Shown here in pieces: positions 1 to 52,686 of a DNA stretch of 52,686 nt; position 1 is the first letter of the stretch; the number at the start of each line of letters is the position of its first letter. The position numbers were made by a program, and so were the translations under genes. The notes under the pieces were generated by a model. That model was given only the letters and a program-made list of their open reading frames with translations, was not told the origin of the DNA and made no database searches. This stretch comes from Paludibacteraceae bacterium (GTDB lineage: Bacteria > Bacteroidota > Bacteroidia > Bacteroidales > Paludibacteraceae): the NCBI GenBank assembly GCA_017480285.1, contig JAFVAX010000082.1, positions 1-52,686 on the forward strand, written 5' to 3'.

Positions 1-2
1 AC

Positions 3-1889
3 GAAGCTTGGGCTTGGAAAGCTCTTGAAGAGAAAGACGGTCTTTGGGTAATCGAAGACGCTTGGGGTGGTGTTGGTGCAAACATCAATACTGTTGGCGA
101 AGACGAAGGTGCCGCTTGGATACCCGCTGCTGACATCACAGGTGCTAACCAACTCGCTGTTGGCGACAAGGCTAAATTCTCATACGATGCTGAAAACAAG
201 GTTCTCGCTGTTGAGAAACTTGGTGATGCTCCCATTGAACCGCAACCTGAAGCAGTTTATAGCGTTGCAGGTACTGCAAACCTCGTTGGCGTGGCTTGGG
301 ACGAAAAGAACGAAGCTACCGAAATGGCTCTCGTTGACGGACTCTATACTCTCGTTCTTGAGAAAGTAGAACTCAAAGCCACTGAAGAAGTTAAATTCAA
401 AGTTGTTGTTAACCACGACTGGTCAGAGGCTTATCCTAAAGATGACTATGTAATCAACATCGCTGAAGATGGTGTTTATAATGTTACTATCACCTTCAAT
501 GCTGAAACCAAAGAAGTTGCTGCAAATGCAGTTAAGGAAGGTGATGCTCCTCAACCTGAAGCTGTTTATGTTGTTGCCGGTATGGCTGCAATCGTAAATG
601 GTGCCGCTTGGGACGGCTCGAACGAAGAGAACAAGATGGAACTTGTTGACGGTGTTTATACTCTTGTAGTAAAAGGCAAAGAACTGACAGCAGGTACCTA
701 CGAGTTCAAGATTGTAAAAGACGGTAGTGCTTGGATACCTGATGGTATGGGCAACAACAGCCAACTCGTAATAGAGGAAGCCGGCACATACGACATCACC
801 TTCACTTATAAGGAAGGCGACGAAGCAGGTGCTGCTACAGCCGTTAAGGTTGGCGAAGGTCCTGTTGAACCGGAAGCAGAATACTTCATCAAACACCCAT
901 GGGGTACAGGCTTAGGCGCTGACTGGACATGGAAACCTCTCACAAAGAACGACAAGGGCTTGTTCGTAATCGAAGACTTGTGGGGTGGCGAAGGTGCAAA
1001 TATCAATACCGTTGCTTCTGACGAAGGTGCAGATTGGTATCCTGCAGCAGATATCGCAGGTGCTGCTGACATCCAAGTTGGTGCAAAAGTACGCTTCATT
1101 TATGATGCTGACGCTAAGACACTTGCAGTTGATCTTCTCCAAGAGCCTGTTCAACCTGAAGCAGAATATGCAATTCTTATCAATGGTGAAACACAAGTTG
1201 AACTCACACTCAACGCCGGTCAGACCGAATGGACTGAGTACTTTGTTGAAGGTGTTGAACTTGCAGAGGGCGATGTTGTTACCTTCTACGATGTTAAGAA
1301 CGATGTTGAATGGGCTGTTGCAATAGTTGACGGCACTGAAAACATTGAGAACACAGAGAATGGTATCCTCGTCAAAGTTGCAGGCAAATACAGCTTCTAT
1401 CTGAAACTCATTGAGGGTCAAGACGAAGTATGGGTAGCTGCTGATGGTGACCAACCACAACCTGAGCAACCTATCACAGTAACATTAACCGTACCAGAAG
1501 ATTGGACTACTGTTTATCTGTGGGCTTGGAATGAAAACGGCGATATCTTTGCTGCTTGGCCGGGTCAAGAACTCCCAATCGTTGATGGTAAGGCTTCTTA
1601 CACCTTCGCTGACGAAGTAACATCCGTACAAGTAATCTTCAGCAATGGCACTGTTCAAACTGTTGATGGTGAGGCTATCACCGAGTCAACCTGCTACGAA
1701 TTAGGTGAGGCTGACGCATTAGGTCATCTCGCACTCGTTGTTGTTGACTGCGACACAGAGACAGGTCTTGAGGAAGTTGTTACAGGTTTGGATCTCAATG
1801 CTCCGATGTACAATGTTCTCGGTATGAGAGTTGACAAGTACTATCAAGGTATCGTCATCCAAAACGGTAAGAAGTTCATCCGCCGTTAA
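3..1889 (+). CDS. Secreted multi-domain carbohydrate-binding protein (5' end missing)
   Basis: The frame is open from the window edge, so the N-terminus is missing; at least 628 residues remain. Two module types alternate. Type B (WxW..L...DGLWVIEDAWGG, then GANINTV and WxPAADI) occurs at the window start and again near 880-1140. Type A (WD....E..LVDGVYTL) occurs near 240-520 and 560-850. A further beta-rich module follows. Near 1480-1720 a segment with VYLWAWNENG and AAWPGQ resembles starch-binding CBM26-like domains. The tail (MYNVLGMRVD...NGKKFIRR) resembles the short C-terminal sorting tails of secreted Bacteroidales proteins. Modules are joined by short Pro/Glu linkers (PQPEA, PVEPEAE). 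By inference this is a surface or secreted glycan-binding protein of the SusE/SusF or amylase-accessory type. No catalytic domain is visible in this part. A terminator follows. Confidence 0.75.
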   Translation, partial: EAWAWKALEEKDGLWVIEDAWGGVGANINTVGEDEGAAWIPAADITGANQLAVGDKAKFSYDAENKVLAVEKLGDAPIEPQPEAVYSVAGTANLVGVAWDEKNEATEMALVDGLYTLVLEKVELKATEEVKFKVVVNHDWSEAYPKDDYVINIAEDGVYNVTITFNAETKEVAANAVKEGDAPQPEAVYVVAGMAAIVNGAAWDGSNEENKMELVDGVYTLVVKGKELTAGTYEFKIVKDGSAWIPDGMGNNSQLVIEEAGTYDITFTYKEGDEAGAATAVKVGEGPVEPEAEYFIKHPWGTGLGADWTWKPLTKNDKGLFVIEDLWGGEGANINTVASDEGADWYPAADIAGAADIQVGAKVRFIYDADAKTLAVDLLQEPVQPEAEYAILINGETQVELTLNAGQTEWTEYFVEGVELAEGDVVTFYDVKNDVEWAVAIVDGTENIENTENGILVKVAGKYSFYLKLIEGQDEVWVAADGDQPQPEQPITVTLTVPEDWTTVYLWAWNENGDIFAAWPGQELPIVDGKASYTFADEVTSVQVIFSNGTVQTVDGEAITESTCYELGEADALGHLALVVVDCDTETGLEEVVTGLDLNAPMYNVLGMRVDKYYQGIVIQNGKKFIRR

Positions 1890-1918
1890 AACTTTTGATA
1901 TTTGATATCAAATAAATA

Positions 1919-1958
1919 AAAAAGCCACTTGTGCTGTTTGCACGAGTGGCTTTTTTTT
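1919..1958 (+). terminator. Intrinsic terminator after the carbohydrate-binding protein gene
   Basis: An 11-bp stem (1924-1934 with 1940-1950, one G-T pair) and a 5-nt loop are followed by eight T residues. It lies 30 bp after the stop codon. Confidence 0.9.
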
Positions 1959-2064
1959 GAAAGAGAAAATGGAACAGTTAATGAGATTTGGTAAGAAAGT
2001 TGCAGAAAGTAGTCTAAACGGACATTAAAGGGTGGTAATATTTTCAAAAATCAACATTTTTTTG

Positions 2065-2072
2065 TATTTTTG
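2065..2072 (+). promoter_or_regulatory. Probable -7 element for the thioesterase gene
   Basis: TATTTTTG matches the Bacteroidota -7 consensus TAnnTTTG and lies 22 bp before the chosen ATG. No good -33 TTTG is at the usual distance, so this is a partial match. Confidence 0.45.
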
Positions 2073-2094
2073 TAGTAGAATAATACAAAAATAT

Positions 2095-2817
2095 ATGTTT
2101 TCAATAGATACACGAGTATATCCTTCCGCTTGCGACAAAGAAGGCCGAATGAAACTTTATTCAGTAATGCAACAGATGCAAGACTGCTCCGAACTTTGGT
2201 TAAGCAGTGAGCCTGTCTTTTCGAAATACTTTGCCGACAATGGTATGGCACAACTGCTTGCCTACCGACAGATTGACATTCTTAGAGTACCAACCTACGC
2301 AGAACGGTTAAGCGTCCGCACATCGGTCTATGAGGTCAATGCGCTGTTCGGACATCGCAACACCTCAATATACGACAACAAAGGCAATCTGTGCTACAAG
2401 AGTTGGAGTATGGGGGCTTTCGTCAATCGACAAACGGGAAAATTACAGAAAGTACCTCAAGAGGTGTATAACAGTGTTGTTTTTGACAGTCAAGTAGATA
2501 TGGACTATACCGAACGCCGTATCGTCCTGCCGGAAGTAGAGCCTAAACAAACAGGAGAAATAGTTGTTCAGGCTACGGACATCGACTATAATGGTCATGT
2601 GAATAATGCAGAGTATATGCGTATGGCACTTAACTTGTTGCCTGAAGGCTTCAATGTCAGTCGAGTAAGGATTGAATACAAAGTGCCGGCAAAAATGGGT
2701 GATACTATCGAGACATCGGTGTTAGATTGCGGAACAGATTTTTATGTAGTTCTCCGCATCAATGAACATATATCAACTATCTTTCAATTCACTACCACCA
2801 ACAGCAAAGCGGTCTAA
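2095..2817 (+). CDS. Acyl-ACP thioesterase (FatA/FatB family)
   Basis: A 240-residue two-hotdog protein that should release free fatty acids from acyl-ACP in the cytoplasm. The N-terminal half has VYPSACDKEGRMKLYSVMQQMQD, written here only as its start. The second half carries the diagnostic DIDYNGHVNN segment, which contains the Asn and His of the active site. Length fits bacterial members (about 240-250 residues). I chose the ATG at 2095 because the upstream extension in the open frame is low-complexity and overlaps the predicted promoter. The last codons and the stop come from a short repeat shared with the convergent phosphatase gene. Confidence 0.85.
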   Translation: MFSIDTRVYPSACDKEGRMKLYSVMQQMQDCSELWLSSEPVFSKYFADNGMAQLLAYRQIDILRVPTYAERLSVRTSVYEVNALFGHRNTSIYDNKGNLCYKSWSMGAFVNRQTGKLQKVPQEVYNSVVFDSQVDMDYTERRIVLPEVEPKQTGEIVVQATDIDYNGHVNNAEYMRMALNLLPEGFNVSRVRIEYKVPAKMGDTIETSVLDCGTDFYVVLRINEHISTIFQFTTTNSKAV

Positions 2818-2863
2818 CATCCAACAGCGAAGCGGTCTAACTTCCAACCTCCAACAGCATCGC
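2798..2863. repeat. Short direct repeat (CCAACAGCGAAGCGGTCTAAC family) at a convergent gene junction
   Basis: Two near-identical 21-bp copies (2798-2818, 2821-2841; one difference) are followed by a partial copy (2848-2863). The first copy supplies the stop codon of the thioesterase. The second contains the stop of the phosphatase on the other strand. A related block sits at 10914-10976. Confidence 0.75.
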
Positions 2864-3304
2864 CTGACAAGCTCGATAAAGATCGTTGTATGTTTTCTCA
2901 AAATTGCCCGTGTACCAAGGGTCTGCCACTTCGCGGTCTTCGCCTGCCCACTGCATCATAAGCGATATCTTCTTCTCATACTGAGGCTGGCAGACATACG
3001 AGCGAGCGATATTCCTGAGCCAACGGAGATTATACTCATCCATGCAGACGATATAGTCAAAGTCCGCAAAGTCTTCACGAGTTATTTGTCTTGCCTTGTG
3101 TTTCTCGAAGGGTATATTTTTCTCTTTCAGTATTCGTTTGGCAGGCGGGTAGATGTCGTTGCCTATCTCTTCGGTTGAGACGGCACAAGAGTCAATCAGG
3201 AACTCCTGTTCCCTACCCTGCTCTCTAACAAGTTGCTTCATAATATACTCCGCCATCGGCGACCGACATATATTACCATGACAAACAAAAAGTATCCGCT
3301 TCAT
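2837..3304 (-). CDS. Low-molecular-weight protein tyrosine phosphatase
   Basis: A 155-residue cytoplasmic phosphatase of the LMW-PTP/arsenate-reductase fold. The N-terminus holds the P-loop CHGNICRS (the CX5R motif, with nucleophile Cys and phosphate-binding Arg). The C-terminal part has EVADPWYTG, whose Asp is the general acid. The ATG at 3304 puts the P-loop about seven residues from the start, as is usual; an upstream in-frame ATG at 3355 would overlap the promoter. The last residues (LLEVGS) are encoded by the repeat at 2821-2863. The substrate is unknown; family members act on tyrosine-phosphorylated proteins, including in exopolysaccharide control. Confidence 0.9.
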   Translation of the reverse strand: MKRILFVCHGNICRSPMAEYIMKQLVREQGREQEFLIDSCAVSTEEIGNDIYPPAKRILKEKNIPFEKHKARQITREDFADFDYIVCMDEYNLRWLRNIARSYVCQPQYEKKISLMMQWAGEDREVADPWYTGNFEKTYNDLYRACQAMLLEVGS

Positions 3305-3325
3305 AGTTTTTCTGTATATTTTTTG

Positions 3326-3356
3326 CAAATATACGAAAAAATATGCAATTTTCAAT
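3326..3356 (-). promoter_or_regulatory. Promoter of the tyrosine phosphatase gene
   Basis: On the minus strand the -7 element TATATTTG lies at 3333-3326. A weak -33 (ATTG) is centred near 3355, about 20 bp upstream. It is 21 bp from the ATG. Confidence 0.6.
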
Positions 3357-3424
3357 TATTTCTGCATGAGGGTTTTAATTCTCGTCATTATTCCGATGCT
3401 AATCCTCATTCTAATAGCAAATTC

Positions 3425-3448
3425 TCATTCTGACGAAGGTCAGAATCT
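3425..3448. repeat. Interspersed palindromic repeat, single full copy
   Basis: TCATTCTGAC-GAAG-GTCAGAATCT with an 8-bp stem. It is preceded at about 3381-3424 by decayed partial copies (TCATTATTCC, TCATTCTAAT). Same family as 19579, 25692, 30991, 37143, 42810 and 46540. Confidence 0.85.
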
Positions 3449-3451
3449 AAA

Positions 3452-3536
3452 AAAAAGACTGTCCACAAATTAAACTGACCTTTTACGGATTTGTTTTTCT
3501 ACTATATCTGAAAAATCAGTTAAATCTGTGGACAAG
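3452..3536 (-). terminator. Terminator of the caspase/VWA operon
   Basis: Nearly perfect 19-bp arms (3460-3478 and 3516-3534, two mismatches) enclose a 37-nt loop. On the minus strand the stem is followed by GTC and eight T residues. It lies about 25 bp past the stop of the last operon gene. Confidence 0.8.
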
Positions 3537-3559
3537 TTTTAAGAAGTTTTGCCGTCTTA

Positions 3560-5314
3560 TTATTTAACTTTCAGTTTGTCGCCAAAGTGGTAGCCAAAGG
3601 TAAAGGCCGGTTCGAAATAGAGGGAAGTGTTAAAATAGTTTTTATTATACTCCCCTATAGGAACTCCTGCAGTTAAGTCAAAAGTGAAATAGAAATGTTC
3701 GCGTATTACTCTACCAATACGAAATTCTATCGGCAGATAATAATTGTTTATATCAAGATAATTAAAATGCGACATCGCAAACCCTAAACAGGGCGAAATA
3801 CCAATGATATGTGGCTTATCGTTCAAATCGCCGGCGAGCATAAGCAACCCGGCCTTAAACCCTATACCGTACCCTATTTTAGTCCCATACCCGTCGGTTA
3901 TTTGTACCGATGGTCCACCTTCGAATGAAGTATATGCACCCATGGCAAATCTGTCGTTAATAGGTAGTGCAAAATCAATTCCGAACTTAACATTTAAGCC
4001 TATGTGATGGAATTTTTCAGTATAATAAGAATTTGTCCATCCATAATAATCAGAATAATAAGTCTCTCCATCTTCATAACTGATATACTCATACGGCAAA
4101 CCAAATCCGCCATTGATACCAACGAAGGCATGTCTTGTTTTTATCGGTTTGGGCAGTGGCTTGGGTTCCGGTTTCGGCTCCGGCTCCGGTTTTGGTCCGC
4201 CACCACCGGTTATCGCCTCTTTCTTACCGAAGGTCCAGCAGACGCGTCCCACACGGGCTGGTGCTACATAGCAATCAAGCACTTTCCAAGATTCGGTCAA
4301 ACGGTCGGCTATCTCTTTGAATTTTTGTTCGAGTCGGTCAATACTCTCAAGTCTTTCATAGTGTTGTTTGTCGTTAGGTACAGCAAGTTGTTGCAGTTTG
4401 CCCTCGAACTTAACCTGCTGTTGTTGGTTGGTGATGTCCACACCTTTAACAAAGACGACATCGCTTTCGTAGTTACTAAGTTTGCCTTTTGCCTCACTGA
4501 TGATATAGTCGTAGTAAGCATCAGCGGTAACGATAGGTTGCGGTTTATGGTCAAGGTCTTGCGATGTTTGGTCTATACCATCGGTAAATGTGATGAAGTG
4601 AGATTTCTGATAATTGCTCATACTTCCGCTTTCGATATATTGCTGCGTGAAGTCGATTGCGCGATCCCAAGCATAGAAAAGTGCGGTACCGTTGCTTGTA
4701 TGCCAACTGTTTATTTGGTTGCATAGGTCGCGGCAGTTTTGGTTGGTGAGTGGTCTAATGGCCAGCATCTTTGTATCGGGTATGCTTGAGAAGCCGATAA
4801 CACCAATATGCACATGTCCGCTTCCGCCAGTTGCTGTACAGATATTCTGCAAGAAATTGACAGCCGAGCGCTTTACTTTATTAAAGTCGCTTACAAGCGA
4901 ACTTGAGCAGTCCAAAAGAAGCATCATAGTAATATCTTTGTTCAGATACTTTGTCTGCTCACCTTTTTTTATCTCCACATCAGGTTGCCAATCGTGTGTA
5001 TCAGGGTCAAGATACCAATAAGAGATGTTGTAGAAACCCGGGAAATCGCCTATAGGTTTAATCTGCTCAAAGGTGAACATTACTTCCTTACCTTCAGGTC
5101 TTTGCCCTACATATACACTTTTCTTGGGGAGAACAAACCCTGTTGGCACAACATTAGTCAGTTCATACTGTACTGTTCCATTAACAATACGATAGTTAAA
5201 GTCGCCCTCAATTTTATATGAGGCTTCATCTGGACGCACACGATTGAGCAAATCGTCAGCAAATAATGTGTTCACAAAAGAAATGCAAAACACAAGAAGA
5301 AATAGTTTTTTCAT
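3560..5314 (-). CDS. Exported VWA-domain protein with C-terminal predicted outer-membrane barrel
   Basis: A 584-residue protein with signal peptide 1-19. A beta-rich region (25-120) precedes a von Willebrand A domain (about 127-340). Its metal-ion-dependent adhesion site looks complete: DCSSS at 135-139 (DxSxS), Thr210, and Asp in FTDGID at 243-248. A Gly then Pro/Lys/Glu linker (369-390, PKPEPEPKPEPK) leads to about 195 residues rich in aromatic alternating strands ending in FGYHFGDKLKVK, typical of an outer-membrane beta-barrel. By inference the VWA domain sits in the periplasm, tethered to the outer membrane. It is the last gene of the operon, 21 bp after the BACON gene. Partner and ligand are unknown. 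Confidence 0.75.
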   Translation of the reverse strand: MKKLFLLVFCISFVNTLFADDLLNRVRPDEASYKIEGDFNYRIVNGTVQYELTNVVPTGFVLPKKSVYVGQRPEGKEVMFTFEQIKPIGDFPGFYNISYWYLDPDTHDWQPDVEIKKGEQTKYLNKDITMMLLLDCSSSLVSDFNKVKRSAVNFLQNICTATGGSGHVHIGVIGFSSIPDTKMLAIRPLTNQNCRDLCNQINSWHTSNGTALFYAWDRAIDFTQQYIESGSMSNYQKSHFITFTDGIDQTSQDLDHKPQPIVTADAYYDYIISEAKGKLSNYESDVVFVKGVDITNQQQQVKFEGKLQQLAVPNDKQHYERLESIDRLEQKFKEIADRLTESWKVLDCYVAPARVGRVCWTFGKKEAITGGGGPKPEPEPKPEPKPLPKPIKTRHAFVGINGGFGLPYEYISYEDGETYYSDYYGWTNSYYTEKFHHIGLNVKFGIDFALPINDRFAMGAYTSFEGGPSVQITDGYGTKIGYGIGFKAGLLMLAGDLNDKPHIIGISPCLGFAMSHFNYLDINNYYLPIEFRIGRVIREHFYFTFDLTAGVPIGEYNKNYFNTSLYFEPAFTFGYHFGDKLKVK

Positions 5315-5335
5315 TTTTGTAAAGAATTAGTTAAT

Positions 5336-6835
5336 TTATAGATAAAAAGTATATTTCGAAACTCCATCGGTTATCAAAACCGTGCCGCTATCGGTAAACT
5401 TGACATATTTGATTTTCCATTGTTTGGCCGCATATTCAATCTTCTCAAATACTTTGGTAGGTATATCCTTAAAGTAACATCCTCCATTACAGCATACAAC
5501 AATACCTTTGTTTGAAAGCGAGACAGAATAGACATACCCATACTTTTCGTGTGCTTCCTTAATTATTCCATGTATCGTAGTAGTTGAACCATAGAAATGT
5601 TTGTCTGTAATAATTGCAAATTCACCTTTGTCGTTGATTGCCATTGACATTATTACATCGCCATCTTTAAGATAACTGCGTATCTGGTCAAGAAAAGCCA
5701 TCGGTGCATTTGCTTGCCAACCGCCCTGCCCGAAGGCTATAGCATAATAAGTTCCATTGTTTGATAAACACACATCATGAATAGTATGTCCATTAGCATT
5801 CGCCTCTTTTAACTTTTCATATATCACACTCGGCACGCCTGATGTTTTGATATACCCATTATTGCCTATGATTGCCACACCGTACCTTTCAGTTATTGCA
5901 CCAGTCTTGCAAGCCTTATAATCATTATTCAAATTATCTGACAGATATTTTAATCCAACGGCATTGTCGGTATATGTAACAGTATTCCCATAAAGGATAT
6001 AAGACGAACCATCGCTTTGCTTTATTGTTCTATACACATATCCGCCTGTTGTCGTGCTCTTATAACCCTCTTGCCGAATATTCACCTTAATCTCTTCATT
6101 CCCCGACTTCAAGACAAAATAATCGGTTCGGCTATCCGTCAGTTTGTTAGGTTGGCACTTGACGGTTATGCCACTACTCGTTTTTTCAAGTTGACTCCAG
6201 TTATAAGTATTGGTGGAAATATAATAGTAATCCGTTGATGTAACACCCACATACTTCGTTCCGCCTACTGCATCAAAACTTAAATTTGCAGTGCTGACAC
6301 TGAATTGCTTTGTGCGTGCGACAGGCTCAGGGTCTTTTACCACAGGAATGTCTCGCCGTTCTGCTTCTGCCTTTGCTATACCTAAAATTTTATAATCTTT
6401 AATTGTCATCTCAAGCGGAACGGTATATTTCAATATGCTCTGCCCGGGCACTTCATTATCGCTATACACATAAAGCATATACCATACAACCATATCGTTG
6501 TAACCGCGATTAGTCACCGAAACTCTATTCGGCACGAAACGAAGTAACATACGCTTATGCTGCTCATCGGAAAGCGAAGTAAGATATGTTGTGACTGCTA
6601 CCCCCTTTGCATCAGGCAAGCCGTGCAACTTAACCTCTACATCCGGATATATTGAGTTGCCGGAAAACATCTGCTCAATTTTTCGTGCAATAGTAGGAGA
6701 ATCGTTTTCAACAGCGACATACTCATTAACCAACTTGTAGTATTGCAACACGAAACTAATAGCATCACTTTCAGTTATTGCAAAAAGCAAACTATTAATA
6801 AGCAAACCTGCAATTATTATAACACTGCGTTTCAT
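5336..6835 (-). CDS. Exported BACON-domain protein with shared N-terminal module
   Basis: A 499-residue product. I chose the ATG at 6835 because it gives a clean signal peptide (MKRSVIIIAGLLINSLLFA) and lies 1 bp past the upstream gene's stop, as in coupled operon genes. Residues about 22-155 resemble modules in the two preceding operon proteins (helix with ARKIEQMF, then PDVEV and a set of strands). Residues about 178-257 fit a BACON domain (FSVSTANLSFDAVGG... VNIRQEG). The C-terminal about 230 residues repeat a motif of the type VSLSNKG / LSNNGTYYAIA / AINDKGEFAII, suggesting a small beta-propeller or repeat sheet. The function is unknown; BACON domains are thought to bind glycans or mucins. 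Confidence 0.7.
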   Translation of the reverse strand: MKRSVIIIAGLLINSLLFAITESDAISFVLQYYKLVNEYVAVENDSPTIARKIEQMFSGNSIYPDVEVKLHGLPDAKGVAVTTYLTSLSDEQHKRMLLRFVPNRVSVTNRGYNDMVVWYMLYVYSDNEVPGQSILKYTVPLEMTIKDYKILGIAKAEAERRDIPVVKDPEPVARTKQFSVSTANLSFDAVGGTKYVGVTSTDYYYISTNTYNWSQLEKTSSGITVKCQPNKLTDSRTDYFVLKSGNEEIKVNIRQEGYKSTTTGGYVYRTIKQSDGSSYILYGNTVTYTDNAVGLKYLSDNLNNDYKACKTGAITERYGVAIIGNNGYIKTSGVPSVIYEKLKEANANGHTIHDVCLSNNGTYYAIAFGQGGWQANAPMAFLDQIRSYLKDGDVIMSMAINDKGEFAIITDKHFYGSTTTIHGIIKEAHEKYGYVYSVSLSNKGIVVCCNGGCYFKDIPTKVFEKIEYAAKQWKIKYVKFTDSGTVLITDGVSKYTFYL

Positions 6836-6836
6836 A

Positions 6837-8036
6837 TCAATATGGTAAAATGCTGACAATCTTATTATCAACAATCTTTATCCTTGCATTAAAATTATAA
6901 TTTACCTTACCGTCACGACTGCGCACACCAACTTTGTAGGCAAACTCAGAGGCATTCCTACTTATTTGCAAGACTTTAATGTCAGTAACGAAAAAGCCTA
7001 CTTTTATGTTCTCGTCTGCCAAATCTTCTATCTCTGTCAGGTACTCACCAATAGATACAAGACGCGATTCTTTGGCTCTGCGAATATACCGCTCAATGTC
7101 GTTTGTCAGATGAGAAACACCAAACACATACGGCTCTTTATCCGCACTGATAAACATCGACTTTATTTTCCTTGCCAACGAGACATTTTGCGTATTATGC
7201 GAATACTGCGACAAAAGTTCATAAAACTGCTTTATCTGCTTTGCCGCCTCACCCGCTTTATCTTGAGGTTTCTGATTGTTATCCGTAACGGCGATATTTT
7301 CAACACGATAAATCAAATAGCCCGAATTCTTTTCTTCTCTTACAAACTGACGCACGAAAAAGCGGTAGTCAGGCACTTGCTGAAATATATAAGTAACACG
7401 CTTAACCTCTTTAATACGAAGATGTCCATAATAAACAAGCGTATTGAAAGCAGTCAGACGATCCGCCTTAAAACTATCGCTCGAGTACAACTGTATGTTT
7501 TGCGAATTGGTAGTCGTAACAGATTGAAGGGTTATGAAATTGACATCGTGCTGATTAGGCAAAATACGCAAACGGTCTGATTGCGTTTTGGGCGTAAGGG
7601 CAAGAGCCTTCCCATACACATCTGCAATACTCCACTTGTAAATATCGTCTTTCACCTTTTCGGTTTTTAATTTCAAAACGAGGCTGTCAGTCTTTCCGTT
7701 GAGCAGAACCTCACAATGTGCCAGCGCACACCAAGCAGTATCCTCAAATGCGATTTTAACTTTGTTCCGCTCTATGGCATCAATAAAAGAATCGGCAACT
7801 TCTTTGTTTTGCAAGTATGCTTGGCGGTCAAACAACAAAATTCTGTTATCCTTACGCCACAAGGAGTCTTGTTCGGGTTTGACAAGCAGGTCTTTAAGAT
7901 TAAAACGAAGTATAAACTCATCGATTACTTTTATGTTATAGTCGAAGTGTTCAAACTCTGTGTCACCGATAAACATCTGCGCATGCAACCCGCAAGCGAA
8001 AACAAGCAGAGTTAAATATGTCAAAAGTTTTTTCAT
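6837..8036 (-). CDS. Exported protein of unknown function with the operon's shared module
   Basis: A 399-residue protein with signal peptide MKKLLTYLTLLVFACGLHA. I do not recognise a named family. The C-terminal 135 residues (IKQFYELLSQYS, SLARKIKSMF, then strands ending KVNYNFNARIKIVDNKIVSILPY) look like the module found at the start of the BACON protein and throughout the next upstream protein. The start overlaps the upstream stop by 4 bp (ATGA), which indicates translational coupling. Predicted location is the periplasm. Confidence 0.7.
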   Translation of the reverse strand: MKKLLTYLTLLVFACGLHAQMFIGDTEFEHFDYNIKVIDEFILRFNLKDLLVKPEQDSLWRKDNRILLFDRQAYLQNKEVADSFIDAIERNKVKIAFEDTAWCALAHCEVLLNGKTDSLVLKLKTEKVKDDIYKWSIADVYGKALALTPKTQSDRLRILPNQHDVNFITLQSVTTTNSQNIQLYSSDSFKADRLTAFNTLVYYGHLRIKEVKRVTYIFQQVPDYRFFVRQFVREEKNSGYLIYRVENIAVTDNNQKPQDKAGEAAKQIKQFYELLSQYSHNTQNVSLARKIKSMFISADKEPYVFGVSHLTNDIERYIRRAKESRLVSIGEYLTEIEDLADENIKVGFFVTDIKVLQISRNASEFAYKVGVRSRDGKVNYNFNARIKIVDNKIVSILPY

Positions 8037-8641
8037 TGTTTGGTCATCGATTGAATTGAAATATCACCCAAAAGAACCGTAAAATCGCCGGTAGGCTCTT
8101 TCTTGACATGTACCGTTACTCGCTTTTCTGTCTTATCTCTATAGACGATATAATCACCTTTATAACCGATAAAGACCTGATAAAAAGTAACTGTTGCAAC
8201 ATACTCATTTTCAGCCACTTTCCGTATCCCGCCATCGGCAAGATAGCATTTAGAACTCTGAAAAACAATTTTTGTATATGCCAAATCTTTAAGTCGTACA
8301 AGATACTGCTTAATGAAATATGAATTTTTCTTGCCTGTTGTCATTGAAGCCACTTCGATTCTCGGGGCAGGAATAATAACATTACCTTCATCGTCTTTGG
8401 TATCGTCGCCATGACCGACAAACAAGTCCATACTTGCCTCAATATGATACTCTTTAATACTATCCGGATTAGACTTATTGGCAATAAAACCAAGGTGCTT
8501 GGTAAAAGCCTTAACTTGATGAACACATTGCTTATTGATTGTCTCACGAACTTCAATCTCCATATTAGGGTCATCAAGTACATCCGTGGCAAAAAGAGTT
8601 ACACTGCAAAATAGAGCAGCAATAAAAAGAAGTTTTTTCAT
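8033..8641 (-). CDS. Small exported protein, single copy of the operon's shared module
   Basis: A 202-residue protein with signal peptide MKKLLFIAALFCSVTLFA. The rest appears to be one module: a helical start (VHQVKAFTKHLGFI), PRIEVASM, a helix (YFIKQYLVRLKDLAY), then strands (EYVATVTFYQVFIGYKG, KRVTVHVKK) ending with GDISIQS. The helix-then-curved-sheet order suggests an NTF2-like or cystatin-like fold, but that is a guess. It starts 6 bp after the caspase gene stops. The family is not recognised. Confidence 0.65.
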   Translation of the reverse strand: MKKLLFIAALFCSVTLFATDVLDDPNMEIEVRETINKQCVHQVKAFTKHLGFIANKSNPDSIKEYHIEASMDLFVGHGDDTKDDEGNVIIPAPRIEVASMTTGKKNSYFIKQYLVRLKDLAYTKIVFQSSKCYLADGGIRKVAENEYVATVTFYQVFIGYKGDYIVYRDKTEKRVTVHVKKEPTGDFTVLLGDISIQSMTKQ

Positions 8642-8647
8642 AGTCTT

Positions 8648-9868
8648 TTATTCTTCTTCAGATTCAACATAAATTTCATGAATTTTCAGGAATATAACTT
8701 TCCCTTTGTCGTTTTTTATTTGTTCAAGTATAGTAAGGTTAGCAAGGTCGGTTTCCGTTGACAGGCGCAAAAGATATTTATCAATACTTGTTGATAGAAT
8801 AACGGTTTTTCTATCTTTACCCACAACTTTTACAAGACATTCATTGCCTTCAAAATACTTTGCCTTCACCTCACGACTTTTCCTTATGCGCGTTGCATCA
8901 TCAAGGTTTCTGTCGTCAGCCACTTGCGCTAATGCCTGACGCAAATCTTTTGCCTCAACATCGCCTTTGGGTTTTCTGTCTACCGAATCGTTTGACAGTT
9001 TGATTTCATAATATGGCGTTTGAGTATAACGCACGGGCTTTCCATCAACTATATCTACAAGTTCTCTTTTCGTACTGAACAGATAAGTGTTGTTTTTAAC
9101 CGTTGATAACAAATCCTCCCAATTAGAATATGATGCCTTACCGTCTTTTATGTCTTGAAACACTTCATTCAAATTCTTTTCCAAGAACATACCAAGCGAA
9201 GCACCTTTGGTTATACACCAGCCATACTGACCCTTAACGCTTGCCGTCAAAATAACACTACCGCTTTTGGAAAGGAACAGTTCCTTTATGTTTTCTTCAC
9301 CCTTTTTACGAATTATATCAGGCTCAGTTGCAAAAGCATAATTGACAGGCGGTTTGGTTGAAAGTGTAGGACTGACACTGTTGCAACAATCGCCAACTAC
9401 AAGACAGAAATGCGGATTCTTCTTCATTATCAAGTCGCGCACATTCTCAAGCGGATAGAAGTCCTCACCATTGCGAAACATCTCGCCTTGTGGCAAAGCA
9501 AAACACATCTGTGGGAAATTTGACCAATCGTTTACACCACGAGAACCATGACCTATGTAGATAAACACAACAATATCTTTATCCGTACAAGTCAAGTTGT
9601 TTAGCGTAGAAAGCAGGTTGGTCTTGTTACATTCGTATGCCTTCTTATCTATAGGTAAAGCACTATTGTATGAAGTGCCGATAGATGTTTCAATAGTTGT
9701 CAAAAAATCAAGAGAGTAATTGTCATGACTCGCTTGAGCGGCCTGACCGATAGACTCATCTTGAGTATCTGTAAAGATGATTGTATGAAAAGTCTGCGCA
9801 CGGACTGAGAATGTAAAAAAGGTCAGAAACAAGAAAGACAAACAACTGCAAATAGATATTTTTTTCAT
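8648..9868 (-). CDS. Exported caspase-like (peptidase C14/metacaspase) protease
   Basis: A 406-residue protein with signal peptide 1-24 (ending SVRAQ). The caspase-like core spans about 27-260. The first strand (FHTIIFTD) leads to VVFIYIGHGS with catalytic His107. CLVVGDCCNS follows, where Cys162 aligns with the nucleophile of the metacaspase D-x-C-x-S motif. Both catalytic residues are present, so it is likely active with Arg/Lys or Asp specificity unresolved. Residues about 290-406 form a beta-rich C-terminal part, possibly regulatory. The export signal places it in the periplasm or outside the cell, unlike cytoplasmic bacterial caspases of antiphage systems. It is the second gene of the operon. 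Confidence 0.8.
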   Translation of the reverse strand: MKKISICSCLSFLFLTFFTFSVRAQTFHTIIFTDTQDESIGQAAQASHDNYSLDFLTTIETSIGTSYNSALPIDKKAYECNKTNLLSTLNNLTCTDKDIVVFIYIGHGSRGVNDWSNFPQMCFALPQGEMFRNGEDFYPLENVRDLIMKKNPHFCLVVGDCCNSVSPTLSTKPPVNYAFATEPDIIRKKGEENIKELFLSKSGSVILTASVKGQYGWCITKGASLGMFLEKNLNEVFQDIKDGKASYSNWEDLLSTVKNNTYLFSTKRELVDIVDGKPVRYTQTPYYEIKLSNDSVDRKPKGDVEAKDLRQALAQVADDRNLDDATRIRKSREVKAKYFEGNECLVKVVGKDRKTVILSTSIDKYLLRLSTETDLANLTILEQIKNDKGKVIFLKIHEIYVESEEE

Positions 9869-9880
9869 AGTCGTAAGTAT

Positions 9881-10468
9881 TTAGAAAATGTTCAGTTCCA
9901 AGTATTTGTCGATATTCTCATTTTTCAGATATTGCTGAAAATAAAGTATTACCAACCGTTCATAGTCGTATTTGAGATATAGCGGTTTTTTGTCGTTATC
10001 AAACAAACACAACTGCCCGCCGGTAAAGGAAAAAATCACATCCACGGTTTTATCTTTTCCCTTGAACGACAAAGCCACATCCGGCATAAAGGGGGTTTTA
10101 AGTTTTATACCACTACCAAAATATGCGGAACGATCACTAAATAAGAACAATAGCGGACATAGTTGCTCTTTATTTAGTTTTCCTAAGTCTTTTACTATAT
10201 ATGCTCCGTGAAACATTGCTTTCGACGAGTCGGCTTTCAATGAGTCAACCGCCTTAGCAGATACTTCATACAACTGAACTTGTTCAGCAAAGAATAGAGT
10301 GTTGAATACAGAGTCGCCCAATATATTCTTGACAGAATCATCAAGAAGGAAAGGAAGCGAATAATCACTTAACTGAGAGGTAGTGTTTTTCTTTTTACAT
10401 GCGGCATTAACGCATGTAAGCAACATCACCATTGTCAGGACAACCGATAAGAAATAGTTTCTTTTCAT
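9881..10468 (-). CDS. Exported protein (possible lipoprotein), first gene of the caspase operon
   Basis: A 195-residue protein starting with a hydrophobic export signal that ends VNAACKKKN. The Cys could be lipidated, but the lipobox is poor (Asn at -3). The remainder is a mixed alpha/beta domain with no recognised family (KNILGDSVFNTLFFAEQVQLYE, shown only in part by its first residues KNILGDSVF). The size and position just ahead of the caspase gene (12-bp gap) would fit a pilot, inhibitor or anchor, but nothing in the sequence proves this. About 380 nt separate its ATG from the predicted promoter. Confidence 0.6.
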   Translation of the reverse strand: MKRNYFLSVVLTMVMLLTCVNAACKKKNTTSQLSDYSLPFLLDDSVKNILGDSVFNTLFFAEQVQLYEVSAKAVDSLKADSSKAMFHGAYIVKDLGKLNKEQLCPLLFLFSDRSAYFGSGIKLKTPFMPDVALSFKGKDKTVDVIFSFTGGQLCLFDNDKKPLYLKYDYERLVILYFQQYLKNENIDKYLELNIF

Positions 10469-10491
10469 AATAAAGGGTATTTAGTACATAC

Positions 10492-10845
10492 AAAAAAAGC
10501 ATAGACTTCTCACATTGTTTTTCTTTTCACAGAAGGACTTCGAACTTTCCCATCAGTCAAAAAAAACAATAAAGAAACCTACGCCGTATGCTGTACAAAT
10601 AGCACAACGAGTGCTACAGTGTATACATACCCATAGGCATTTACTGCTACTTTGCTCGTGACTGATAATTAGAAAGTGTTCGAAGTTTTCTGTGAGTCAA
10701 ACAAAGCGTCAGAAACGCTATAACATTATTTTAATCGTTATTTCTTTTAAGTAGCAGGTCTATCTACCACTGTGCGACACTTCGCTGAAATAACATCAAT
10801 CCCACCGCCCGAAATAGCCTCTTACTGACTATTCGGCATAGAATT
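10492..10845 (-). ncRNA. Candidate structured leader RNA or independent ncRNA ahead of the caspase operon
   Basis: This 506-bp gap (10469-10974) has no ORF but much base pairing. (1) A long imperfect hairpin spans 10498-10719: arms pair at 10515-10520/10699-10704, 10527-10534/10688-10695, 10537-10545/10678-10686 (9 bp perfect) and 10552-10559/10659-10666 (8 bp). The apical stem is 10600-10605/10611-10616. (2) An 8-bp stem 10737-10744/10787-10794 encloses small hairpins. (3) A hairpin lies at 10809-10836. On the minus strand the long hairpin ends directly in seven T residues (10498-10492). It may therefore be a terminated ncRNA with a 6S-like long-hairpin shape, or an attenuating leader of the operon. 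Confidence 0.5.
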
Positions 10846-10850
10846 TCGTA

Positions 10851-10881
10851 CAAATATACAACAATTTATTTATTTTACAAA
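10851..10881 (-). promoter_or_regulatory. Promoter for the caspase operon leader
   Basis: On the minus strand TTTG (10881-10878) is followed after exactly 19 bp by TATATTTG (10858-10851), a full match to the Bacteroidota consensus. It is about 380 bp upstream of the first ATG (10468), which implies a long transcribed leader. Confidence 0.75.
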
Positions 10882-10913
10882 ATTTTGCTATTATTTTTAG
10901 AAATTTTAGAACC

Positions 10914-10976
10914 CTTCGCTGTTGGAAGTTGGCATCCAAAATCCAACAGCGAAGCGATCCAACATCCAACAGCGTC
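10914..10976. repeat. Hairpin-forming copy of the CCAACAGCGAAGCG repeat
   Basis: A perfect 13-bp stem (10914-10926 with 10942-10954) is followed by a partial copy (10963-10976). It is the same element as at 2798-2863 and lies just past the stop of the DUF2520 gene, where it may slow or end transcription, although no T-run follows it. Confidence 0.7.
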
Positions 10977-11739
10977 AACGGTCCAAAATCTGTTCAGTTA
11001 GTTGATTATACAGGTTGAGCAAGTTAGGATTCGTAGAAAGCAGTTGCCGGTGTTTGTCTATAATTTGCATATCTCCCCGTCGAGCAGGGCCGGTTTGCGC
11101 TTGTTCGGGCGTGAGAGTATGTACCTTCCGTGCCGTCTCATCGATAAGTGGCAAGAGCCACTCTGCCGGCAGGTCTGCCATCTGCATCTGTTCAAAAGCC
11201 AAACGATATAGGCAATTCGTAAAATTATTGGCTATAACACCGGCAAGATGAAGGCGTATCCGTTTCTCGTCGGTACTCAAAACCACATTCGCCGACAACA
11301 GTTTTGCCAAACTAAGCAAGATTTCTTCGTTCCGTCGGTTGTTTGCCTGAACGAGTATCGGCACTTCGTCAAGTTTCACGGGCCTACTCTTTGTGAAAGT
11401 CTGAAACGGATAGAACACACCATAGTTCTCAACTTTCCCCATAAAGACTTCGCCGCTGACAGAGCCTGCCGTATGCAGGTGAAGGGCGTCTGTATGGGCA
11501 AAAACAGGTTCTACTGTCTGCAACACATGGTCAGGCAGACAGTAGAAGTAGAAGTCGGCATCTTTAACAACAGCCGAATAGTCTGATGTATATTCGCAAT
11601 TCAATTTATCGGCAAGTAACGTTGCAGACTGCTCATGAAGGCTATAGACTTGTCGTACGAAAAAGCCTTTGTCGCGAAACACGAGTGCAAGGTTTGTAGC
11701 CACATTGCCGGCACCGATAAAGACAATTTTACAATTCAC
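10975..11739 (-). CDS. DUF2520 / Rossmann-type NAD(P)-dependent oxidoreductase
   Basis: A 254-residue cytoplasmic protein. The N-terminus has the dinucleotide-binding motif IGAGNVATNLA of the ProC/F420-reductase superfamily. The C-terminal half is helical (HLAGVIANNFTNCL...; QTGPARRGD), which matches the DUF2520 family. Substrate is not established for this family. It starts 3 bp after the yidC stop, so it is translated from the same mRNA. In Bacteroidota it is commonly found near cell-envelope or Maf/KdsC-type genes; here it follows yidC. Confidence 0.8.
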   Translation of the reverse strand: MNCKIVFIGAGNVATNLALVFRDKGFFVRQVYSLHEQSATLLADKLNCEYTSDYSAVVKDADFYFYCLPDHVLQTVEPVFAHTDALHLHTAGSVSGEVFMGKVENYGVFYPFQTFTKSRPVKLDEVPILVQANNRRNEEILLSLAKLLSANVVLSTDEKRIRLHLAGVIANNFTNCLYRLAFEQMQMADLPAEWLLPLIDETARKVHTLTPEQAQTGPARRGDMQIIDKHRQLLSTNPNLLNLYNQLTEQILDR

Positions 11740-11742
11740 AAT

Positions 11743-13656
11743 TTATCTTTTCCCTTGGTTGATTCGTTCTCGCATTTGGCGTTGTTGTTCGCGCTGCATC
11801 TTCTCAAGCCTTGCCATGAATCCGGAAGGTTGTTTCTTTGCATTCTTTGCTTGCTTGCGTTTCATCTCTTCAAGCAGTTTCTCATCGTTGATTGACCAAC
11901 GGAAGATATAGGTTTGAATAATAGTGAAGGCAAGCGAGAGCAAGTAGTAATAACTCAGTCCTGCGGCATAGTCGTTGAAGATATACATAAAGAACACCGG
12001 CATAAGATACATCATCCACTTCATAAACTTCATATTCGGGTCGGTGGCTTGCGACTGCATATTGATAACGGTATATCCGAGGTTGGCGATAGTCATCAAC
12101 AGACAGAAAAGCGATATATGGTTGCCAAAAAACCACGATATGAACGGTATATTAGCAGTCCAAGTAATGATAGCATCGTAGGTAGAGAGGTCCTCAGCCC
12201 AGAAAAGCGATTGACCGCGGAGTTCAATAGCCGTCGGGAAGAACCAGAACATAGCCATCAGCACGGGGAATTGGAAAAGCATAGGCAGACAGCCTGACAG
12301 CGGACTCACGCCGGCTTTCTGATAAAGAGCCATCGTGGCCTGCTGCCTTTCTTGCATCTTCTCCGGCGGGTACTTCTCGTTGATGGCATCTATCTGTGGT
12401 TTGAGCACACGCATCTTTGCCGTCGAACGATAAGAAGTGAAAGTAAATGGCAGAATTATCAGTTTGATAACCAATGTCATAAGCAATATAACCCAGCCTA
12501 TGTGCATACCCCACGATGAGAACAAGTCAAACATCGGGATGACGAGTATGCGGTTGATCCACGCTACAATTTTCCAACCGAGTGGCACTAACTCCTGCAA
12601 GTTCCAACGCTCAGCCTTCTCTACACCTGTATTGAGCGATTTGAGCGTGTTGTAATGGTTCGGACCGAAATACCAGTGCAGATTTGTTGCTTCCGCACCT
12701 GTGGGGTCAAAACCAACGGAAGTCTTTGTACGATAGTGTTTTACATATCCCGAATTTTTATGCAGCGGTTCCGAAAAGAGTTCTGTTGAAGTGAAAGCAT
12801 CATCGGCTATAAACACCGTTGAGAAGAACTGGTCTTTGTATGCGATCCAACGCAGACGGTTGCTTACACGCTTCTCGTCTTTCTTACTTTCCGAGAGTTT
12901 TTCCACATCTTGGTCGGTAAACATATAATCAAGTGTGGCATAACGCTCTTCGAACTTCCGTCCGTTCTCCTGCTGTGGTATCCATTGTTCCCATAGTGTC
13001 TCAAGCGAACGTTGGTTAGGTGCCAACACCGTCTGCATGTTATGGGCAACGATACTCATATCCACCAAATAACTGTTCGGTCGGATGGTATATACGAAGT
13101 CCATATAGGCATCCTCAGTAGGTTGCAGACGCATCGTAAGTTGCTGACTGCTATCCGCCTGCATAACAACTTCTTGAGGTGTAAAGAAGAGGTCTTTAGT
13201 ACTCAAGATACGGTTGTTCTGCGTTATGATGGTGAAGTTGAGCGTCTGTTCGTTGTCGTCAAAGAGCGAGAGTGGCAACGAGTCGTTGTATGCCGTATAT
13301 TTCTTCAACAGCACCTCACTTACCCTACCACCTTTGTTGGAGAAACGAAGCGTCAGCAGTTCATTTTCAACTATGGTCGTTTGGGTTTCCTGTCCGGTGA
13401 AAGGTGCAAAGACCCCAAATGTCTCCTGCAAAGACTGTTGCAGTTGTTCGCTGTCGGCTGAAACAGAATCTTGCAAAACAGCCTCGGCAAGCTGCGATGC
13501 CCTTTGTGCTTCCTCAGCTGCCATACGCACGAGCTGAACGGAGTCGCGATAATGCTGACGCCGTTCCAACTCCTCTTTCGAAGGACGATTAAAAAATGAA
13601 AATCCGATAATGATAACCGCAATCAGAGAAAATCCGATGATTGTATTTTTATCCAT
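11743..13656 (-). CDS. yidC: Membrane protein insertase YidC
   Basis: A 637-residue inner-membrane insertase that works with SecYEG or alone. TM1 is at about 5-22. A large periplasmic beta-sandwich (about 60-350) follows, as in Gram-negative YidC. The conserved Oxa1 core begins near WGMHIGWVILLMTLVIKLI with the positively charged segment FTSYRSTAKMRVLKPQI (the cytoplasmic hairpin), then SPLSGCLPMLFQFPVL and later TMs. The C-terminal about 50 residues are Lys/Arg-rich and extended, a ribosome-contact tail seen in this phylum. Second to last in a four-gene leftward operon. Confidence 0.97.
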   Translation of the reverse strand: MDKNTIIGFSLIAVIIIGFSFFNRPSKEELERRQHYRDSVQLVRMAAEEAQRASQLAEAVLQDSVSADSEQLQQSLQETFGVFAPFTGQETQTTIVENELLTLRFSNKGGRVSEVLLKKYTAYNDSLPLSLFDDNEQTLNFTIITQNNRILSTKDLFFTPQEVVMQADSSQQLTMRLQPTEDAYMDFVYTIRPNSYLVDMSIVAHNMQTVLAPNQRSLETLWEQWIPQQENGRKFEERYATLDYMFTDQDVEKLSESKKDEKRVSNRLRWIAYKDQFFSTVFIADDAFTSTELFSEPLHKNSGYVKHYRTKTSVGFDPTGAEATNLHWYFGPNHYNTLKSLNTGVEKAERWNLQELVPLGWKIVAWINRILVIPMFDLFSSWGMHIGWVILLMTLVIKLIILPFTFTSYRSTAKMRVLKPQIDAINEKYPPEKMQERQQATMALYQKAGVSPLSGCLPMLFQFPVLMAMFWFFPTAIELRGQSLFWAEDLSTYDAIITWTANIPFISWFFGNHISLFCLLMTIANLGYTVINMQSQATDPNMKFMKWMMYLMPVFFMYIFNDYAAGLSYYYLLSLAFTIIQTYIFRWSINDEKLLEEMKRKQAKNAKKQPSGFMARLEKMQREQQRQMRERINQGKR

Positions 13657-13665
13657 AAAAAGTTA

Positions 13666-14943
13666 TTAAAGCATTATTTTTTCTATTTGCTGACCTACTT
13701 GCAAAATATACACACCATTAGGCAGACTTATCTGCAAATCGCCGGTTGTGCTGAAGTTGGTATAAACGGGCTTTCCCGTTATGTCAAACACCTTAACAGC
13801 CTCACCTTGCAACTCGCTCAAAACAAGTTGGTTAGCAGTTACATAGTATCTGATCTTGTTTTGCTCGGTCATGTCAACATCTGTCGGTGTGTCGGTTACG
13901 ATGCTTACATTGCCTGTTACATTCGTGAGCACAAGTCGTCCGAGAGTCTTATCATAAGACACATTGGCACCAGCCACCTGTACTTTTGAAGGGTGGTTGC
14001 CGTTCTTATCTGTCAGATATGCCACAAAGCCATGTTTGGTGGTCAGTGTGTAGTTTGGTTGCATCGTTTGGTTGGATGTAACAGGATAAGTCTTAACCTT
14101 GTCCTTGAGCATCTGTATGGCAAGTTCGGGGTAGTCAATCCAAGGGTTACGATTGCCCTGATACTGCTGTCCGCCGTCGTTGCGAACCATCTCTGTAAGC
14201 GATGGAGGGTCTTGCATGTGCCATTTCAGAAGTATCTCAGCCGACTCAAACACACCGCTTGCCGAGAGTTTGCTGTACAGTTGTGCACTGCCGTTATAAA
14301 GGCTGTTCTTATAAGAGCCTTCACTTCCATACACAACATAATCGTAGAGAATGATACGAGCGCAGTCGCCGCGATATGTACCCATGTTCGAACTCTTGTA
14401 GTACGGGTTGTCAATCTTTATGTCGTCAGGGTCGTAGGTCTTGCCGTTCTCACCATAGGCTGTATTGCCGCGATCTGAGTTTTGCGCTTTCAGTGCAGGG
14501 CGAACGGCTTGCATATCGTGTCCCATCGGTGCACCACTATCAGCACCTTTCGACTGTGGCCATACATGCTCGCGATTCCAAGTCTTACCGCTATCCCATT
14601 TGCCTTTAAACGACGAACCATCGTAGAAACCGATGATATTGGACGAATTATTCAAGTCTTTATCTACATAAATGTACGCATTTCTTAATGCATCATACGA
14701 CTTGCCTGACATCTTGCAGGTGCTGCCCATCAGTGCGTTGAGAGTTCCAAACAAGGCAGTGCCTGACTGCTTAACTAAATTAGTATAAGCGTATGTACCT
14801 GTGTAATAGGCATCTTGTTTTGCCACATAGGTAGTATAATGCGCTTTACCATCGTTGGATGCGACATGCTCTTACATATCAATTTGTGAAAAGCCTTTTA
14901 ATGCAAAGACTGATACAATAAGAATGATAAAAAGTTTTTTCAT
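13666..14943 (-). pseudogene. Secreted endonuclease I gene interrupted by an in-frame stop
   Basis: From the ATG at 14943 the frame gives a clean signal peptide (MKKLFIILIVSVFALKGFSQ), then IDM and a TAA at 14874-14872. It continues without shift as EHVASNDGKAHYTTY into a full endonuclease I domain. The catalytic region is intact: WNREHVWPQSKG and GHDMQAVRP...NSDRGN with the His-Asn type metal-binding residues. The last about 70 residues (VFDITGKPVY... LPNGVYILQVG) form a type A T9SS sorting tail. Everything but the one stop codon looks functional. A GTG at 14826 could start a leaderless protein, but secretion would be lost. A consensus sequencing error is the main alternative. Sits between the DUF2723 and yidC genes. 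Confidence 0.75.
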
Positions 14944-14955
14944 GGTTGTGTTATT

Positions 14956-17900
14956 TTATTTTCTTTTGAATGTACTGTTATAGACAGACCATATCTTTTC
15001 ATACTTCTCCATCAACTCATCCTGACCATAATCGTTAAGCTCTCGCAAGCAATAGCCCAAGATGTAGTAATGGCGGTCAAGTACTGTTTTGATATACTCA
15101 CGCTCTCTCTTGTCCATCGACAATCCCCAGCGCAGATAGTCGGCAGAAATGGCACATACCTCGTCCATCATACGGTTGCCTTTTTCTATCTCGTTCGACT
15201 GGTAATAAAGCCCTGCCATCGAAGCGGAAGTATAGTCGTATGGGATATTGTAGCCCGGCAGTTGCTCTTCGGCATAGTCGAGCACCTCAACAGCCCGCTC
15301 ATAATCTTCCTGTCTTACAAGTTCTTCGGCGAGATAAGTAAACATCATACGGTGCGTACGGCACATACGCATCAAGTTCTCGTCGATATAAATACCGCGT
15401 TTGTTCATATTGCCAAAACGGAACTTATGCATCATATTGTCGTACATCTTCTCAACATTAACTCTTGGCTCGCCGTTCTCTGACGCAACCGGAGTTATCT
15501 GATATGCCAAACCTGTCAGTTCGAAGTACTTCTGCAAACCGAGATAATAGGAATCGCCCACTGTAACAGCAAAATACATAGGTCTCTTCCACTCATTGGT
15601 CTGAATCATATCAAGCACCATCATCTCACTACGAATCAAACGCCTAACAGGTCTTATATACATTTTTTCATCTATCTCATCTTCGGCAAACCGACAAACA
15701 CTGTCTCCAATCTCAAACAAAGGCGACGATAAGGCTTTCTCTTTATCTACAGCGATATATAGTTTGCCTGTCGGCAGATAACTTTCACCTTTGTATTTAG
15801 TTGACGGACTCGGATTAAGCAGCCACTTAAAGGCTTTATGAACCGACATCTCCTCTACCTTCGTGTTTCTTACATAAGCCACTTCGTTATTGTTCGGAGC
15901 ATAGTCTTTTGCAGTCCAAGAAATAGGCAGGGCAGGCGAATTGTAGTACGGTCGTTTCATCTGACCTATATACCAGTCGGTTTGCAAATAGCTCAAATTA
16001 CATACACGGGCATCCGTACCAAAACCTTCCACCTCCTGATTGTACCAAAGCGGGAAGGTATCGTTGTCGCCGTTGGTAAAGATGATAGCCTCTTTTTCAA
16101 TACTCTTCAGGTAGTTAGCACCAAAATCTCGACACGCATAGCGGTCAGAGCGGTCATGATCGTCCCAGTTCTGCTGTGCCATAAGCGCAGGCACACCAAG
16201 ACATACCACAACGGCCAATATAGCCATACAACTCTTTATCGTCTTGTTGTTTGATATTTTAGCACAACCTTCTGCCATAGCCATGGCACCCAAACCTATC
16301 CATATACAGAAAGCATAGAACGAACCGGCGTATGCATAATCGCGCTCACGAGGTTGGAACGGGGTTTGATTGAGGTAAATGACTATCGCCAAACCAGTCA
16401 TGAAGAACAGAAGGAAAGTGATAAGGAAATTCTGATACCCCTCTTTGCGTTTGCCAAGTTGATAAGCCAAACCTATAAGACCTAACAACAAAGGCAACAT
16501 ATAATATACATTGTGTCCTTTGTTATCTTTGAGTTCTTGTGGGAGTAGCGACTGATCACCCAAACGGGCATTGTCAAGCCACGAAATACCGCTTATCCAA
16601 TTGCCTTTATACACTTCGCCATGACCTTGCAAATCATTCTGACGACCGGCGAAGTTCCACATGAAATAACGCCAATACATATAATGGCACTGATATGCAA
16701 AGAAATAACGCATGTTTTCAACAAAAGTAGGCACCATCTCCGACTTCTTCTGACCGCAGTACTCATAACTAACTCTTTTGCCCTGAACTTCGCCCCACTC
16801 TTTGTAACCGTTTATATGCTCACTGCTTGGACTATACATACGCGGGAATAGCATACAAAACTCTTTCATATACTTATATGAAATCTTGTTGCCTATCTCC
16901 ATATAATGGTCTTTTTCCTTAGGATCATTTTTTATGGCAGGCGCATACTGCATCTGACCTACTTTCTCAATAGGAATACAGTTGTTTCCCTCAATCCTCA
17001 AAGCCACAGGTGCATTATAAACCTGACCATAAAGTAGCGGGCGATCGCCATACTGCTCACGGTTGAGGTACGACTGAAGCGAGAACACATTGTCAGGCGA
17101 GTTCTGGTCCATCGGCGTATCCGCACTCGAACGGATAACTATTGCGGCATACGAACCATAACCAATAAGCATCACTGCTATCATTACCGAAACGGTATTC
17201 AGCCAGCGAGCCGGAACACGGTCCTTAAGTCCAAAAAGCAAGCCCGCAAAAGCACATATAATAACCAAACCTATAATAGCATTTGTCCAAAGGAAAGGAA
17301 GTCCCGCAAGCGTGAAAGCACACAAGAAAGAAATAGTCATACGCACTCTCGACTTCTCTGTATGTGTCTCAACAATTGCCCATATACAAGCCGAAGCGGT
17401 AAGAACTATATACACCCACAGACCCGTGTTGAACGGCAAACCGAAGACATTGACAAACAGCAATTCTGCCCAGCAAGCGAGTTGTATTGAACCCGGTATA
17501 AGTCCGTAAAGCACAAAAGCCAATATACCGACCGCACAAAGCATTGCCACGCACAACCCTAACCACGAGAAATCATACTTGCGGAAATAATATACAAGAA
17601 CAATGGCAGGTATGGTAAGCAGGTTCAAAAGATGCACACCTATCGACAAACCCATAAGATAAGCAATGAGTATCAGCCATTTATCACTACCTTCCAAATC
17701 TGCTTTCTCATCCCATTTCAGTATAAGCCAAAACACAACAGCCGTAAAAAGTGACGACGAAGCATACACCTCACCCTCAACTGCCGAGAACCAGAATGTA
17801 TCGGAGAATGTATATGCCAACGCACCTACTGCACCTGCACCAAGCACAGCAACGGCTTTCCAAACGCTATCAGGACGGAGCAACTTGACTGCAAGAGCAG

Positions 17901-18198
17901 TTATTGTCCAGAAAAGAAAAAGGATAGTAAAAGCCGAAGCCAACGCAGACAAAGCATTGACACACATTGCTACATGTGAAGCATCGCTTGCAAACAAACT
18001 TGCAAAATGCCCCATAAGCATAAAGAATGGTGCTCCGGGTGGATGACCAACATCAAGTTTATGAGCAGAAGAAATAAACTCGCCACAGTCCCAAAAACTG
18101 GCCGTAGGCTCAATAGTAAGCAAATACACAACGGCTGCAACAGCAAATACCAACCAGCCGATAAGCGTATTGTACAACTTAAAAGTCTTGAATTCCAT
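14956..18198 (-). CDS. DUF2723 family membrane glycosyltransferase
   Basis: A 1080-residue inner-membrane protein. I used the ATG at 18198 (MEFKTFKLYN); the longer open frame overlaps the promoter. The N-terminal part (about 1-420) has many TM segments. The first periplasmic loop carries SFWDCGEFISSAHKL and GHPPGAPFF, the family hallmark with the Asp/Glu expected in GT-C O-mannosyltransferase-like enzymes. More TMs follow to about 660. A large soluble C-terminal region includes GDNDTFPLWYNQ and TPR-like helices. The eukaryotic relative TMEM260 is a protein O-mannosyltransferase, so a role in protein O-glycosylation at the cell envelope is likely but inferred. First gene of its operon. Confidence 0.85.
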   Translation of the reverse strand: MEFKTFKLYNTLIGWLVFAVAAVVYLLTIEPTASFWDCGEFISSAHKLDVGHPPGAPFFMLMGHFASLFASDASHVAMCVNALSALASAFTILFLFWTITALAVKLLRPDSVWKAVAVLGAGAVGALAYTFSDTFWFSAVEGEVYASSSLFTAVVFWLILKWDEKADLEGSDKWLILIAYLMGLSIGVHLLNLLTIPAIVLVYYFRKYDFSWLGLCVAMLCAVGILAFVLYGLIPGSIQLACWAELLFVNVFGLPFNTGLWVYIVLTASACIWAIVETHTEKSRVRMTISFLCAFTLAGLPFLWTNAIIGLVIICAFAGLLFGLKDRVPARWLNTVSVMIAVMLIGYGSYAAIVIRSSADTPMDQNSPDNVFSLQSYLNREQYGDRPLLYGQVYNAPVALRIEGNNCIPIEKVGQMQYAPAIKNDPKEKDHYMEIGNKISYKYMKEFCMLFPRMYSPSSEHINGYKEWGEVQGKRVSYEYCGQKKSEMVPTFVENMRYFFAYQCHYMYWRYFMWNFAGRQNDLQGHGEVYKGNWISGISWLDNARLGDQSLLPQELKDNKGHNVYYMLPLLLGLIGLAYQLGKRKEGYQNFLITFLLFFMTGLAIVIYLNQTPFQPRERDYAYAGSFYAFCIWIGLGAMAMAEGCAKISNNKTIKSCMAILAVVVCLGVPALMAQQNWDDHDRSDRYACRDFGANYLKSIEKEAIIFTNGDNDTFPLWYNQEVEGFGTDARVCNLSYLQTDWYIGQMKRPYYNSPALPISWTAKDYAPNNNEVAYVRNTKVEEMSVHKAFKWLLNPSPSTKYKGESYLPTGKLYIAVDKEKALSSPLFEIGDSVCRFAEDEIDEKMYIRPVRRLIRSEMMVLDMIQTNEWKRPMYFAVTVGDSYYLGLQKYFELTGLAYQITPVASENGEPRVNVEKMYDNMMHKFRFGNMNKRGIYIDENLMRMCRTHRMMFTYLAEELVRQEDYERAVEVLDYAEEQLPGYNIPYDYTSASMAGLYYQSNEIEKGNRMMDEVCAISADYLRWGLSMDKREREYIKTVLDRHYYILGYCLRELNDYGQDELMEKYEKIWSVYNSTFKRK

Positions 18199-18230
18199 AT
18201 AACAATTTTTCACAAATGCGTAAAAACGCA

Positions 18231-18261
18231 CAAATATACGATTTTTTTTAATAAAAAACAA
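18231..18261 (-). promoter_or_regulatory. Promoter for the DUF2723-endonuclease-yidC-DUF2520 operon
   Basis: On the minus strand the -7 element TATATTTG lies at 18238-18231. A partial -33 (TTG) is at 18261-18259. A small hairpin (TGCGT-AAAA-ACGCA, 18217-18230) lies in the leader before the ATG at 18198. Confidence 0.6.
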
Positions 18262-18317
18262 GATACAGCCCAAATAAAACAAAAATTATACCATAAAAGA
18301 AAAGTTTGGCACAAAAT

Positions 18318-18334
18318 TTGGCACAATAGTTGCA
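18318..18334 (+). promoter_or_regulatory. Sigma-54 (RpoN) type promoter
   Basis: TTGGCACAATAGTTGCA matches YTGGCACGNNNNTTGCW at every fixed position but one, with the required 10 bp between GG and GC. A second TTGGCACA sits 14 bp upstream (18304-18311). No TAnnTTTG promoter is seen in the gap. The predicted start site is near 18345, about 33 bp before the ATG at 18378. Confidence 0.7.
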
Positions 18335-18377
18335 AAACAACATTTAGAACAAACTAAACATAAAAAACCAAATAATT

Positions 18378-18821
18378 ATGAAACGCTTAAGTATTATTTT
18401 ACTGATGGCAACAATAGTTTTGTTTCCATTGATGGCACAAGAAAAAGGCGGTCGCCCAAAAGGTGGCAGACACGATTTCAAATTAGACGGCGAGCGTCCC
18501 TCTGCCGAACTTATTGCCCAACGACAGACCGAGCGATTAGCACACGAACTGGAACTGACAAAAGCACAATACGACTCCGTATATCAAGTGCATCTAAAAT
18601 ATGCTAAAAAACGCATTCAACGGATGGAAGCAAAAGCGGAAGAACGCGAACAAAACCGACTGCAGATGGACAGTATGTCCAATACCATTCGCCAATATCT
18701 TACTGAACAACAAGCCGTTAAATACGACGAGATGCGTAGTCGCAACCTGAAAACAGGACCACAGCATCGTCAGCGACCACCACGCGACAAAATTGCACCA
18801 AAAGATTTAGAGAAAAAGTAA
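18378..18821 (+). CDS. Small periplasmic Spy/DUF4890-like protein
   Basis: A 147-residue protein with signal peptide MKRLSIILLMATIVLFPLMA. The mature part is highly charged and helical: RQTERLAHELELTKAQYD contains an LTxxQ-type motif, and a second helix reads MSNTIRQYLTEQQAVKYDEM. These features fit the Spy/CpxP-like family (LTxxQ) and the Bacteroidales DUF4890 proteins. Spy is an ATP-independent periplasmic chaperone; a chaperone or stress-sensing role here is inferred. The basic Gln/Arg/Pro tail is unusual. It sits behind a sigma-54-type promoter and before a strong terminator, so it is probably a single-gene stress-responsive unit. Confidence 0.7.
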   Translation: MKRLSIILLMATIVLFPLMAQEKGGRPKGGRHDFKLDGERPSAELIAQRQTERLAHELELTKAQYDSVYQVHLKYAKKRIQRMEAKAEEREQNRLQMDSMSNTIRQYLTEQQAVKYDEMRSRNLKTGPQHRQRPPRDKIAPKDLEKK

Positions 18822-18892
18822 AAACAAAAGTTTTTATACCGAAACCTTCATTTTTTTGTACTAAAATACATAAAAAATTATACAAAAATTAT

Positions 18893-18921
18893 AAAGTAGC
18901 GGCAAAACGCTACTTTTTTTT
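18893..18921 (+). terminator. Terminator after the Spy-like gene
   Basis: AGTAGCG (18895-18901) pairs with CGCTACT (18908-18914) around a 6-nt loop and is followed by a T8 run. The T-run overlaps the -33 element of the next promoter. Confidence 0.9.
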
Positions 18922-18949
18922 GTTTTTATCAAAAAAAGTTGTAAATTTG
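18919..18949 (+). promoter_or_regulatory. Promoter of the small OMP gene
   Basis: TTTG (18919-18922), exactly 19 bp, then TAAATTTG (18942-18949): a complete Bacteroidota consensus. Confidence 0.85.
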
Positions 18950-19020
18950 CACAATTTTTGTAAGAGAAAAAATCGTTTTTAATAAGCATAATAATCGTTT
19001 TTAATAAATTTATTCAAATT

Positions 19021-19569
19021 ATGAAAAAACTTTTTATTGCAGTTTTGGCATTAGTTCTTGCAATGCCGATGTTTGCTCAAAAACCTTATGACCACAGTAT
19101 TGGTGGTACAGTAGGTACAATGTATGGGTTTAGTTACAAGGGATTCATTACCGACAATCTCGCCATTCAAGCCGACCTTGGCGTAAATCTGCTCACCACT
19201 GCCGGTAGCACCGCAGTTAAAGGCGGAGGCAGTGTTTCTTGGCAAAACGGTGATTTCTACACATTCGAAGCCAACCCTAATTTGCTTTATCAAAACAGCA
19301 TCAACTCTTGGAGTTGGGGTGGTCTTGACTGGTTCGTAGGCGGCGGTTTGAGCCTCGGTCTTATGCATGGTATCGCAGTAACAGGTGGTCGTCCTGATGG
19401 TAAATTCGGACTTAACGGTGCAGGTGGTGTGGAAATCTTTTGGAACAACATACCTCTCGCTATTTCTACTGATTTCCGCCCTGGTTATGGCTTAGGTTTC
19501 GGAACAAAAGATGTAACATCACATTTCTTTGATTGGAAACTTGTTGTCAGTGTTCGTTACATCCTCTAA
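19021..19569 (+). CDS. Small outer-membrane beta-barrel protein
   Basis: A 182-residue protein with signal peptide MKKLFIAVLALVLAMPMFAQ. The mature part alternates hydrophobic and glycine/aromatic residues over about eight strands (e.g. GGTVGTMYGFSYKGF, DWFVGGGLSLGLMHG) and ends with DWKLVVSVRYIL. That terminal strand with aromatic and hydrophobic last residues is the usual signal for BAM assembly. By inference it is an eight-stranded OmpX/OmpW-size barrel. Its strong promoter and long AT-rich leader suggest good expression. Function unknown. Confidence 0.75.
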   Translation: MKKLFIAVLALVLAMPMFAQKPYDHSIGGTVGTMYGFSYKGFITDNLAIQADLGVNLLTTAGSTAVKGGGSVSWQNGDFYTFEANPNLLYQNSINSWSWGGLDWFVGGGLSLGLMHGIAVTGGRPDGKFGLNGAGGVEIFWNNIPLAISTDFRPGYGLGFGTKDVTSHFFDWKLVVSVRYIL

Positions 19570-19578
19570 TTTAAATCC

Positions 19579-19603
19579 TCATTCTGAACTTGTTTCAGAA
19601 TCT
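19579..19603. repeat. Interspersed palindromic repeat, CTTGT-loop variant
   Basis: TCATTCTGAA-CTTGT-TTCAGAATCT with an 8-bp stem. It sits between the OMP stop and the ATG of the ABC ATPase, six bp from the latter, so it could affect translation of that gene. Confidence 0.8.
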
Positions 19604-19608
19604 AAAGT

Positions 19609-20301
19609 ATGACCATTCAAGTCGAAAATTTAACCAAACGAATTGGTAATCAAACTATTCTAAGCAATCTCTCTCTTCAAGTAAAGAAGGGAGAGGTTGT
19701 TGGTTTGTTAGGTCCTAACGGTGCCGGCAAATCAACTCTTATGAAATGCCTTACCGGTCTTTGGCGTTTCGACTCAGGCAAGGTAGAGGTATGCGGCATT
19801 GATATGAAACTGCAACCTACCCGAGTACGCTCGCATATAGGATACCTGCCAGAAAACAACCCGCTCTACGAAGATATGTATGTCCCCGAATACCTGCATT
19901 TTATGGCATCACTCAAAGGCATTAAGGACAAACAATCGGTAGTCGAGCACACTATTGAACAAGTATGGCTCAATGAGGTAAGACACAAGAAAATCGGTGA
20001 GTTATCCAAAGGCTACAGACAGCGTGTGGGTTTAGGTCAGGCTCTCATGGGCAACCCCGAACTGCTCATACTTGACGAACCGACAACAGGTCTTGACCCT
20101 AACCAACTTGACGATATGCGCAACCTCTTGCGCACCTTAGGGCAACAACATACCATCCTTCTCTCCACTCATATAATGCAGGAAGTGGAAGCCGTCTGCA
20201 CACGGGTGGTTATTCTTCACAAAGGCACTTTCCATGCCGACATTTCCAATCCTCAGGAAATCAATATCGAACAACTTTTCCGAGAAGTTACACTCAAATA
20301 A
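19609..20301 (+). CDS. ABC transporter ATP-binding protein (GldA/CcmA-like)
   Basis: A 230-residue cytoplasmic ATPase. Walker A GPNGAGKST lies near residue 37, the signature is LSKGYRQRVG, Walker B is LLILDEPTTGLDP, and the switch His is in LLSTHIMQE. Sequence style (VENLTKRIG, GYLPENNPLYEDMYV) is close to GldA, the ATPase of the gliding/T9SS-associated transporter, but at 230 residues it lacks the usual C-terminal about 70 residues. No permease gene is adjacent, so its membrane partner must be elsewhere. The first copy of a 22-bp tandem repeat overlaps the 3' end of the coding region. Confidence 0.85.
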   Translation: MTIQVENLTKRIGNQTILSNLSLQVKKGEVVGLLGPNGAGKSTLMKCLTGLWRFDSGKVEVCGIDMKLQPTRVRSHIGYLPENNPLYEDMYVPEYLHFMASLKGIKDKQSVVEHTIEQVWLNEVRHKKIGELSKGYRQRVGLGQALMGNPELLILDEPTTGLDPNQLDDMRNLLRTLGQQHTILLSTHIMQEVEAVCTRVVILHKGTFHADISNPQEINIEQLFREVTLK

Positions 20302-20368
20302 GTGAGGACTTACGCTCATTTAATAGAGGCCTTACACTCATTTAAGCGAGAACTTACGCTCAAAGCCG
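20283..20368. repeat. Four 22-bp tandem repeats ahead of dnaB
   Basis: Units at 20283-20304, 20305-20326, 20327-20348 and 20349-20368 share the pattern AGRRCTTACRCTCA followed by a variable AT-rich end. The first unit encodes the last residues and stop of the ABC ATPase. Immediately downstream are several DnaA-box-like 9-mers. Confidence 0.8.
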
Positions 20369-20371
20369 AGA

Positions 20372-20467
20372 TGTGGACAAAATGTTCATAACTATGTTCA
20401 TAACTTGACTAAGAATGTTAAAAAACGCAGAAAAAGGTTGATAACTGTGTGAAAACGCTGTGAACAA
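20372..20467. promoter_or_regulatory. Cluster of DnaA-box-like motifs
   Basis: TGTGGACAA (20372-20380), TGTGTGAAA (20445-20453) and TGTGAACAA (20459-20467) each differ by one base from the inverse DnaA box TGTGNAWAA. Two exact copies of TGTTCATAA (20383-20391, 20395-20403) lie between them. They follow the 22-bp repeats and precede dnaB. This could be a replication-linked control region or, less likely, an origin. Confidence 0.35.
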
Positions 20468-20484
20468 CTTGTAAATAACATTTG

Positions 20485-20515
20485 TTGGCAGGAAAAGTTA
20501 TTTTTTGTATCTTTG
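20485..20515 (+). promoter_or_regulatory. Promoter of dnaB
   Basis: TATCTTTG (20508-20515) is a full -7 element. TTGG at 20485-20488 is at the right distance for the -33 element, and TTTG lies at 20481-20484. Confidence 0.7.
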
Positions 20516-20541
20516 CAATTCCAAAACCATTTCGTCAACTG

Positions 20542-20561
20542 CTTTGGGCGTAAGCCCAAAG
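20542..20561 (+). promoter_or_regulatory. GNRA-capped hairpin in the dnaB leader
   Basis: CTTTGGGC-GTAA-GCCCAAAG is a perfect 8-bp stem with a GUAA tetraloop, ending 14 bp before the dnaB ATG. It covers the place where a ribosome would load. Confidence 0.6.
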
Positions 20562-20575
20562 TAAAATTCAACATC

Positions 20576-22144
20576 ATGCCAGCAACAACCCGCAAAAGTC
20601 GCTACCAACAACAAGCGCAACCCATAGTTATCGGACAAAACGAACAAGGCAAACTGCCACCACAAGCCCCCGAACTTGAAGAAGCCGTCATAGGCGCCCT
20701 AATGCTTGAAAAAGAAGGCTTTAGCCTTATTGCCGATATCCTCCGCCCTGAGAGTTTCTACTTCGACAAGCACCGCTACATCTTCGAAGCAATGCAGCAT
20801 CTTGCAACCCGCGAGATACCCATCGACATGCTCTCCGTCAGCGAACAACTCAAGCAGGATGGCACCTTCGACAACGTAGGAGGTATTGCGGCACTCTCGC
20901 TGCTCACAAGCAAAGTGGCAACAACAGCACACCTCAAATACTATGCCCAGATAGTAGCACAGAAAGGCATCGCGCGCGACCTTATTCGTATTTCTGCCGA
21001 GATAACCAACAAGGCATACGACGAGCAGGAAGATGTTGAGGACCTCATCAACGAAGCCGGCGAGAAAGTGTTTGAGATAAGCCAGCGCAGTATGAAACGC
21101 GATGTCGTACAGATCGACCCCGTCATCAAAGAGGCATACGCCCGAATGGAAAAAGCCAAAAGCAACAGAAACAATATGTCGGGCGTACCGACCGGATATA
21201 AAGACCTCGACAAGATAACCTCTGGCTGGCAGAAATCTGACCTTATCATCATCGCCGCCCGACCGGCTATGGGAAAAACGGCTTTCGTACTCAGTATGGC
21301 AAAAAACATGGCTCTTAATTTCCACCAGCCTGTCGCACTTTTCTCACTTGAGATGTCGAATGTGCAACTCGTCAATCGTCTTATAATGAATGTGTGCGAA
21401 CTTGACGGCGACAAGATCCGTAACGGACGCTTCACCAACGAAGAATGGGACAGACTTGAGAAAAACATCACCCTGCTTATGGGAGCACCCATTTACGTTG
21501 ACGACACACCGAGCCTGAGCATCTTCGAACTCCGCAACAAAGCCCGTAAGTTAGTGAAAGAAAGGCAAGTGCAGTGTATCATCATCGACTATCTGCAACT
21601 TATGAATGCTTCCGGTATGAACTTCGGCAGCCGCGAGCAGGAAGTGAGTACCATCTCCCGTAACCTCAAGGCATTGGCAAAAGAACTTGACATACCCATC
21701 ATCGCCTTGTCGCAACTTAACCGTGGCGTTGAAGGCAGAACGGGTATTGACGGCAAGAAACCCCAACTGAGCGACCTGCGTGAATCAGGTGCCATTGAGC
21801 AAGATGCCGACATGGTTTGTTTCATTCACCGACCTGAATACTATTTCCGCAGTTCATCAACCGACATCACCGAAAGCGATAAGGCAACATGGCGAGGTAA
21901 AGCACAGATTATCATAGCCAAACACCGTAATGGCGCCACAGGCGAAGTAACACTCGAGTTCGAGCAGGCACACGCCCGCTTCCTCAACATAGGCGAAGGA
22001 AAAAGTTTTGCTTCCAACACCGACGATTCTGCAAGACTTGAACCCGCCGACAAACAACAATACAACACCTATACCTCACAATTAAACGCTAACGCCGCAA
22101 ATGATGTTTTCAACTCAAACAGCGTACCTGACGACGGAATGTAA
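20576..22144 (+). CDS. dnaB: Replicative DNA helicase DnaB
   Basis: A 522-residue hexameric helicase. I chose the ATG at 20576 (MPATTRKSRY) because an upstream in-frame ATG lies within the promoter. The N-terminal domain begins PPQAPELEEAVIGALMLE (about 25-125). The RecA-like domain (about 190-470) has Walker A ARPAMGKTAF, Walker B IIIDYLQLM, and the DnaB H3/H4 motifs VSTISRNLKALAKEL and LSQLNRGVEGR...LSDLRESGAIEQDAD (named in parts). The tail (about 475-522) is Asn/Gln-rich and probably disordered. No intein is present. Confidence 0.97.
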   Translation: MPATTRKSRYQQQAQPIVIGQNEQGKLPPQAPELEEAVIGALMLEKEGFSLIADILRPESFYFDKHRYIFEAMQHLATREIPIDMLSVSEQLKQDGTFDNVGGIAALSLLTSKVATTAHLKYYAQIVAQKGIARDLIRISAEITNKAYDEQEDVEDLINEAGEKVFEISQRSMKRDVVQIDPVIKEAYARMEKAKSNRNNMSGVPTGYKDLDKITSGWQKSDLIIIAARPAMGKTAFVLSMAKNMALNFHQPVALFSLEMSNVQLVNRLIMNVCELDGDKIRNGRFTNEEWDRLEKNITLLMGAPIYVDDTPSLSIFELRNKARKLVKERQVQCIIIDYLQLMNASGMNFGSREQEVSTISRNLKALAKELDIPIIALSQLNRGVEGRTGIDGKKPQLSDLRESGAIEQDADMVCFIHRPEYYFRSSSTDITESDKATWRGKAQIIIAKHRNGATGEVTLEFEQAHARFLNIGEGKSFASNTDDSARLEPADKQQYNTYTSQLNANAANDVFNSNSVPDDGM

Positions 22145-22150
22145 CTTTTA

Positions 22151-22182
22151 TTTGCATTTTTGAGAAAAAAATCGTATATTTG
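22151..22182 (+). promoter_or_regulatory. Promoter of the Crp-family regulator gene
   Basis: TTTG (22151-22154), 20 bp, TATATTTG (22175-22182). The ATG follows 19 bp later. Confidence 0.75.
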
Positions 22183-22201
22183 TGCGATTTAAGGTATAAA
22201 A

Positions 22202-22915
22202 ATGATGAGTACAATAGGTAAATTTACCAAAACCGGCACGACTCCAATTTGGGAAATTGACGAGCAATGGCAGGTTTTGACAGCGGAAGAGCGTGAGCAG
22301 GTCAATGCACACAGTCGCATTGTTACCTTCAAAAGAGGGGAGATTCTTTACCACGAAGGCGATGCCCCAAACTATATGATGATGCTTGTCAGTGGCAAAC
22401 TGAAAGTGTATAAAGAAGGTGTTAGCAATCGTAATCAGATTATCCGAATGCTAAAGCCGTACGACTTGTTTGGCTACAGGTCTGTCATCGCCCAAGGCAT
22501 TCACAACACTTCTGTTAGTGCAGTTGAGACAAGCACAGTCTATCAAATCGAGAAAGATGTGTTCTTGCGTATCTTAAGGCAAAACAGCGCATTATGTTTC
22601 TTGTTCGTTTCAGCACTTGCACACGATTTAGGCAATAGCGACACCCGTTCGGTCAGTCTTACTCAAAAACATATCAGAGGCAGATTGGCAGAGTCGTTGC
22701 TCTACCTAAAAAACAATTATGGCTTGGACGAGGACCAAGCAACAATAAGTATGTACCTGTCGCGTGAGGATATCGCCAACCTCTCGAATATGACCACAAG
22801 CAATGCCATCCGTACACTTACCGCCTTCGCTGAAGAAGGCATCATAGGTATCGACGGCAGAAAAATCAAAATACTTGATTTAGAACAACTCGTTAGAATA
22901 AGCCGACTTGGATAA
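22202..22915 (+). CDS. Crp/Fnr-family transcriptional regulator
   Basis: A 237-residue DNA-binding protein. A cyclic-nucleotide-binding-type beta roll spans about 25-140 (FKRGEILYHEGDAPNYM). A helix and a winged helix-turn-helix (about 160-230; YLSREDIANLSNMTTSNAIRTL) follow. There is no N-terminal Cys cluster, so it is not an Fnr-type Fe-S sensor. The conserved Arg of cAMP-binding sites is not obvious, so the ligand is unknown. ATG codons at 22202 and 22205 are both possible. The TPR gene starts inside its last codons (8-bp overlap). Confidence 0.88.
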   Translation: MMSTIGKFTKTGTTPIWEIDEQWQVLTAEEREQVNAHSRIVTFKRGEILYHEGDAPNYMMMLVSGKLKVYKEGVSNRNQIIRMLKPYDLFGYRSVIAQGIHNTSVSAVETSTVYQIEKDVFLRILRQNSALCFLFVSALAHDLGNSDTRSVSLTQKHIRGRLAESLLYLKNNYGLDEDQATISMYLSREDIANLSNMTTSNAIRTLTAFAEEGIIGIDGRKIKILDLEQLVRISRLG

Positions 22916-25040
22916 AGAACTTCATAAATGCCTGTTAGAGTGGTTCCACTCGTCGTTAGACACCACCGCTCAACCCTTGTTCGAAGCACTTGAGCAAGGC
23001 AAAATAGGCACTTGTATGCACCTGTTCTACAAGCGACTCGCTTCACTCCCTACGCCTCCGCCATCTTACATAATGGGGCGACTCAACCAAATAAGAGCAC
23101 AGTATCAATACCTTATCGACTATTTCCTTACAGGACAGCAAGACACTACACGCAAAGAAGTCATAACCCGACTGCAAACGCAACTGTGCCAAACAGTTGA
23201 AGACTACAGATTTCTTTTCGCACTTCGCAATCGCTCAATCGAACGCTACAAAACACAGCGCGGACTTTATACCACAATCGAACAAGACAACAAGATAGAA
23301 AAAGCCAAACAGTATTTCTATCTCGCTTGGACTCAACACGATAGCCTTACCCTTCAAACAGCGTGGCAACAAGCAACTGAAAACAACGATGTCCTTTCAG
23401 CACAGATGTATGTTGACGGACTCACACTACATCTTATGGAGCACTTCTCCATAGAACTGCTTGCTGAATATCTCAACCTTTTTCAAACCGACAATATACC
23501 TGCAAACATCAAAGCACATCTGCTTGTCGGACTTGCTTTTATACTCATTCAATACGACCTTTACCTACCCTATTTTCCCGAACTAAGCAATCAGATTACA
23601 ACTATCATCAACGCCAACACCGGTGAATTGGAAACTATTGTCAATCAACTTATTCATACTTTCCTTAACCCCGACGCGACTGAAGTTGTAGGACAGATGC
23701 AAGACGAAGTTGCCAAACGCCTCAACAAGAATGAGAATGTCAGAACCATCTTCCTCTCAATGAGCGAGGACGACGATGACGACGACAACGAGAATTGGGG
23801 CAACCCGAGTTGGTCGGCTGACAACGACAAAGACACCCAAAACCCGTTCCGAGACCGTATGATGGAACTCTATAAGCAAGGCGCCGACATCAACTACCCT
23901 AACACCAAACAACTATTGTCCAACCCGTTCTTTACCAAAGAGATAGCACATTGGTTCATGCCTTTCATACCGGAATATGAAGCATTGGGTATTGACATTA
24001 ACTCCGAGTTGGGACAGAACATCAGAGGCCTGCTGAATTTCGATGCCGACCTTTGCCCCTTAGACCAATACGCACTCTGCATCGCCGCCAACTCAATGAT
24101 GAAACTCAAAGACGACAATGAGTTACCATCGTTCTTGAAAGAACTCACTGACTTAGGTAAATTTACGGAAAATGCACCCGCTACCGCAAACTCATTCAAA
24201 CAAGAGACGAAATCATATATCCGCAATCTGTATCGTTTCTCAAAAGATAACCCTTGGAAAATGGCTGACTATTTCACCATTCTTCCTATACTCGACAAAA
24301 GCAAGCTCGTTAAATCTCTCGTTCAAGCACGTCAAGACTGCGTTTTAGATATGGCTGACCATTGCTTTACTGTCAAACAATTCGCTCTTGCCGCCGGTCT
24401 GCTTCGTTATCGCCCTGTAGAGCCGTCTTTGCAACACCTACAAAAATTAGGCTATGCCCTGCAGTTGGCAGGCTCAAGTCTTGAGGCGGTGCAAGTGTTC
24501 GACGAGGTACTCGCCATTCAAAACGACGACACTTGGACACTGCAACACAAAGCACACTGCCTGCGCCAATGCAAGTTCTATGAAGAGGCTATCGAGTGTT
24601 ACGACCAACTGCTCACAATTCAGAAACACGACAAACGACTTCTGCAACTCAAAGCAAGTTGCCTATTGGAAGACGCACAATGGGCAAAAGCACTTACCGT
24701 ATTTTACGAACTCGATGCCATCTATCCCGACGAAACAAACACGGCAAGAGGCATACTCTGGTGCGCACTAAAAACCAACAACCTCGAACTTGCAGAGCGT
24801 TATGCAGAGCGGCTGAGTAACACTAACCTCGCCAACGACCTTATCAATCAAGCACATATACTCTTCATAAAAGGCAACATAAAACAGGCATACGACACTT
24901 ATTCCCTCGCCAAACAACAAATGGAAAATACCGATAAGTTCCTCCAAATTTTTGCTGACGACATCCCGCTGCTCAAGCAATATATCAACAGCAACGAGCA
25001 AATCAATACTATGTACGATGCCCTATTAAGTTCCGAATAA
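22908..25040 (+). CDS. Large helical TPR-repeat protein
   Basis: A 710-residue protein without signal peptide or TM segments. The only start giving the full frame is a TTG at 22908, which overlaps the stop of the Crp-family gene and suggests coupling; the next ATG (23016) would remove 36 residues. The middle has an acidic stretch (DDDDDDNEN near 290). TPR-like pairs occupy about 520-680 (LQKLGYALQLAGSSLEAVQVFDEVL; HKAHCLRQCKFYEEAIECYDQLL, abbreviated by position 520-610). It is a probable cytoplasmic scaffold, perhaps in the same pathway as the regulator. No specific family recognised. Confidence 0.75.
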   Translation: MDKELHKCLLEWFHSSLDTTAQPLFEALEQGKIGTCMHLFYKRLASLPTPPPSYIMGRLNQIRAQYQYLIDYFLTGQQDTTRKEVITRLQTQLCQTVEDYRFLFALRNRSIERYKTQRGLYTTIEQDNKIEKAKQYFYLAWTQHDSLTLQTAWQQATENNDVLSAQMYVDGLTLHLMEHFSIELLAEYLNLFQTDNIPANIKAHLLVGLAFILIQYDLYLPYFPELSNQITTIINANTGELETIVNQLIHTFLNPDATEVVGQMQDEVAKRLNKNENVRTIFLSMSEDDDDDDNENWGNPSWSADNDKDTQNPFRDRMMELYKQGADINYPNTKQLLSNPFFTKEIAHWFMPFIPEYEALGIDINSELGQNIRGLLNFDADLCPLDQYALCIAANSMMKLKDDNELPSFLKELTDLGKFTENAPATANSFKQETKSYIRNLYRFSKDNPWKMADYFTILPILDKSKLVKSLVQARQDCVLDMADHCFTVKQFALAAGLLRYRPVEPSLQHLQKLGYALQLAGSSLEAVQVFDEVLAIQNDDTWTLQHKAHCLRQCKFYEEAIECYDQLLTIQKHDKRLLQLKASCLLEDAQWAKALTVFYELDAIYPDETNTARGILWCALKTNNLELAERYAERLSNTNLANDLINQAHILFIKGNIKQAYDTYSLAKQQMENTDKFLQIFADDIPLLKQYINSNEQINTMYDALLSSE

Positions 25041-25058
25041 AACCTAAAAGTTCGCCTT

Positions 25059-25649
25059 ATGCCCATACTGCAATCACGCTTTCTCATATCCAATTCCGAT
25101 GTAAGTCAATGCCCTGCTCTTAACGCACCGGAATATGCCTTTATCGGCAGAAGCAATGTCGGCAAGTCGTCGCTTATCAATATGCTGTGCCACCATAAAG
25201 ATTTGGCGAAGACTTCTCAAAAACCCGGTAAGACACTGCTTATCAACCATTTTGAGATAAACAACGGAAAATGGTATTTGGTTGACCTGCCCGGCTATGG
25301 CTACGCACAAGCCGGAAAAAAACAACGCGAACAACTGCGCAAGATGATCGAACGCTACTGCCTTATGCGCGAAAATCTGTACTCACTTTTCGTACTCGTT
25401 GACTCACGGCATAAGCCTCAAAACATTGACCTTGAGTTTATCAGTTGGCTCGGCGAACAACAGATCCCGTTCAGCATCGTCTTCACGAAAATCGACAAAC
25501 TTAGCAAACAACAACTGCAAGACAATCTCGAAGTTTATAAACAGCAACTCTCCGAACAATGGGAAGAACTGCCACCGCTGTTCCTTACCTCGTCAGAAAA
25601 AAATATCGGTGCCGAAGAAATAATCCAATATATCGAAAGTATCTCATAA
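25059..25649 (+). CDS. engB: Ribosome-biogenesis GTPase EngB/YsxC/YihA
   Basis: A 196-residue GTPase needed for large-subunit maturation. G1 is GRSNVGKSS (about 30-38), G2 the Thr in GKTLLIN, G3 DLPGYGYA, G4 TKIDK and G5 TSS near the end. Length and motif order match the family. Starts 18 bp after the TPR gene and is followed by a block of palindromic repeats. Confidence 0.96.
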
Positions 25650-25655
25650 CTCACT

Positions 25656-25815
25656 CTCATTCTAACGCCTCCTCATTCTGACGTTCCCCCATCATTCTGA
25701 CGAAGGTCAGAATCTAAAAACCCCTCATTCTGACGAAGGTCAGAATCTAAAAAAAAACTCATTCTGACGAAGGTCAGAATCTAAAAAAAACTCATTCTGA
25801 CGAAGGTCAGAATCT
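25656..25815. repeat. Array of four palindromic repeats plus two truncated copies
   Basis: Full copies lie at 25692-25715, 25725-25748, 25759-25782 and 25792-25815, each TCATTCTGAC-GAAG-GTCAGAATCT followed by 5-9 A. Truncated left ends are at 25656-25667 and 25672-25683. Spacing is 33, 34 and 33 bp. The array fills the gap between engB and the binding-protein gene. Confidence 0.9.
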
Positions 25816-25832
25816 AAAAAAACACCCACTAT

Positions 25833-26954
25833 ATGAGAATCAAAATAACAGCCATATTATCACTGCTTTTCCTCTTCTTTTCTTGCAAGCATAGCGAACA
25901 ATTACCCCCACAAAGCAACCAATACGCCGAAGGTTTTACAGTGGTTGAACACGCCACCTATCAAGAACTTGTAGTGCTCAATCCCTTCAATCATTATCAA
26001 ACCGTCTTAGAGCGTTATTACCTCATAAAAGAAGACACCATCTCCACTCCCGACAACGGCATCCGCCTGAAAGTACCAATCACAAATATCGGCATTTCAT
26101 CAGCCACCCACGCCGGTTTCTTAAAAGAACTTGATGCCATCAACATTGTCAGTGCTACCACACATCCCAAAGACATATTTACACCCCTGCCCGAAAACGC
26201 AAAAATCATCAGCGATGGAATGCAGATTCACACCGAAAGAACCATCCGTAGTGGGATAAGCGCACTGATGCTGTCCTTATACAACGAAAACGACAAACAG
26301 ACACAACTATTCCGACAAGCGGGACTCACACTCTTATACAACCACGAGTGGTACGAACAGACACCGCTTGCACGAGCCGAATGGATAAAGTTTTTCGGAG
26401 CCTTGCTCGACAAACAGACCGAAGCCGACAGTATCTTTGAGCAAGTGAAACACGACTATCTGAAATACCAACAATTAGTTAAAGACAGTGTTCGCCGAAA
26501 AAAAAGCATACTGACAGGCAGCAGTTTTATGGGCACTTGGTACCTGCCTACCTCCGCCACTTATATGGGACGACTGCTTATCGATGCCGGTGCCACTTTC
26601 TACAACGATAAAAACACTACCAACGCCTCCCTGCCTTTCACTTTCGAGAAAGTGCTGCTTCACTATAAAGACGCAGATGTATGGCTCGGCTGCGAAGCCA
26701 AAGACAAACAACAACTGCTTGAGAAAGACGAACGAAACGCTTGGTTCAAAGCCTACAAAACCAACCAAACATACAACTTCTACAAACGGCGCACCACATA
26801 TACTAACGAAGATGGAGGCACGATTGTCGGCGGCAACGACTTTTGGGAGACAGGCGTCGCACACCCAGAACTTGTACTGTGCGACATAATAAAAGTGCTC
26901 TACCCCAACCTATTGCCCGAGTACGAACTTTTCTTTACCGAAAAACTTGATTAA
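25833..26954 (+). CDS. Periplasmic-binding lipoprotein (FecB/BtuF-like)
   Basis: A 373-residue lipoprotein. The signal ends LFFSCKHSE with Cys18 as the likely lipidation site. The mature part fits the two-lobed helical-backbone (TroA/BtuF) fold for iron siderophore, heme or cobalamin: VVEHATYQELVVLNPF at the start, PITNIGISSATHAGFL, and a late GGNDFWETGVAHPELVLCDII (positions about 333-353). The transporter's permease and ATPase are not nearby. The Usp-like gene starts 5 bp downstream. Ligand cannot be read from the sequence. Confidence 0.8.
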   Translation: MRIKITAILSLLFLFFSCKHSEQLPPQSNQYAEGFTVVEHATYQELVVLNPFNHYQTVLERYYLIKEDTISTPDNGIRLKVPITNIGISSATHAGFLKELDAINIVSATTHPKDIFTPLPENAKIISDGMQIHTERTIRSGISALMLSLYNENDKQTQLFRQAGLTLLYNHEWYEQTPLARAEWIKFFGALLDKQTEADSIFEQVKHDYLKYQQLVKDSVRRKKSILTGSSFMGTWYLPTSATYMGRLLIDAGATFYNDKNTTNASLPFTFEKVLLHYKDADVWLGCEAKDKQQLLEKDERNAWFKAYKTNQTYNFYKRRTTYTNEDGGTIVGGNDFWETGVAHPELVLCDIIKVLYPNLLPEYELFFTEKLD

Positions 26955-26959
26955 CTACT

Positions 26960-27643
26960 ATGAAAATCCTGTATTTGAACTACTTAGACATAGCCGAGCA
27001 CCGCGACTGGATCAAACAACTGACCACTCAACTCAACCGCGATTTCCTTGAAGTTGAGCCTGCTAATAGTAAGTTCAATCTTTCTGAACTTGACAACTAT
27101 TGCGACGAAAACGAAGTTGATATGCTGTTCGTCTCATGTCGGAACGACCGCTCTACCGTTCAACATATCCTCGACAACTGCCGAACACTCCGCTTGCCCT
27201 ATTGTTTCCTCACCGACACAATGCGGCATATCCGACCATTGGAGCATATCCTACTGCCTGTCAGTATGTTGGAAGAAGAAATACATAAGACCGAACTGAC
27301 ACAACATTTAGTCCGTTTCACAGGTACACAGGTTACCATACTTCAAGCCAACGACTATGGTAGCCACGCCAAAAGAAATGTTGAAAAGATTCTTACCTCC
27401 CTATCTCAAAGAAGCATTCAACCTGCTGTTTATAAGGCAAAAAAGGACAGTTTCCGCCTGAACAAAGAAGCCTCTGAATGTGCAAAAGACTATTCAGCCG
27501 ACGCCCTCCTTTTAACCGCCTCAAGAGAATATGGTCTTGACGACCTGCTTTTCGGTCCGCAAGAGAGATATGCCATTTTGCACTCCTACTGCCCGGTCTT
27601 TCTGCTCAACCCTCGTGCCGACCTCTACTCCCTCTGCGACTAA
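26960..27643 (+). CDS. Universal stress protein-like protein
   Basis: A 227-residue cytoplasmic protein with an alpha/beta layout: MKILYLNYLD, VDMLFVSCRNDRS, EHILLPVSML, then a second half GTQVTILQANDYGSHAKRNVEKIL and YSADALLLTAS. This two-half pattern resembles UspA-type adenine nucleotide alpha-hydrolase folds, but the GxxGxxG(S/T) ATP motif is not evident. It is co-transcribed with the binding protein. The assignment is by fold resemblance only. Confidence 0.6.
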   Translation: MKILYLNYLDIAEHRDWIKQLTTQLNRDFLEVEPANSKFNLSELDNYCDENEVDMLFVSCRNDRSTVQHILDNCRTLRLPYCFLTDTMRHIRPLEHILLPVSMLEEEIHKTELTQHLVRFTGTQVTILQANDYGSHAKRNVEKILTSLSQRSIQPAVYKAKKDSFRLNKEASECAKDYSADALLLTASREYGLDDLLFGPQERYAILHSYCPVFLLNPRADLYSLCD

Positions 27644-27648
27644 AAACT

Positions 27649-27691
27649 CAACTTTTGAGTATTTTGTAACCAACTTTTGAGTATTTTGTAA
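27649..27691. repeat. Perfect 21-bp direct repeat
   Basis: Two identical copies of CAACTTTTGAGTATTTTGTA+A (27649-27669, 27671-27691), one base apart, just after the Usp-like gene. Each contains a TCAA..TTGA half palindrome. Possibly a protein-binding site; the rest of this 210-bp gap is AT-rich with nothing else recognisable. Confidence 0.7.
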
Positions 27692-27853
27692 ATATATTCA
27701 ACTGATTTATAGATATTTTGCAAATTTGTATTCAATTTTCATATGAAAAAACTTGCAAATCAGGCTGAAATATCGGGTATTACGGTAGTACTAAACTGCC
27801 AATAAATAAAACTGTTATTAAAACTTTAACGAACTATTTATTATTAAATATAT

Positions 27854-28888
27854 CTAATATATCTTTTTCAACACTTTATCTATCACTCTTACTACGAAGT
27901 TCTTTGAGTGAAGTGCAGTCAGTTTAAGGTAGCGGTGAACTAACTTATCACACCAACGGCGCGGGTCTTGCAGGTTGTATGTTTGAAGAAAAACACTATC
28001 CCATATATCTAACCGACGCAATTGTCTTATATCGTGTCTTTTTAACCTTTGCACTATATATTCATCCATATAGCATTGCTTAACTTCTTTATCAACAAAA
28101 TCCAGAATATCAAAGCCATCTTTTGTTTGTGAGTATAACATTTCTTTTTCAATAGGAAAAGTCTTTTGTAGTTTTTTCTTTTGCGAATCATAACTTCTAC
28201 TTAAAGTGATGGGGGAACGATGGTTCATTTCCCAGTCTACAAAAGTATAAAATCGGCGTTTTGACTCTACACGATAAGGATTTAAGTATGCTAAATGCAG
28301 AACACGAAAATCATCTATCTGAAACAATAGTTTTTCTTCAATTGGATATGGAATACGCATTGAGTGCATATTACGAGCATAGTTGCCATGTGGTTCTTTA
28401 TGGTCGTCATGGAAAAGCCATGGGTAATACTCGCTCGTTGTCGGCGATAACCAATATCTAAACTCATTCTTTTCTTTTCCTGTCAATGGGCACAACTCTG
28501 CCCACTTAAAAGAAAACACACTTCCCATTTTGGAATTGAGAATGTCCTGCCAAGCCTGTGTCTTGAAGGTATCGGCAGCAAGTATCTCATCGGCATCTAA
28601 CCCCCATAGCAGACAATCTCTGCCTTCGGCTATTTCACGAGCCTTATGAACAAGCATTGACTGACGCTCATGCTCATTGAAATTAGGATTTTTATTGTCT
28701 ATAAGGATTATTTTTGCTCGTTCACTTGTGGACATATAATTTTGAATTATCTCACGAGTCCCGTCTGTTGACATCTGATCGGCAAAGATAATATAGTCAG
28801 CCCAACGAGTCGTACTTTCAAGAAAAGCACGAATAACCCAAGCTTCATTTCGAGTCGGGGTCATAACAATATGTAAGGGAGACTTCAT
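27854..28888 (-). CDS. Family 2 glycosyltransferase
   Basis: A 344-residue GT-A enzyme. PTRNEAWVIRAFLEST is the N-terminal nucleotide-binding strand-helix, FADQMSTDGTREI the next, and LLWGLDADEIL holds the DxD metal motif. The C-terminal half is basic and helical with no TM segment. It overlaps the pyruvyltransferase gene by one base (stop/start), so the two form an operon. It should act at the cytoplasmic face in surface glycan assembly; sugar donor unknown. Confidence 0.88.
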   Translation of the reverse strand: MKSPLHIVMTPTRNEAWVIRAFLESTTRWADYIIFADQMSTDGTREIIQNYMSTSERAKIILIDNKNPNFNEHERQSMLVHKAREIAEGRDCLLWGLDADEILAADTFKTQAWQDILNSKMGSVFSFKWAELCPLTGKEKNEFRYWLSPTTSEYYPWLFHDDHKEPHGNYARNMHSMRIPYPIEEKLLFQIDDFRVLHLAYLNPYRVESKRRFYTFVDWEMNHRSPITLSRSYDSQKKKLQKTFPIEKEMLYSQTKDGFDILDFVDKEVKQCYMDEYIVQRLKRHDIRQLRRLDIWDSVFLQTYNLQDPRRWCDKLVHRYLKLTALHSKNFVVRVIDKVLKKIY

Positions 28889-29871
28889 TACTTACTAAAC
28901 CATGTGTTTTGATAATTACTTATTTTATTGTATTTATTATCAGTTATTATTGTTTTAATACCCAATAGGCTTGCAAAGATAAAACCATGTAATCGAGTTG
29001 TTTTTACCAAATCAAATTGTAAAAAATACATAGTAACCCTTTTTAATACAAAAGGTTGCATTATGTTTATAAGATAAAAATTACTTAATCTATGCAAACA
29101 TTTTTCTTTACTCATTCTTTGTATTTTTCTGATAATCAAGTAAGGATAATATATCAAATTAAAATGAATATCGTGCAAAATATCCTGCCAATCTTTAATA
29201 ACTTCACCAGAACTTGATTTTTCAATTTTTTTATCAATCTCTTTATCTTTTCTATTTATTATCAAGGTTTTTGATGTGATTTTATTTTGTTTGGGCAGAG
29301 TATCACACAAACCAACAGCCGTATCAGGCAATAAATATATCCTTGTCTTACGACAATAATTGCGTAAAAGATTAAATGATTCTCTATCTCTTACGCATAT
29401 ATGCAAATCATTGTGTGCTTCGTATAAGAGTGAGTCTGCTTTCAGCAAATCTTGATTTATGTATGTTATTGTTTGTGGTAGTATGATGATTTTATTATTC
29501 GGGTATCTTTTTATTATTTCATTTCTTGCTTCGGTTGCACCACGATATAAATCGCCAAAATTTCCACCACCATGCAAAATAATAATCGTATCATCCGATA
29601 TCTTGCTATTTTCAAGATTGAACCATGTTGTTTTGTCAATACATTTAAACTTTATTTTTTTGAGTAGCTCAAAGCATCCTAAAGCAATTAACCAGTCTCC
29701 GATATTGAGATGCGAAGGTACATCAACATAAATATAATCTGAAGTTATTTGCTCCTTAAAAAAAGAATCCAAAAAATCATACTGAGACCTTATTTGGTAA
29801 TTACAAAACTCTATATCCATGTCATTTAATAAATTAAACGGTCGTTTTTTTACAGCAACATTTTGCAACAT
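28888..29871 (-). CDS. Polysaccharide pyruvyl transferase family protein
   Basis: About 327 residues from the ATG at 29871 (MLQNVAVKKR); starts at 29913 and 29820 are also possible, and the former would overlap the divergent promoter. Family signs are VDVPSHLNIGDWLI at the start, IILHGGGNFGDLY, IILPQTI, CVRDRES and, near the C-terminus, KTTRLHGFIFASLLGI. Such enzymes add pyruvate ketals to, or otherwise modify, exopolysaccharides. The gene is much more AT-rich than its neighbours (Ile/Lys/Asn-heavy, long A/T runs), which points to horizontal acquisition. Confidence 0.82.
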   Translation of the reverse strand: MLQNVAVKKRPFNLLNDMDIEFCNYQIRSQYDFLDSFFKEQITSDYIYVDVPSHLNIGDWLIALGCFELLKKIKFKCIDKTTWFNLENSKISDDTIIILHGGGNFGDLYRGATEARNEIIKRYPNNKIIILPQTITYINQDLLKADSLLYEAHNDLHICVRDRESFNLLRNYCRKTRIYLLPDTAVGLCDTLPKQNKITSKTLIINRKDKEIDKKIEKSSSGEVIKDWQDILHDIHFNLIYYPYLIIRKIQRMSKEKCLHRLSNFYLINIMQPFVLKRVTMYFLQFDLVKTTRLHGFIFASLLGIKTIITDNKYNKISNYQNTWFSK

Positions 29872-29897
29872 TATGAAAGTGCTATTTTTAGTGAAAA

Positions 29898-29929
29898 TTT
29901 GCATTTTACGCACTTTTTTACTATATTTG
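29898..29929 (+). promoter_or_regulatory. Promoter of the rightward glycosyltransferase gene
   Basis: TTTG (29898-29901), 20 bp, TATATTTG (29922-29929), 53 bp before the ATG. Confidence 0.75.
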
Positions 29930-29982
29930 CATTGTTAAAAAAATTGCTGTATAAAAACGACCATTTAATTACCGCAGGCAAA

Positions 29983-30996
29983 ATGAATGAGACAACCACA
30001 AACACATATCAAGCAGATAATAAGACAGATAGCAAAACCTATAACGCAGAAAACTGCGGCAAAAAAGTATTGATCTCTGTTGTCATTCCTTCATATAACA
30101 GAGCAGATACGGTCGGGCAGACAATCGACAGTATTATTGAGCAAGAAGTGGATGCCGACATTGAGATTATCATCGGCGACGACTGCTCAACCGACAATGC
30201 AAGAGAAGTTCTTGCTGATTATCAAAAACGCTTCCCGAAAATAATAAGACTCCTACTCTACGAGCATAATATCGGTTTGGGAGCCAATTGGGCAACCTGC
30301 ATAAAGGCATGCAAGGGCAAATATATTTGTAATTGCGACAACGATGACTATTGGCATAACAAAAAGAAACTGCAACTGCAGTTAGACTATATGGAGAGTC
30401 ATCCCGACTGCAATGTGCTACTGACCAATCACCGCACCCATAATCGTTCAACAGGCGAGATAAAAGAATGTGAAGCCTTTATTGACCGCACCTTGCCACT
30501 GCAAGACGCCTTCTGGCAAGGCAAGACACATGTATGCAATGCTACGATAATGTATCGCCGCGATTTTCTGCTTGCACATGTCAATTTGGACGATTTTATC
30601 TCACATCACTTTTTCCTTCAAGACTGGAACGCATGGGTCATACTTTCGGCATATACTGACTTTGAGATACTGCCCGTTAGTACTGCCACTTTTGGTATTG
30701 AGACGGCAAGTATAACCCGTCCAAAAGACTACGACAAATATCGCAAGCGACTGAATGAAGATAAGAAAGTTTGCAAGTATCTTGACGACCTTTTTCAGGG
30801 TAAATTTCATTTTGACGAAGCCGAATGGGACGATTATACATCCTACCGCATGATGCGCTTGGCTCTCAAAAAGAATGATTACAAAAATGCGCATCTATTT
30901 GCCCGACAGACTAAGCATCAAGACAAATACACACGCACGGCAAACAGCAGACTTTTGTATTGCTTATTCAGGCTGATGAAATTGATTAAACCCTGA
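29983..30996 (+). CDS. Family 2 glycosyltransferase
   Basis: A 337-residue GT-A enzyme. I took the ATG at 29983 (MNETTTNTYQ); the longer frame runs through the promoter. The first 30 residues are polar and probably disordered. The catalytic part has SVVIPSYNRADTVGQTI, IIIGDDCSTDNA, HNIGLGANWATCI and CNCDNDDYWHNKKKL (DxD). Its mate on the other strand and the pyruvyltransferase suggest a small exopolysaccharide or capsule-decorating locus. The TGA stop codon is part of a palindromic repeat. Confidence 0.88.
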   Translation: MNETTTNTYQADNKTDSKTYNAENCGKKVLISVVIPSYNRADTVGQTIDSIIEQEVDADIEIIIGDDCSTDNAREVLADYQKRFPKIIRLLLYEHNIGLGANWATCIKACKGKYICNCDNDDYWHNKKKLQLQLDYMESHPDCNVLLTNHRTHNRSTGEIKECEAFIDRTLPLQDAFWQGKTHVCNATIMYRRDFLLAHVNLDDFISHHFFLQDWNAWVILSAYTDFEILPVSTATFGIETASITRPKDYDKYRKRLNEDKKVCKYLDDLFQGKFHFDEAEWDDYTSYRMMRLALKKNDYKNAHLFARQTKHQDKYTRTANSRLLYCLFRLMKLIKP

Positions 30997-31044
30997 ACTT
31001 GTTTCAGGATCGTATTCCCTCATCCTGAACTTGTTTCAGGATCT
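30991..31044. repeat. Two palindromic repeats, CTTGT-loop variant
   Basis: Copies at 30991-31011 (CCTGAA/TTCAGG stem, includes the stop codon of the glycosyltransferase) and 31020-31044 (ATCCTGAA/TTCAGGAT). The stem bases co-vary with the ATTCTGAA/TTCAGAAT version at 19579. Confidence 0.85.
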
Positions 31045-31056
31045 AAATTGTTAGTG

Positions 31057-31118
31057 AGATTCTGACTTTCTTATCTCGCTACGCTCGAACGATCTGCTTC
31101 GCTGTGCGTCAAAATGAG
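31057..31118 (-). repeat. Expanded, reverse-oriented member of the palindromic repeat family
   Basis: Read on the minus strand it starts CTCATTTTGACG and ends GTCAGAATCT, as the short copies do. In place of the 4-nt loop it has about 40 bp containing CAGCGAAGCAGATCG and GAGCGTAGCGAG. The CAGCGAAGC core also occurs in the 2798/10914 repeat. Confidence 0.65.
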
Positions 31119-31173
31119 GGATATAGAAATACTCGCAACACAACATAAACATCTTTTCCTCATACTTTTGGTT

Positions 31174-31209
31174 AAAAAAAACGAGGTAACTATTTGTTAC
31201 CCCGTTTTT
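31174..31209 (-). terminator. Terminator of the OB-fold lipoprotein gene
   Basis: AACGAGGTAAC (31180-31190) pairs with GTTACCCCGTT around a 5-nt loop, with an A8/T-run on each flank, so it can work in both directions. Confidence 0.85.
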
Positions 31210-31229
31210 CATTGATTGATAATAATTTA

Positions 31230-32186
31230 TTATTTCATATCAAAAGTCATATTTCCATATTGCTCTGCACCATTCTCACCGATTGCAGCAACCGTACCGG
31301 TGATTACATAGTCCTCTGCAGAAACAACATCTGCACCTAAACTGTTTGCTATCTCAATTGCTTTTGCAACATCAATTGCGTCAGCGGGAGCAGCACCATT
31401 GATTGAAAGCATAACACCTTGCTCTGTAACAGTTTTGGAACTGCTGTCATAGGTATATTTTGTTTCTGGTGTATTACCTTTGAAGTTAACGATTTTGCAT
31501 TTTACAGTAACTTCGTCTCCAACTTTCAAAGCACCGGCTGCCTCAACACCAAGGTCGCCTATAGAAACGCGATAGCACTTGAACAAACCTGCCTCACCGC
31601 CTGTTTGTACCGGAGTGAGTTCAACACCATCAAGATAAGCCTTCTCAATCTTAACAACACCGGGAATACCGCAGTATTTCTCAACAACACCATAAACAAG
31701 AAGTTTCTTCTTCAAGTTTCCGGGATTATCTTTAATGTTAAGTAATGAACGGAAATTGGTTTCCAACTTAATTGAAGCAACTTGGTATGTATCAATGCAA
31801 TCAGCATCGTCTGCAACCAAGAGGTTTGTTGCTACGGCATTATCAGTACCAATAATGAATTTAGGATCATTATCAAAGTTATATGTACCAACGATATAAG
31901 CCTCAACCCAATGTTTTTCGGTTCCTTTATCCTTGTCAGGTAAGGTTCCGTTTGTCTTCATTGCAAGCAAATCAGCAACATTCAATGCGTCAGGATTTTC
32001 TGTACCGCCTTGTTCGTTACCACCTTGCTCGTTACCACCTTGTTCGTTACCACCTTGTTCGTTACCACCTTGCTCAGTGCCATTTTCCGGATCCGGAGTA
32101 GGTTCATCTTTAGGAGAACTCTTGCAACCTGCAAGAGTAAGCATGGCTACTGCCATCAAAGCATAGAAAAATTTTGATGCTTTCAT
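31230..32186 (-). CDS. Lipoprotein with OB-fold (DUF6359-like) domains, C-terminus shortened
   Basis: A 318-residue surface lipoprotein. Lipobox LTLAGC with Cys20; then a linker of five imperfect GGNEQ units (about 38-62). Residues about 68-190 match the Bacteroidales DUF6359-type OB domain (VEAYIVGTYNFD, LLVYGVVEKYCGIPGVVKI). Residues about 200-260 look like the second half of another OB domain (LKVGDEVTVKCKIVNFKGNTPET). Residues 270-318 look like the first half of one (SAEDYVITGTVAAI...EQYGNMTF), ending abruptly at DMK-stop. The half-domains are in swapped order, as if an internal repeat deletion had occurred. Glycan binding is possible but unproven. Confidence 0.7.
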   Translation of the reverse strand: MKASKFFYALMAVAMLTLAGCKSSPKDEPTPDPENGTEQGGNEQGGNEQGGNEQGGNEQGGTENPDALNVADLLAMKTNGTLPDKDKGTEKHWVEAYIVGTYNFDNDPKFIIGTDNAVATNLLVADDADCIDTYQVASIKLETNFRSLLNIKDNPGNLKKKLLVYGVVEKYCGIPGVVKIEKAYLDGVELTPVQTGGEAGLFKCYRVSIGDLGVEAAGALKVGDEVTVKCKIVNFKGNTPETKYTYDSSSKTVTEQGVMLSINGAAPADAIDVAKAIEIANSLGADVVSAEDYVITGTVAAIGENGAEQYGNMTFDMK

Positions 32187-32290
32187 AATAATTAGATTTT
32201 AAGTTAATTTATAAAGGTTAATTATTTCCTTATTTTTGCACGATATTGCAAAAACTATACTAACATTTGCAATTTTCGTGCTAAACTTTG

Positions 32291-32322
32291 CAAATATACA
32301 ATTTATTTTCCAAATTCCCAAA
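32291..32322 (-). promoter_or_regulatory. Promoter of the OB-fold lipoprotein gene
   Basis: On the minus strand TTTG (32322-32319), 20 bp, TATATTTG (32298-32291). Confidence 0.75.
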
Positions 32323-32356
32323 TAAAAACTGTTTTATTTAACTTTTCATATACAAA

Positions 32357-32388
32357 TTTGCAAAATACGGTATATTTTTGTAAATTTG
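32357..32388 (+). promoter_or_regulatory. Promoter of the MNT/HEPN-SDR operon
   Basis: TTTG (32357-32360), 20 bp, TAAATTTG (32381-32388), 20 bp before the ATG. It is divergent from the lipoprotein promoter. Confidence 0.75.
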
Positions 32389-32407
32389 CAAAGTTATAGT
32401 TGATAGT

Positions 32408-32749
32408 ATGAACACTCACACACACATATCGTTGATAATTGACAAAGCAATAATACTTGAACAAGTTAGAGCAAAAGCGTTGCAACTACTCTCTAAAGAC
32501 GACCAACTCTTTTTATATGGTTCAAGAGCAAGAGGCGATAATCGCATTGACTCGGATTGGGATTTTTTGTTGATTTTGAGAAATAAACAACCTGACCATT
32601 TTGAAAAATTAGCCTACCCTATTCAAGAAATAGGTTTTCAATACAATCAGTATTTCAGTATATTAACATATTCACAAGAAGAATGGCAAAAAATGTCTTT
32701 TATGCCATTTTATAAAAATGTTGAACACGATAAAATCCAAATCGTATGA
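32408..32749 (+). CDS. mntA: MNT-type nucleotidyltransferase (antitoxin of a HEPN/MNT pair)
   Basis: A 113-residue minimal nucleotidyltransferase. The motif LFLYGSRARGDNRIDSDWDFLL holds GSRARG and the DxD catalytic acids (about 36-56). In known HEPN/MNT modules MntA adds AMP to the HEPN toxin and so neutralises it. The stop overlaps the HEPN start by 4 bp. Its order (MNT first) is one of the usual ones. Gene symbol is by family. Confidence 0.85.
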   Translation: MNTHTHISLIIDKAIILEQVRAKALQLLSKDDQLFLYGSRARGDNRIDSDWDFLLILRNKQPDHFEKLAYPIQEIGFQYNQYFSILTYSQEEWQKMSFMPFYKNVEHDKIQIV

Positions 32750-33153
32750 GTTTAAGTCAAGATGAAAGGAACATCCTCGTTGAACTTGAAATAGAAAAAG
32801 CTATAAAGACTTTTTCTGAAATCAGCGTTCTACAACAAGCCGAATTGTGGGATACTATCGCCAACAGGCTATATTATGCATCATTTCATATTGTTGTAGC
32901 TCTTCTTATTAAAAATGGTTATACAGTTGGAACACATCAAGGAGCTGTCATACAACTTCAGCAGTACTTCATAAAAACCGGACTTCTACCAAAAGAATAT
33001 GGCACATTTTACTCCCAACTTCAAAGCCTTCGTGAGAATAGTGATTATAATTGTACTTACTATGCTTCCAAAGATGATATCATACCAAGAGTGGCAAAAA
33101 CAAAAGAATTTATAGACAACATATTGGCACTCATAAAAAATCAAGATAATTAA
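32746..33153 (+). CDS. hepT: HEPN-domain toxin (ribonuclease) of a HEPN/MNT pair
   Basis: A 135-residue helical protein. NRLYYASFHIV carries the HEPN RNase motif as R-x6-H (about 43-50), with Tyr residues nearby that are AMP acceptors in related toxins. The second half (SLRENSDYNCTYYASKDD) is typical of the C-terminal HEPN helices. It should cleave RNA when not AMPylated. An SDR gene follows after 8 bp. Confidence 0.82.
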   Translation: MSLSQDERNILVELEIEKAIKTFSEISVLQQAELWDTIANRLYYASFHIVVALLIKNGYTVGTHQGAVIQLQQYFIKTGLLPKEYGTFYSQLQSLRENSDYNCTYYASKDDIIPRVAKTKEFIDNILALIKNQDN

Positions 33154-33161
33154 ATAAAGAC

Positions 33162-33953
33162 ATGTACGCATTAGTAACGGGAGCGAGCAGTGGCATAGGC
33201 AAAGCATACGCCACTATTTTGGCAAGAGATTATCAACATGACCTTTTGCTTGTCAGTAATCAAGAGCAGGAACTTAAAGCCGTTGCCAAAGAACTGTCGG
33301 AGCAATACGGCGTAAAAGCACTGCCACTATATAAAAACCTTGCCGACCAAAACGCAGCCGAAGAGTTGCACCGCTGGTGCGAAGAAAACGGCATTGAAGT
33401 TGATATTCTCATCAACAATGCCGGTATGTTCTTCTGGCAACCGCTCGTTGACCTTCCCCCACAAAAGATTCTGACTATGCTCAACCTGCACATGACAACG
33501 CTTGCTATGCTTTGTCGCTTCTTCGGCGAAGACATGTGCCGTCGCCGGAAAGGTTGGATACTCAATATGTCAAGCATGACTGCATGGATAACCATTCCGG
33601 GTATTCAGTGCTATAACTCCACTAAAGCGTTCGTGTATAGTTTTTCCAAATCGCTATGGTACGAGATGAAGCCTAAAGGCGTTACCATTACAGCCCTCAC
33701 CCCCGGTGCTATTGACACACCCCTTTATGGCTTAGACGACAAGATACGGCGCAGATTAGTATTTTTCGGCATTTCTTATACCCCTGAGAGATTTGCCAAA
33801 ATAGCCCTTAAACGAATGTTTCAAGGCAAGAAACAAGCTATGCCGGGCTGGATCAACCACTTGGCAGTACCTATCATCAAGCATCTCCCCGACTGGGCAA
33901 TTTTTTTTGCTATGAAAAGACTTCCGCAATATCGTAGTATATACAACAACTAA
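33162..33953 (+). CDS. Short-chain dehydrogenase/reductase
   Basis: A 263-residue Rossmann oxidoreductase. TGASSGIG (about 5-12) binds NAD(P); NNAG (about 86-89) is the structural motif; the catalytic set is Ser in LNMSSM and YNSTK. The C-terminal about 50 residues are basic and hydrophobic and may touch the membrane (PIIKHLPDWAIFFAMKRL), as in DltE/ketoacyl-sphinganine-type relatives. The substrate is not clear. It probably shares a promoter with the HEPN/MNT pair by read-through. Confidence 0.88.
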   Translation: MYALVTGASSGIGKAYATILARDYQHDLLLVSNQEQELKAVAKELSEQYGVKALPLYKNLADQNAAEELHRWCEENGIEVDILINNAGMFFWQPLVDLPPQKILTMLNLHMTTLAMLCRFFGEDMCRRRKGWILNMSSMTAWITIPGIQCYNSTKAFVYSFSKSLWYEMKPKGVTITALTPGAIDTPLYGLDDKIRRRLVFFGISYTPERFAKIALKRMFQGKKQAMPGWINHLAVPIIKHLPDWAIFFAMKRLPQYRSIYNN

Positions 33954-34039
33954 TTGATATTGAAAAACTCTAATATCTATTGAAATTATACTTTTCTCTC
34001 AACTCTTTCTTTTGTTGTTCGGGCAGTGAAATAAAGATA

Positions 34040-37009
34040 TCATATTTTTATCAAAGCGTGTGAGAGGAAGCCGTCGATGAATATCTGCAAATCTTCAGTA
34101 AGGCGGACATGTCTTACGAACTCAGTCTCCTCAACCGCCGGCAAACGATTAAGTTGCTCTTCGTCGTACATATCATCACTACGCGAGAACTCATCAACAT
34201 TGACATACCCCACATTGAAAGAAGTGAGGTTCTGGAAGAAATGCGAGCCTTGCGAAGGGTCAATACGGAAATTCTCCAACGAGCACTCCACCAGTGTCTT
34301 AGCCTCGCTTATATCACTCCAAACGACAGGCACTCCAAGCGATGGTATAGCAGAACCCCAACGACCGAAACCAATCAGCACATAGCCTTTATTTTGCTTT
34401 CGCATCCTGTTGTTCCACTCACGAATAGTTTGAGCCATCTCACGGGTATGCATCGGGTCAAATGAACTTTTCTTTAGATAAATAACATCGCGAACATCCT
34501 GCACCTTACCAATACCCAAAGCACTGTCCGACAAAAGTAACGGTTGCGTCTGGTCAATCTCATCCCAATTGAGTTTAACATTCAGGCTATCAGCAGAAAT
34601 GGGTCGTATTTGAAGTACATTGAAAACCGCTTTACGCAAAGAAGAACTGTCAGTTGGTATATTGGCTGCAAACTCAATCTCAACCGGACATTTCATCTCC
34701 TCACTGGCTATATCTAATAATGTCCTGACTATTTCAGCAAGAGGGAATGTAGAGAATTTCAGCATCGGTGCAAAAGTGATAAATCTCGGACCGGTAGGAT
34801 AACACGAGTCCACTATGCGCAGGTTCTCATAGTCGTAGGTCGAAGCCACAAGTTTAAGCGACTCAAATTGCTCACAATCAGGGATATTCAATCTCGTAAG
34901 GTTTACAGCATCATCAACAGAGGTCTTGAATGCTTCGGGTTCAACCGAGAGAGCAAGCATTGACTTTTGTGTTTCCTGCATAACCAATTCAGGTGTTGAA
35001 GTTTGTAGTGTATGCTTCGGATATTTAGGCGAGAAACGCAGGACTGGTTCTCCGTCAACAACAACCTTGCCTAAGCCGTATGCCACTTTCACGATTCCGT
35101 CTTCGGCTTTCTCGTGTCCGACGGGATAGAAGTTTATACTTCTTGCCACACCCGACAAAGTAGGAAAAAACACTGTTTGCTTCTTTCCGTCTGTTAGCAT
35201 CGTTTGTTCTTCACCACACACTTCCTGCACCACTATTGCCATCTTTTCTTCCGACAGCACATTGGCAGTTGAAGCGATATATCCCCTTGCGGAAGCAAAA
35301 TAGACAGCCGCATACACACTCTTAATAGCCTTTCCCAAAAGCCTCAACTGCTGGTCTTCGTTCTCGGTTGAAGGTATCATATATGTTGAATACACACCTG
35401 CAAAAGGTTGATAATAAGAGTCTTCCAATTTTGACGATGAGCGCACGGCAAGCGGTTTGTTGGTTACGCGAATAAAATGCCGCAGTGCATCGTTGAGGTC
35501 TTGTGGTAGTGTTGATGCAACGAACTCGGATAGTATCTCCTCATCGGACAGGTCTGACTCGATGACATATTGCAGTCCGTTGTCGTAGATAAACCTGTCG
35601 AAGAATTCGGTTGTAACCACCATAGTACGAGGAACGAGCACTCTGACATCCTCCCATCTGTCGTAAAGATTATACTTCTGCAAAATGTGATTAAGGAAAG
35701 CCAGACCACGAGCCTTACCACCCAGGCTGCTACTGCCTAAACGCGAGAACCAAATAGTGTCGTTGTAGGTATCGGGGTTGTATTTAGCCACTACACCTTG
35801 CGACTGGTTGATGCGATAATCGTGTATGAGAGCGATGTTTTTCTGTCGTACATTCTCTATGTCGTTTTCGTCTTTGATCTTAAGTTTATTAACTTCCCTG
35901 CCAACGGCAAAAAGTCCGCGTGCATAGAGCCATTTGGAGAGATAGTTGTTGTCGGACAACCGACGGAACGCCCTTGCAGGGATAGTAGATATGATGCGCT
36001 CAAAACCTTCAAGGTCGTTAGCACGGGCTATCTCTCTGCCGGATTTAGGGTCGATAGCCACAAAATCGCCAAAGCCGAACTCGCGACCGATATAATCGCT
36101 CAGTTGTTGCGTAAGCGTCTTACTTGTTTTTACTACAAACCCCGCCCCCAACTGCTTTGCCACCGTACGCATTGACTCTTGCGAGGACTGCATCAAAACA
36201 GGCATTGTAGGTATATCCTCACGAATAAGACGGCAAAGGTCTAAGCCTGCATCTAACTTCTCTTTTTCCGGTTCATCGCCTTTATGAATTACAAAACCTA
36301 TATCGGAAATAACACCAATGATGTTCCGGCTATATTTTCTGTATATCTCCACCGCTTCATCGTAACAGGTAGCCATCAGCACTTTAGGTCGGGAGCGTTT
36401 GCGCAACAGTTGCTGTTTCTCGTTGAGCGCATCGCGTATGGCGATACTATTCTGCTGAAGCACCAGCTTATAGAGTAGTGGCAGATATGTGGAATAATAT
36501 CTTTCAGAGTCTTCAATAAGAAGTATCGCCCGAACTTCTTCTTTCAGTATGTCGTGGTCTGCATTGAGTTTGTCCTCAAGCAGTTTGATGATAGCAATGA
36601 TAAGGTCGGTAGAGTTGTTCCAACAAAAGACATAGTCAATATCGCTCTGTTGTGCCTCACGAATACGGGCATAGACGGTTTTTGAATACGAAGTAAGCAG
36701 CACTATAGGAGTGTTTGTGGCGAGTTGCTTCATCTGTCGGGCAAAATCGAAAGTGTCGGAGACGGTGCCGTTGTGCATCATCATGACGAGGTCAAACTGC
36801 TCGCCACTACGAACAAGCTGAAGCCCGTCGTCTTTCGTCTCAACCCGAACGATAGAAGGCGGATTGCTCAAGTTCAGTTCCGCATATTCCTGCGCAATCT
36901 GAACATCAATACGACCATCTTCTTCAAGTACAAAACTGTCGTAGTTGGTACATACCAACAATATACGCTTTATTCGAACCGACATAAGGCTCGTCAAATC
37001 ACCTTCCAT
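34040..37009 (-). CDS. Receiver-like / PEP-synthase-type ATP-binding hybrid protein
   Basis: A 989-residue cytoplasmic protein (ATG at 36985 is an alternative). Residues about 12-150 and 160-310 look like two receiver domains (IVLLTSYSK; ISDIGF with Asp236; MPVLMQSSQ and GAGFVVKTS). A linker leads to a PPDK/PEP-synthase N-terminal ATP-grasp domain (about 420-860): SSSLGGKARGLAFLN at 426-440, AVRSSSKLEDS and FAGVYSTY. The phosphohistidine and PEP-binding TIM-barrel domains are missing. It therefore cannot make PEP itself. It may pass phosphate or bind a nucleotide under control of the receiver part. It forms a single-gene unit. Confidence 0.8.
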   Translation of the reverse strand: MEGDLTSLMSVRIKRILLVCTNYDSFVLEEDGRIDVQIAQEYAELNLSNPPSIVRVETKDDGLQLVRSGEQFDLVMMMHNGTVSDTFDFARQMKQLATNTPIVLLTSYSKTVYARIREAQQSDIDYVFCWNNSTDLIIAIIKLLEDKLNADHDILKEEVRAILLIEDSERYYSTYLPLLYKLVLQQNSIAIRDALNEKQQLLRKRSRPKVLMATCYDEAVEIYRKYSRNIIGVISDIGFVIHKGDEPEKEKLDAGLDLCRLIREDIPTMPVLMQSSQESMRTVAKQLGAGFVVKTSKTLTQQLSDYIGREFGFGDFVAIDPKSGREIARANDLEGFERIISTIPARAFRRLSDNNYLSKWLYARGLFAVGREVNKLKIKDENDIENVRQKNIALIHDYRINQSQGVVAKYNPDTYNDTIWFSRLGSSSLGGKARGLAFLNHILQKYNLYDRWEDVRVLVPRTMVVTTEFFDRFIYDNGLQYVIESDLSDEEILSEFVASTLPQDLNDALRHFIRVTNKPLAVRSSSKLEDSYYQPFAGVYSTYMIPSTENEDQQLRLLGKAIKSVYAAVYFASARGYIASTANVLSEEKMAIVVQEVCGEEQTMLTDGKKQTVFFPTLSGVARSINFYPVGHEKAEDGIVKVAYGLGKVVVDGEPVLRFSPKYPKHTLQTSTPELVMQETQKSMLALSVEPEAFKTSVDDAVNLTRLNIPDCEQFESLKLVASTYDYENLRIVDSCYPTGPRFITFAPMLKFSTFPLAEIVRTLLDIASEEMKCPVEIEFAANIPTDSSSLRKAVFNVLQIRPISADSLNVKLNWDEIDQTQPLLLSDSALGIGKVQDVRDVIYLKKSSFDPMHTREMAQTIREWNNRMRKQNKGYVLIGFGRWGSAIPSLGVPVVWSDISEAKTLVECSLENFRIDPSQGSHFFQNLTSFNVGYVNVDEFSRSDDMYDEEQLNRLPAVEETEFVRHVRLTEDLQIFIDGFLSHALIKI

Positions 37010-37024
37010 AGATAGTTAATAGTT

Positions 37025-37146
37025 AATAATTGATATTTAATATCTCATAATAATTGATATTTGATATCTCATAATAATTGATATTTAATATCTCATAATA
37101 ATTGATATTTAATATCCTCATAATAATTGATATTTAATATCCTCAT
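37025..37146. repeat. Five tandem 24/25-bp repeats
   Basis: Unit AATAATTGATATTTAATATCTCAT: copies at 37025-37048, 37049-37072, 37073-37096 (24 bp) and 37097-37121, 37122-37146 (25 bp, an extra C). Each holds the palindrome GATATT-T-AATATC. The last unit runs directly into the palindromic repeat at 37143-37166, and GATATTTGATAT recurs just after. They fill the divergent gap between the PEP-synthase-like gene and the lolA-like gene. Confidence 0.95.
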
Positions 37147-37166
37147 CCTGACGAAGGTCAGGATCT
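37143..37166. repeat. Interspersed palindromic repeat, ATCCTGAC variant
   Basis: TCATCCTGAC-GAAG-GTCAGGATCT. A compensatory change on both arms compared with the ATTCTGAC copies keeps the 8-bp stem. Confidence 0.85.
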
Positions 37167-37235
37167 AAAATATTTGATATTTGATATTATTCCATCTTCC
37201 AACTTTCAACTTATTTCTGCAAATATAATACTTTT

Positions 37236-37267
37236 TTTGCAAAAAATAGTTTTTTTTTGTAACTTTG
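37236..37267 (+). promoter_or_regulatory. Promoter of the lolA-like operon
   Basis: TTTG (37236-37239), 20 bp, TAACTTTG (37260-37267), 20 bp before the ATG at 37288. A minus-strand -7 element TATATTTG (37227-37220) close by may serve the PEP-synthase-like gene. Confidence 0.75.
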
Positions 37268-37287
37268 TATGCTTAATTTTTACTAAA

Positions 37288-37896
37288 ATGAATAAGTTTT
37301 TTTATATTTTTGCTATTTTACTGCTTACTGCCGGCGTTAATGCCGAAGAATTATCCGACAAAGTACTTGCCCTAAATAGTAAAACCCAAAATTTCACGGG
37401 TACTTTCAGCGAGACAAAATCAATGCCCAAACTGAAAAAAGAGACTCATAAATCAGGCAATATCTATTTCCTGAGTCCTAACGATTTACTGATGGACTAT
37501 ACCGACCCCAAAACCGACTGGAGCCTTCTTGGTGAAAACCTGTTCAAGGTTCAGCGCGGCTCGCATCTACAGAAGTTCAATCTGAAAAAAGAGGACGACA
37601 GGATGAGCGTATTCCATAAGACACTCATTTACAGTATGCGCGGAGATGTTGAGTCGGTTGCCAAAGTGAATGATGCCACGATAAAGGCAGAAAACACGGG
37701 GGTTGAGATATGTTTTCACTTGAAAAAGAACAAACCTCAAAAAATCGGAGTTACGGAAATGTTGCTTGTTTATGATGCTCCGACAGGACTTATCAAGACA
37801 CTCAAACTTATCGAAGCAAACGGCATCAGCACTACATATACCACTCAAAATATGCAGAGCAACACAACTATCGACAAGGCAGTATTCAGCAAATGA
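37288..37896 (+). CDS. LolA-like periplasmic lipoprotein carrier
   Basis: A 202-residue protein with signal peptide MNKFFYIFAILLLTAGVNA. The mature part has the LolA pattern: short N-terminal helix, then a half-barrel of strands (FTGTFSETKSMPKL, SGNIYFLSPNDLLMDYTDP, LLVYDAPTGLIKTLKLIE). It should ferry lipoproteins or a similar lipid across the periplasm. I took the ATG at 37288, which gives a good signal peptide just past the promoter. The fusion gene starts within its stop codon (ATGA). Confidence 0.82.
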   Translation: MNKFFYIFAILLLTAGVNAEELSDKVLALNSKTQNFTGTFSETKSMPKLKKETHKSGNIYFLSPNDLLMDYTDPKTDWSLLGENLFKVQRGSHLQKFNLKKEDDRMSVFHKTLIYSMRGDVESVAKVNDATIKAENTGVEICFHLKKNKPQKIGVTEMLLVYDAPTGLIKTLKLIEANGISTTYTTQNMQSNTTIDKAVFSK

Positions 37897-40307
37897 TTAT
37901 GAAACGAGCATTACCTTTCATAGCCGTTACAATTGCAATGATTATATGGGGCGGTTCGAGCATTGCGAGCAAGCAGGCACTGATGGTGTTGCCCCCACTG
38001 ACGATGGTAAGTCTGCGATTTGCTTGTGCCATTGTGCTGATGCTATGTGTCGGACTTCTCACCGGTAGTCTTAACCGATTAGACAAAAAGGACTTACCGC
38101 TTTTCCTCTTTACCGGTTTCATACAACCTTTTGCTTACTATATTATTGAGAGTTATGGTCTTAGAGCACTTGCTTCGCCTACAATAGCCGAAGTAGAACT
38201 CTCTACCGAACCACTGATTGCACCTATCTTGGCATATTTCATCATAAAAGAGAAAATCACTCTAAACAACATCATAGGCATACTCATTTCCACAGCAGGT
38301 GTGCTACTGATGATTTTTGTCGGGTCTGATAATTTTGAGATTGGCTCGCCTTGGGGCTTTCTGCTTCTTTTCGGGGCGGTTATGATTGCAGCCATTTACA
38401 GTATCACACTAAAGAAAATACCTGAGAAATACAACGATTACAGCACTATCTTCTATGTGCAACTGTTCGGTTTTATGTTTTTTATCCCTACATTTTGCAT
38501 CGTTGACTTGCCTCACCTGCTTTCACACCCTGTCTTGACAAACGCAGATTGGACAAAAGTTATATTGTCTATCGGATATTTGAGTATCTTTGCCTCAATA
38601 GTGGCGTATGTGCTTTTCTGCTACGCCATTCGTAAAATAGGGGTTACACTGACTAACACCTTCAACAACATACGCCCTGTTTTTACGGCACTTATAATGC
38701 TGTTGCTTTTCCATGAACATCTGCCTTGGCAAAAGTGGGTTGCTATGCTTATAGTAATTGTTGGTCTGTATATCTGCCAACTTAAAAAACCGCTTTTAAG
38801 TTTCAGTAAGAACAAAGCAACGATTTTTGCGCTTGTAATAATAAGTGTTTTTAGTTTTTCCCAAAGCCTGACCGCCTCGCCCAAACGCGAGATGCGCGCC
38901 GCATGGATAGCCACTGTGGCAAACATCGACTGGCCCAAACAAGAACACATCGGCAATACAGAAAAGCAAAAAGCCGATATGATTTCAATGCTCAACCGGC
39001 TTCAGGCATTGCATTTCAATACTGTTATCTTTCAAGTTCGCCCAACGGCAGACGCTCTATACTACTCTGATTTAGAGCCTTTTTCTCATTGGGTGTCAGG
39101 CAAACAAGGCATTAAGAACGACACTTGCTACGACCCGCTTGAGTTCGTCGTTCAAGAAGCCCATAAGCGGTGTATAGATGTACATGTATGGCTCAATCCA
39201 TATCGGGTTACCAACAAGTTTGACACTGCACAAATGGACAGTTCGCATATTTTCTTCAAACACAAAGAGTGGTTTTGGAAATACGGCGACAAGTGGTATT
39301 TCGACCCCGGACTTGACCAAACACGACAATGGCTCTGCAAAATAGTGGAAGACATTGTTCATCGCTACGATATTGATGCCGTTCATTTCGACGACTATTT
39401 CTACCCGTATCCCATTGGTGGCAAACCTCTGCCGGATAGAAAGACTTTTGAAAAATACCCGCGAGGATTCAGCAACATCAACGATTGGCGACGCAACAAT
39501 GTCAATCTTGTAATACAGGAATTGAGCAAGGTTATCAAAAAAGAAAAGCCTTGGGTCGAGTTCGGTATATCGCCTTTCGGAGTGTGGCGCAACAAAGCCT
39601 CTGACCCACAGAGAGGCAGCGACACACAAGCCGGTATTCAAAACTACGACAACCTATATGCCGATATCCTGCTTTGGATGAACCGTGGCTGGATTGACTA
39701 TGTTATGCCACAACTCTATTGGGAAATAGGCAAAACCGTAGCTGACTATAAGACACTTGCTTATTGGTGGGCTGAAAACACGGGATTGTGCAACCTATAT
39801 ATCGGACATTTTGCCTCGCAACTGACCAACAAAAAAGCGGCTCTTGCCTTCAGAACGCCCAACGAAATATGCCGACAACTTAGACTGAATGCACAAATAC
39901 CTCAAATACAAGGTTCGGCTATGTATAGCAGTGCGCCAATGCTGAAAAACCCGCAAGGCATACTCGACAGTTTGAAAAACAACTTCTATGCCAACTATGC
40001 ACTGCCCCCCATACGCAAGAACCTGCCACTGCACCACTCTACCCTTGCACCAAGAAATCTGCAACTCACAAACGATACACTCTATTGGCAACAAACCGAT
40101 AATCTGACTGCCTATTTCGTCGTATATCGTTTTCCAAAAGACGAACAACCTGATTTTGACAACCCGAGATATATCTACAGTCTTACCCGCCAACCGAAAA
40201 TATGCCTTAAAGGACAAGATTTGCGCGAAGTGAAGTTCTGTATTACCGCTATCAACCGCTACAAACAAGAAAGTCTGCCATGCACCTTGAGCAACTATAC
40301 ATACTGA
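37893..40307 (+). CDS. EamA (DMT) transporter fused to a DigH/YddW-like GHL10 glycoside hydrolase
   Basis: An 804-residue fusion. Residues 1-298 are a complete ten-TM EamA/DMT transporter (IIWGGSSIASKQAL; LSTEPLIAPILAYFII; LTNTFNNIRPVFTALIM). Residues about 306-322 are an extra hydrophobic segment ending SQSLTASPKREMRAAW. This is how the signal peptide and first strand of free-standing GHL10 hydrolases look. Residues 333-690 are a GHL10 TIM barrel (NTVIFQVRPTADALYYS, VHVWLNPYRV, AVHFDDYFYPYP, FGISPFGVWRN, YVMPQLYWE), close to E. coli DigH (YddW), which cleaves denuded peptidoglycan. Residues about 710-804 resemble a fibronectin III-like domain. There is no stop, ATG, GTG or TTG at the junction that could restore two genes. 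Confidence 0.85.
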   Translation: MIMKRALPFIAVTIAMIIWGGSSIASKQALMVLPPLTMVSLRFACAIVLMLCVGLLTGSLNRLDKKDLPLFLFTGFIQPFAYYIIESYGLRALASPTIAEVELSTEPLIAPILAYFIIKEKITLNNIIGILISTAGVLLMIFVGSDNFEIGSPWGFLLLFGAVMIAAIYSITLKKIPEKYNDYSTIFYVQLFGFMFFIPTFCIVDLPHLLSHPVLTNADWTKVILSIGYLSIFASIVAYVLFCYAIRKIGVTLTNTFNNIRPVFTALIMLLLFHEHLPWQKWVAMLIVIVGLYICQLKKPLLSFSKNKATIFALVIISVFSFSQSLTASPKREMRAAWIATVANIDWPKQEHIGNTEKQKADMISMLNRLQALHFNTVIFQVRPTADALYYSDLEPFSHWVSGKQGIKNDTCYDPLEFVVQEAHKRCIDVHVWLNPYRVTNKFDTAQMDSSHIFFKHKEWFWKYGDKWYFDPGLDQTRQWLCKIVEDIVHRYDIDAVHFDDYFYPYPIGGKPLPDRKTFEKYPRGFSNINDWRRNNVNLVIQELSKVIKKEKPWVEFGISPFGVWRNKASDPQRGSDTQAGIQNYDNLYADILLWMNRGWIDYVMPQLYWEIGKTVADYKTLAYWWAENTGLCNLYIGHFASQLTNKKAALAFRTPNEICRQLRLNAQIPQIQGSAMYSSAPMLKNPQGILDSLKNNFYANYALPPIRKNLPLHHSTLAPRNLQLTNDTLYWQQTDNLTAYFVVYRFPKDEQPDFDNPRYIYSLTRQPKICLKGQDLREVKFCITAINRYKQESLPCTLSNYTY

Positions 40308-41431
40308 ACTACAAGAACATAGAAGAAGCTGACCTGCAACTGTCGGAAAAAATGAATTGTTTTGTAGGCGACAATGGCATGGGCAAGACCAATGTGCTTG
40401 ATGCCGTCTATTATCTTGCACTTACCAAATCGGCTTTCCTGAGTCAGGACTCGCTCAACATAAGGCACGGAGCGGAGTTTGCCCTACTGAAAGGCACTTT
40501 TCAACGATTGGGACAAACAGAGCAGATTGACTGTGGCATCAAACCGAAAGTTAGGAAACAGTTTCGTCGCAACGGCAAAGAGTATCAACGACTTACAGAC
40601 CATATCGGACTCTTTCCGCTTGTGCTTGTATCACCCAAAGACATACGCCTTATTGAAGACGGAAGCGACGAACGCCGACAGTTTATTGACAGTATCATCT
40701 CACAAATCGACAAGACCTATCTGAACAACCTGCTACGCTACAACCAATATCTCAAGCAACGCAACGCACTGCTCAAACAGATGGCAGACAAGGCAGAAAA
40801 ACAAGGGTTTGCCACAACTCAAATGCAGTTTCAGACTGTACTGCAAACGCTCAATGAGCAGATGTCAGACTTGGCTAAACCTATCTTTGAATGTAGGAAT
40901 AAGTTTGTAGAACTTTTCAACCCTATCTTCAAGCAGGTATATTCATATCTTGCAAGCAACAAAGAAGAAGTGGAACTCAGTTACCATTCGCAGTTACACC
41001 AGAGAGACATGCTTTCGGCTATGCAACAAACCCTTGAGCGCGACCTTATCTTAGGTTGGACCTCGCAAGGTATTCATAAAGACGACATTGAGATGAGCAT
41101 CGCCGACTATCCGCTTAAGCAGGTAGGCAGCCAAGGACAACAGAAGACTTTTCTCGTAGCGCTCAAACTTTCGCAAGCCATCTACCTGTTTGAAAACAGC
41201 AACGAGACAAACACCGAAAAACCAATTCTGCTTTTAGACGATATATTCGACAAACTCGACAGCGAGAGAGTCGGCAAAATCATTGAACTTGTACAGACCA
41301 GCAACTTCGGTCAGATATTCATAACGGATACCGACCGACAACATATAACAGAACTTATCAAACCATTCAGCAACACCGCAAAAGTCTTGCTCGTGGAGAA
41401 CGGAAAAATAAGCAACTACAAAAACTTGTAA
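40280..41431 (+). CDS. recF: DNA repair/recombination ATPase RecF
   Basis: A 383-residue SMC-like ABC ATPase. Walker A GDNGMGKTN (about 30-38), signature GSQGQQKTF (about 277), Walker B LLLDDIFDKLD (about 313). It loads RecA at gaps with RecO and RecR. The start overlaps the fusion gene by 28 bp. recF is often near dnaA/dnaN, but here it is embedded in an envelope-gene operon. Confidence 0.95.
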   Translation: MHLEQLYILNYKNIEEADLQLSEKMNCFVGDNGMGKTNVLDAVYYLALTKSAFLSQDSLNIRHGAEFALLKGTFQRLGQTEQIDCGIKPKVRKQFRRNGKEYQRLTDHIGLFPLVLVSPKDIRLIEDGSDERRQFIDSIISQIDKTYLNNLLRYNQYLKQRNALLKQMADKAEKQGFATTQMQFQTVLQTLNEQMSDLAKPIFECRNKFVELFNPIFKQVYSYLASNKEEVELSYHSQLHQRDMLSAMQQTLERDLILGWTSQGIHKDDIEMSIADYPLKQVGSQGQQKTFLVALKLSQAIYLFENSNETNTEKPILLLDDIFDKLDSERVGKIIELVQTSNFGQIFITDTDRQHITELIKPFSNTAKVLLVENGKISNYKNL

Positions 41432-41434
41432 ATC

Positions 41435-41752
41435 ATGGACAACGAATTTCTTGAAACAGAAGAAAAAATTGTAAAGATGCTCAAGACGGTTTTTGACCCC
41501 GAAATACCTGTAAACATCTACGATTTAGGACTTATCTACAAAATCGACCTTCAGGACACCGGCGACCTTTTTATTGAAATGACCCTGACTGCACCGTCCT
41601 GCCCCGCTGCCGATTTCCTTATGGAAGATGTAAAGCAAAAAATGAACAGCATCGATGAGATACGCAATGTGCACATCGACCTTGTTTTTGAACCTGAGTG
41701 GAGCAAAGATATGATGTCGGAAGAAGCCAAATTAGAACTCGGAATGTTGTAA
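41435..41752 (+). CDS. DUF59/MIP18-family Fe-S assembly protein (SufT/PaaD-like)
   Basis: A 105-residue protein. DPEIPVNIYDLGLIY and LTAPSCPAADFL are the DUF59 hallmarks; the Cys in SCPAAD is the conserved one. In Bacteroidota this protein often sits with suf genes and helps mature Fe-S proteins. It follows recF by 3 bp and precedes rlmN, which needs a [4Fe-4S] cluster. Confidence 0.9.
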   Translation: MDNEFLETEEKIVKMLKTVFDPEIPVNIYDLGLIYKIDLQDTGDLFIEMTLTAPSCPAADFLMEDVKQKMNSIDEIRNVHIDLVFEPEWSKDMMSEEAKLELGML

Positions 41753-41778
41753 TCCTACTGAAACATTAAAGACACAAT

Positions 41779-42861
41779 ATGCAAAGTCTTTTTGGAAAAA
41801 CATTAGAAGAACTTGAGCAAATTATAAGCGATTTGAAGCAACCCCGCTTTGTTGCCAAGCAGTTGGCTCAGTGGCTCTATGAGAAAAGGGCAACTGAGTT
41901 TGCTGAAATGACCAACCTCTCGCTCAAACTAAGGACCTCCCTTCAAGACAACTATACCATAGGCAGATATGCACCCATTAAATACGCACAAAGTACTGAC
42001 GGAACAAAAAAATACTTGTTCAAAGTAGCCGAAAATCAGTTTGTCGAAACCGTCTATCTGCCTGAAAACGACCGACATACACTATGTATCTCTACGCAAG
42101 CCGGTTGCAAAATGGGATGCGCTTTCTGTATGACTGGCACACTCGGTTTTCACGGCAACCTGTCAGCAGGAGAAATACTCAACCAAATATATTCCATACC
42201 TGAAAGCAAACTCATAACCAACATTGTCGTCATGGGCGAAGGCGAACCTTGCGACAATATCGACAATGTGCTGACTGCCCTGAAAATCCTTACTTCCGGC
42301 TACGCCCTTGCTTGGAGTCCGAAAAGGATAACCGTTTCGTCAGTCGGCTATGTGCCGGGCTTGAGACGACTGCTTGAAGAAACCGACTGCCATATAGCCA
42401 TCAGTCTGCACAACCCTATCGCAAGAGAAAGGGCTGAAATAATGCCTATTGAAAAACGCTATCCGATAGAGCAAGTTGTGCAACTGCTCCGACAATACGA
42501 TTTTGCTCACCAACGGCGACTGTCATTCGAGTATATCTGTTTCCACGGTCAGAACGATACCATTCGTTATGCTAACGCACTTCGTAAATTGCTTAATGGC
42601 CTGCCGTCAAGAGTTAATCTAATCAAATTCCACCAAACAGAAAGTAATATTCATACAACAACCGCCTCTGAACTTTGCTCGTCAGACGAACAGCAGATGC
42701 TTTGGCTTCGCGACTATCTTTCTGACAGTGGCATAACTTGCACCATACGACGCTCGCGTGGCGAAGATATTCTTGCCGCATGCGGTATGCTCGTGAATGC
42801 ACTGACCGGGCATCCTAACGAAGGTAAGAATCTAAAAAATGATAACAACAAGATAAAATAA
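41779..42861 (+). CDS. rlmN: 23S rRNA/tRNA (adenine-C2)-methyltransferase RlmN
   Basis: A 360-residue radical-SAM enzyme. The cluster motif is CKMGCAFC (about 110-117, CxxxCxxC), MGEGEPCDN follows, and the second catalytic Cys is in ILAACGMLVN near the end. It methylates A2503 of 23S rRNA. The last residues (GHPNEGKNLKNDNNKIK) come from a degraded copy of the palindromic repeat (42810-42833), which replaced the original end of the gene and its stop. Confidence 0.95.
   Translation: MQSLFGKTLEELEQIISDLKQPRFVAKQLAQWLYEKRATEFAEMTNLSLKLRTSLQDNYTIGRYAPIKYAQSTDGTKKYLFKVAENQFVETVYLPENDRHTLCISTQAGCKMGCAFCMTGTLGFHGNLSAGEILNQIYSIPESKLITNIVVMGEGEPCDNIDNVLTALKILTSGYALAWSPKRITVSSVGYVPGLRRLLEETDCHIAISLHNPIARERAEIMPIEKRYPIEQVVQLLRQYDFAHQRRLSFEYICFHGQNDTIRYANALRKLLNGLPSRVNLIKFHQTESNIHTTTASELCSSDEQQMLWLRDYLSDSGITCTIRRSRGEDILAACGMLVNALTGHPNEGKNLKNDNNKIK
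42810..42833. repeat. Degenerate palindromic repeat inside the 3' end of rlmN
   Basis: GCATCCTAACGAAGGTAAGAATCT aligns with TCATCCTGACGAAGGTCAGGATCT. Changes on both arms have lost part of the stem, and the TAA/TGA-bearing frame is read through. Confidence 0.7.
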
Positions 42862-42872
42862 AATCCAATAAT

Positions 42873-43817
42873 ATGAAGACAATCAAACTTGCAAGTCTGC
42901 TTTTTATGGTAGCCCTCTTAGTAACGGCTTGCCACGCCGGTCAGCCAATACGCATCGTCAGTTACAATGTGGAAAACCTGTTCCACCCGACTGTTGATAG
43001 TGTGAACCGCGACACTTCTTTTACCCCCGAAGGACCGATGCAATGGACTTTCACACGCTATCAGGACAAACTGCATAATCTTGCCAAAGTCATAGCAAGC
43101 ATAGGCGAGTGGGAACAAGCACCTCTTGTTGGTTTGGTGGAAGTTGAGAGCCGACAATGCCTGCAAGACCTATGCTCCGCACATCTCTCTAACTTCAACT
43201 ATGAGATACTGCATTACGATAGTCCTGACCTGCGAGGTATTGACTGTGCACTACTCTATCAACCTGAAAAACTGAAACTTATAGAGTCGCACCCGATCGT
43301 TATCCATACCGACTCCGACTACCGACCCACTCGCGATGTCCTGTATGCAAAAATGCTACCTAAACGCACAAAAGATACTCTTCATATCATGGTATGCCAC
43401 CTGCCTTCGCAACTCGGTGGAGAAATAGCGGCACGCAATCGACAAAAAGCCTTCAACCAACTGCAAGGTTTTGTTGATAGCATCCTTTCCGTTCAACCGG
43501 ATGCCAACATACTCATGATGGGCGATATGAACTACGACCCGCAAGACAACCTCAAAAGCATGACCAACCTTATGGTACCGATGCAAGGCAACAACAATGG
43601 AACTTACAACTGGAAAGGCAATTGGAATTTCCTTGACCAATTCTATGTCTCCGACAATATGAAACAGAAAGTTGAGCCATTCGTTTATAAGCCCGATTGG
43701 CTACTTGAAGACGACATAGAGACGCTTACCCAACGACCCGTGCGCTGTTATTTCGGCAAACGATACCAAAACGGCTATTCCGACCATTTGCCCGTGTATC
43801 TCGATTGGAAATTATAA
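42873..43817 (+). CDS. Endonuclease/exonuclease/phosphatase-family lipoprotein
   Basis: A 314-residue protein. The signal ends VTACHAGQ with a possible lipidation Cys at 20 (LVTAC). The EEP fold shows RIVSYNVENLF (Asn), GLVEVESR (catalytic Glu), MGDMNYDPQDN and, near the end, YSDHLPVY (Asp-His pair). All metal-site residues are present. Substrate may be DNA, a phospholipid or a phosphoester; unknown. Last gene of the lolA-like operon, 11 bp after rlmN. Confidence 0.85.
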   Translation: MKTIKLASLLFMVALLVTACHAGQPIRIVSYNVENLFHPTVDSVNRDTSFTPEGPMQWTFTRYQDKLHNLAKVIASIGEWEQAPLVGLVEVESRQCLQDLCSAHLSNFNYEILHYDSPDLRGIDCALLYQPEKLKLIESHPIVIHTDSDYRPTRDVLYAKMLPKRTKDTLHIMVCHLPSQLGGEIAARNRQKAFNQLQGFVDSILSVQPDANILMMGDMNYDPQDNLKSMTNLMVPMQGNNNGTYNWKGNWNFLDQFYVSDNMKQKVEPFVYKPDWLLEDDIETLTQRPVRCYFGKRYQNGYSDHLPVYLDWKL

Positions 43818-43880
43818 GGAAAAACATATATATTCGTTTTGTTCAAAAAAGTATTCTATTTTTCCGTTTTTGAACGGATA

Positions 43881-43912
43881 TTTGGAAAAAAGCAAAAAAA
43901 TTACTAATTTTG
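43881..43912 (+). promoter_or_regulatory. Promoter of the acyltransferase-KAS-ACP-dehydratase operon
   Basis: TTTG (43881-43884), 20 bp, TAATTTTG (43905-43912), about 40 bp before the ATG. A hairpin (TCCGTT-TTTG-AACGGA) just upstream near 43863-43879 may end the previous operon. Confidence 0.75.
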
Positions 43913-43951
43913 TATGTTTTTGAGCATTCTTTTTAAGAACAATAAAGAAAT

Positions 43952-45301
43952 ATGATAAATAACATTCCTAAAAAAGCAGGTTTAGGTTACAGGTTGTATA
44001 AAAAGTACATCCACTTTTTTCATAACCACTTGTTTTACAAGAATGTGTATTATATCAACAAAGAAAACCTTCCCCCTCTTGGTGAGCCGACAATGATAGT
44101 GTCGAACCACCAGAACTGCGCCAACGACCAGATAGCCATTCTTATGGGTTTGGAACCTCAGTATCGGGCATACACCATTGCTCGGGGCGATGTTTTCGGT
44201 TGGAATCCGCTTGTTACAAAGTTTTGGTATTGGCTCGGCATGCTTCCCGCATATCGTCTTAACTACGAAGGAGCAGAAGCGCTTCAGAATAATGCAGAGA
44301 CAATACGCATCTCCGGTGGCAAACTGCTTGAAGGTCACCGACTTATAATGTATCCCGAAGGCACTCACCAGAACAAACGCTGGCTTGGCGAATTCTCGTT
44401 CGGATATACACGCCTTGCCTTCGAGACCGCAGAAGCCGATGGTTTTCAGCACGATATAAAAATCTTACCAACGGCAAACCACTATTCGTCTTATTTCGGC
44501 ATACAAGAAGATGTGCTTATCCGATTTGGCACACCTATATCTCTCAAGGACTATTACGAGCTATACAAAGAGAAACCGCGCACCACACAACGCATTGTAA
44601 ATAAACTTGTTCGTGAGCAGATACTATCGCTTATGCTCAACATTTCAGACCTTGAACATTACGATGCCATTGATTGGTTGAGAGAATCAGAGTTTGGAAC
44701 AAGATACTCTATTGAACACAAGAAAAACCCGAAATATCTGCCTGAAAAGCAAGAAGCAGACAAACTGCTTGTTGCTGATTTAGAACAACTTATGCAGAAC
44801 GACAAAAGCACTTGGGACGATATTTGCACACAAATCGGCGAAATAAGCCATCAGGAAAAACAGTTAGGCATAACTAACGAACAAGTGCTTCACCCTTGGG
44901 GAGCCAGCAAGATATGTTTGTCGCTTCTTTGTCAGGTGCTTTTATTCCCGCTTTGGCTTGTTTCGCTATATCCAAACGGTATTCACTATTGGTTGCCAAA
45001 AGCCTTTTTGAAAACCGACAAGATGTTTACTAATTCACTACTGTTCATCATCCCCATTGTTATAGGCATACCATTATTCAGCCTGCTGACACTTCTTGTT
45101 ATGGGTTTGGTTTGGGGACTGTGGTGGCAAGCATTAGTCTGGATACTACTGTTCTATCCTCTCGCATTCTTTGGTTACTTGGAAGGCAGATGGATGAAAA
45201 AAACTTGGAGAAACATAAAAGTCTTGTTTAACAAAGGCAAGGTCAATCAATTAAGACAAAAAACAGAACAAGTATTTAATAAAATAAAATCAATTATATG
45301 A
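43952..45301 (+). CDS. PlsC-type acyltransferase with C-terminal membrane domain
   Basis: A 449-residue protein. The acyltransferase core (about 25-220) has VSNHQNCANDQIA (His-x5-Asp, block I) and YPEGTHQNKRWL (block III Glu-Gly). A helical linker follows, then three or four TM segments (about 325-420). It should move an acyl group to a lysophospholipid, sugar or similar acceptor at the inner membrane. The start of the ketoacyl synthase overlaps its stop (ATGA), tying it to the ACP genes, so its acyl donor is probably acyl-ACP from this operon. Confidence 0.82.
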   Translation: MINNIPKKAGLGYRLYKKYIHFFHNHLFYKNVYYINKENLPPLGEPTMIVSNHQNCANDQIAILMGLEPQYRAYTIARGDVFGWNPLVTKFWYWLGMLPAYRLNYEGAEALQNNAETIRISGGKLLEGHRLIMYPEGTHQNKRWLGEFSFGYTRLAFETAEADGFQHDIKILPTANHYSSYFGIQEDVLIRFGTPISLKDYYELYKEKPRTTQRIVNKLVREQILSLMLNISDLEHYDAIDWLRESEFGTRYSIEHKKNPKYLPEKQEADKLLVADLEQLMQNDKSTWDDICTQIGEISHQEKQLGITNEQVLHPWGASKICLSLLCQVLLFPLWLVSLYPNGIHYWLPKAFLKTDKMFTNSLLFIIPIVIGIPLFSLLTLLVMGLVWGLWWQALVWILLFYPLAFFGYLEGRWMKKTWRNIKVLFNKGKVNQLRQKTEQVFNKIKSII

Positions 45302-46515
45302 AAAGAGTTGTAATAACAGGAATGGGCATCTACTCCTGCCTTGGCTATTCGCTTGACGAAGTACGCCAATCGCTTTGGGATGGCAAATCAGGTATAGTGT
45401 TTGACCCTGAGCGCAAAGAAATGGGCTTTCGTTCGGCACTTACTGCCAAATTAGATGTTCCTGAACTGAAAAAAGAACTGAGTCGTGCTCAACGCGCATA
45501 TATGCCCGAGCAAGCCAAATACGCTTATTGTGCTACCGTTGAAGCACTTAGAAATGCAAAAATCGATCAAGACTATTTAGACCGCCACGATGTCGGACTG
45601 CTTTATGGCAACGACAGTAGTGCTGACCCAACTGTGCGAGCCGTTGATCGCATACGCGAGAAGAAAGACACTACCTTATGCGGTTCGGGGGCTATTTTCC
45701 AATCGATGAACTCAACCGTTACGATGAACCTCGGCACTATATTCCGTCTTCGCGGTATCAACCTCACCGTCAGCGGAGCTTGTGCCAGTGGTGCTCACGC
45801 AATAGGTCTTGGCGCATTGCTTATTCAAACAGGCTTGCAAGATATGATAGTATGCGGTGGCGCACAAGAGGTTAATCCTTTCAGTATCGGTTCATTTGAC
45901 GGTATATCTGCCTTTTCAATCCGTGAAGATGAGCCTACAAAAGCATCGCGTCCTTTCGATAGAGACCGCGACGGACTCGTGCCGGGCGGTGGTGCCGCAA
46001 CTGTGATAATAGAAGAGTATGAACACGCAGTCAAACGCGGCGCTCCCATACTCGCAGAAGTGCTTGGCTATGGTTTTTCGGCCAATGGCGACCATATCTC
46101 ATCGCCCAATGTAGAAGGACCGAGCAAATCGCTCCGTATGGCTATCGAGCGTGCCGGCATTGACATTCGCGAAATTGGCTATATCAACGCACACGCCACT
46201 TCTACACATGTGGGTGATACCAACGAAGCAAAGGCTATTTACAATGTCTTCGGCGACCAAAAAGTGGAAGTAACGAGTACTAAATCGCAAACCGGACACG
46301 AGATGTGGATGGCAGGAGCAAGCGAGGTTATATACTCAATGCTCATGATGAAGAACGACTTCATTGCAGCCAATCTTAATTTCGAGAACCCCGACGAAGA
46401 CAGTGCCAAACTGCTTATACCTAACAAACGAATAAGCAAGCATTTTGATACCTTCCTAAGCAATAGTTTCGGCTTTGGCGGAACAAACGCTACACTTATT
46501 GTAAGAAACTTATAA
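45298..46515 (+). CDS. Beta-ketoacyl-ACP synthase (FabF-like)
   Basis: A 405-residue thiolase-fold condensing enzyme. Nucleophile Cys in SGACASGAHAIG (about 160-171), catalytic His residues in INAHATSTHVGDTNEAKA and KSQTGHEMWMAGA, and the terminal NSFGFGGTNA. All three catalytic positions are intact. Relatedness is to the KAS II and aryl polyene/flexirubin-type ketosynthases. Palindromic repeat copies (46519-46563) separate it from the ACP gene. Confidence 0.9.
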   Translation: MKRVVITGMGIYSCLGYSLDEVRQSLWDGKSGIVFDPERKEMGFRSALTAKLDVPELKKELSRAQRAYMPEQAKYAYCATVEALRNAKIDQDYLDRHDVGLLYGNDSSADPTVRAVDRIREKKDTTLCGSGAIFQSMNSTVTMNLGTIFRLRGINLTVSGACASGAHAIGLGALLIQTGLQDMIVCGGAQEVNPFSIGSFDGISAFSIREDEPTKASRPFDRDRDGLVPGGGAATVIIEEYEHAVKRGAPILAEVLGYGFSANGDHISSPNVEGPSKSLRMAIERAGIDIREIGYINAHATSTHVGDTNEAKAIYNVFGDQKVEVTSTKSQTGHEMWMAGASEVIYSMLMMKNDFIAANLNFENPDEDSAKLLIPNKRISKHFDTFLSNSFGFGGTNATLIVRNL

Positions 46516-46518
46516 TCC

Positions 46519-46563
46519 TCATTCTGACGAAGGTAATCCTCATTCTGACAAAGGTCAGAATCT
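46519..46563. repeat. Palindromic repeat: one truncated and one full copy
   Basis: Truncated left half at 46519-46535 (TCATTCTGACGAAGGTA), full copy at 46540-46563 with an AAAG loop variation. It lies between the KAS and ACP genes. Confidence 0.8.
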
Positions 46564-46593
46564 GATAAAGAAACAATCATAAATCAAATAAAT

Positions 46594-46836
46594 ATGGAAA
46601 AAATCGAACTCATTAAAAAAGTCAACGAAGTGTTGGCAGAAGAATTTGAAAAAGAAGTTGAAGAACTCTCTCCGGAGAAAAACATCAAACAAACTCTTGA
46701 GTTAGACAGCCTTAGTCTTGTTGATATGGTAGCCTTGATAGAGAACGAGTTTGGTGTGAAAATACCAAGTGCTGATTTAGTTAAGGTACAGACCTTTGAA
46801 CAACTCTACGACTATCTGGCAGAGCGAGTAAAATGA
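46594..46836 (+). CDS. Acyl carrier protein
   Basis: An 80-residue acidic helical protein. LELDSLSLVDMV carries the DSL phosphopantetheine Ser (about residue 37). It is a second ACP dedicated to this operon rather than the main AcpP (which would sit by fabF). It overlaps the next gene by 4 bp. Confidence 0.9.
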   Translation: MEKIELIKKVNEVLAEEFEKEVEELSPEKNIKQTLELDSLSLVDMVALIENEFGVKIPSADLVKVQTFEQLYDYLAERVK

Positions 46837-47252
46837 TTTACGAACAAGACATCTACAAACTTATACCACAACGACCGCCTATCGTCATGATAGACGGTTT
46901 TGATGGTATAAGTCCGACAGAAGCACATACAACACTTACTGTCAAACCGGACAACATCTTCTGTCAAGACGGCAAACTGCAAGAACCCGGCATAATAGAA
47001 CACATCGCCCAATCGGCAGCGGCTCTGTCAGGCTATGCCGACTTCCTTCAGAACGAACCACCGAAAATAGGCTATATCGGCGAGATTAAAAAATGCAGTA
47101 TCAACGACTTGCCTAATGTCGGACGGCAACTATCAACCCATCTGCAAATTGTGGCAGAAGCCATGGGAATAAAACTCTTGCAGGCCGAAGTGACTGTTGC
47201 AGGTAAGCAAGTGGCAGATTGTGCAATGAAAATCTTCCTGCGTCAAGAGTAG
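46833..47252 (+). CDS. Hotdog-fold beta-hydroxyacyl-ACP dehydratase-like protein (ApeP/FabZ-like)
   Basis: A 139-residue single-hotdog protein. Start YKLIPQRPPIVMIDGF and the central helix EPGIIEHIAQSAAALSG fit the FabZ/FabA-like family, especially the dehydratases of aryl polyene loci. The usual active-site His (as in GHFP of FabZ) is not at its place (CQDGKLQEPG), while the Glu in the helix is kept. So it may be catalytically altered or one subunit of a heterodimer. Confidence 0.75.
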   Translation: MIYEQDIYKLIPQRPPIVMIDGFDGISPTEAHTTLTVKPDNIFCQDGKLQEPGIIEHIAQSAAALSGYADFLQNEPPKIGYIGEIKKCSINDLPNVGRQLSTHLQIVAEAMGIKLLQAEVTVAGKQVADCAMKIFLRQE

Positions 47253-47267
47253 GCTCACTGCAGTCTC

Positions 47268-47603
47268 CTACCAATTCATATTCTCAAGAAAAAGGTCGGC
47301 TTCGGCGAAGGCTGACCAATCTTCTGTTTTATCATCACCTTGCGTATATACAACAACGGCGCTGTTCTTAGCCTGTTTATCTGAGCAGAACTGCCATAGT
47401 GCCGCTATTCCACCCATAAGTGCAACACTTGCCGCTATGCCATACCACCAACGGCGGAAACGCAGTGGTTGTTTTCTGTCTTCCACTTCATTGGCTATCT
47501 GTTGCAACGATTTCTTTGACTGTGCGAAAAAATCGTCCGGAACAGTGTATGGTGTTGCTTTTCCTACGGAATTAAAATCAAAAGTATTTGTTTGGTTTTT
47601 CAT
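47268..47603 (-). CDS. Small single-TM protein, anti-sigma-like or of unknown function
   Basis: A 111-residue protein. The N-terminal part (VPDDFFAQSKKSLQQIANEV) resembles the short motif of Bacteroidota anti-sigma-like proteins, and one TM follows (WWYGIAASVALMGGIAALWQF, at about 52-72). The C-terminal about 40 residues would be periplasmic. An adjacent sigma-70-family gene would be expected upstream, but what follows is a gap and the UGSC-type gene. Confidence 0.55.
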   Translation of the reverse strand: MKNQTNTFDFNSVGKATPYTVPDDFFAQSKKSLQQIANEVEDRKQPLRFRRWWYGIAASVALMGGIAALWQFCSDKQAKNSAVVVYTQGDDKTEDWSAFAEADLFLENMNW

Positions 47604-47657
47604 TGCCTGAGAAGTATATAGTTGCTAATTTTTTGTTTTGCTATGTGGTAGTTTGTT

Positions 47658-47708
47658 TTAGCCGCCCCAATAGTTGAGCACTAATACCAAAGAAAATAGT
47701 TTTTTCAT
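47658..47708 (-). pseudogene. Sixteen-residue signal-peptide-like remnant
   Basis: MKKLFSLVLVLNYWGG-stop starts 9 bp past the UGSC-type gene. It looks like the export signal of a gene whose body has been lost, or a chance ORF. Confidence 0.25.
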
Positions 47709-47717
47709 TTCTTCGTT

Positions 47718-49826
47718 TTATTGTTTAATCACCTTGCATGCACCTTTGACCCCACCTATACGGACAAGATAAACGCCGTTAGGCAAATTGCGCAAGTTGT
47801 AATTACCTTTCGTCTTTGCTATCATCTTACCCGTAGTGTCGAAGATAGCCATCAGCGAATTAGTCTCATTGATAAGCATCGTACCTTGCTGATATACGGG
47901 TATGTTGTTCATATTAACGGTGCTAACTTTCGTAGGTACATCCGAGCTTGTCTCATTAAGATACAACGATTTGAGTTCCGGATAACCTTTCTTTGCCATT
48001 ATCTCATCCCAAGCGGCGGGCAGTTCCACTTTAGCCGTTGAATAACCGCCACCGGGCATCACCTGTACCTTGTTGCGGGCGGTATCGCCTGTGATGATAA
48101 ACACCGTCTCACCCTTTTTCATTGTAGCAATAGTCTGTTGCGTCGCTTCGGTGCGGTCGTACCAAGGTCCTACTTTCGTCTCTTCCCCACCCTCTTCTTT
48201 TTCTATATAGCGAACATACTGGTCAAGCGAATAGCGATCATCTTTCTGTCCGCCGGTGTTGGCATACAGGTTAGCAAAAGCACGCTCTTTCACCGGACGG
48301 CGCGAACGAACAATAAGACTATCTTCCAACTCGTCGAGTGTCTCATACTCTTTGGCAAGGTTGCGGGCAAGAGGCTCGGTCATAAGTATAGTACGACTCG
48401 TAAACTGCTGACTACTACCGAGTGCGAGTTGTCCGCGTTCAGAGCAGTCCCACGCTATGAGTTCCATCATCTTCTGCGGGTCCTGAGTAGATATTGCCAT
48501 GTTGTTGCCCCACATAAGAGCAGAAGTAACCGTAACGGCACTTTCGTTTATTCCCATACCTTCCTGCACATGCCTCGGCTGCCAACCTAAACGCTGACAA
48601 GCAGCATCGTCTTCAAGTAAGCACCAAGCCATCGGATAGCCAAATGTACCCATACGATTGGACTTGACATAATAGCCCATCATGTTCATAATAGCAAGGT
48701 TAAGGAACCGGCCTATACACATATTGGCTTTCTCGTTGATTTGTCCCTGTCCCATATCAAGATCTAATTGTCGTGCCACAGGTCCGTTGATGATGCAATA
48801 AGGTACCCAGCCATGCGTTGAGAGGAGTGTGCGACGAAAATCGCCACCCGTCATAGCCTTTGTCAAAGCAATAAGCAGAGGCATATATTCAGGTTTGCAA
48901 CCTGCCATAATAGCATTTACAGCCACATGCCACGCCGTAACATTACGCGAAGCACCGGGCATGATGGCTATCGTCTCGTGCCATTTATAATCCGTATATT
49001 TGAGATATTCGTTTGCCTCATCGTAGGTTGGCGGTACAAAAGGCAGTCCGTCAGACCATTGCATACTGACAAAGAAAGAGTCAATCTGATGAATATCACC
49101 CCAAAAGACATCGTCGCGTATGTCTCCATGATCGGCACTCTTAGCCGCATCTATCTCTTCTTGCGTGATAGGTGTAGTCAGTCCGGCAATAAGTTGTGGC
49201 CATACCACATTGCGCGTGTTTTCAATCAGTTGCTCATTGGTATGAGTGGCAAAAGCCCCGGGATATTCGGCAGTACGAAGCACAGCAATACCATTGTTGT
49301 ACGCCGTGTATTTGGCCTGATCGGTAAAGCCCGGACCTGCTATCACTACAGCCGGAATACCTAACGACTCGGCAGCGATAGCCGAACCGGTCTCCTTGGG
49401 TGTACATATACCGCAACCGCCATTACCGGCAATAACGGCATCAACACCATGTTCTATGAGTTTCTGCTTGAACTCTTTCGCCTGCTGACGATCAATTCCC
49501 ATCCCCGGATACGGACCTGCATAACCCATCTCATCGGTCAAAAGAACAGTTACATTCTTGTAGTTTTCCTCAAGAAGTCGTTTTATCTCAGGGTGAGTTA
49601 CATGTGCCATAAAACTCACACCCACAACGGCTATAGTCTTTCCGTCAAGCGTTTCCAAACGGGGAGCCTGCTCTATGTGCTGAACCACACTCCTGCCTAC
49701 AGGACTGACAACAGCGAAGTTACGAAACTCGTCTTCAGGGGCATGGCAAGTCGTATCACAAATAACCCTGCCAAAAATTGGCAAACATGCCAACATACAA
49801 ATAAATGGTAGGAAAAGTCTTTTCAT
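47718..49826 (-). CDS. Secreted UGSC-type two-domain protein with T9SS tail
   Basis: A 702-residue secreted protein with signal peptide 1-19. Residues about 40-240 resemble the UGSC (seleno)protein family, whose Sec/Cys-G-x-C centre appears here as CGIC at 138-141 in GNGGCGICTPKETG. Residues about 250-500 form a second conserved domain (SDGLPFVPPT, IMPGASRNVTAWH, INGPVARQLDLDMG, RLGWQPRHVQEGMG) often found fused to or beside it. Residues about 625-702 are a T9SS type A tail (FDTTGKMIAKT...LPNGVYLVRIGG). It is a redox-type centre outside the cell; the reaction is not known. Confidence 0.72.
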   Translation of the reverse strand: MKRLFLPFICMLACLPIFGRVICDTTCHAPEDEFRNFAVVSPVGRSVVQHIEQAPRLETLDGKTIAVVGVSFMAHVTHPEIKRLLEENYKNVTVLLTDEMGYAGPYPGMGIDRQQAKEFKQKLIEHGVDAVIAGNGGCGICTPKETGSAIAAESLGIPAVVIAGPGFTDQAKYTAYNNGIAVLRTAEYPGAFATHTNEQLIENTRNVVWPQLIAGLTTPITQEEIDAAKSADHGDIRDDVFWGDIHQIDSFFVSMQWSDGLPFVPPTYDEANEYLKYTDYKWHETIAIMPGASRNVTAWHVAVNAIMAGCKPEYMPLLIALTKAMTGGDFRRTLLSTHGWVPYCIINGPVARQLDLDMGQGQINEKANMCIGRFLNLAIMNMMGYYVKSNRMGTFGYPMAWCLLEDDAACQRLGWQPRHVQEGMGINESAVTVTSALMWGNNMAISTQDPQKMMELIAWDCSERGQLALGSSQQFTSRTILMTEPLARNLAKEYETLDELEDSLIVRSRRPVKERAFANLYANTGGQKDDRYSLDQYVRYIEKEEGGEETKVGPWYDRTEATQQTIATMKKGETVFIITGDTARNKVQVMPGGGYSTAKVELPAAWDEIMAKKGYPELKSLYLNETSSDVPTKVSTVNMNNIPVYQQGTMLINETNSLMAIFDTTGKMIAKTKGNYNLRNLPNGVYLVRIGGVKGACKVIKQ

Positions 49827-49920
49827 ATATGAGATTATTTAAGTTTACACATATAAGATGCAACAAACAGCAAAAAGTTAAATCATTTTCTGCAAAAATA
49901 ATTTATTTTTAACATTTCTG

Positions 49921-49928
49921 CAAATTTA
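49921..49928 (-). promoter_or_regulatory. Probable -7 element for the UGSC-type gene
   Basis: TAAATTTG on the minus strand (49928-49921), about 95 bp from the ATG. No matching -33 element is clear. Confidence 0.4.
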
Positions 49929-49969
49929 CATAACCATAATATAACCATTTTGCTGTTTAATGATAAAAA

Positions 49970-50010
49970 CAAAAGCAATCGTCCTTTTTTGTAGAACGAT
50001 TGCTTTTTTT
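49970..50010 (-). terminator. Bidirectional terminator between hsp20 and the UGSC-type gene
   Basis: AGCAATCGT (49974-49982) pairs with ACGATTGCT (49996-50004) around a T-rich loop and is followed by T residues on both strands. It ends hsp20 transcription. Confidence 0.85.
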
Positions 50011-50044
50011 AGAAGTTATTGTAACTGCCTTTGATTACAAATGT

Positions 50045-50473
50045 TTATTGAATCTCAATTTGTTTTGCTGTCTTGCCTTCCACTTTTTTGAGTTTTGGCA
50101 ATTCGATAGTCAATATACCATCTTCAACCTTGGCATTGACAGCCTCTTCGTCAACATCGTCAGGCAATGTGTAACGCTGTTCGTAGTTGGTATAAGAGAA
50201 CTCACGACGCAAGTAATGTGCGTGCTTGTCTTCCTCCTTATGCTCGTACTTGTTTTCAATAGCGACGCACAGATTGTGCTCTTCGTCGATATTAACCCGG
50301 CAGTACTCTTTCTTTACACCAGGGGCGGCCAACTCAACAACATAGGCATTGGCTGTCTCTTTTACGTTAACCGATGGAGCAGTGGTGTTGGCGCTGTTCA
50401 TAATGTCAGAGTTCAAAAACTCATCAAATACTGTCGGAAACCATCCGTTTCTGCGATACATCATAGGTTTCAT
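50045..50473 (-). CDS. Small heat-shock protein, Hsp20/alpha-crystallin family
   Basis: A 142-residue chaperone. Alpha-crystallin domain (about 36-130): SVNVKETANAYVVELAAPGV, YTLPDDVDEEAVNAKVEDGIL with the classic end VEDGILTIELPK. The short N-terminal arm (MKPMMYRRNGW) is normal for class A sHsps. I took the ATG at 50473 because an unusually strong AGGAGGT ribosome-binding site (50486-50481) is at the right distance; strong sites of this kind are uncommon in this phylum. It is probably controlled by the tandem TTGGCAC promoters upstream. Confidence 0.93.
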   Translation of the reverse strand: MKPMMYRRNGWFPTVFDEFLNSDIMNSANTTAPSVNVKETANAYVVELAAPGVKKEYCRVNIDEEHNLCVAIENKYEHKEEDKHAHYLRREFSYTNYEQRYTLPDDVDEEAVNAKVEDGILTIELPKLKKVEGKTAKQIEIQ

Positions 50474-50557
50474 AATTTTACCTCCTATTATTAAGTTGTT
50501 AAACATATTATAATCTTTTACTTTCATTTTCCATTTTTCAATTTCACTTTTCATATA

Positions 50558-50612
50558 TCCAACTTGCGTGCCAATGCCTCTCCTGTGCCAAAATGTCCAC
50601 ATTCCCGTGCCA
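50558..50612 (-). promoter_or_regulatory. Three tandem sigma-54-like elements ahead of hsp20
   Basis: On the minus strand TTGGCACG occurs at 50612, TTGGCACA at 50591 and TTGGCACG at 50574. The last gives TTGGCACGCAAGTTGGA (50574-50558), one base from the RpoN consensus (GG where GC is expected). The middle gives TTGGCACAGGAGAGGCA with correct GG-N10-GC spacing. A fourth, weaker TTTGACAC lies upstream. No TAnnTTTG is seen for this gene. Confidence 0.55.
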
Positions 50613-50685
50613 AAATGTCCATTTTTGTGTCAAAATGTTATATTTCGGAAAATTTTCTACGCTCAAAAAAACATTTTCAAATTAA

Positions 50686-50717
50686 TTTGCATAATCCGAT
50701 TATTTTTCGTACCTTTG
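50686..50717 (+). promoter_or_regulatory. Promoter of the cupin gene
   Basis: TTTG (50686-50689), 20 bp, TACCTTTG (50710-50717). Confidence 0.8.
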
Positions 50718-50811
50718 TGCGTCTAATACTTTCTAATTTATTCCCATTGTTTTATCAATTCTTATTGTGTACTCCTCATCCGGGCATGAGTAGTTCGTAT
50801 ATCACTAAATC

Positions 50812-51192
50812 ATGAGCATCAAAACCACCGAATTATTATGTACATCGCATAGCTGGGATGGAGCATTATTGCCTGACTATCCGTCAAGAGCCGGACACGT
50901 CCCGTCAGAAAAAGTTCAAATACGTGCAAGCCGCATGGAATTTCCTGTCGGAGACAAAACAGGTTGGCATCATCACACGGTAATCAACTTCGGCATTGTT
51001 GAGCAGGGCGAACTGACTATCGTGTGCTTGGACGGTACAGAACGGGTGTTCCGCGAAGGCGAGATATTAGTCGAAGTGGTCGGCACTATACACCGAGGCG
51101 AGAACCGTGGACACAAACCGGTCATCCTCAATATGTTCTATCTTGCCACGCCGGATATTGAGGTCACTATCCAGCACCCTGAAATACATTGA
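50812..51192 (+). CDS. Cupin-domain protein
   Basis: A 126-residue beta-barrel protein. Cupin motif 1 is GWHHHTVINFGIVEQGELTI with a His-rich metal site; motif 2 is around GTIHRGENRGHKPVIL. It is likely a metal-binding enzyme or sensor such as a sugar- or polyphosphate-binding cupin. Function cannot be fixed. It begins about 95 bp from its promoter. Confidence 0.85.
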   Translation: MSIKTTELLCTSHSWDGALLPDYPSRAGHVPSEKVQIRASRMEFPVGDKTGWHHHTVINFGIVEQGELTIVCLDGTERVFREGEILVEVVGTIHRGENRGHKPVILNMFYLATPDIEVTIQHPEIH

Positions 51193-51267
51193 TTAACCGC
51201 CACTGTTTCTGTCCGCATACGGATATAGTAGCTGTATCGGAACAATAAGCATTAATATATTAATACA

Positions 51268-51413
51268 ATGAAAAGAAATCAGTCTTTTTTCTTACTTGCA
51301 ACTTTACTCCTGCCTCAATTCACCGGATTTCGGCAGAGCCGATGTCGGCATTCAATGCCGACGTAATGGACGAAGAAAGGCTCGGCTATCAGGCGAGGCA
51401 AGAGACGAAATAA
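51268..51413 (+). CDS. Two coupled mini-ORFs before a terminator
   Basis: First ORF (51268-51366, 32 residues) is signal-peptide-like (MKRNQSFFLLATLLLPQF) with a Cys/Arg tail. The second (51366-51413, 15 residues, MDEERLGYQARQETK) starts on its stop (TAATG). The terminator starts within its last codons. No ribosome-binding site of note. It could be a leader-peptide unit or remnants. Confidence 0.3.
51344..51362. repeat. Perfect short hairpin
   Basis: GTCGGCATT-C-AATGCCGAC. It lies inside the first mini-ORF. It is one of seven hairpins in 51340-51770. Confidence 0.6.
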
Positions 51414-51441
51414 GGCAATCCGTTGTGGGTTGCCTTGTTTT
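51409..51441 (+). terminator. Terminator-like hairpin with T-run
   Basis: AAGGCAATCC pairs with GGGTTGCCTT around GTTGT and is followed by GTTTTT. It lies immediately after the second mini-ORF. Confidence 0.75.
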
Positions 51442-51443
51442 TA

Positions 51444-51772
51444 TCCGCTCATGAATGAGCGGAGCGAAGACGCTATAACAGGATGACTGAAAACGCTACT
51501 ATGACGGCTGCAAAAATGCAGCCGAAATGCACGAAGAATGCGGCTCTGTGAGCCGTGACCGAATACTATACTTAGCCGCAAGGGCACGATTATTTCCGTG
51601 TTACGCATTCCCCAACTGCTCCACAACGTTTCGATTGAGTATATACTATCGCCTTCGGGACGAGTTTATATAGTGAGAGCCGCACTCTCGCACGGCTCTT
51701 GCTTATTGCTACGATATGACTACTTGATTTCTGCGGCAGTTATCCCTTGCCGTACGTTTCGCAAGGCATGTA
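51444..51772. other. Hairpin-rich non-coding stretch
   Basis: No ORF over 25 codons is convincing here. Hairpins: CCGCTCAT-GA-ATGAGCGG (near 51445-51462), GGCTGCA-AAAA-TGCAGCC (51505-51522), CGGCTC-TGT-GAGCCG (51541-51555), AGAGCCG...CGGCTCT (about 51676-51699) and CTTGC...GCAAG (about 51747-51766). They could be an array of structured RNA elements or decayed mobile DNA. The sequence is richer in G+C than the other gaps. Confidence 0.45.
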
Positions 51773-52686
51773 TTTCGTTTCCTCCTGAGGCACAGCGCAT
51801 GGGAATCCCAAAGCCACGGTGAACATAGAATAGTAATCTAACAAGAGTTGCTCGGCAATATAGACTTGCATCTTGGCATCTAAGTACGCGAACGTTTCCG
51901 CATCGCCGCTACGTACCTGCTCCAACTGCTTATCCAGTACTTCCAAGCGCTCATACAATGCACGTAATTGTCCGTCATACTCAGCCACAGCAGTGAGCCA
52001 TTTCTGCGCATTCTGCTTGTTCCAAGTAGCAATAACGGCATTCTCCTGTTTGCGTCCTTGTGTCCACCACGACGGGAAAGGAATATCCTTGCCTTGGTTG
52101 GATTCTACGCATGGTTCCCATGAATTCAAGCGCTCCTGCAAACCTGTCTCAATCTGAATAACCTGTTTGCACTCTGACGATGATTTCCAGCCATCGGCAA
52201 TCTGCGTGTATAGGTCTTCCAGTTTATTTGTCGGCAAACCTGCTACGTGGAAGTTCTCCAGTGATGAGACATAGTTCACGTGCTTCATCATATCCATCAT
52301 ATTCTCTTTCAATACGCGTGCTTCTTCCGCTAAATCCGATATTTGTCCACCAAGTTTGCCGTACTCATTCTCTTTGGTATCTACATCCATGAACTCGCTT
52401 GAATTCGGTGCATTACCCGCCAGTTTCTTGTACAAATCCGGATGTTTCTGCGCAAGGAATGCTTCGGCTTTACGGTCGTCGCTTTGCGCTAACGTAAGGA
52501 ATTGCTTGACATCCGCCTCGGGGATGTTCCATTTCTTGGAGTACGCCCCTGCTATGACATTTATTGATTGTTCGGGAGTTATCTTCTCCAAATCATAGCC
52601 GGAAGCCACAAGTGCCTGCATGATTTCCTGCTGCGAAGGCATCAGTCCCTTGGCAGAAGCCTCATTGATGAAGTTCTGCTGACGAG
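51740..52686 (-). CDS. Unrecognised coiled-coil protein (N-terminus beyond the window)
   Basis: The frame is open to the window edge; at least 315 residues are present, and an internal ATG at 52642 may not be the true start. No family recognised. The N-terminal part (MPSQQEIMQALVASGYDLEK, IMQALVASG) could be a small helical domain. About residues 95-125 and 215-255 look like coiled coils (DLAEEARVLKENMMDMMKH; LYERLEVLDKQLEQ). There is no signal peptide or TM segment in view. A WW-containing stretch (PFPSWWTQGRKQ) lies in between. It ends in a gap full of hairpins and its codon use seems richer in G/C than neighbours, so it may be acquired DNA. Confidence 0.6.
   Translation of the reverse strand, partial: RQQNFINEASAKGLMPSQQEIMQALVASGYDLEKITPEQSINVIAGAYSKKWNIPEADVKQFLTLAQSDDRKAEAFLAQKHPDLYKKLAGNAPNSSEFMDVDTKENEYGKLGGQISDLAEEARVLKENMMDMMKHVNYVSSLENFHVAGLPTNKLEDLYTQIADGWKSSSECKQVIQIETGLQERLNSWEPCVESNQGKDIPFPSWWTQGRKQENAVIATWNKQNAQKWLTAVAEYDGQLRALYERLEVLDKQLEQVRSGDAETFAYLDAKMQVYIAEQLLLDYYSMFTVALGFPCAVPQEETKYMPCETYGKG

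Follow-up and report, generated by a model that had tools for sequence, protein, structure and literature searches.

The window, a 52,686-nucleotide stretch of DNA from Paludibacteraceae bacterium (GCA_017480285.1, contig JAFVAX010000082.1), carries six tightly packed open reading frames (ORFs) on its minus strand at 3560-10468, numbered here g1 to g6 from the upstream end. Export is predicted for all six products, one of which is a caspase-type protease. The spacing from g1 to g6 is 12 bp, 6 bp, a 4-bp overlap, 1 bp (counted from the g5 ATG) and 21 bp, as an earlier note on this DNA had read it (gaps between 1 and 21 bp, or overlaps of 4 bp). That note had also called all six proteins exported, and the heuristic rule applied here, a rule of our own other than SignalP, agrees for six of six, although it flags 103 of 234 control ORFs (44%) as well. 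In the caspase loci, the same rule finds the signal in 97-100% of g1 to g5.

The first gene, g1 (9881..10468, minus strand, 195 amino acids in the ORF list), encodes a lipoprotein-like protein with predicted export. Its lipobox is weak in the window copy and clear by pattern in 16 of 32 g1 proteins. The second gene, g2 (8648..9868, minus strand, 406 amino acids), encodes the predicted exported caspase-family protease, in which both of the catalytic residues previously reported are present, H107 in a GHG motif and C162 in DCCN. In the 43 caspases found in this gene setting the Cys is kept in all and the His in 42, with a single loss of the catalytic His (L133), and both residues are invariant across 34 aligned caspase sequences. 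The C-terminal part of g2 is related to g3 (hhalign 92.7%).

AlphaFold2 modelling was confined to g2 and g3. The g2 model (pLDDT 84.4, pTM 0.80) matches MALT1 and caspase folds in both Foldseek and VIA, placing the predicted structure within the caspase fold. The MALT1 paracaspase is the nearest solved fold, and as the rows for caspases 3, 7, 8 and 9 lie within 1-2 Z of it, closer kinship to MALT1 is not claimed; the solved MALT1 chains carry an Ig domain at the place where g2 has its g3-like C-terminal domain. The window g2 has no match to Pfam Peptidase_C14 (PF00656) at E 1, its own-genome paralogue C46 barely passes that cut-off (21.6 vs 21.4 bits), and the NCBIfam model for caspase, EACC1-associated (NF047832) gives g2 21.9 bits, below its 140-bit cut-off. 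The residue two before the Cys, which we take to be the basic-specificity position of paracaspases and orthocaspases, is Asp in the window (D160). Across the 43 caspases it is Asp in 21, Met in 18, Ser in 3 and Ala in 1, so cleavage after basic residues would not be general in the family.

The third gene, g3 (8033..8641, minus strand, 202 amino acids), encodes a predicted exported protein with an NTF2-like fold in its model; it shares 6-11% identity with the CaMKII hub and other NTF2-like oligomerisation domains, the comparison being with a single modelled g3 chain. A kinase with a g3-like sensor domain (L134) appeared with an iterated profile and disappeared with a clean g3 profile, and was discarded. 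The fourth gene, g4 (6837..8036, minus strand, 399 amino acids), encodes a predicted exported partner whose conservation was read from the alignment; its residues beyond about 262 form an extension absent from most relatives.

Relatives of g4 are present in 80 of 393 Bacteroidales genomes, and 40 stretches around g4 matches were taken from those 80, one of which (L164) showed none of g1 to g4. From 250 caspase relatives, 79 loci were kept. Counting identical g4 proteins once reduced the number of g4 loci from 79 to 75. In this count g1 to g3 were sought upstream of g4 only, with gene order also taken from the full gene list. The gene next upstream of g4 is g3 in 74 of the 75 distinct loci; one g4 locus without g3 (L145) was left out of the g4 tree. 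The caspase precedes g3-g4 in 43, and g1 is there as well in 32. These 43 caspase loci are in Bacteroidota, three of them in the window's own genome. Gaps of at most 50 bp separate g1 from the caspase in 32/32 loci where g1 was found, g2 from g3 in 37/43 and g3 from g4 in 40/43. In a sample unselected for linkage (the 393 Bacteroidales genomes, with at most four caspase candidates scored per genome), g4 adjoins 11 of 12 full-length caspases. Presence of the caspase on the g4 tree requires 2 changes, compared with 23.8 in shuffles. Departures from this pattern include L132, where g4 is followed by another kind of caspase that is C14-like, and G385, where a g1-caspase pair without g3-g4 stands before FHA, kinase and PP2C genes.

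The recurrence of the g1-g4 arrangement across the order makes the cassette more than a chance association, and the unit is a four-gene core, g1-g2-g3-g4, with a variable fifth gene, rather than all six genes of the window. Comparison of gene neighbourhoods, which the earlier note had proposed as a check, thus upheld one part of its six-gene system, the recurrent, predicted exported g1-g4 set around an intact caspase, and not the membership of all six, as g6 lies apart from the cassette elsewhere. No description of a system with the g1-g2-g3-g4 set was found in the open-licence literature searched, in line with the earlier note, whose author knew of no described system with its six genes. Within the genus, 2 of the 41 genomes sampled have the cassette, the window's own included. 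It is also carried by a cultured mouse commensal, Xylanibacter muris (L056). In the congeners that were compared, the genes flanking it in the window (10975-11739 and 2837-3310) are on separate contigs, which leaves no empty site to read.

At the fifth position, g5 (5336..6835, minus strand) is listed as an ORF of 5336-6874 from a TTG, with a likely ATG at 6835. The BACON domain already recognised in this predicted exported protein is confirmed by Pfam (25.9 bits vs a cut-off of 25), and its C-terminal part looks repeat-like by eye. Between the window and the C46 paralogue 52% is shared in g2 and 25% in g5. Among the fifth genes of caspase loci, 11 of 41 encode WG repeats and 4 of 41 BACON, with TPR or no known family also seen. 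The g3-g4 pair also occurs without the cassette caspase, in 32 of the 75 g4 loci and mostly beside a leucine-rich-repeat (LRR) protein; LRRs were found in 25 of 28 scanned proteins after g4 in such loci. In the Pfam scan of the fifth proteins, the neighbouring gene was taken by hand in L129 and L130. Sure homology between g5 and g3 was considered and rejected, as a first hhalign value of 95% had been inflated by signal peptides; after trimming, the values were 29% for caspase loci and 57-81% for LRR loci.

The last gene, g6 (3560..5314, minus strand, 584 amino acids), encodes a predicted exported protein combining a VWA domain with a C-terminal part that is likely an outer-membrane barrel, as suggested by a strand pattern read by eye and by matching short stand-alone ORFs. 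Pfam reports no VWA domain for the g6 of the window, close homologues mostly carry PF00092 and/or PF13519 (157 homologues, of which the best 120 are listed), and the full MIDAS noted before can be read by eye as D135xSxS, T210 and D245. The other 42 caspase loci, in the stretches analysed, contain no ORF related to g6. Full-length homologues were found in 2 of 40 congeners (G025 and G429), neither of which has g4 and in neither of which g6 stands beside any cassette, and a third genome (G016) has the cassette and lacks g6. The VWA-barrel gene is therefore accessory, not a fixed partner of the protease, and core membership of g6 was rejected.

Upstream of g1, a candidate Bacteroidetes-type promoter, TTTTG-N19-TATATTTG, lies at 10851..10882 on the minus strand, as a match to what we take to be the Bacteroidetes promoter consensus. 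Within 3300-11000 the minus strand has TAnnTTTG only at 10858, 3602 and 3333, and a scan for sigma-70-type promoters gave 27 sites vs 21.3 expected. The leader between promoter and g1 (10469-10850) is predicted to fold into a long imperfect hairpin (fold z -6.17) and contains a structured RNA of about 230 nt, modelled as R1 (10492..10721, minus strand), on which the earlier note was silent. Fold and covariation delimit an antiterminator 5' strand at about 10634-10646, a shared strand GGCGTAGGTTTC at 10574-10585 and a terminator 3' strand at 10499-10509, followed in the sequence by a U-tract at 10492-10498, all on the minus strand; the hairpin and U-tract together make a predicted terminator. 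The outer, terminator and antiterminator helices all covary in an alignment of 29 leaders chosen from the matches. Over the 29 sequences, the 12 pairs of the terminator are formed in 97.4% of cells, and 11 cells are doubly changed, a number of double changes reached in 0/500 shuffles, while its pair types are not above shuffles (305/500). Including the upper stem, the antiterminator has 18 pairs, 90.8% paired, and 22 doubly changed cells (again 0/500 shuffles as high); the antiterminator proper accounts for 11 pairs, 87.5% paired and 7 with double changes.

Of the 41 genomes sampled from the genus, 39 contain R1; the window's own has 17 copies. Among the 43 caspase cassettes, 15 have R1 ahead of them on the strand of the operon (3 of these 15 were in the seed of the R1 model), 12 of them within 1 kb, and it precedes none of the 32 g4 loci that lack the cassette caspase. 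A survey of downstream genes in 29 of 30 matched loci, the remaining one being the window's own, found a mixed set; 17 of 28 such genes appear to encode exported proteins, a share little higher than the 44% of controls. The copy number, the long imperfect hairpin and the mixed company would suit a palindromic mobile repeat that sits before genes by chance. Such an origin is nevertheless highly improbable, given the compensatory changes in all three helices, the U-tract at the 3' end and an orientation that, in 28 of 29 loci, agrees with that of the following ORF. No Rfam 15 family covers the leader (E up to 1, 0.1 and 0.05), and no description of it was found in the open-licence literature searched. 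DUF805b RNA (RF02914), a known cis-regulatory motif of 35 nt, lies just downstream of R1 in four loci, one of them below cut-off, and is separate from it. R1 is a candidate new attenuator family and likely an on/off switch of the operon.

Prokaryotic caspase homologues, among them metacaspases and orthocaspases, are surveyed in passages of two papers (PMC3501461; PMC6426788), and share with g2 a His-Cys dyad in a caspase-type domain. Some have an N-terminal helix, maybe a signal peptide, and occur in operons with surface functions (PMC3501461; PMC6426788). In comparison, g2 falls below the Pfam C14 cut-off and belongs to a family predicted to be exported almost throughout, and the constant partners g1, g3 and g4 are a feature of the cassette not described in those passages. 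The NTP-dependent conflict systems treated in part of PMC7159879 resemble the cassette in a caspase effector, a multi-gene layout and swappable parts; the passages deal chiefly with MoxR-vWA, iSTAND or GTPase components, whereas here Pfam and NCBIfam find no NTPase and the proteins are predicted to be exported.

We tentatively favour, as a possible rather than an established reading, a putative envelope complex of the core and the variable fifth protein, in which the variable protein would recognise something and the caspase would cut envelope or incoming proteins. Transcription would likely start at one promoter and enter the leader, where the terminator fold would mean off and the antiterminator fold on, and the products would be exported by Sec to the periplasm. 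There about half of the g1 relatives are likely held by a lipid anchor, g4 and the predicted NTF2-like g3 would probably serve as a hub in dimeric or oligomeric form, and the C-terminal domain of the caspase may dock on the related g3. Recognition would come from the fifth protein, LRR in most loci where the cassette caspase is absent and WG, BACON, TPR or no known family where it is present. Paracaspases and initiator caspases are usually activated when subunits are brought together; binding may do the same here, and in the window copy (D160-x-C162) the cut made by the activated caspase would fall after a basic residue. A stronger version, an inflammasome-like envelope machine with an NTF2-like hub, exchangeable LRR, WG or BACON arms, an assembly-fired caspase of one old lineage and a new shared riboregulatory switch, is rather unlikely.

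An unlikely alternative is a secreted or surface protease that digests foreign or host proteins for food, silenced or escorted by g1, g3 and g4, with the variable gene binding substrates or surfaces. The predicted export of every part, the putative binding domain BACON and the WG repeats, the M48 or M6 peptidases added in some loci, and the mostly rumen and gut origin of the caspase-form loci (by their titles) would all fit. However, the only secretion signal found is Sec-type, no NCBIfam family scores above its cut-off, and the existence of g3-g4 without the cassette caspase in 32/75 loci means that these proteins are not merely caspase inhibitors. That the genes share an operon solely for co-expression in envelope upkeep, their products never touching, is distinctly improbable: the exchangeable nature of g6 and of the fifth gene speaks for it, but the g1-g4 arrangement is constant over families and g2 and g3 have a domain in common.

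Self-killing or anti-phage action, with envelope damage or phage firing the caspase to destroy the envelope of the infected cell, appears improbable. It would accord with the patchy presence in the genus, with LRR and other repeats suited to a recogniser, and with the caspase-like peptidases that are effectors in conflict systems described in part of PMC7159879. Against it, no NTPase family was found among the six window proteins (Pfam, NCBIfam), a reading of the neighbour lists by eye picked out no defence genes, and the caspase clade is stable on the g4 tree. A known type of anti-phage system is rejected, since PADLOC matches neither the caspase nor anything else except g1, weakly (E 0.042). 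Finally, the caspase might cut an envelope protein and thereby send a signal on to Ser/Thr kinases of the cytoplasm. In G385 the g1-caspase operon includes PP2C, two kinases and three FHA proteins, a kinase gene with MORN repeats overlaps the caspase gene in G208, and kinases and FHA adjoin g3-g4 in G164; kinase genes are nevertheless found in six of the searched loci (L028, L044, L052, L053, L134, L143), leaving this reading quite improbable.

As we read the field, bacterial caspases have been studied chiefly as cytoplasmic effectors of death or defence. A caspase family predicted to be exported, with fixed partners common to the LRR form, makes it possible to test in a concrete case whether caspases act in the cell envelope of gut bacteria. 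If the R1 leader is an attenuator, it would be a new regulatory RNA family that links the caspase operons with numerous others in the same genomes, and the ligand or protein to which it responds would then tell when the caspase system is used.

The window comprises the whole of contig C63 from a 2.4 Mb source genome of 107 contigs, among whose nearest named relatives are Paludibacteraceae of horse-faecal and deer-rumen origin. ORF calling recovered the six minus-strand genes of an earlier note (g1-g6, 3560-10468) at the same positions and with the same gaps, and its assignment of all six products to export agrees with a simple heuristic that predicts an export signal at the start of each protein. 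By pattern matching, a Bacteroidetes-type promoter precedes g1 and the next same-strand match lies at the far end of g6; thus, g1-g6 likely form one transcription unit.

The conserved core consists of four genes, encoding a lipoprotein-like protein (g1), a caspase-family protease (g2), a predicted NTF2-like protein (g3) and a conserved partner (g4). The linkage proposed for all six genes therefore stands for g1-g4, an arrangement that recurs, but does not extend to g6, which is no part of the core. Profiles for g1-g4 were seeded with sequences of the window plus three or four further loci, iterated, and run on ORFs from two sets: 79 named loci that were found, and hence selected, by their caspase, and 40 stretches found by g4. 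In 75 distinct g4 loci, counted on the upstream side only, g3 lies immediately upstream of g4 in 74, and the caspase precedes g3-g4 in 43, of which 32 also have g1. One caspase of this family (L133, 9990-10865) lacks the catalytic His and keeps the Cys. A single locus in the full list, L132 (6391-12250), has g3-g4 and more NTF2-like genes followed, downstream of g4, by a different, C14-like caspase that looks exported; here, the same partners have acquired another caspase. A draw of 393 Bacteroidales genomes was unselected for linkage, and scoring in each genome was limited to four caspase candidates and six for g4. In this draw, g4 turns up in 80 genomes, representing 43 of the 206 genera, and it adjoins 11 of the 12 full-length caspases. 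The twelfth, in genome G385, is paired with g1, and FHA, kinase, PP2C and FHA genes come next; this run (L185, 1111-9743) encodes two Ser/Thr kinases, one PP2C and three proteins of the FHA type, of which one carries a trypsin-like domain.

The VWA-barrel gene, g6, is an add-on. Contrary to its proposed membership, no g6 relative was found among the ORFs in the examined stretches of the other 42 caspase loci. Full-length relatives are present in G025 and G429, both without g4, whereas G016 has the cassette and no full-length relative. Solitary VWA-barrel genes occur in congeners without the cassette (L182 7927-9549, L183 563-2170, L184 7797-9440). The leader RNA treated further below occurs in G025 just 5' of a full g6 relative (contig C120) and of a partial one (C41), a placement that may explain how g6 joined the control of the window operon.

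Two forms of the g3-g4 operon can be distinguished. In a g4 tree of 74 rows built by a quick method, loci with and without the caspase separate with two changes, compared with an average of 23.8 for shuffled labels, and 38 caspase rows cluster together (support 88); caspase rows outside this cluster come from Larkinella, a Cytophagales contig and G208. The sister operon lacking this caspase (L136-L166), found in many Bacteroidales, carries g3, g4 and, in most cases, an 800-900-aa LRR protein, with leucine-rich repeats in 25 of 28 scanned proteins 3' of g4. Its first gene is often lipoprotein-like; such a gene lies 5' of g3-g4 in four of seven inspected loci (L136, L138, L147, L150). In caspase loci, the fifth protein matches WG repeats (11 of 41), BACON (4), TPR (about 4) and, in single cases, TonB_C, PEGA or a second caspase, a tally of matching proteins only. 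Between the C63 and C46 copies of the source genome, the caspases share 52% and the fifth proteins 25%. Together, these differences identify the fifth gene as the variable position of the cassette. The source genome holds three cassettes (C63, C46, C31) and additional Pfam C14 caspases at L012 (11860-13194), L001 and L003, one of which adjoins the C31 cassette and has a DUF2846 part.

Upstream of g1, the region 10469-10850 folds far better than shuffled sequence (z -6.17), and within it lies a structured leader of about 230 nt (10492-10721, minus strand) with covarying terminator and antiterminator helices. Helices were counted after 29 copies, selected among the model matches, had been aligned by sequence alone. 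Paired cells reach 92.6% in the outer helix (34 doubly changed), 97.4% in the terminator (11) and 90.8% in the antiterminator with its upper stem (22), or 87.5% in the antiterminator proper; these values are somewhat favourably biased, as the helices were taken from the same 29 sequences. For each of the three helices, none of 500 shuffles matched the number of doubly changed cells, and slid controls lowered pairing to 23-55%. Further pair types in the outer and terminator helices did not exceed shuffles (167 and 305 of 500). Because terminator and antiterminator use one strand, GGCGTAGGTTTC, they are mutually exclusive, and a U-tract follows the terminator. By its sequence, the leader has the anatomy of a candidate attenuator.

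The leader is multicopy in the genus and precedes caspase cassettes and many other genes. BLAST found six further places in the source genome, one immediately 5' of the C46 cassette; the remainder (C81, C85 twice, C101 and a truncated copy in C68) precede same-strand ORFs that, by eye, mostly look exported. A covariance model was built from seven copies, of which those from the window, C46 and L018 precede caspase cassettes. It finds matches in 39 of the genus's 41 sampled genomes, 17 of them in the source genome alone. Copies outside the window include those at L011 7583-7811, L012 11459-11687, L196 5613-5816, L197 647-876 and 7448-7720, and L199 7442-7672. On the operon strand, the leader lies 5' of 15 of 43 cassettes (within 2.5 kb and with E no higher than 0.01; four caspase loci offered less than 700 nt of upstream DNA). 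Twelve are within 1 kb of g1, eight of these at or no more than 65 nt from its ORF; in some of the others, additional genes intervene. It also lies about 390 nt 5' of the g1-caspase-kinase operon of G385 (L185 10130-10363), and it was found at none of the 32 g4 loci that lack the cassette caspase. In 28 of 29 congeneric loci, the leader and the following ORF share a strand; 17 of these 28 ORFs look exported, compared with 103 of 234 controls, which leaves no clear tie between the leader and exported proteins. By eye, a few of the following ORFs resemble sugar-nucleotide or glycosyl transfer genes. In four loci, a short DUF805b motif (RF02914) comes just 3' of the leader (L196 5558-5592, L226 1410-1444, L221 1434-1469 and, below cut-off, L210 1442-1476). 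No Rfam 15 family covers the leader itself.

The cassette is patchy in the genus, as g4 occurs in two of the 41 sampled genomes. In a phylum-wide draw, g4 was found in seven of 395 genomes, the other six belonging to the same class as the source genome, which is counted in both draws. Pairs of g1 and caspase reach beyond this range. With a single-pass g1 profile, matches lie immediately 5' of caspases in SAR324 contigs (E 5e-18 and 8e-15) and, more weakly, in Parachlamydiales (1e-9) and Thiomargarita (3e-7 and 1e-6) (L057, L072, L059, L062). Some of these loci contain several caspases in tandem.

The computed evidence comprises gene arrangement and conservation, an intact dyad, predicted folds, a domain that the caspase has in common with g3, export signals predicted almost throughout and the covarying leader. 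In the proposed mechanism, the cassette proteins would bind one another, the fifth protein would recognise something, assembly would activate the caspase, and the leader would halt transcription or let it through. This whole chain is given somewhat below an even chance, and its individual parts are considered more probable. Bacterial caspases have been described before, some of them encoded in operons that serve surface functions (PMC3501461); neither the g1-g4 caspase gene set nor the leader was found described in the literature searched. The gene set is a candidate variant of bacterial caspase systems, and the leader a candidate new attenuator family.
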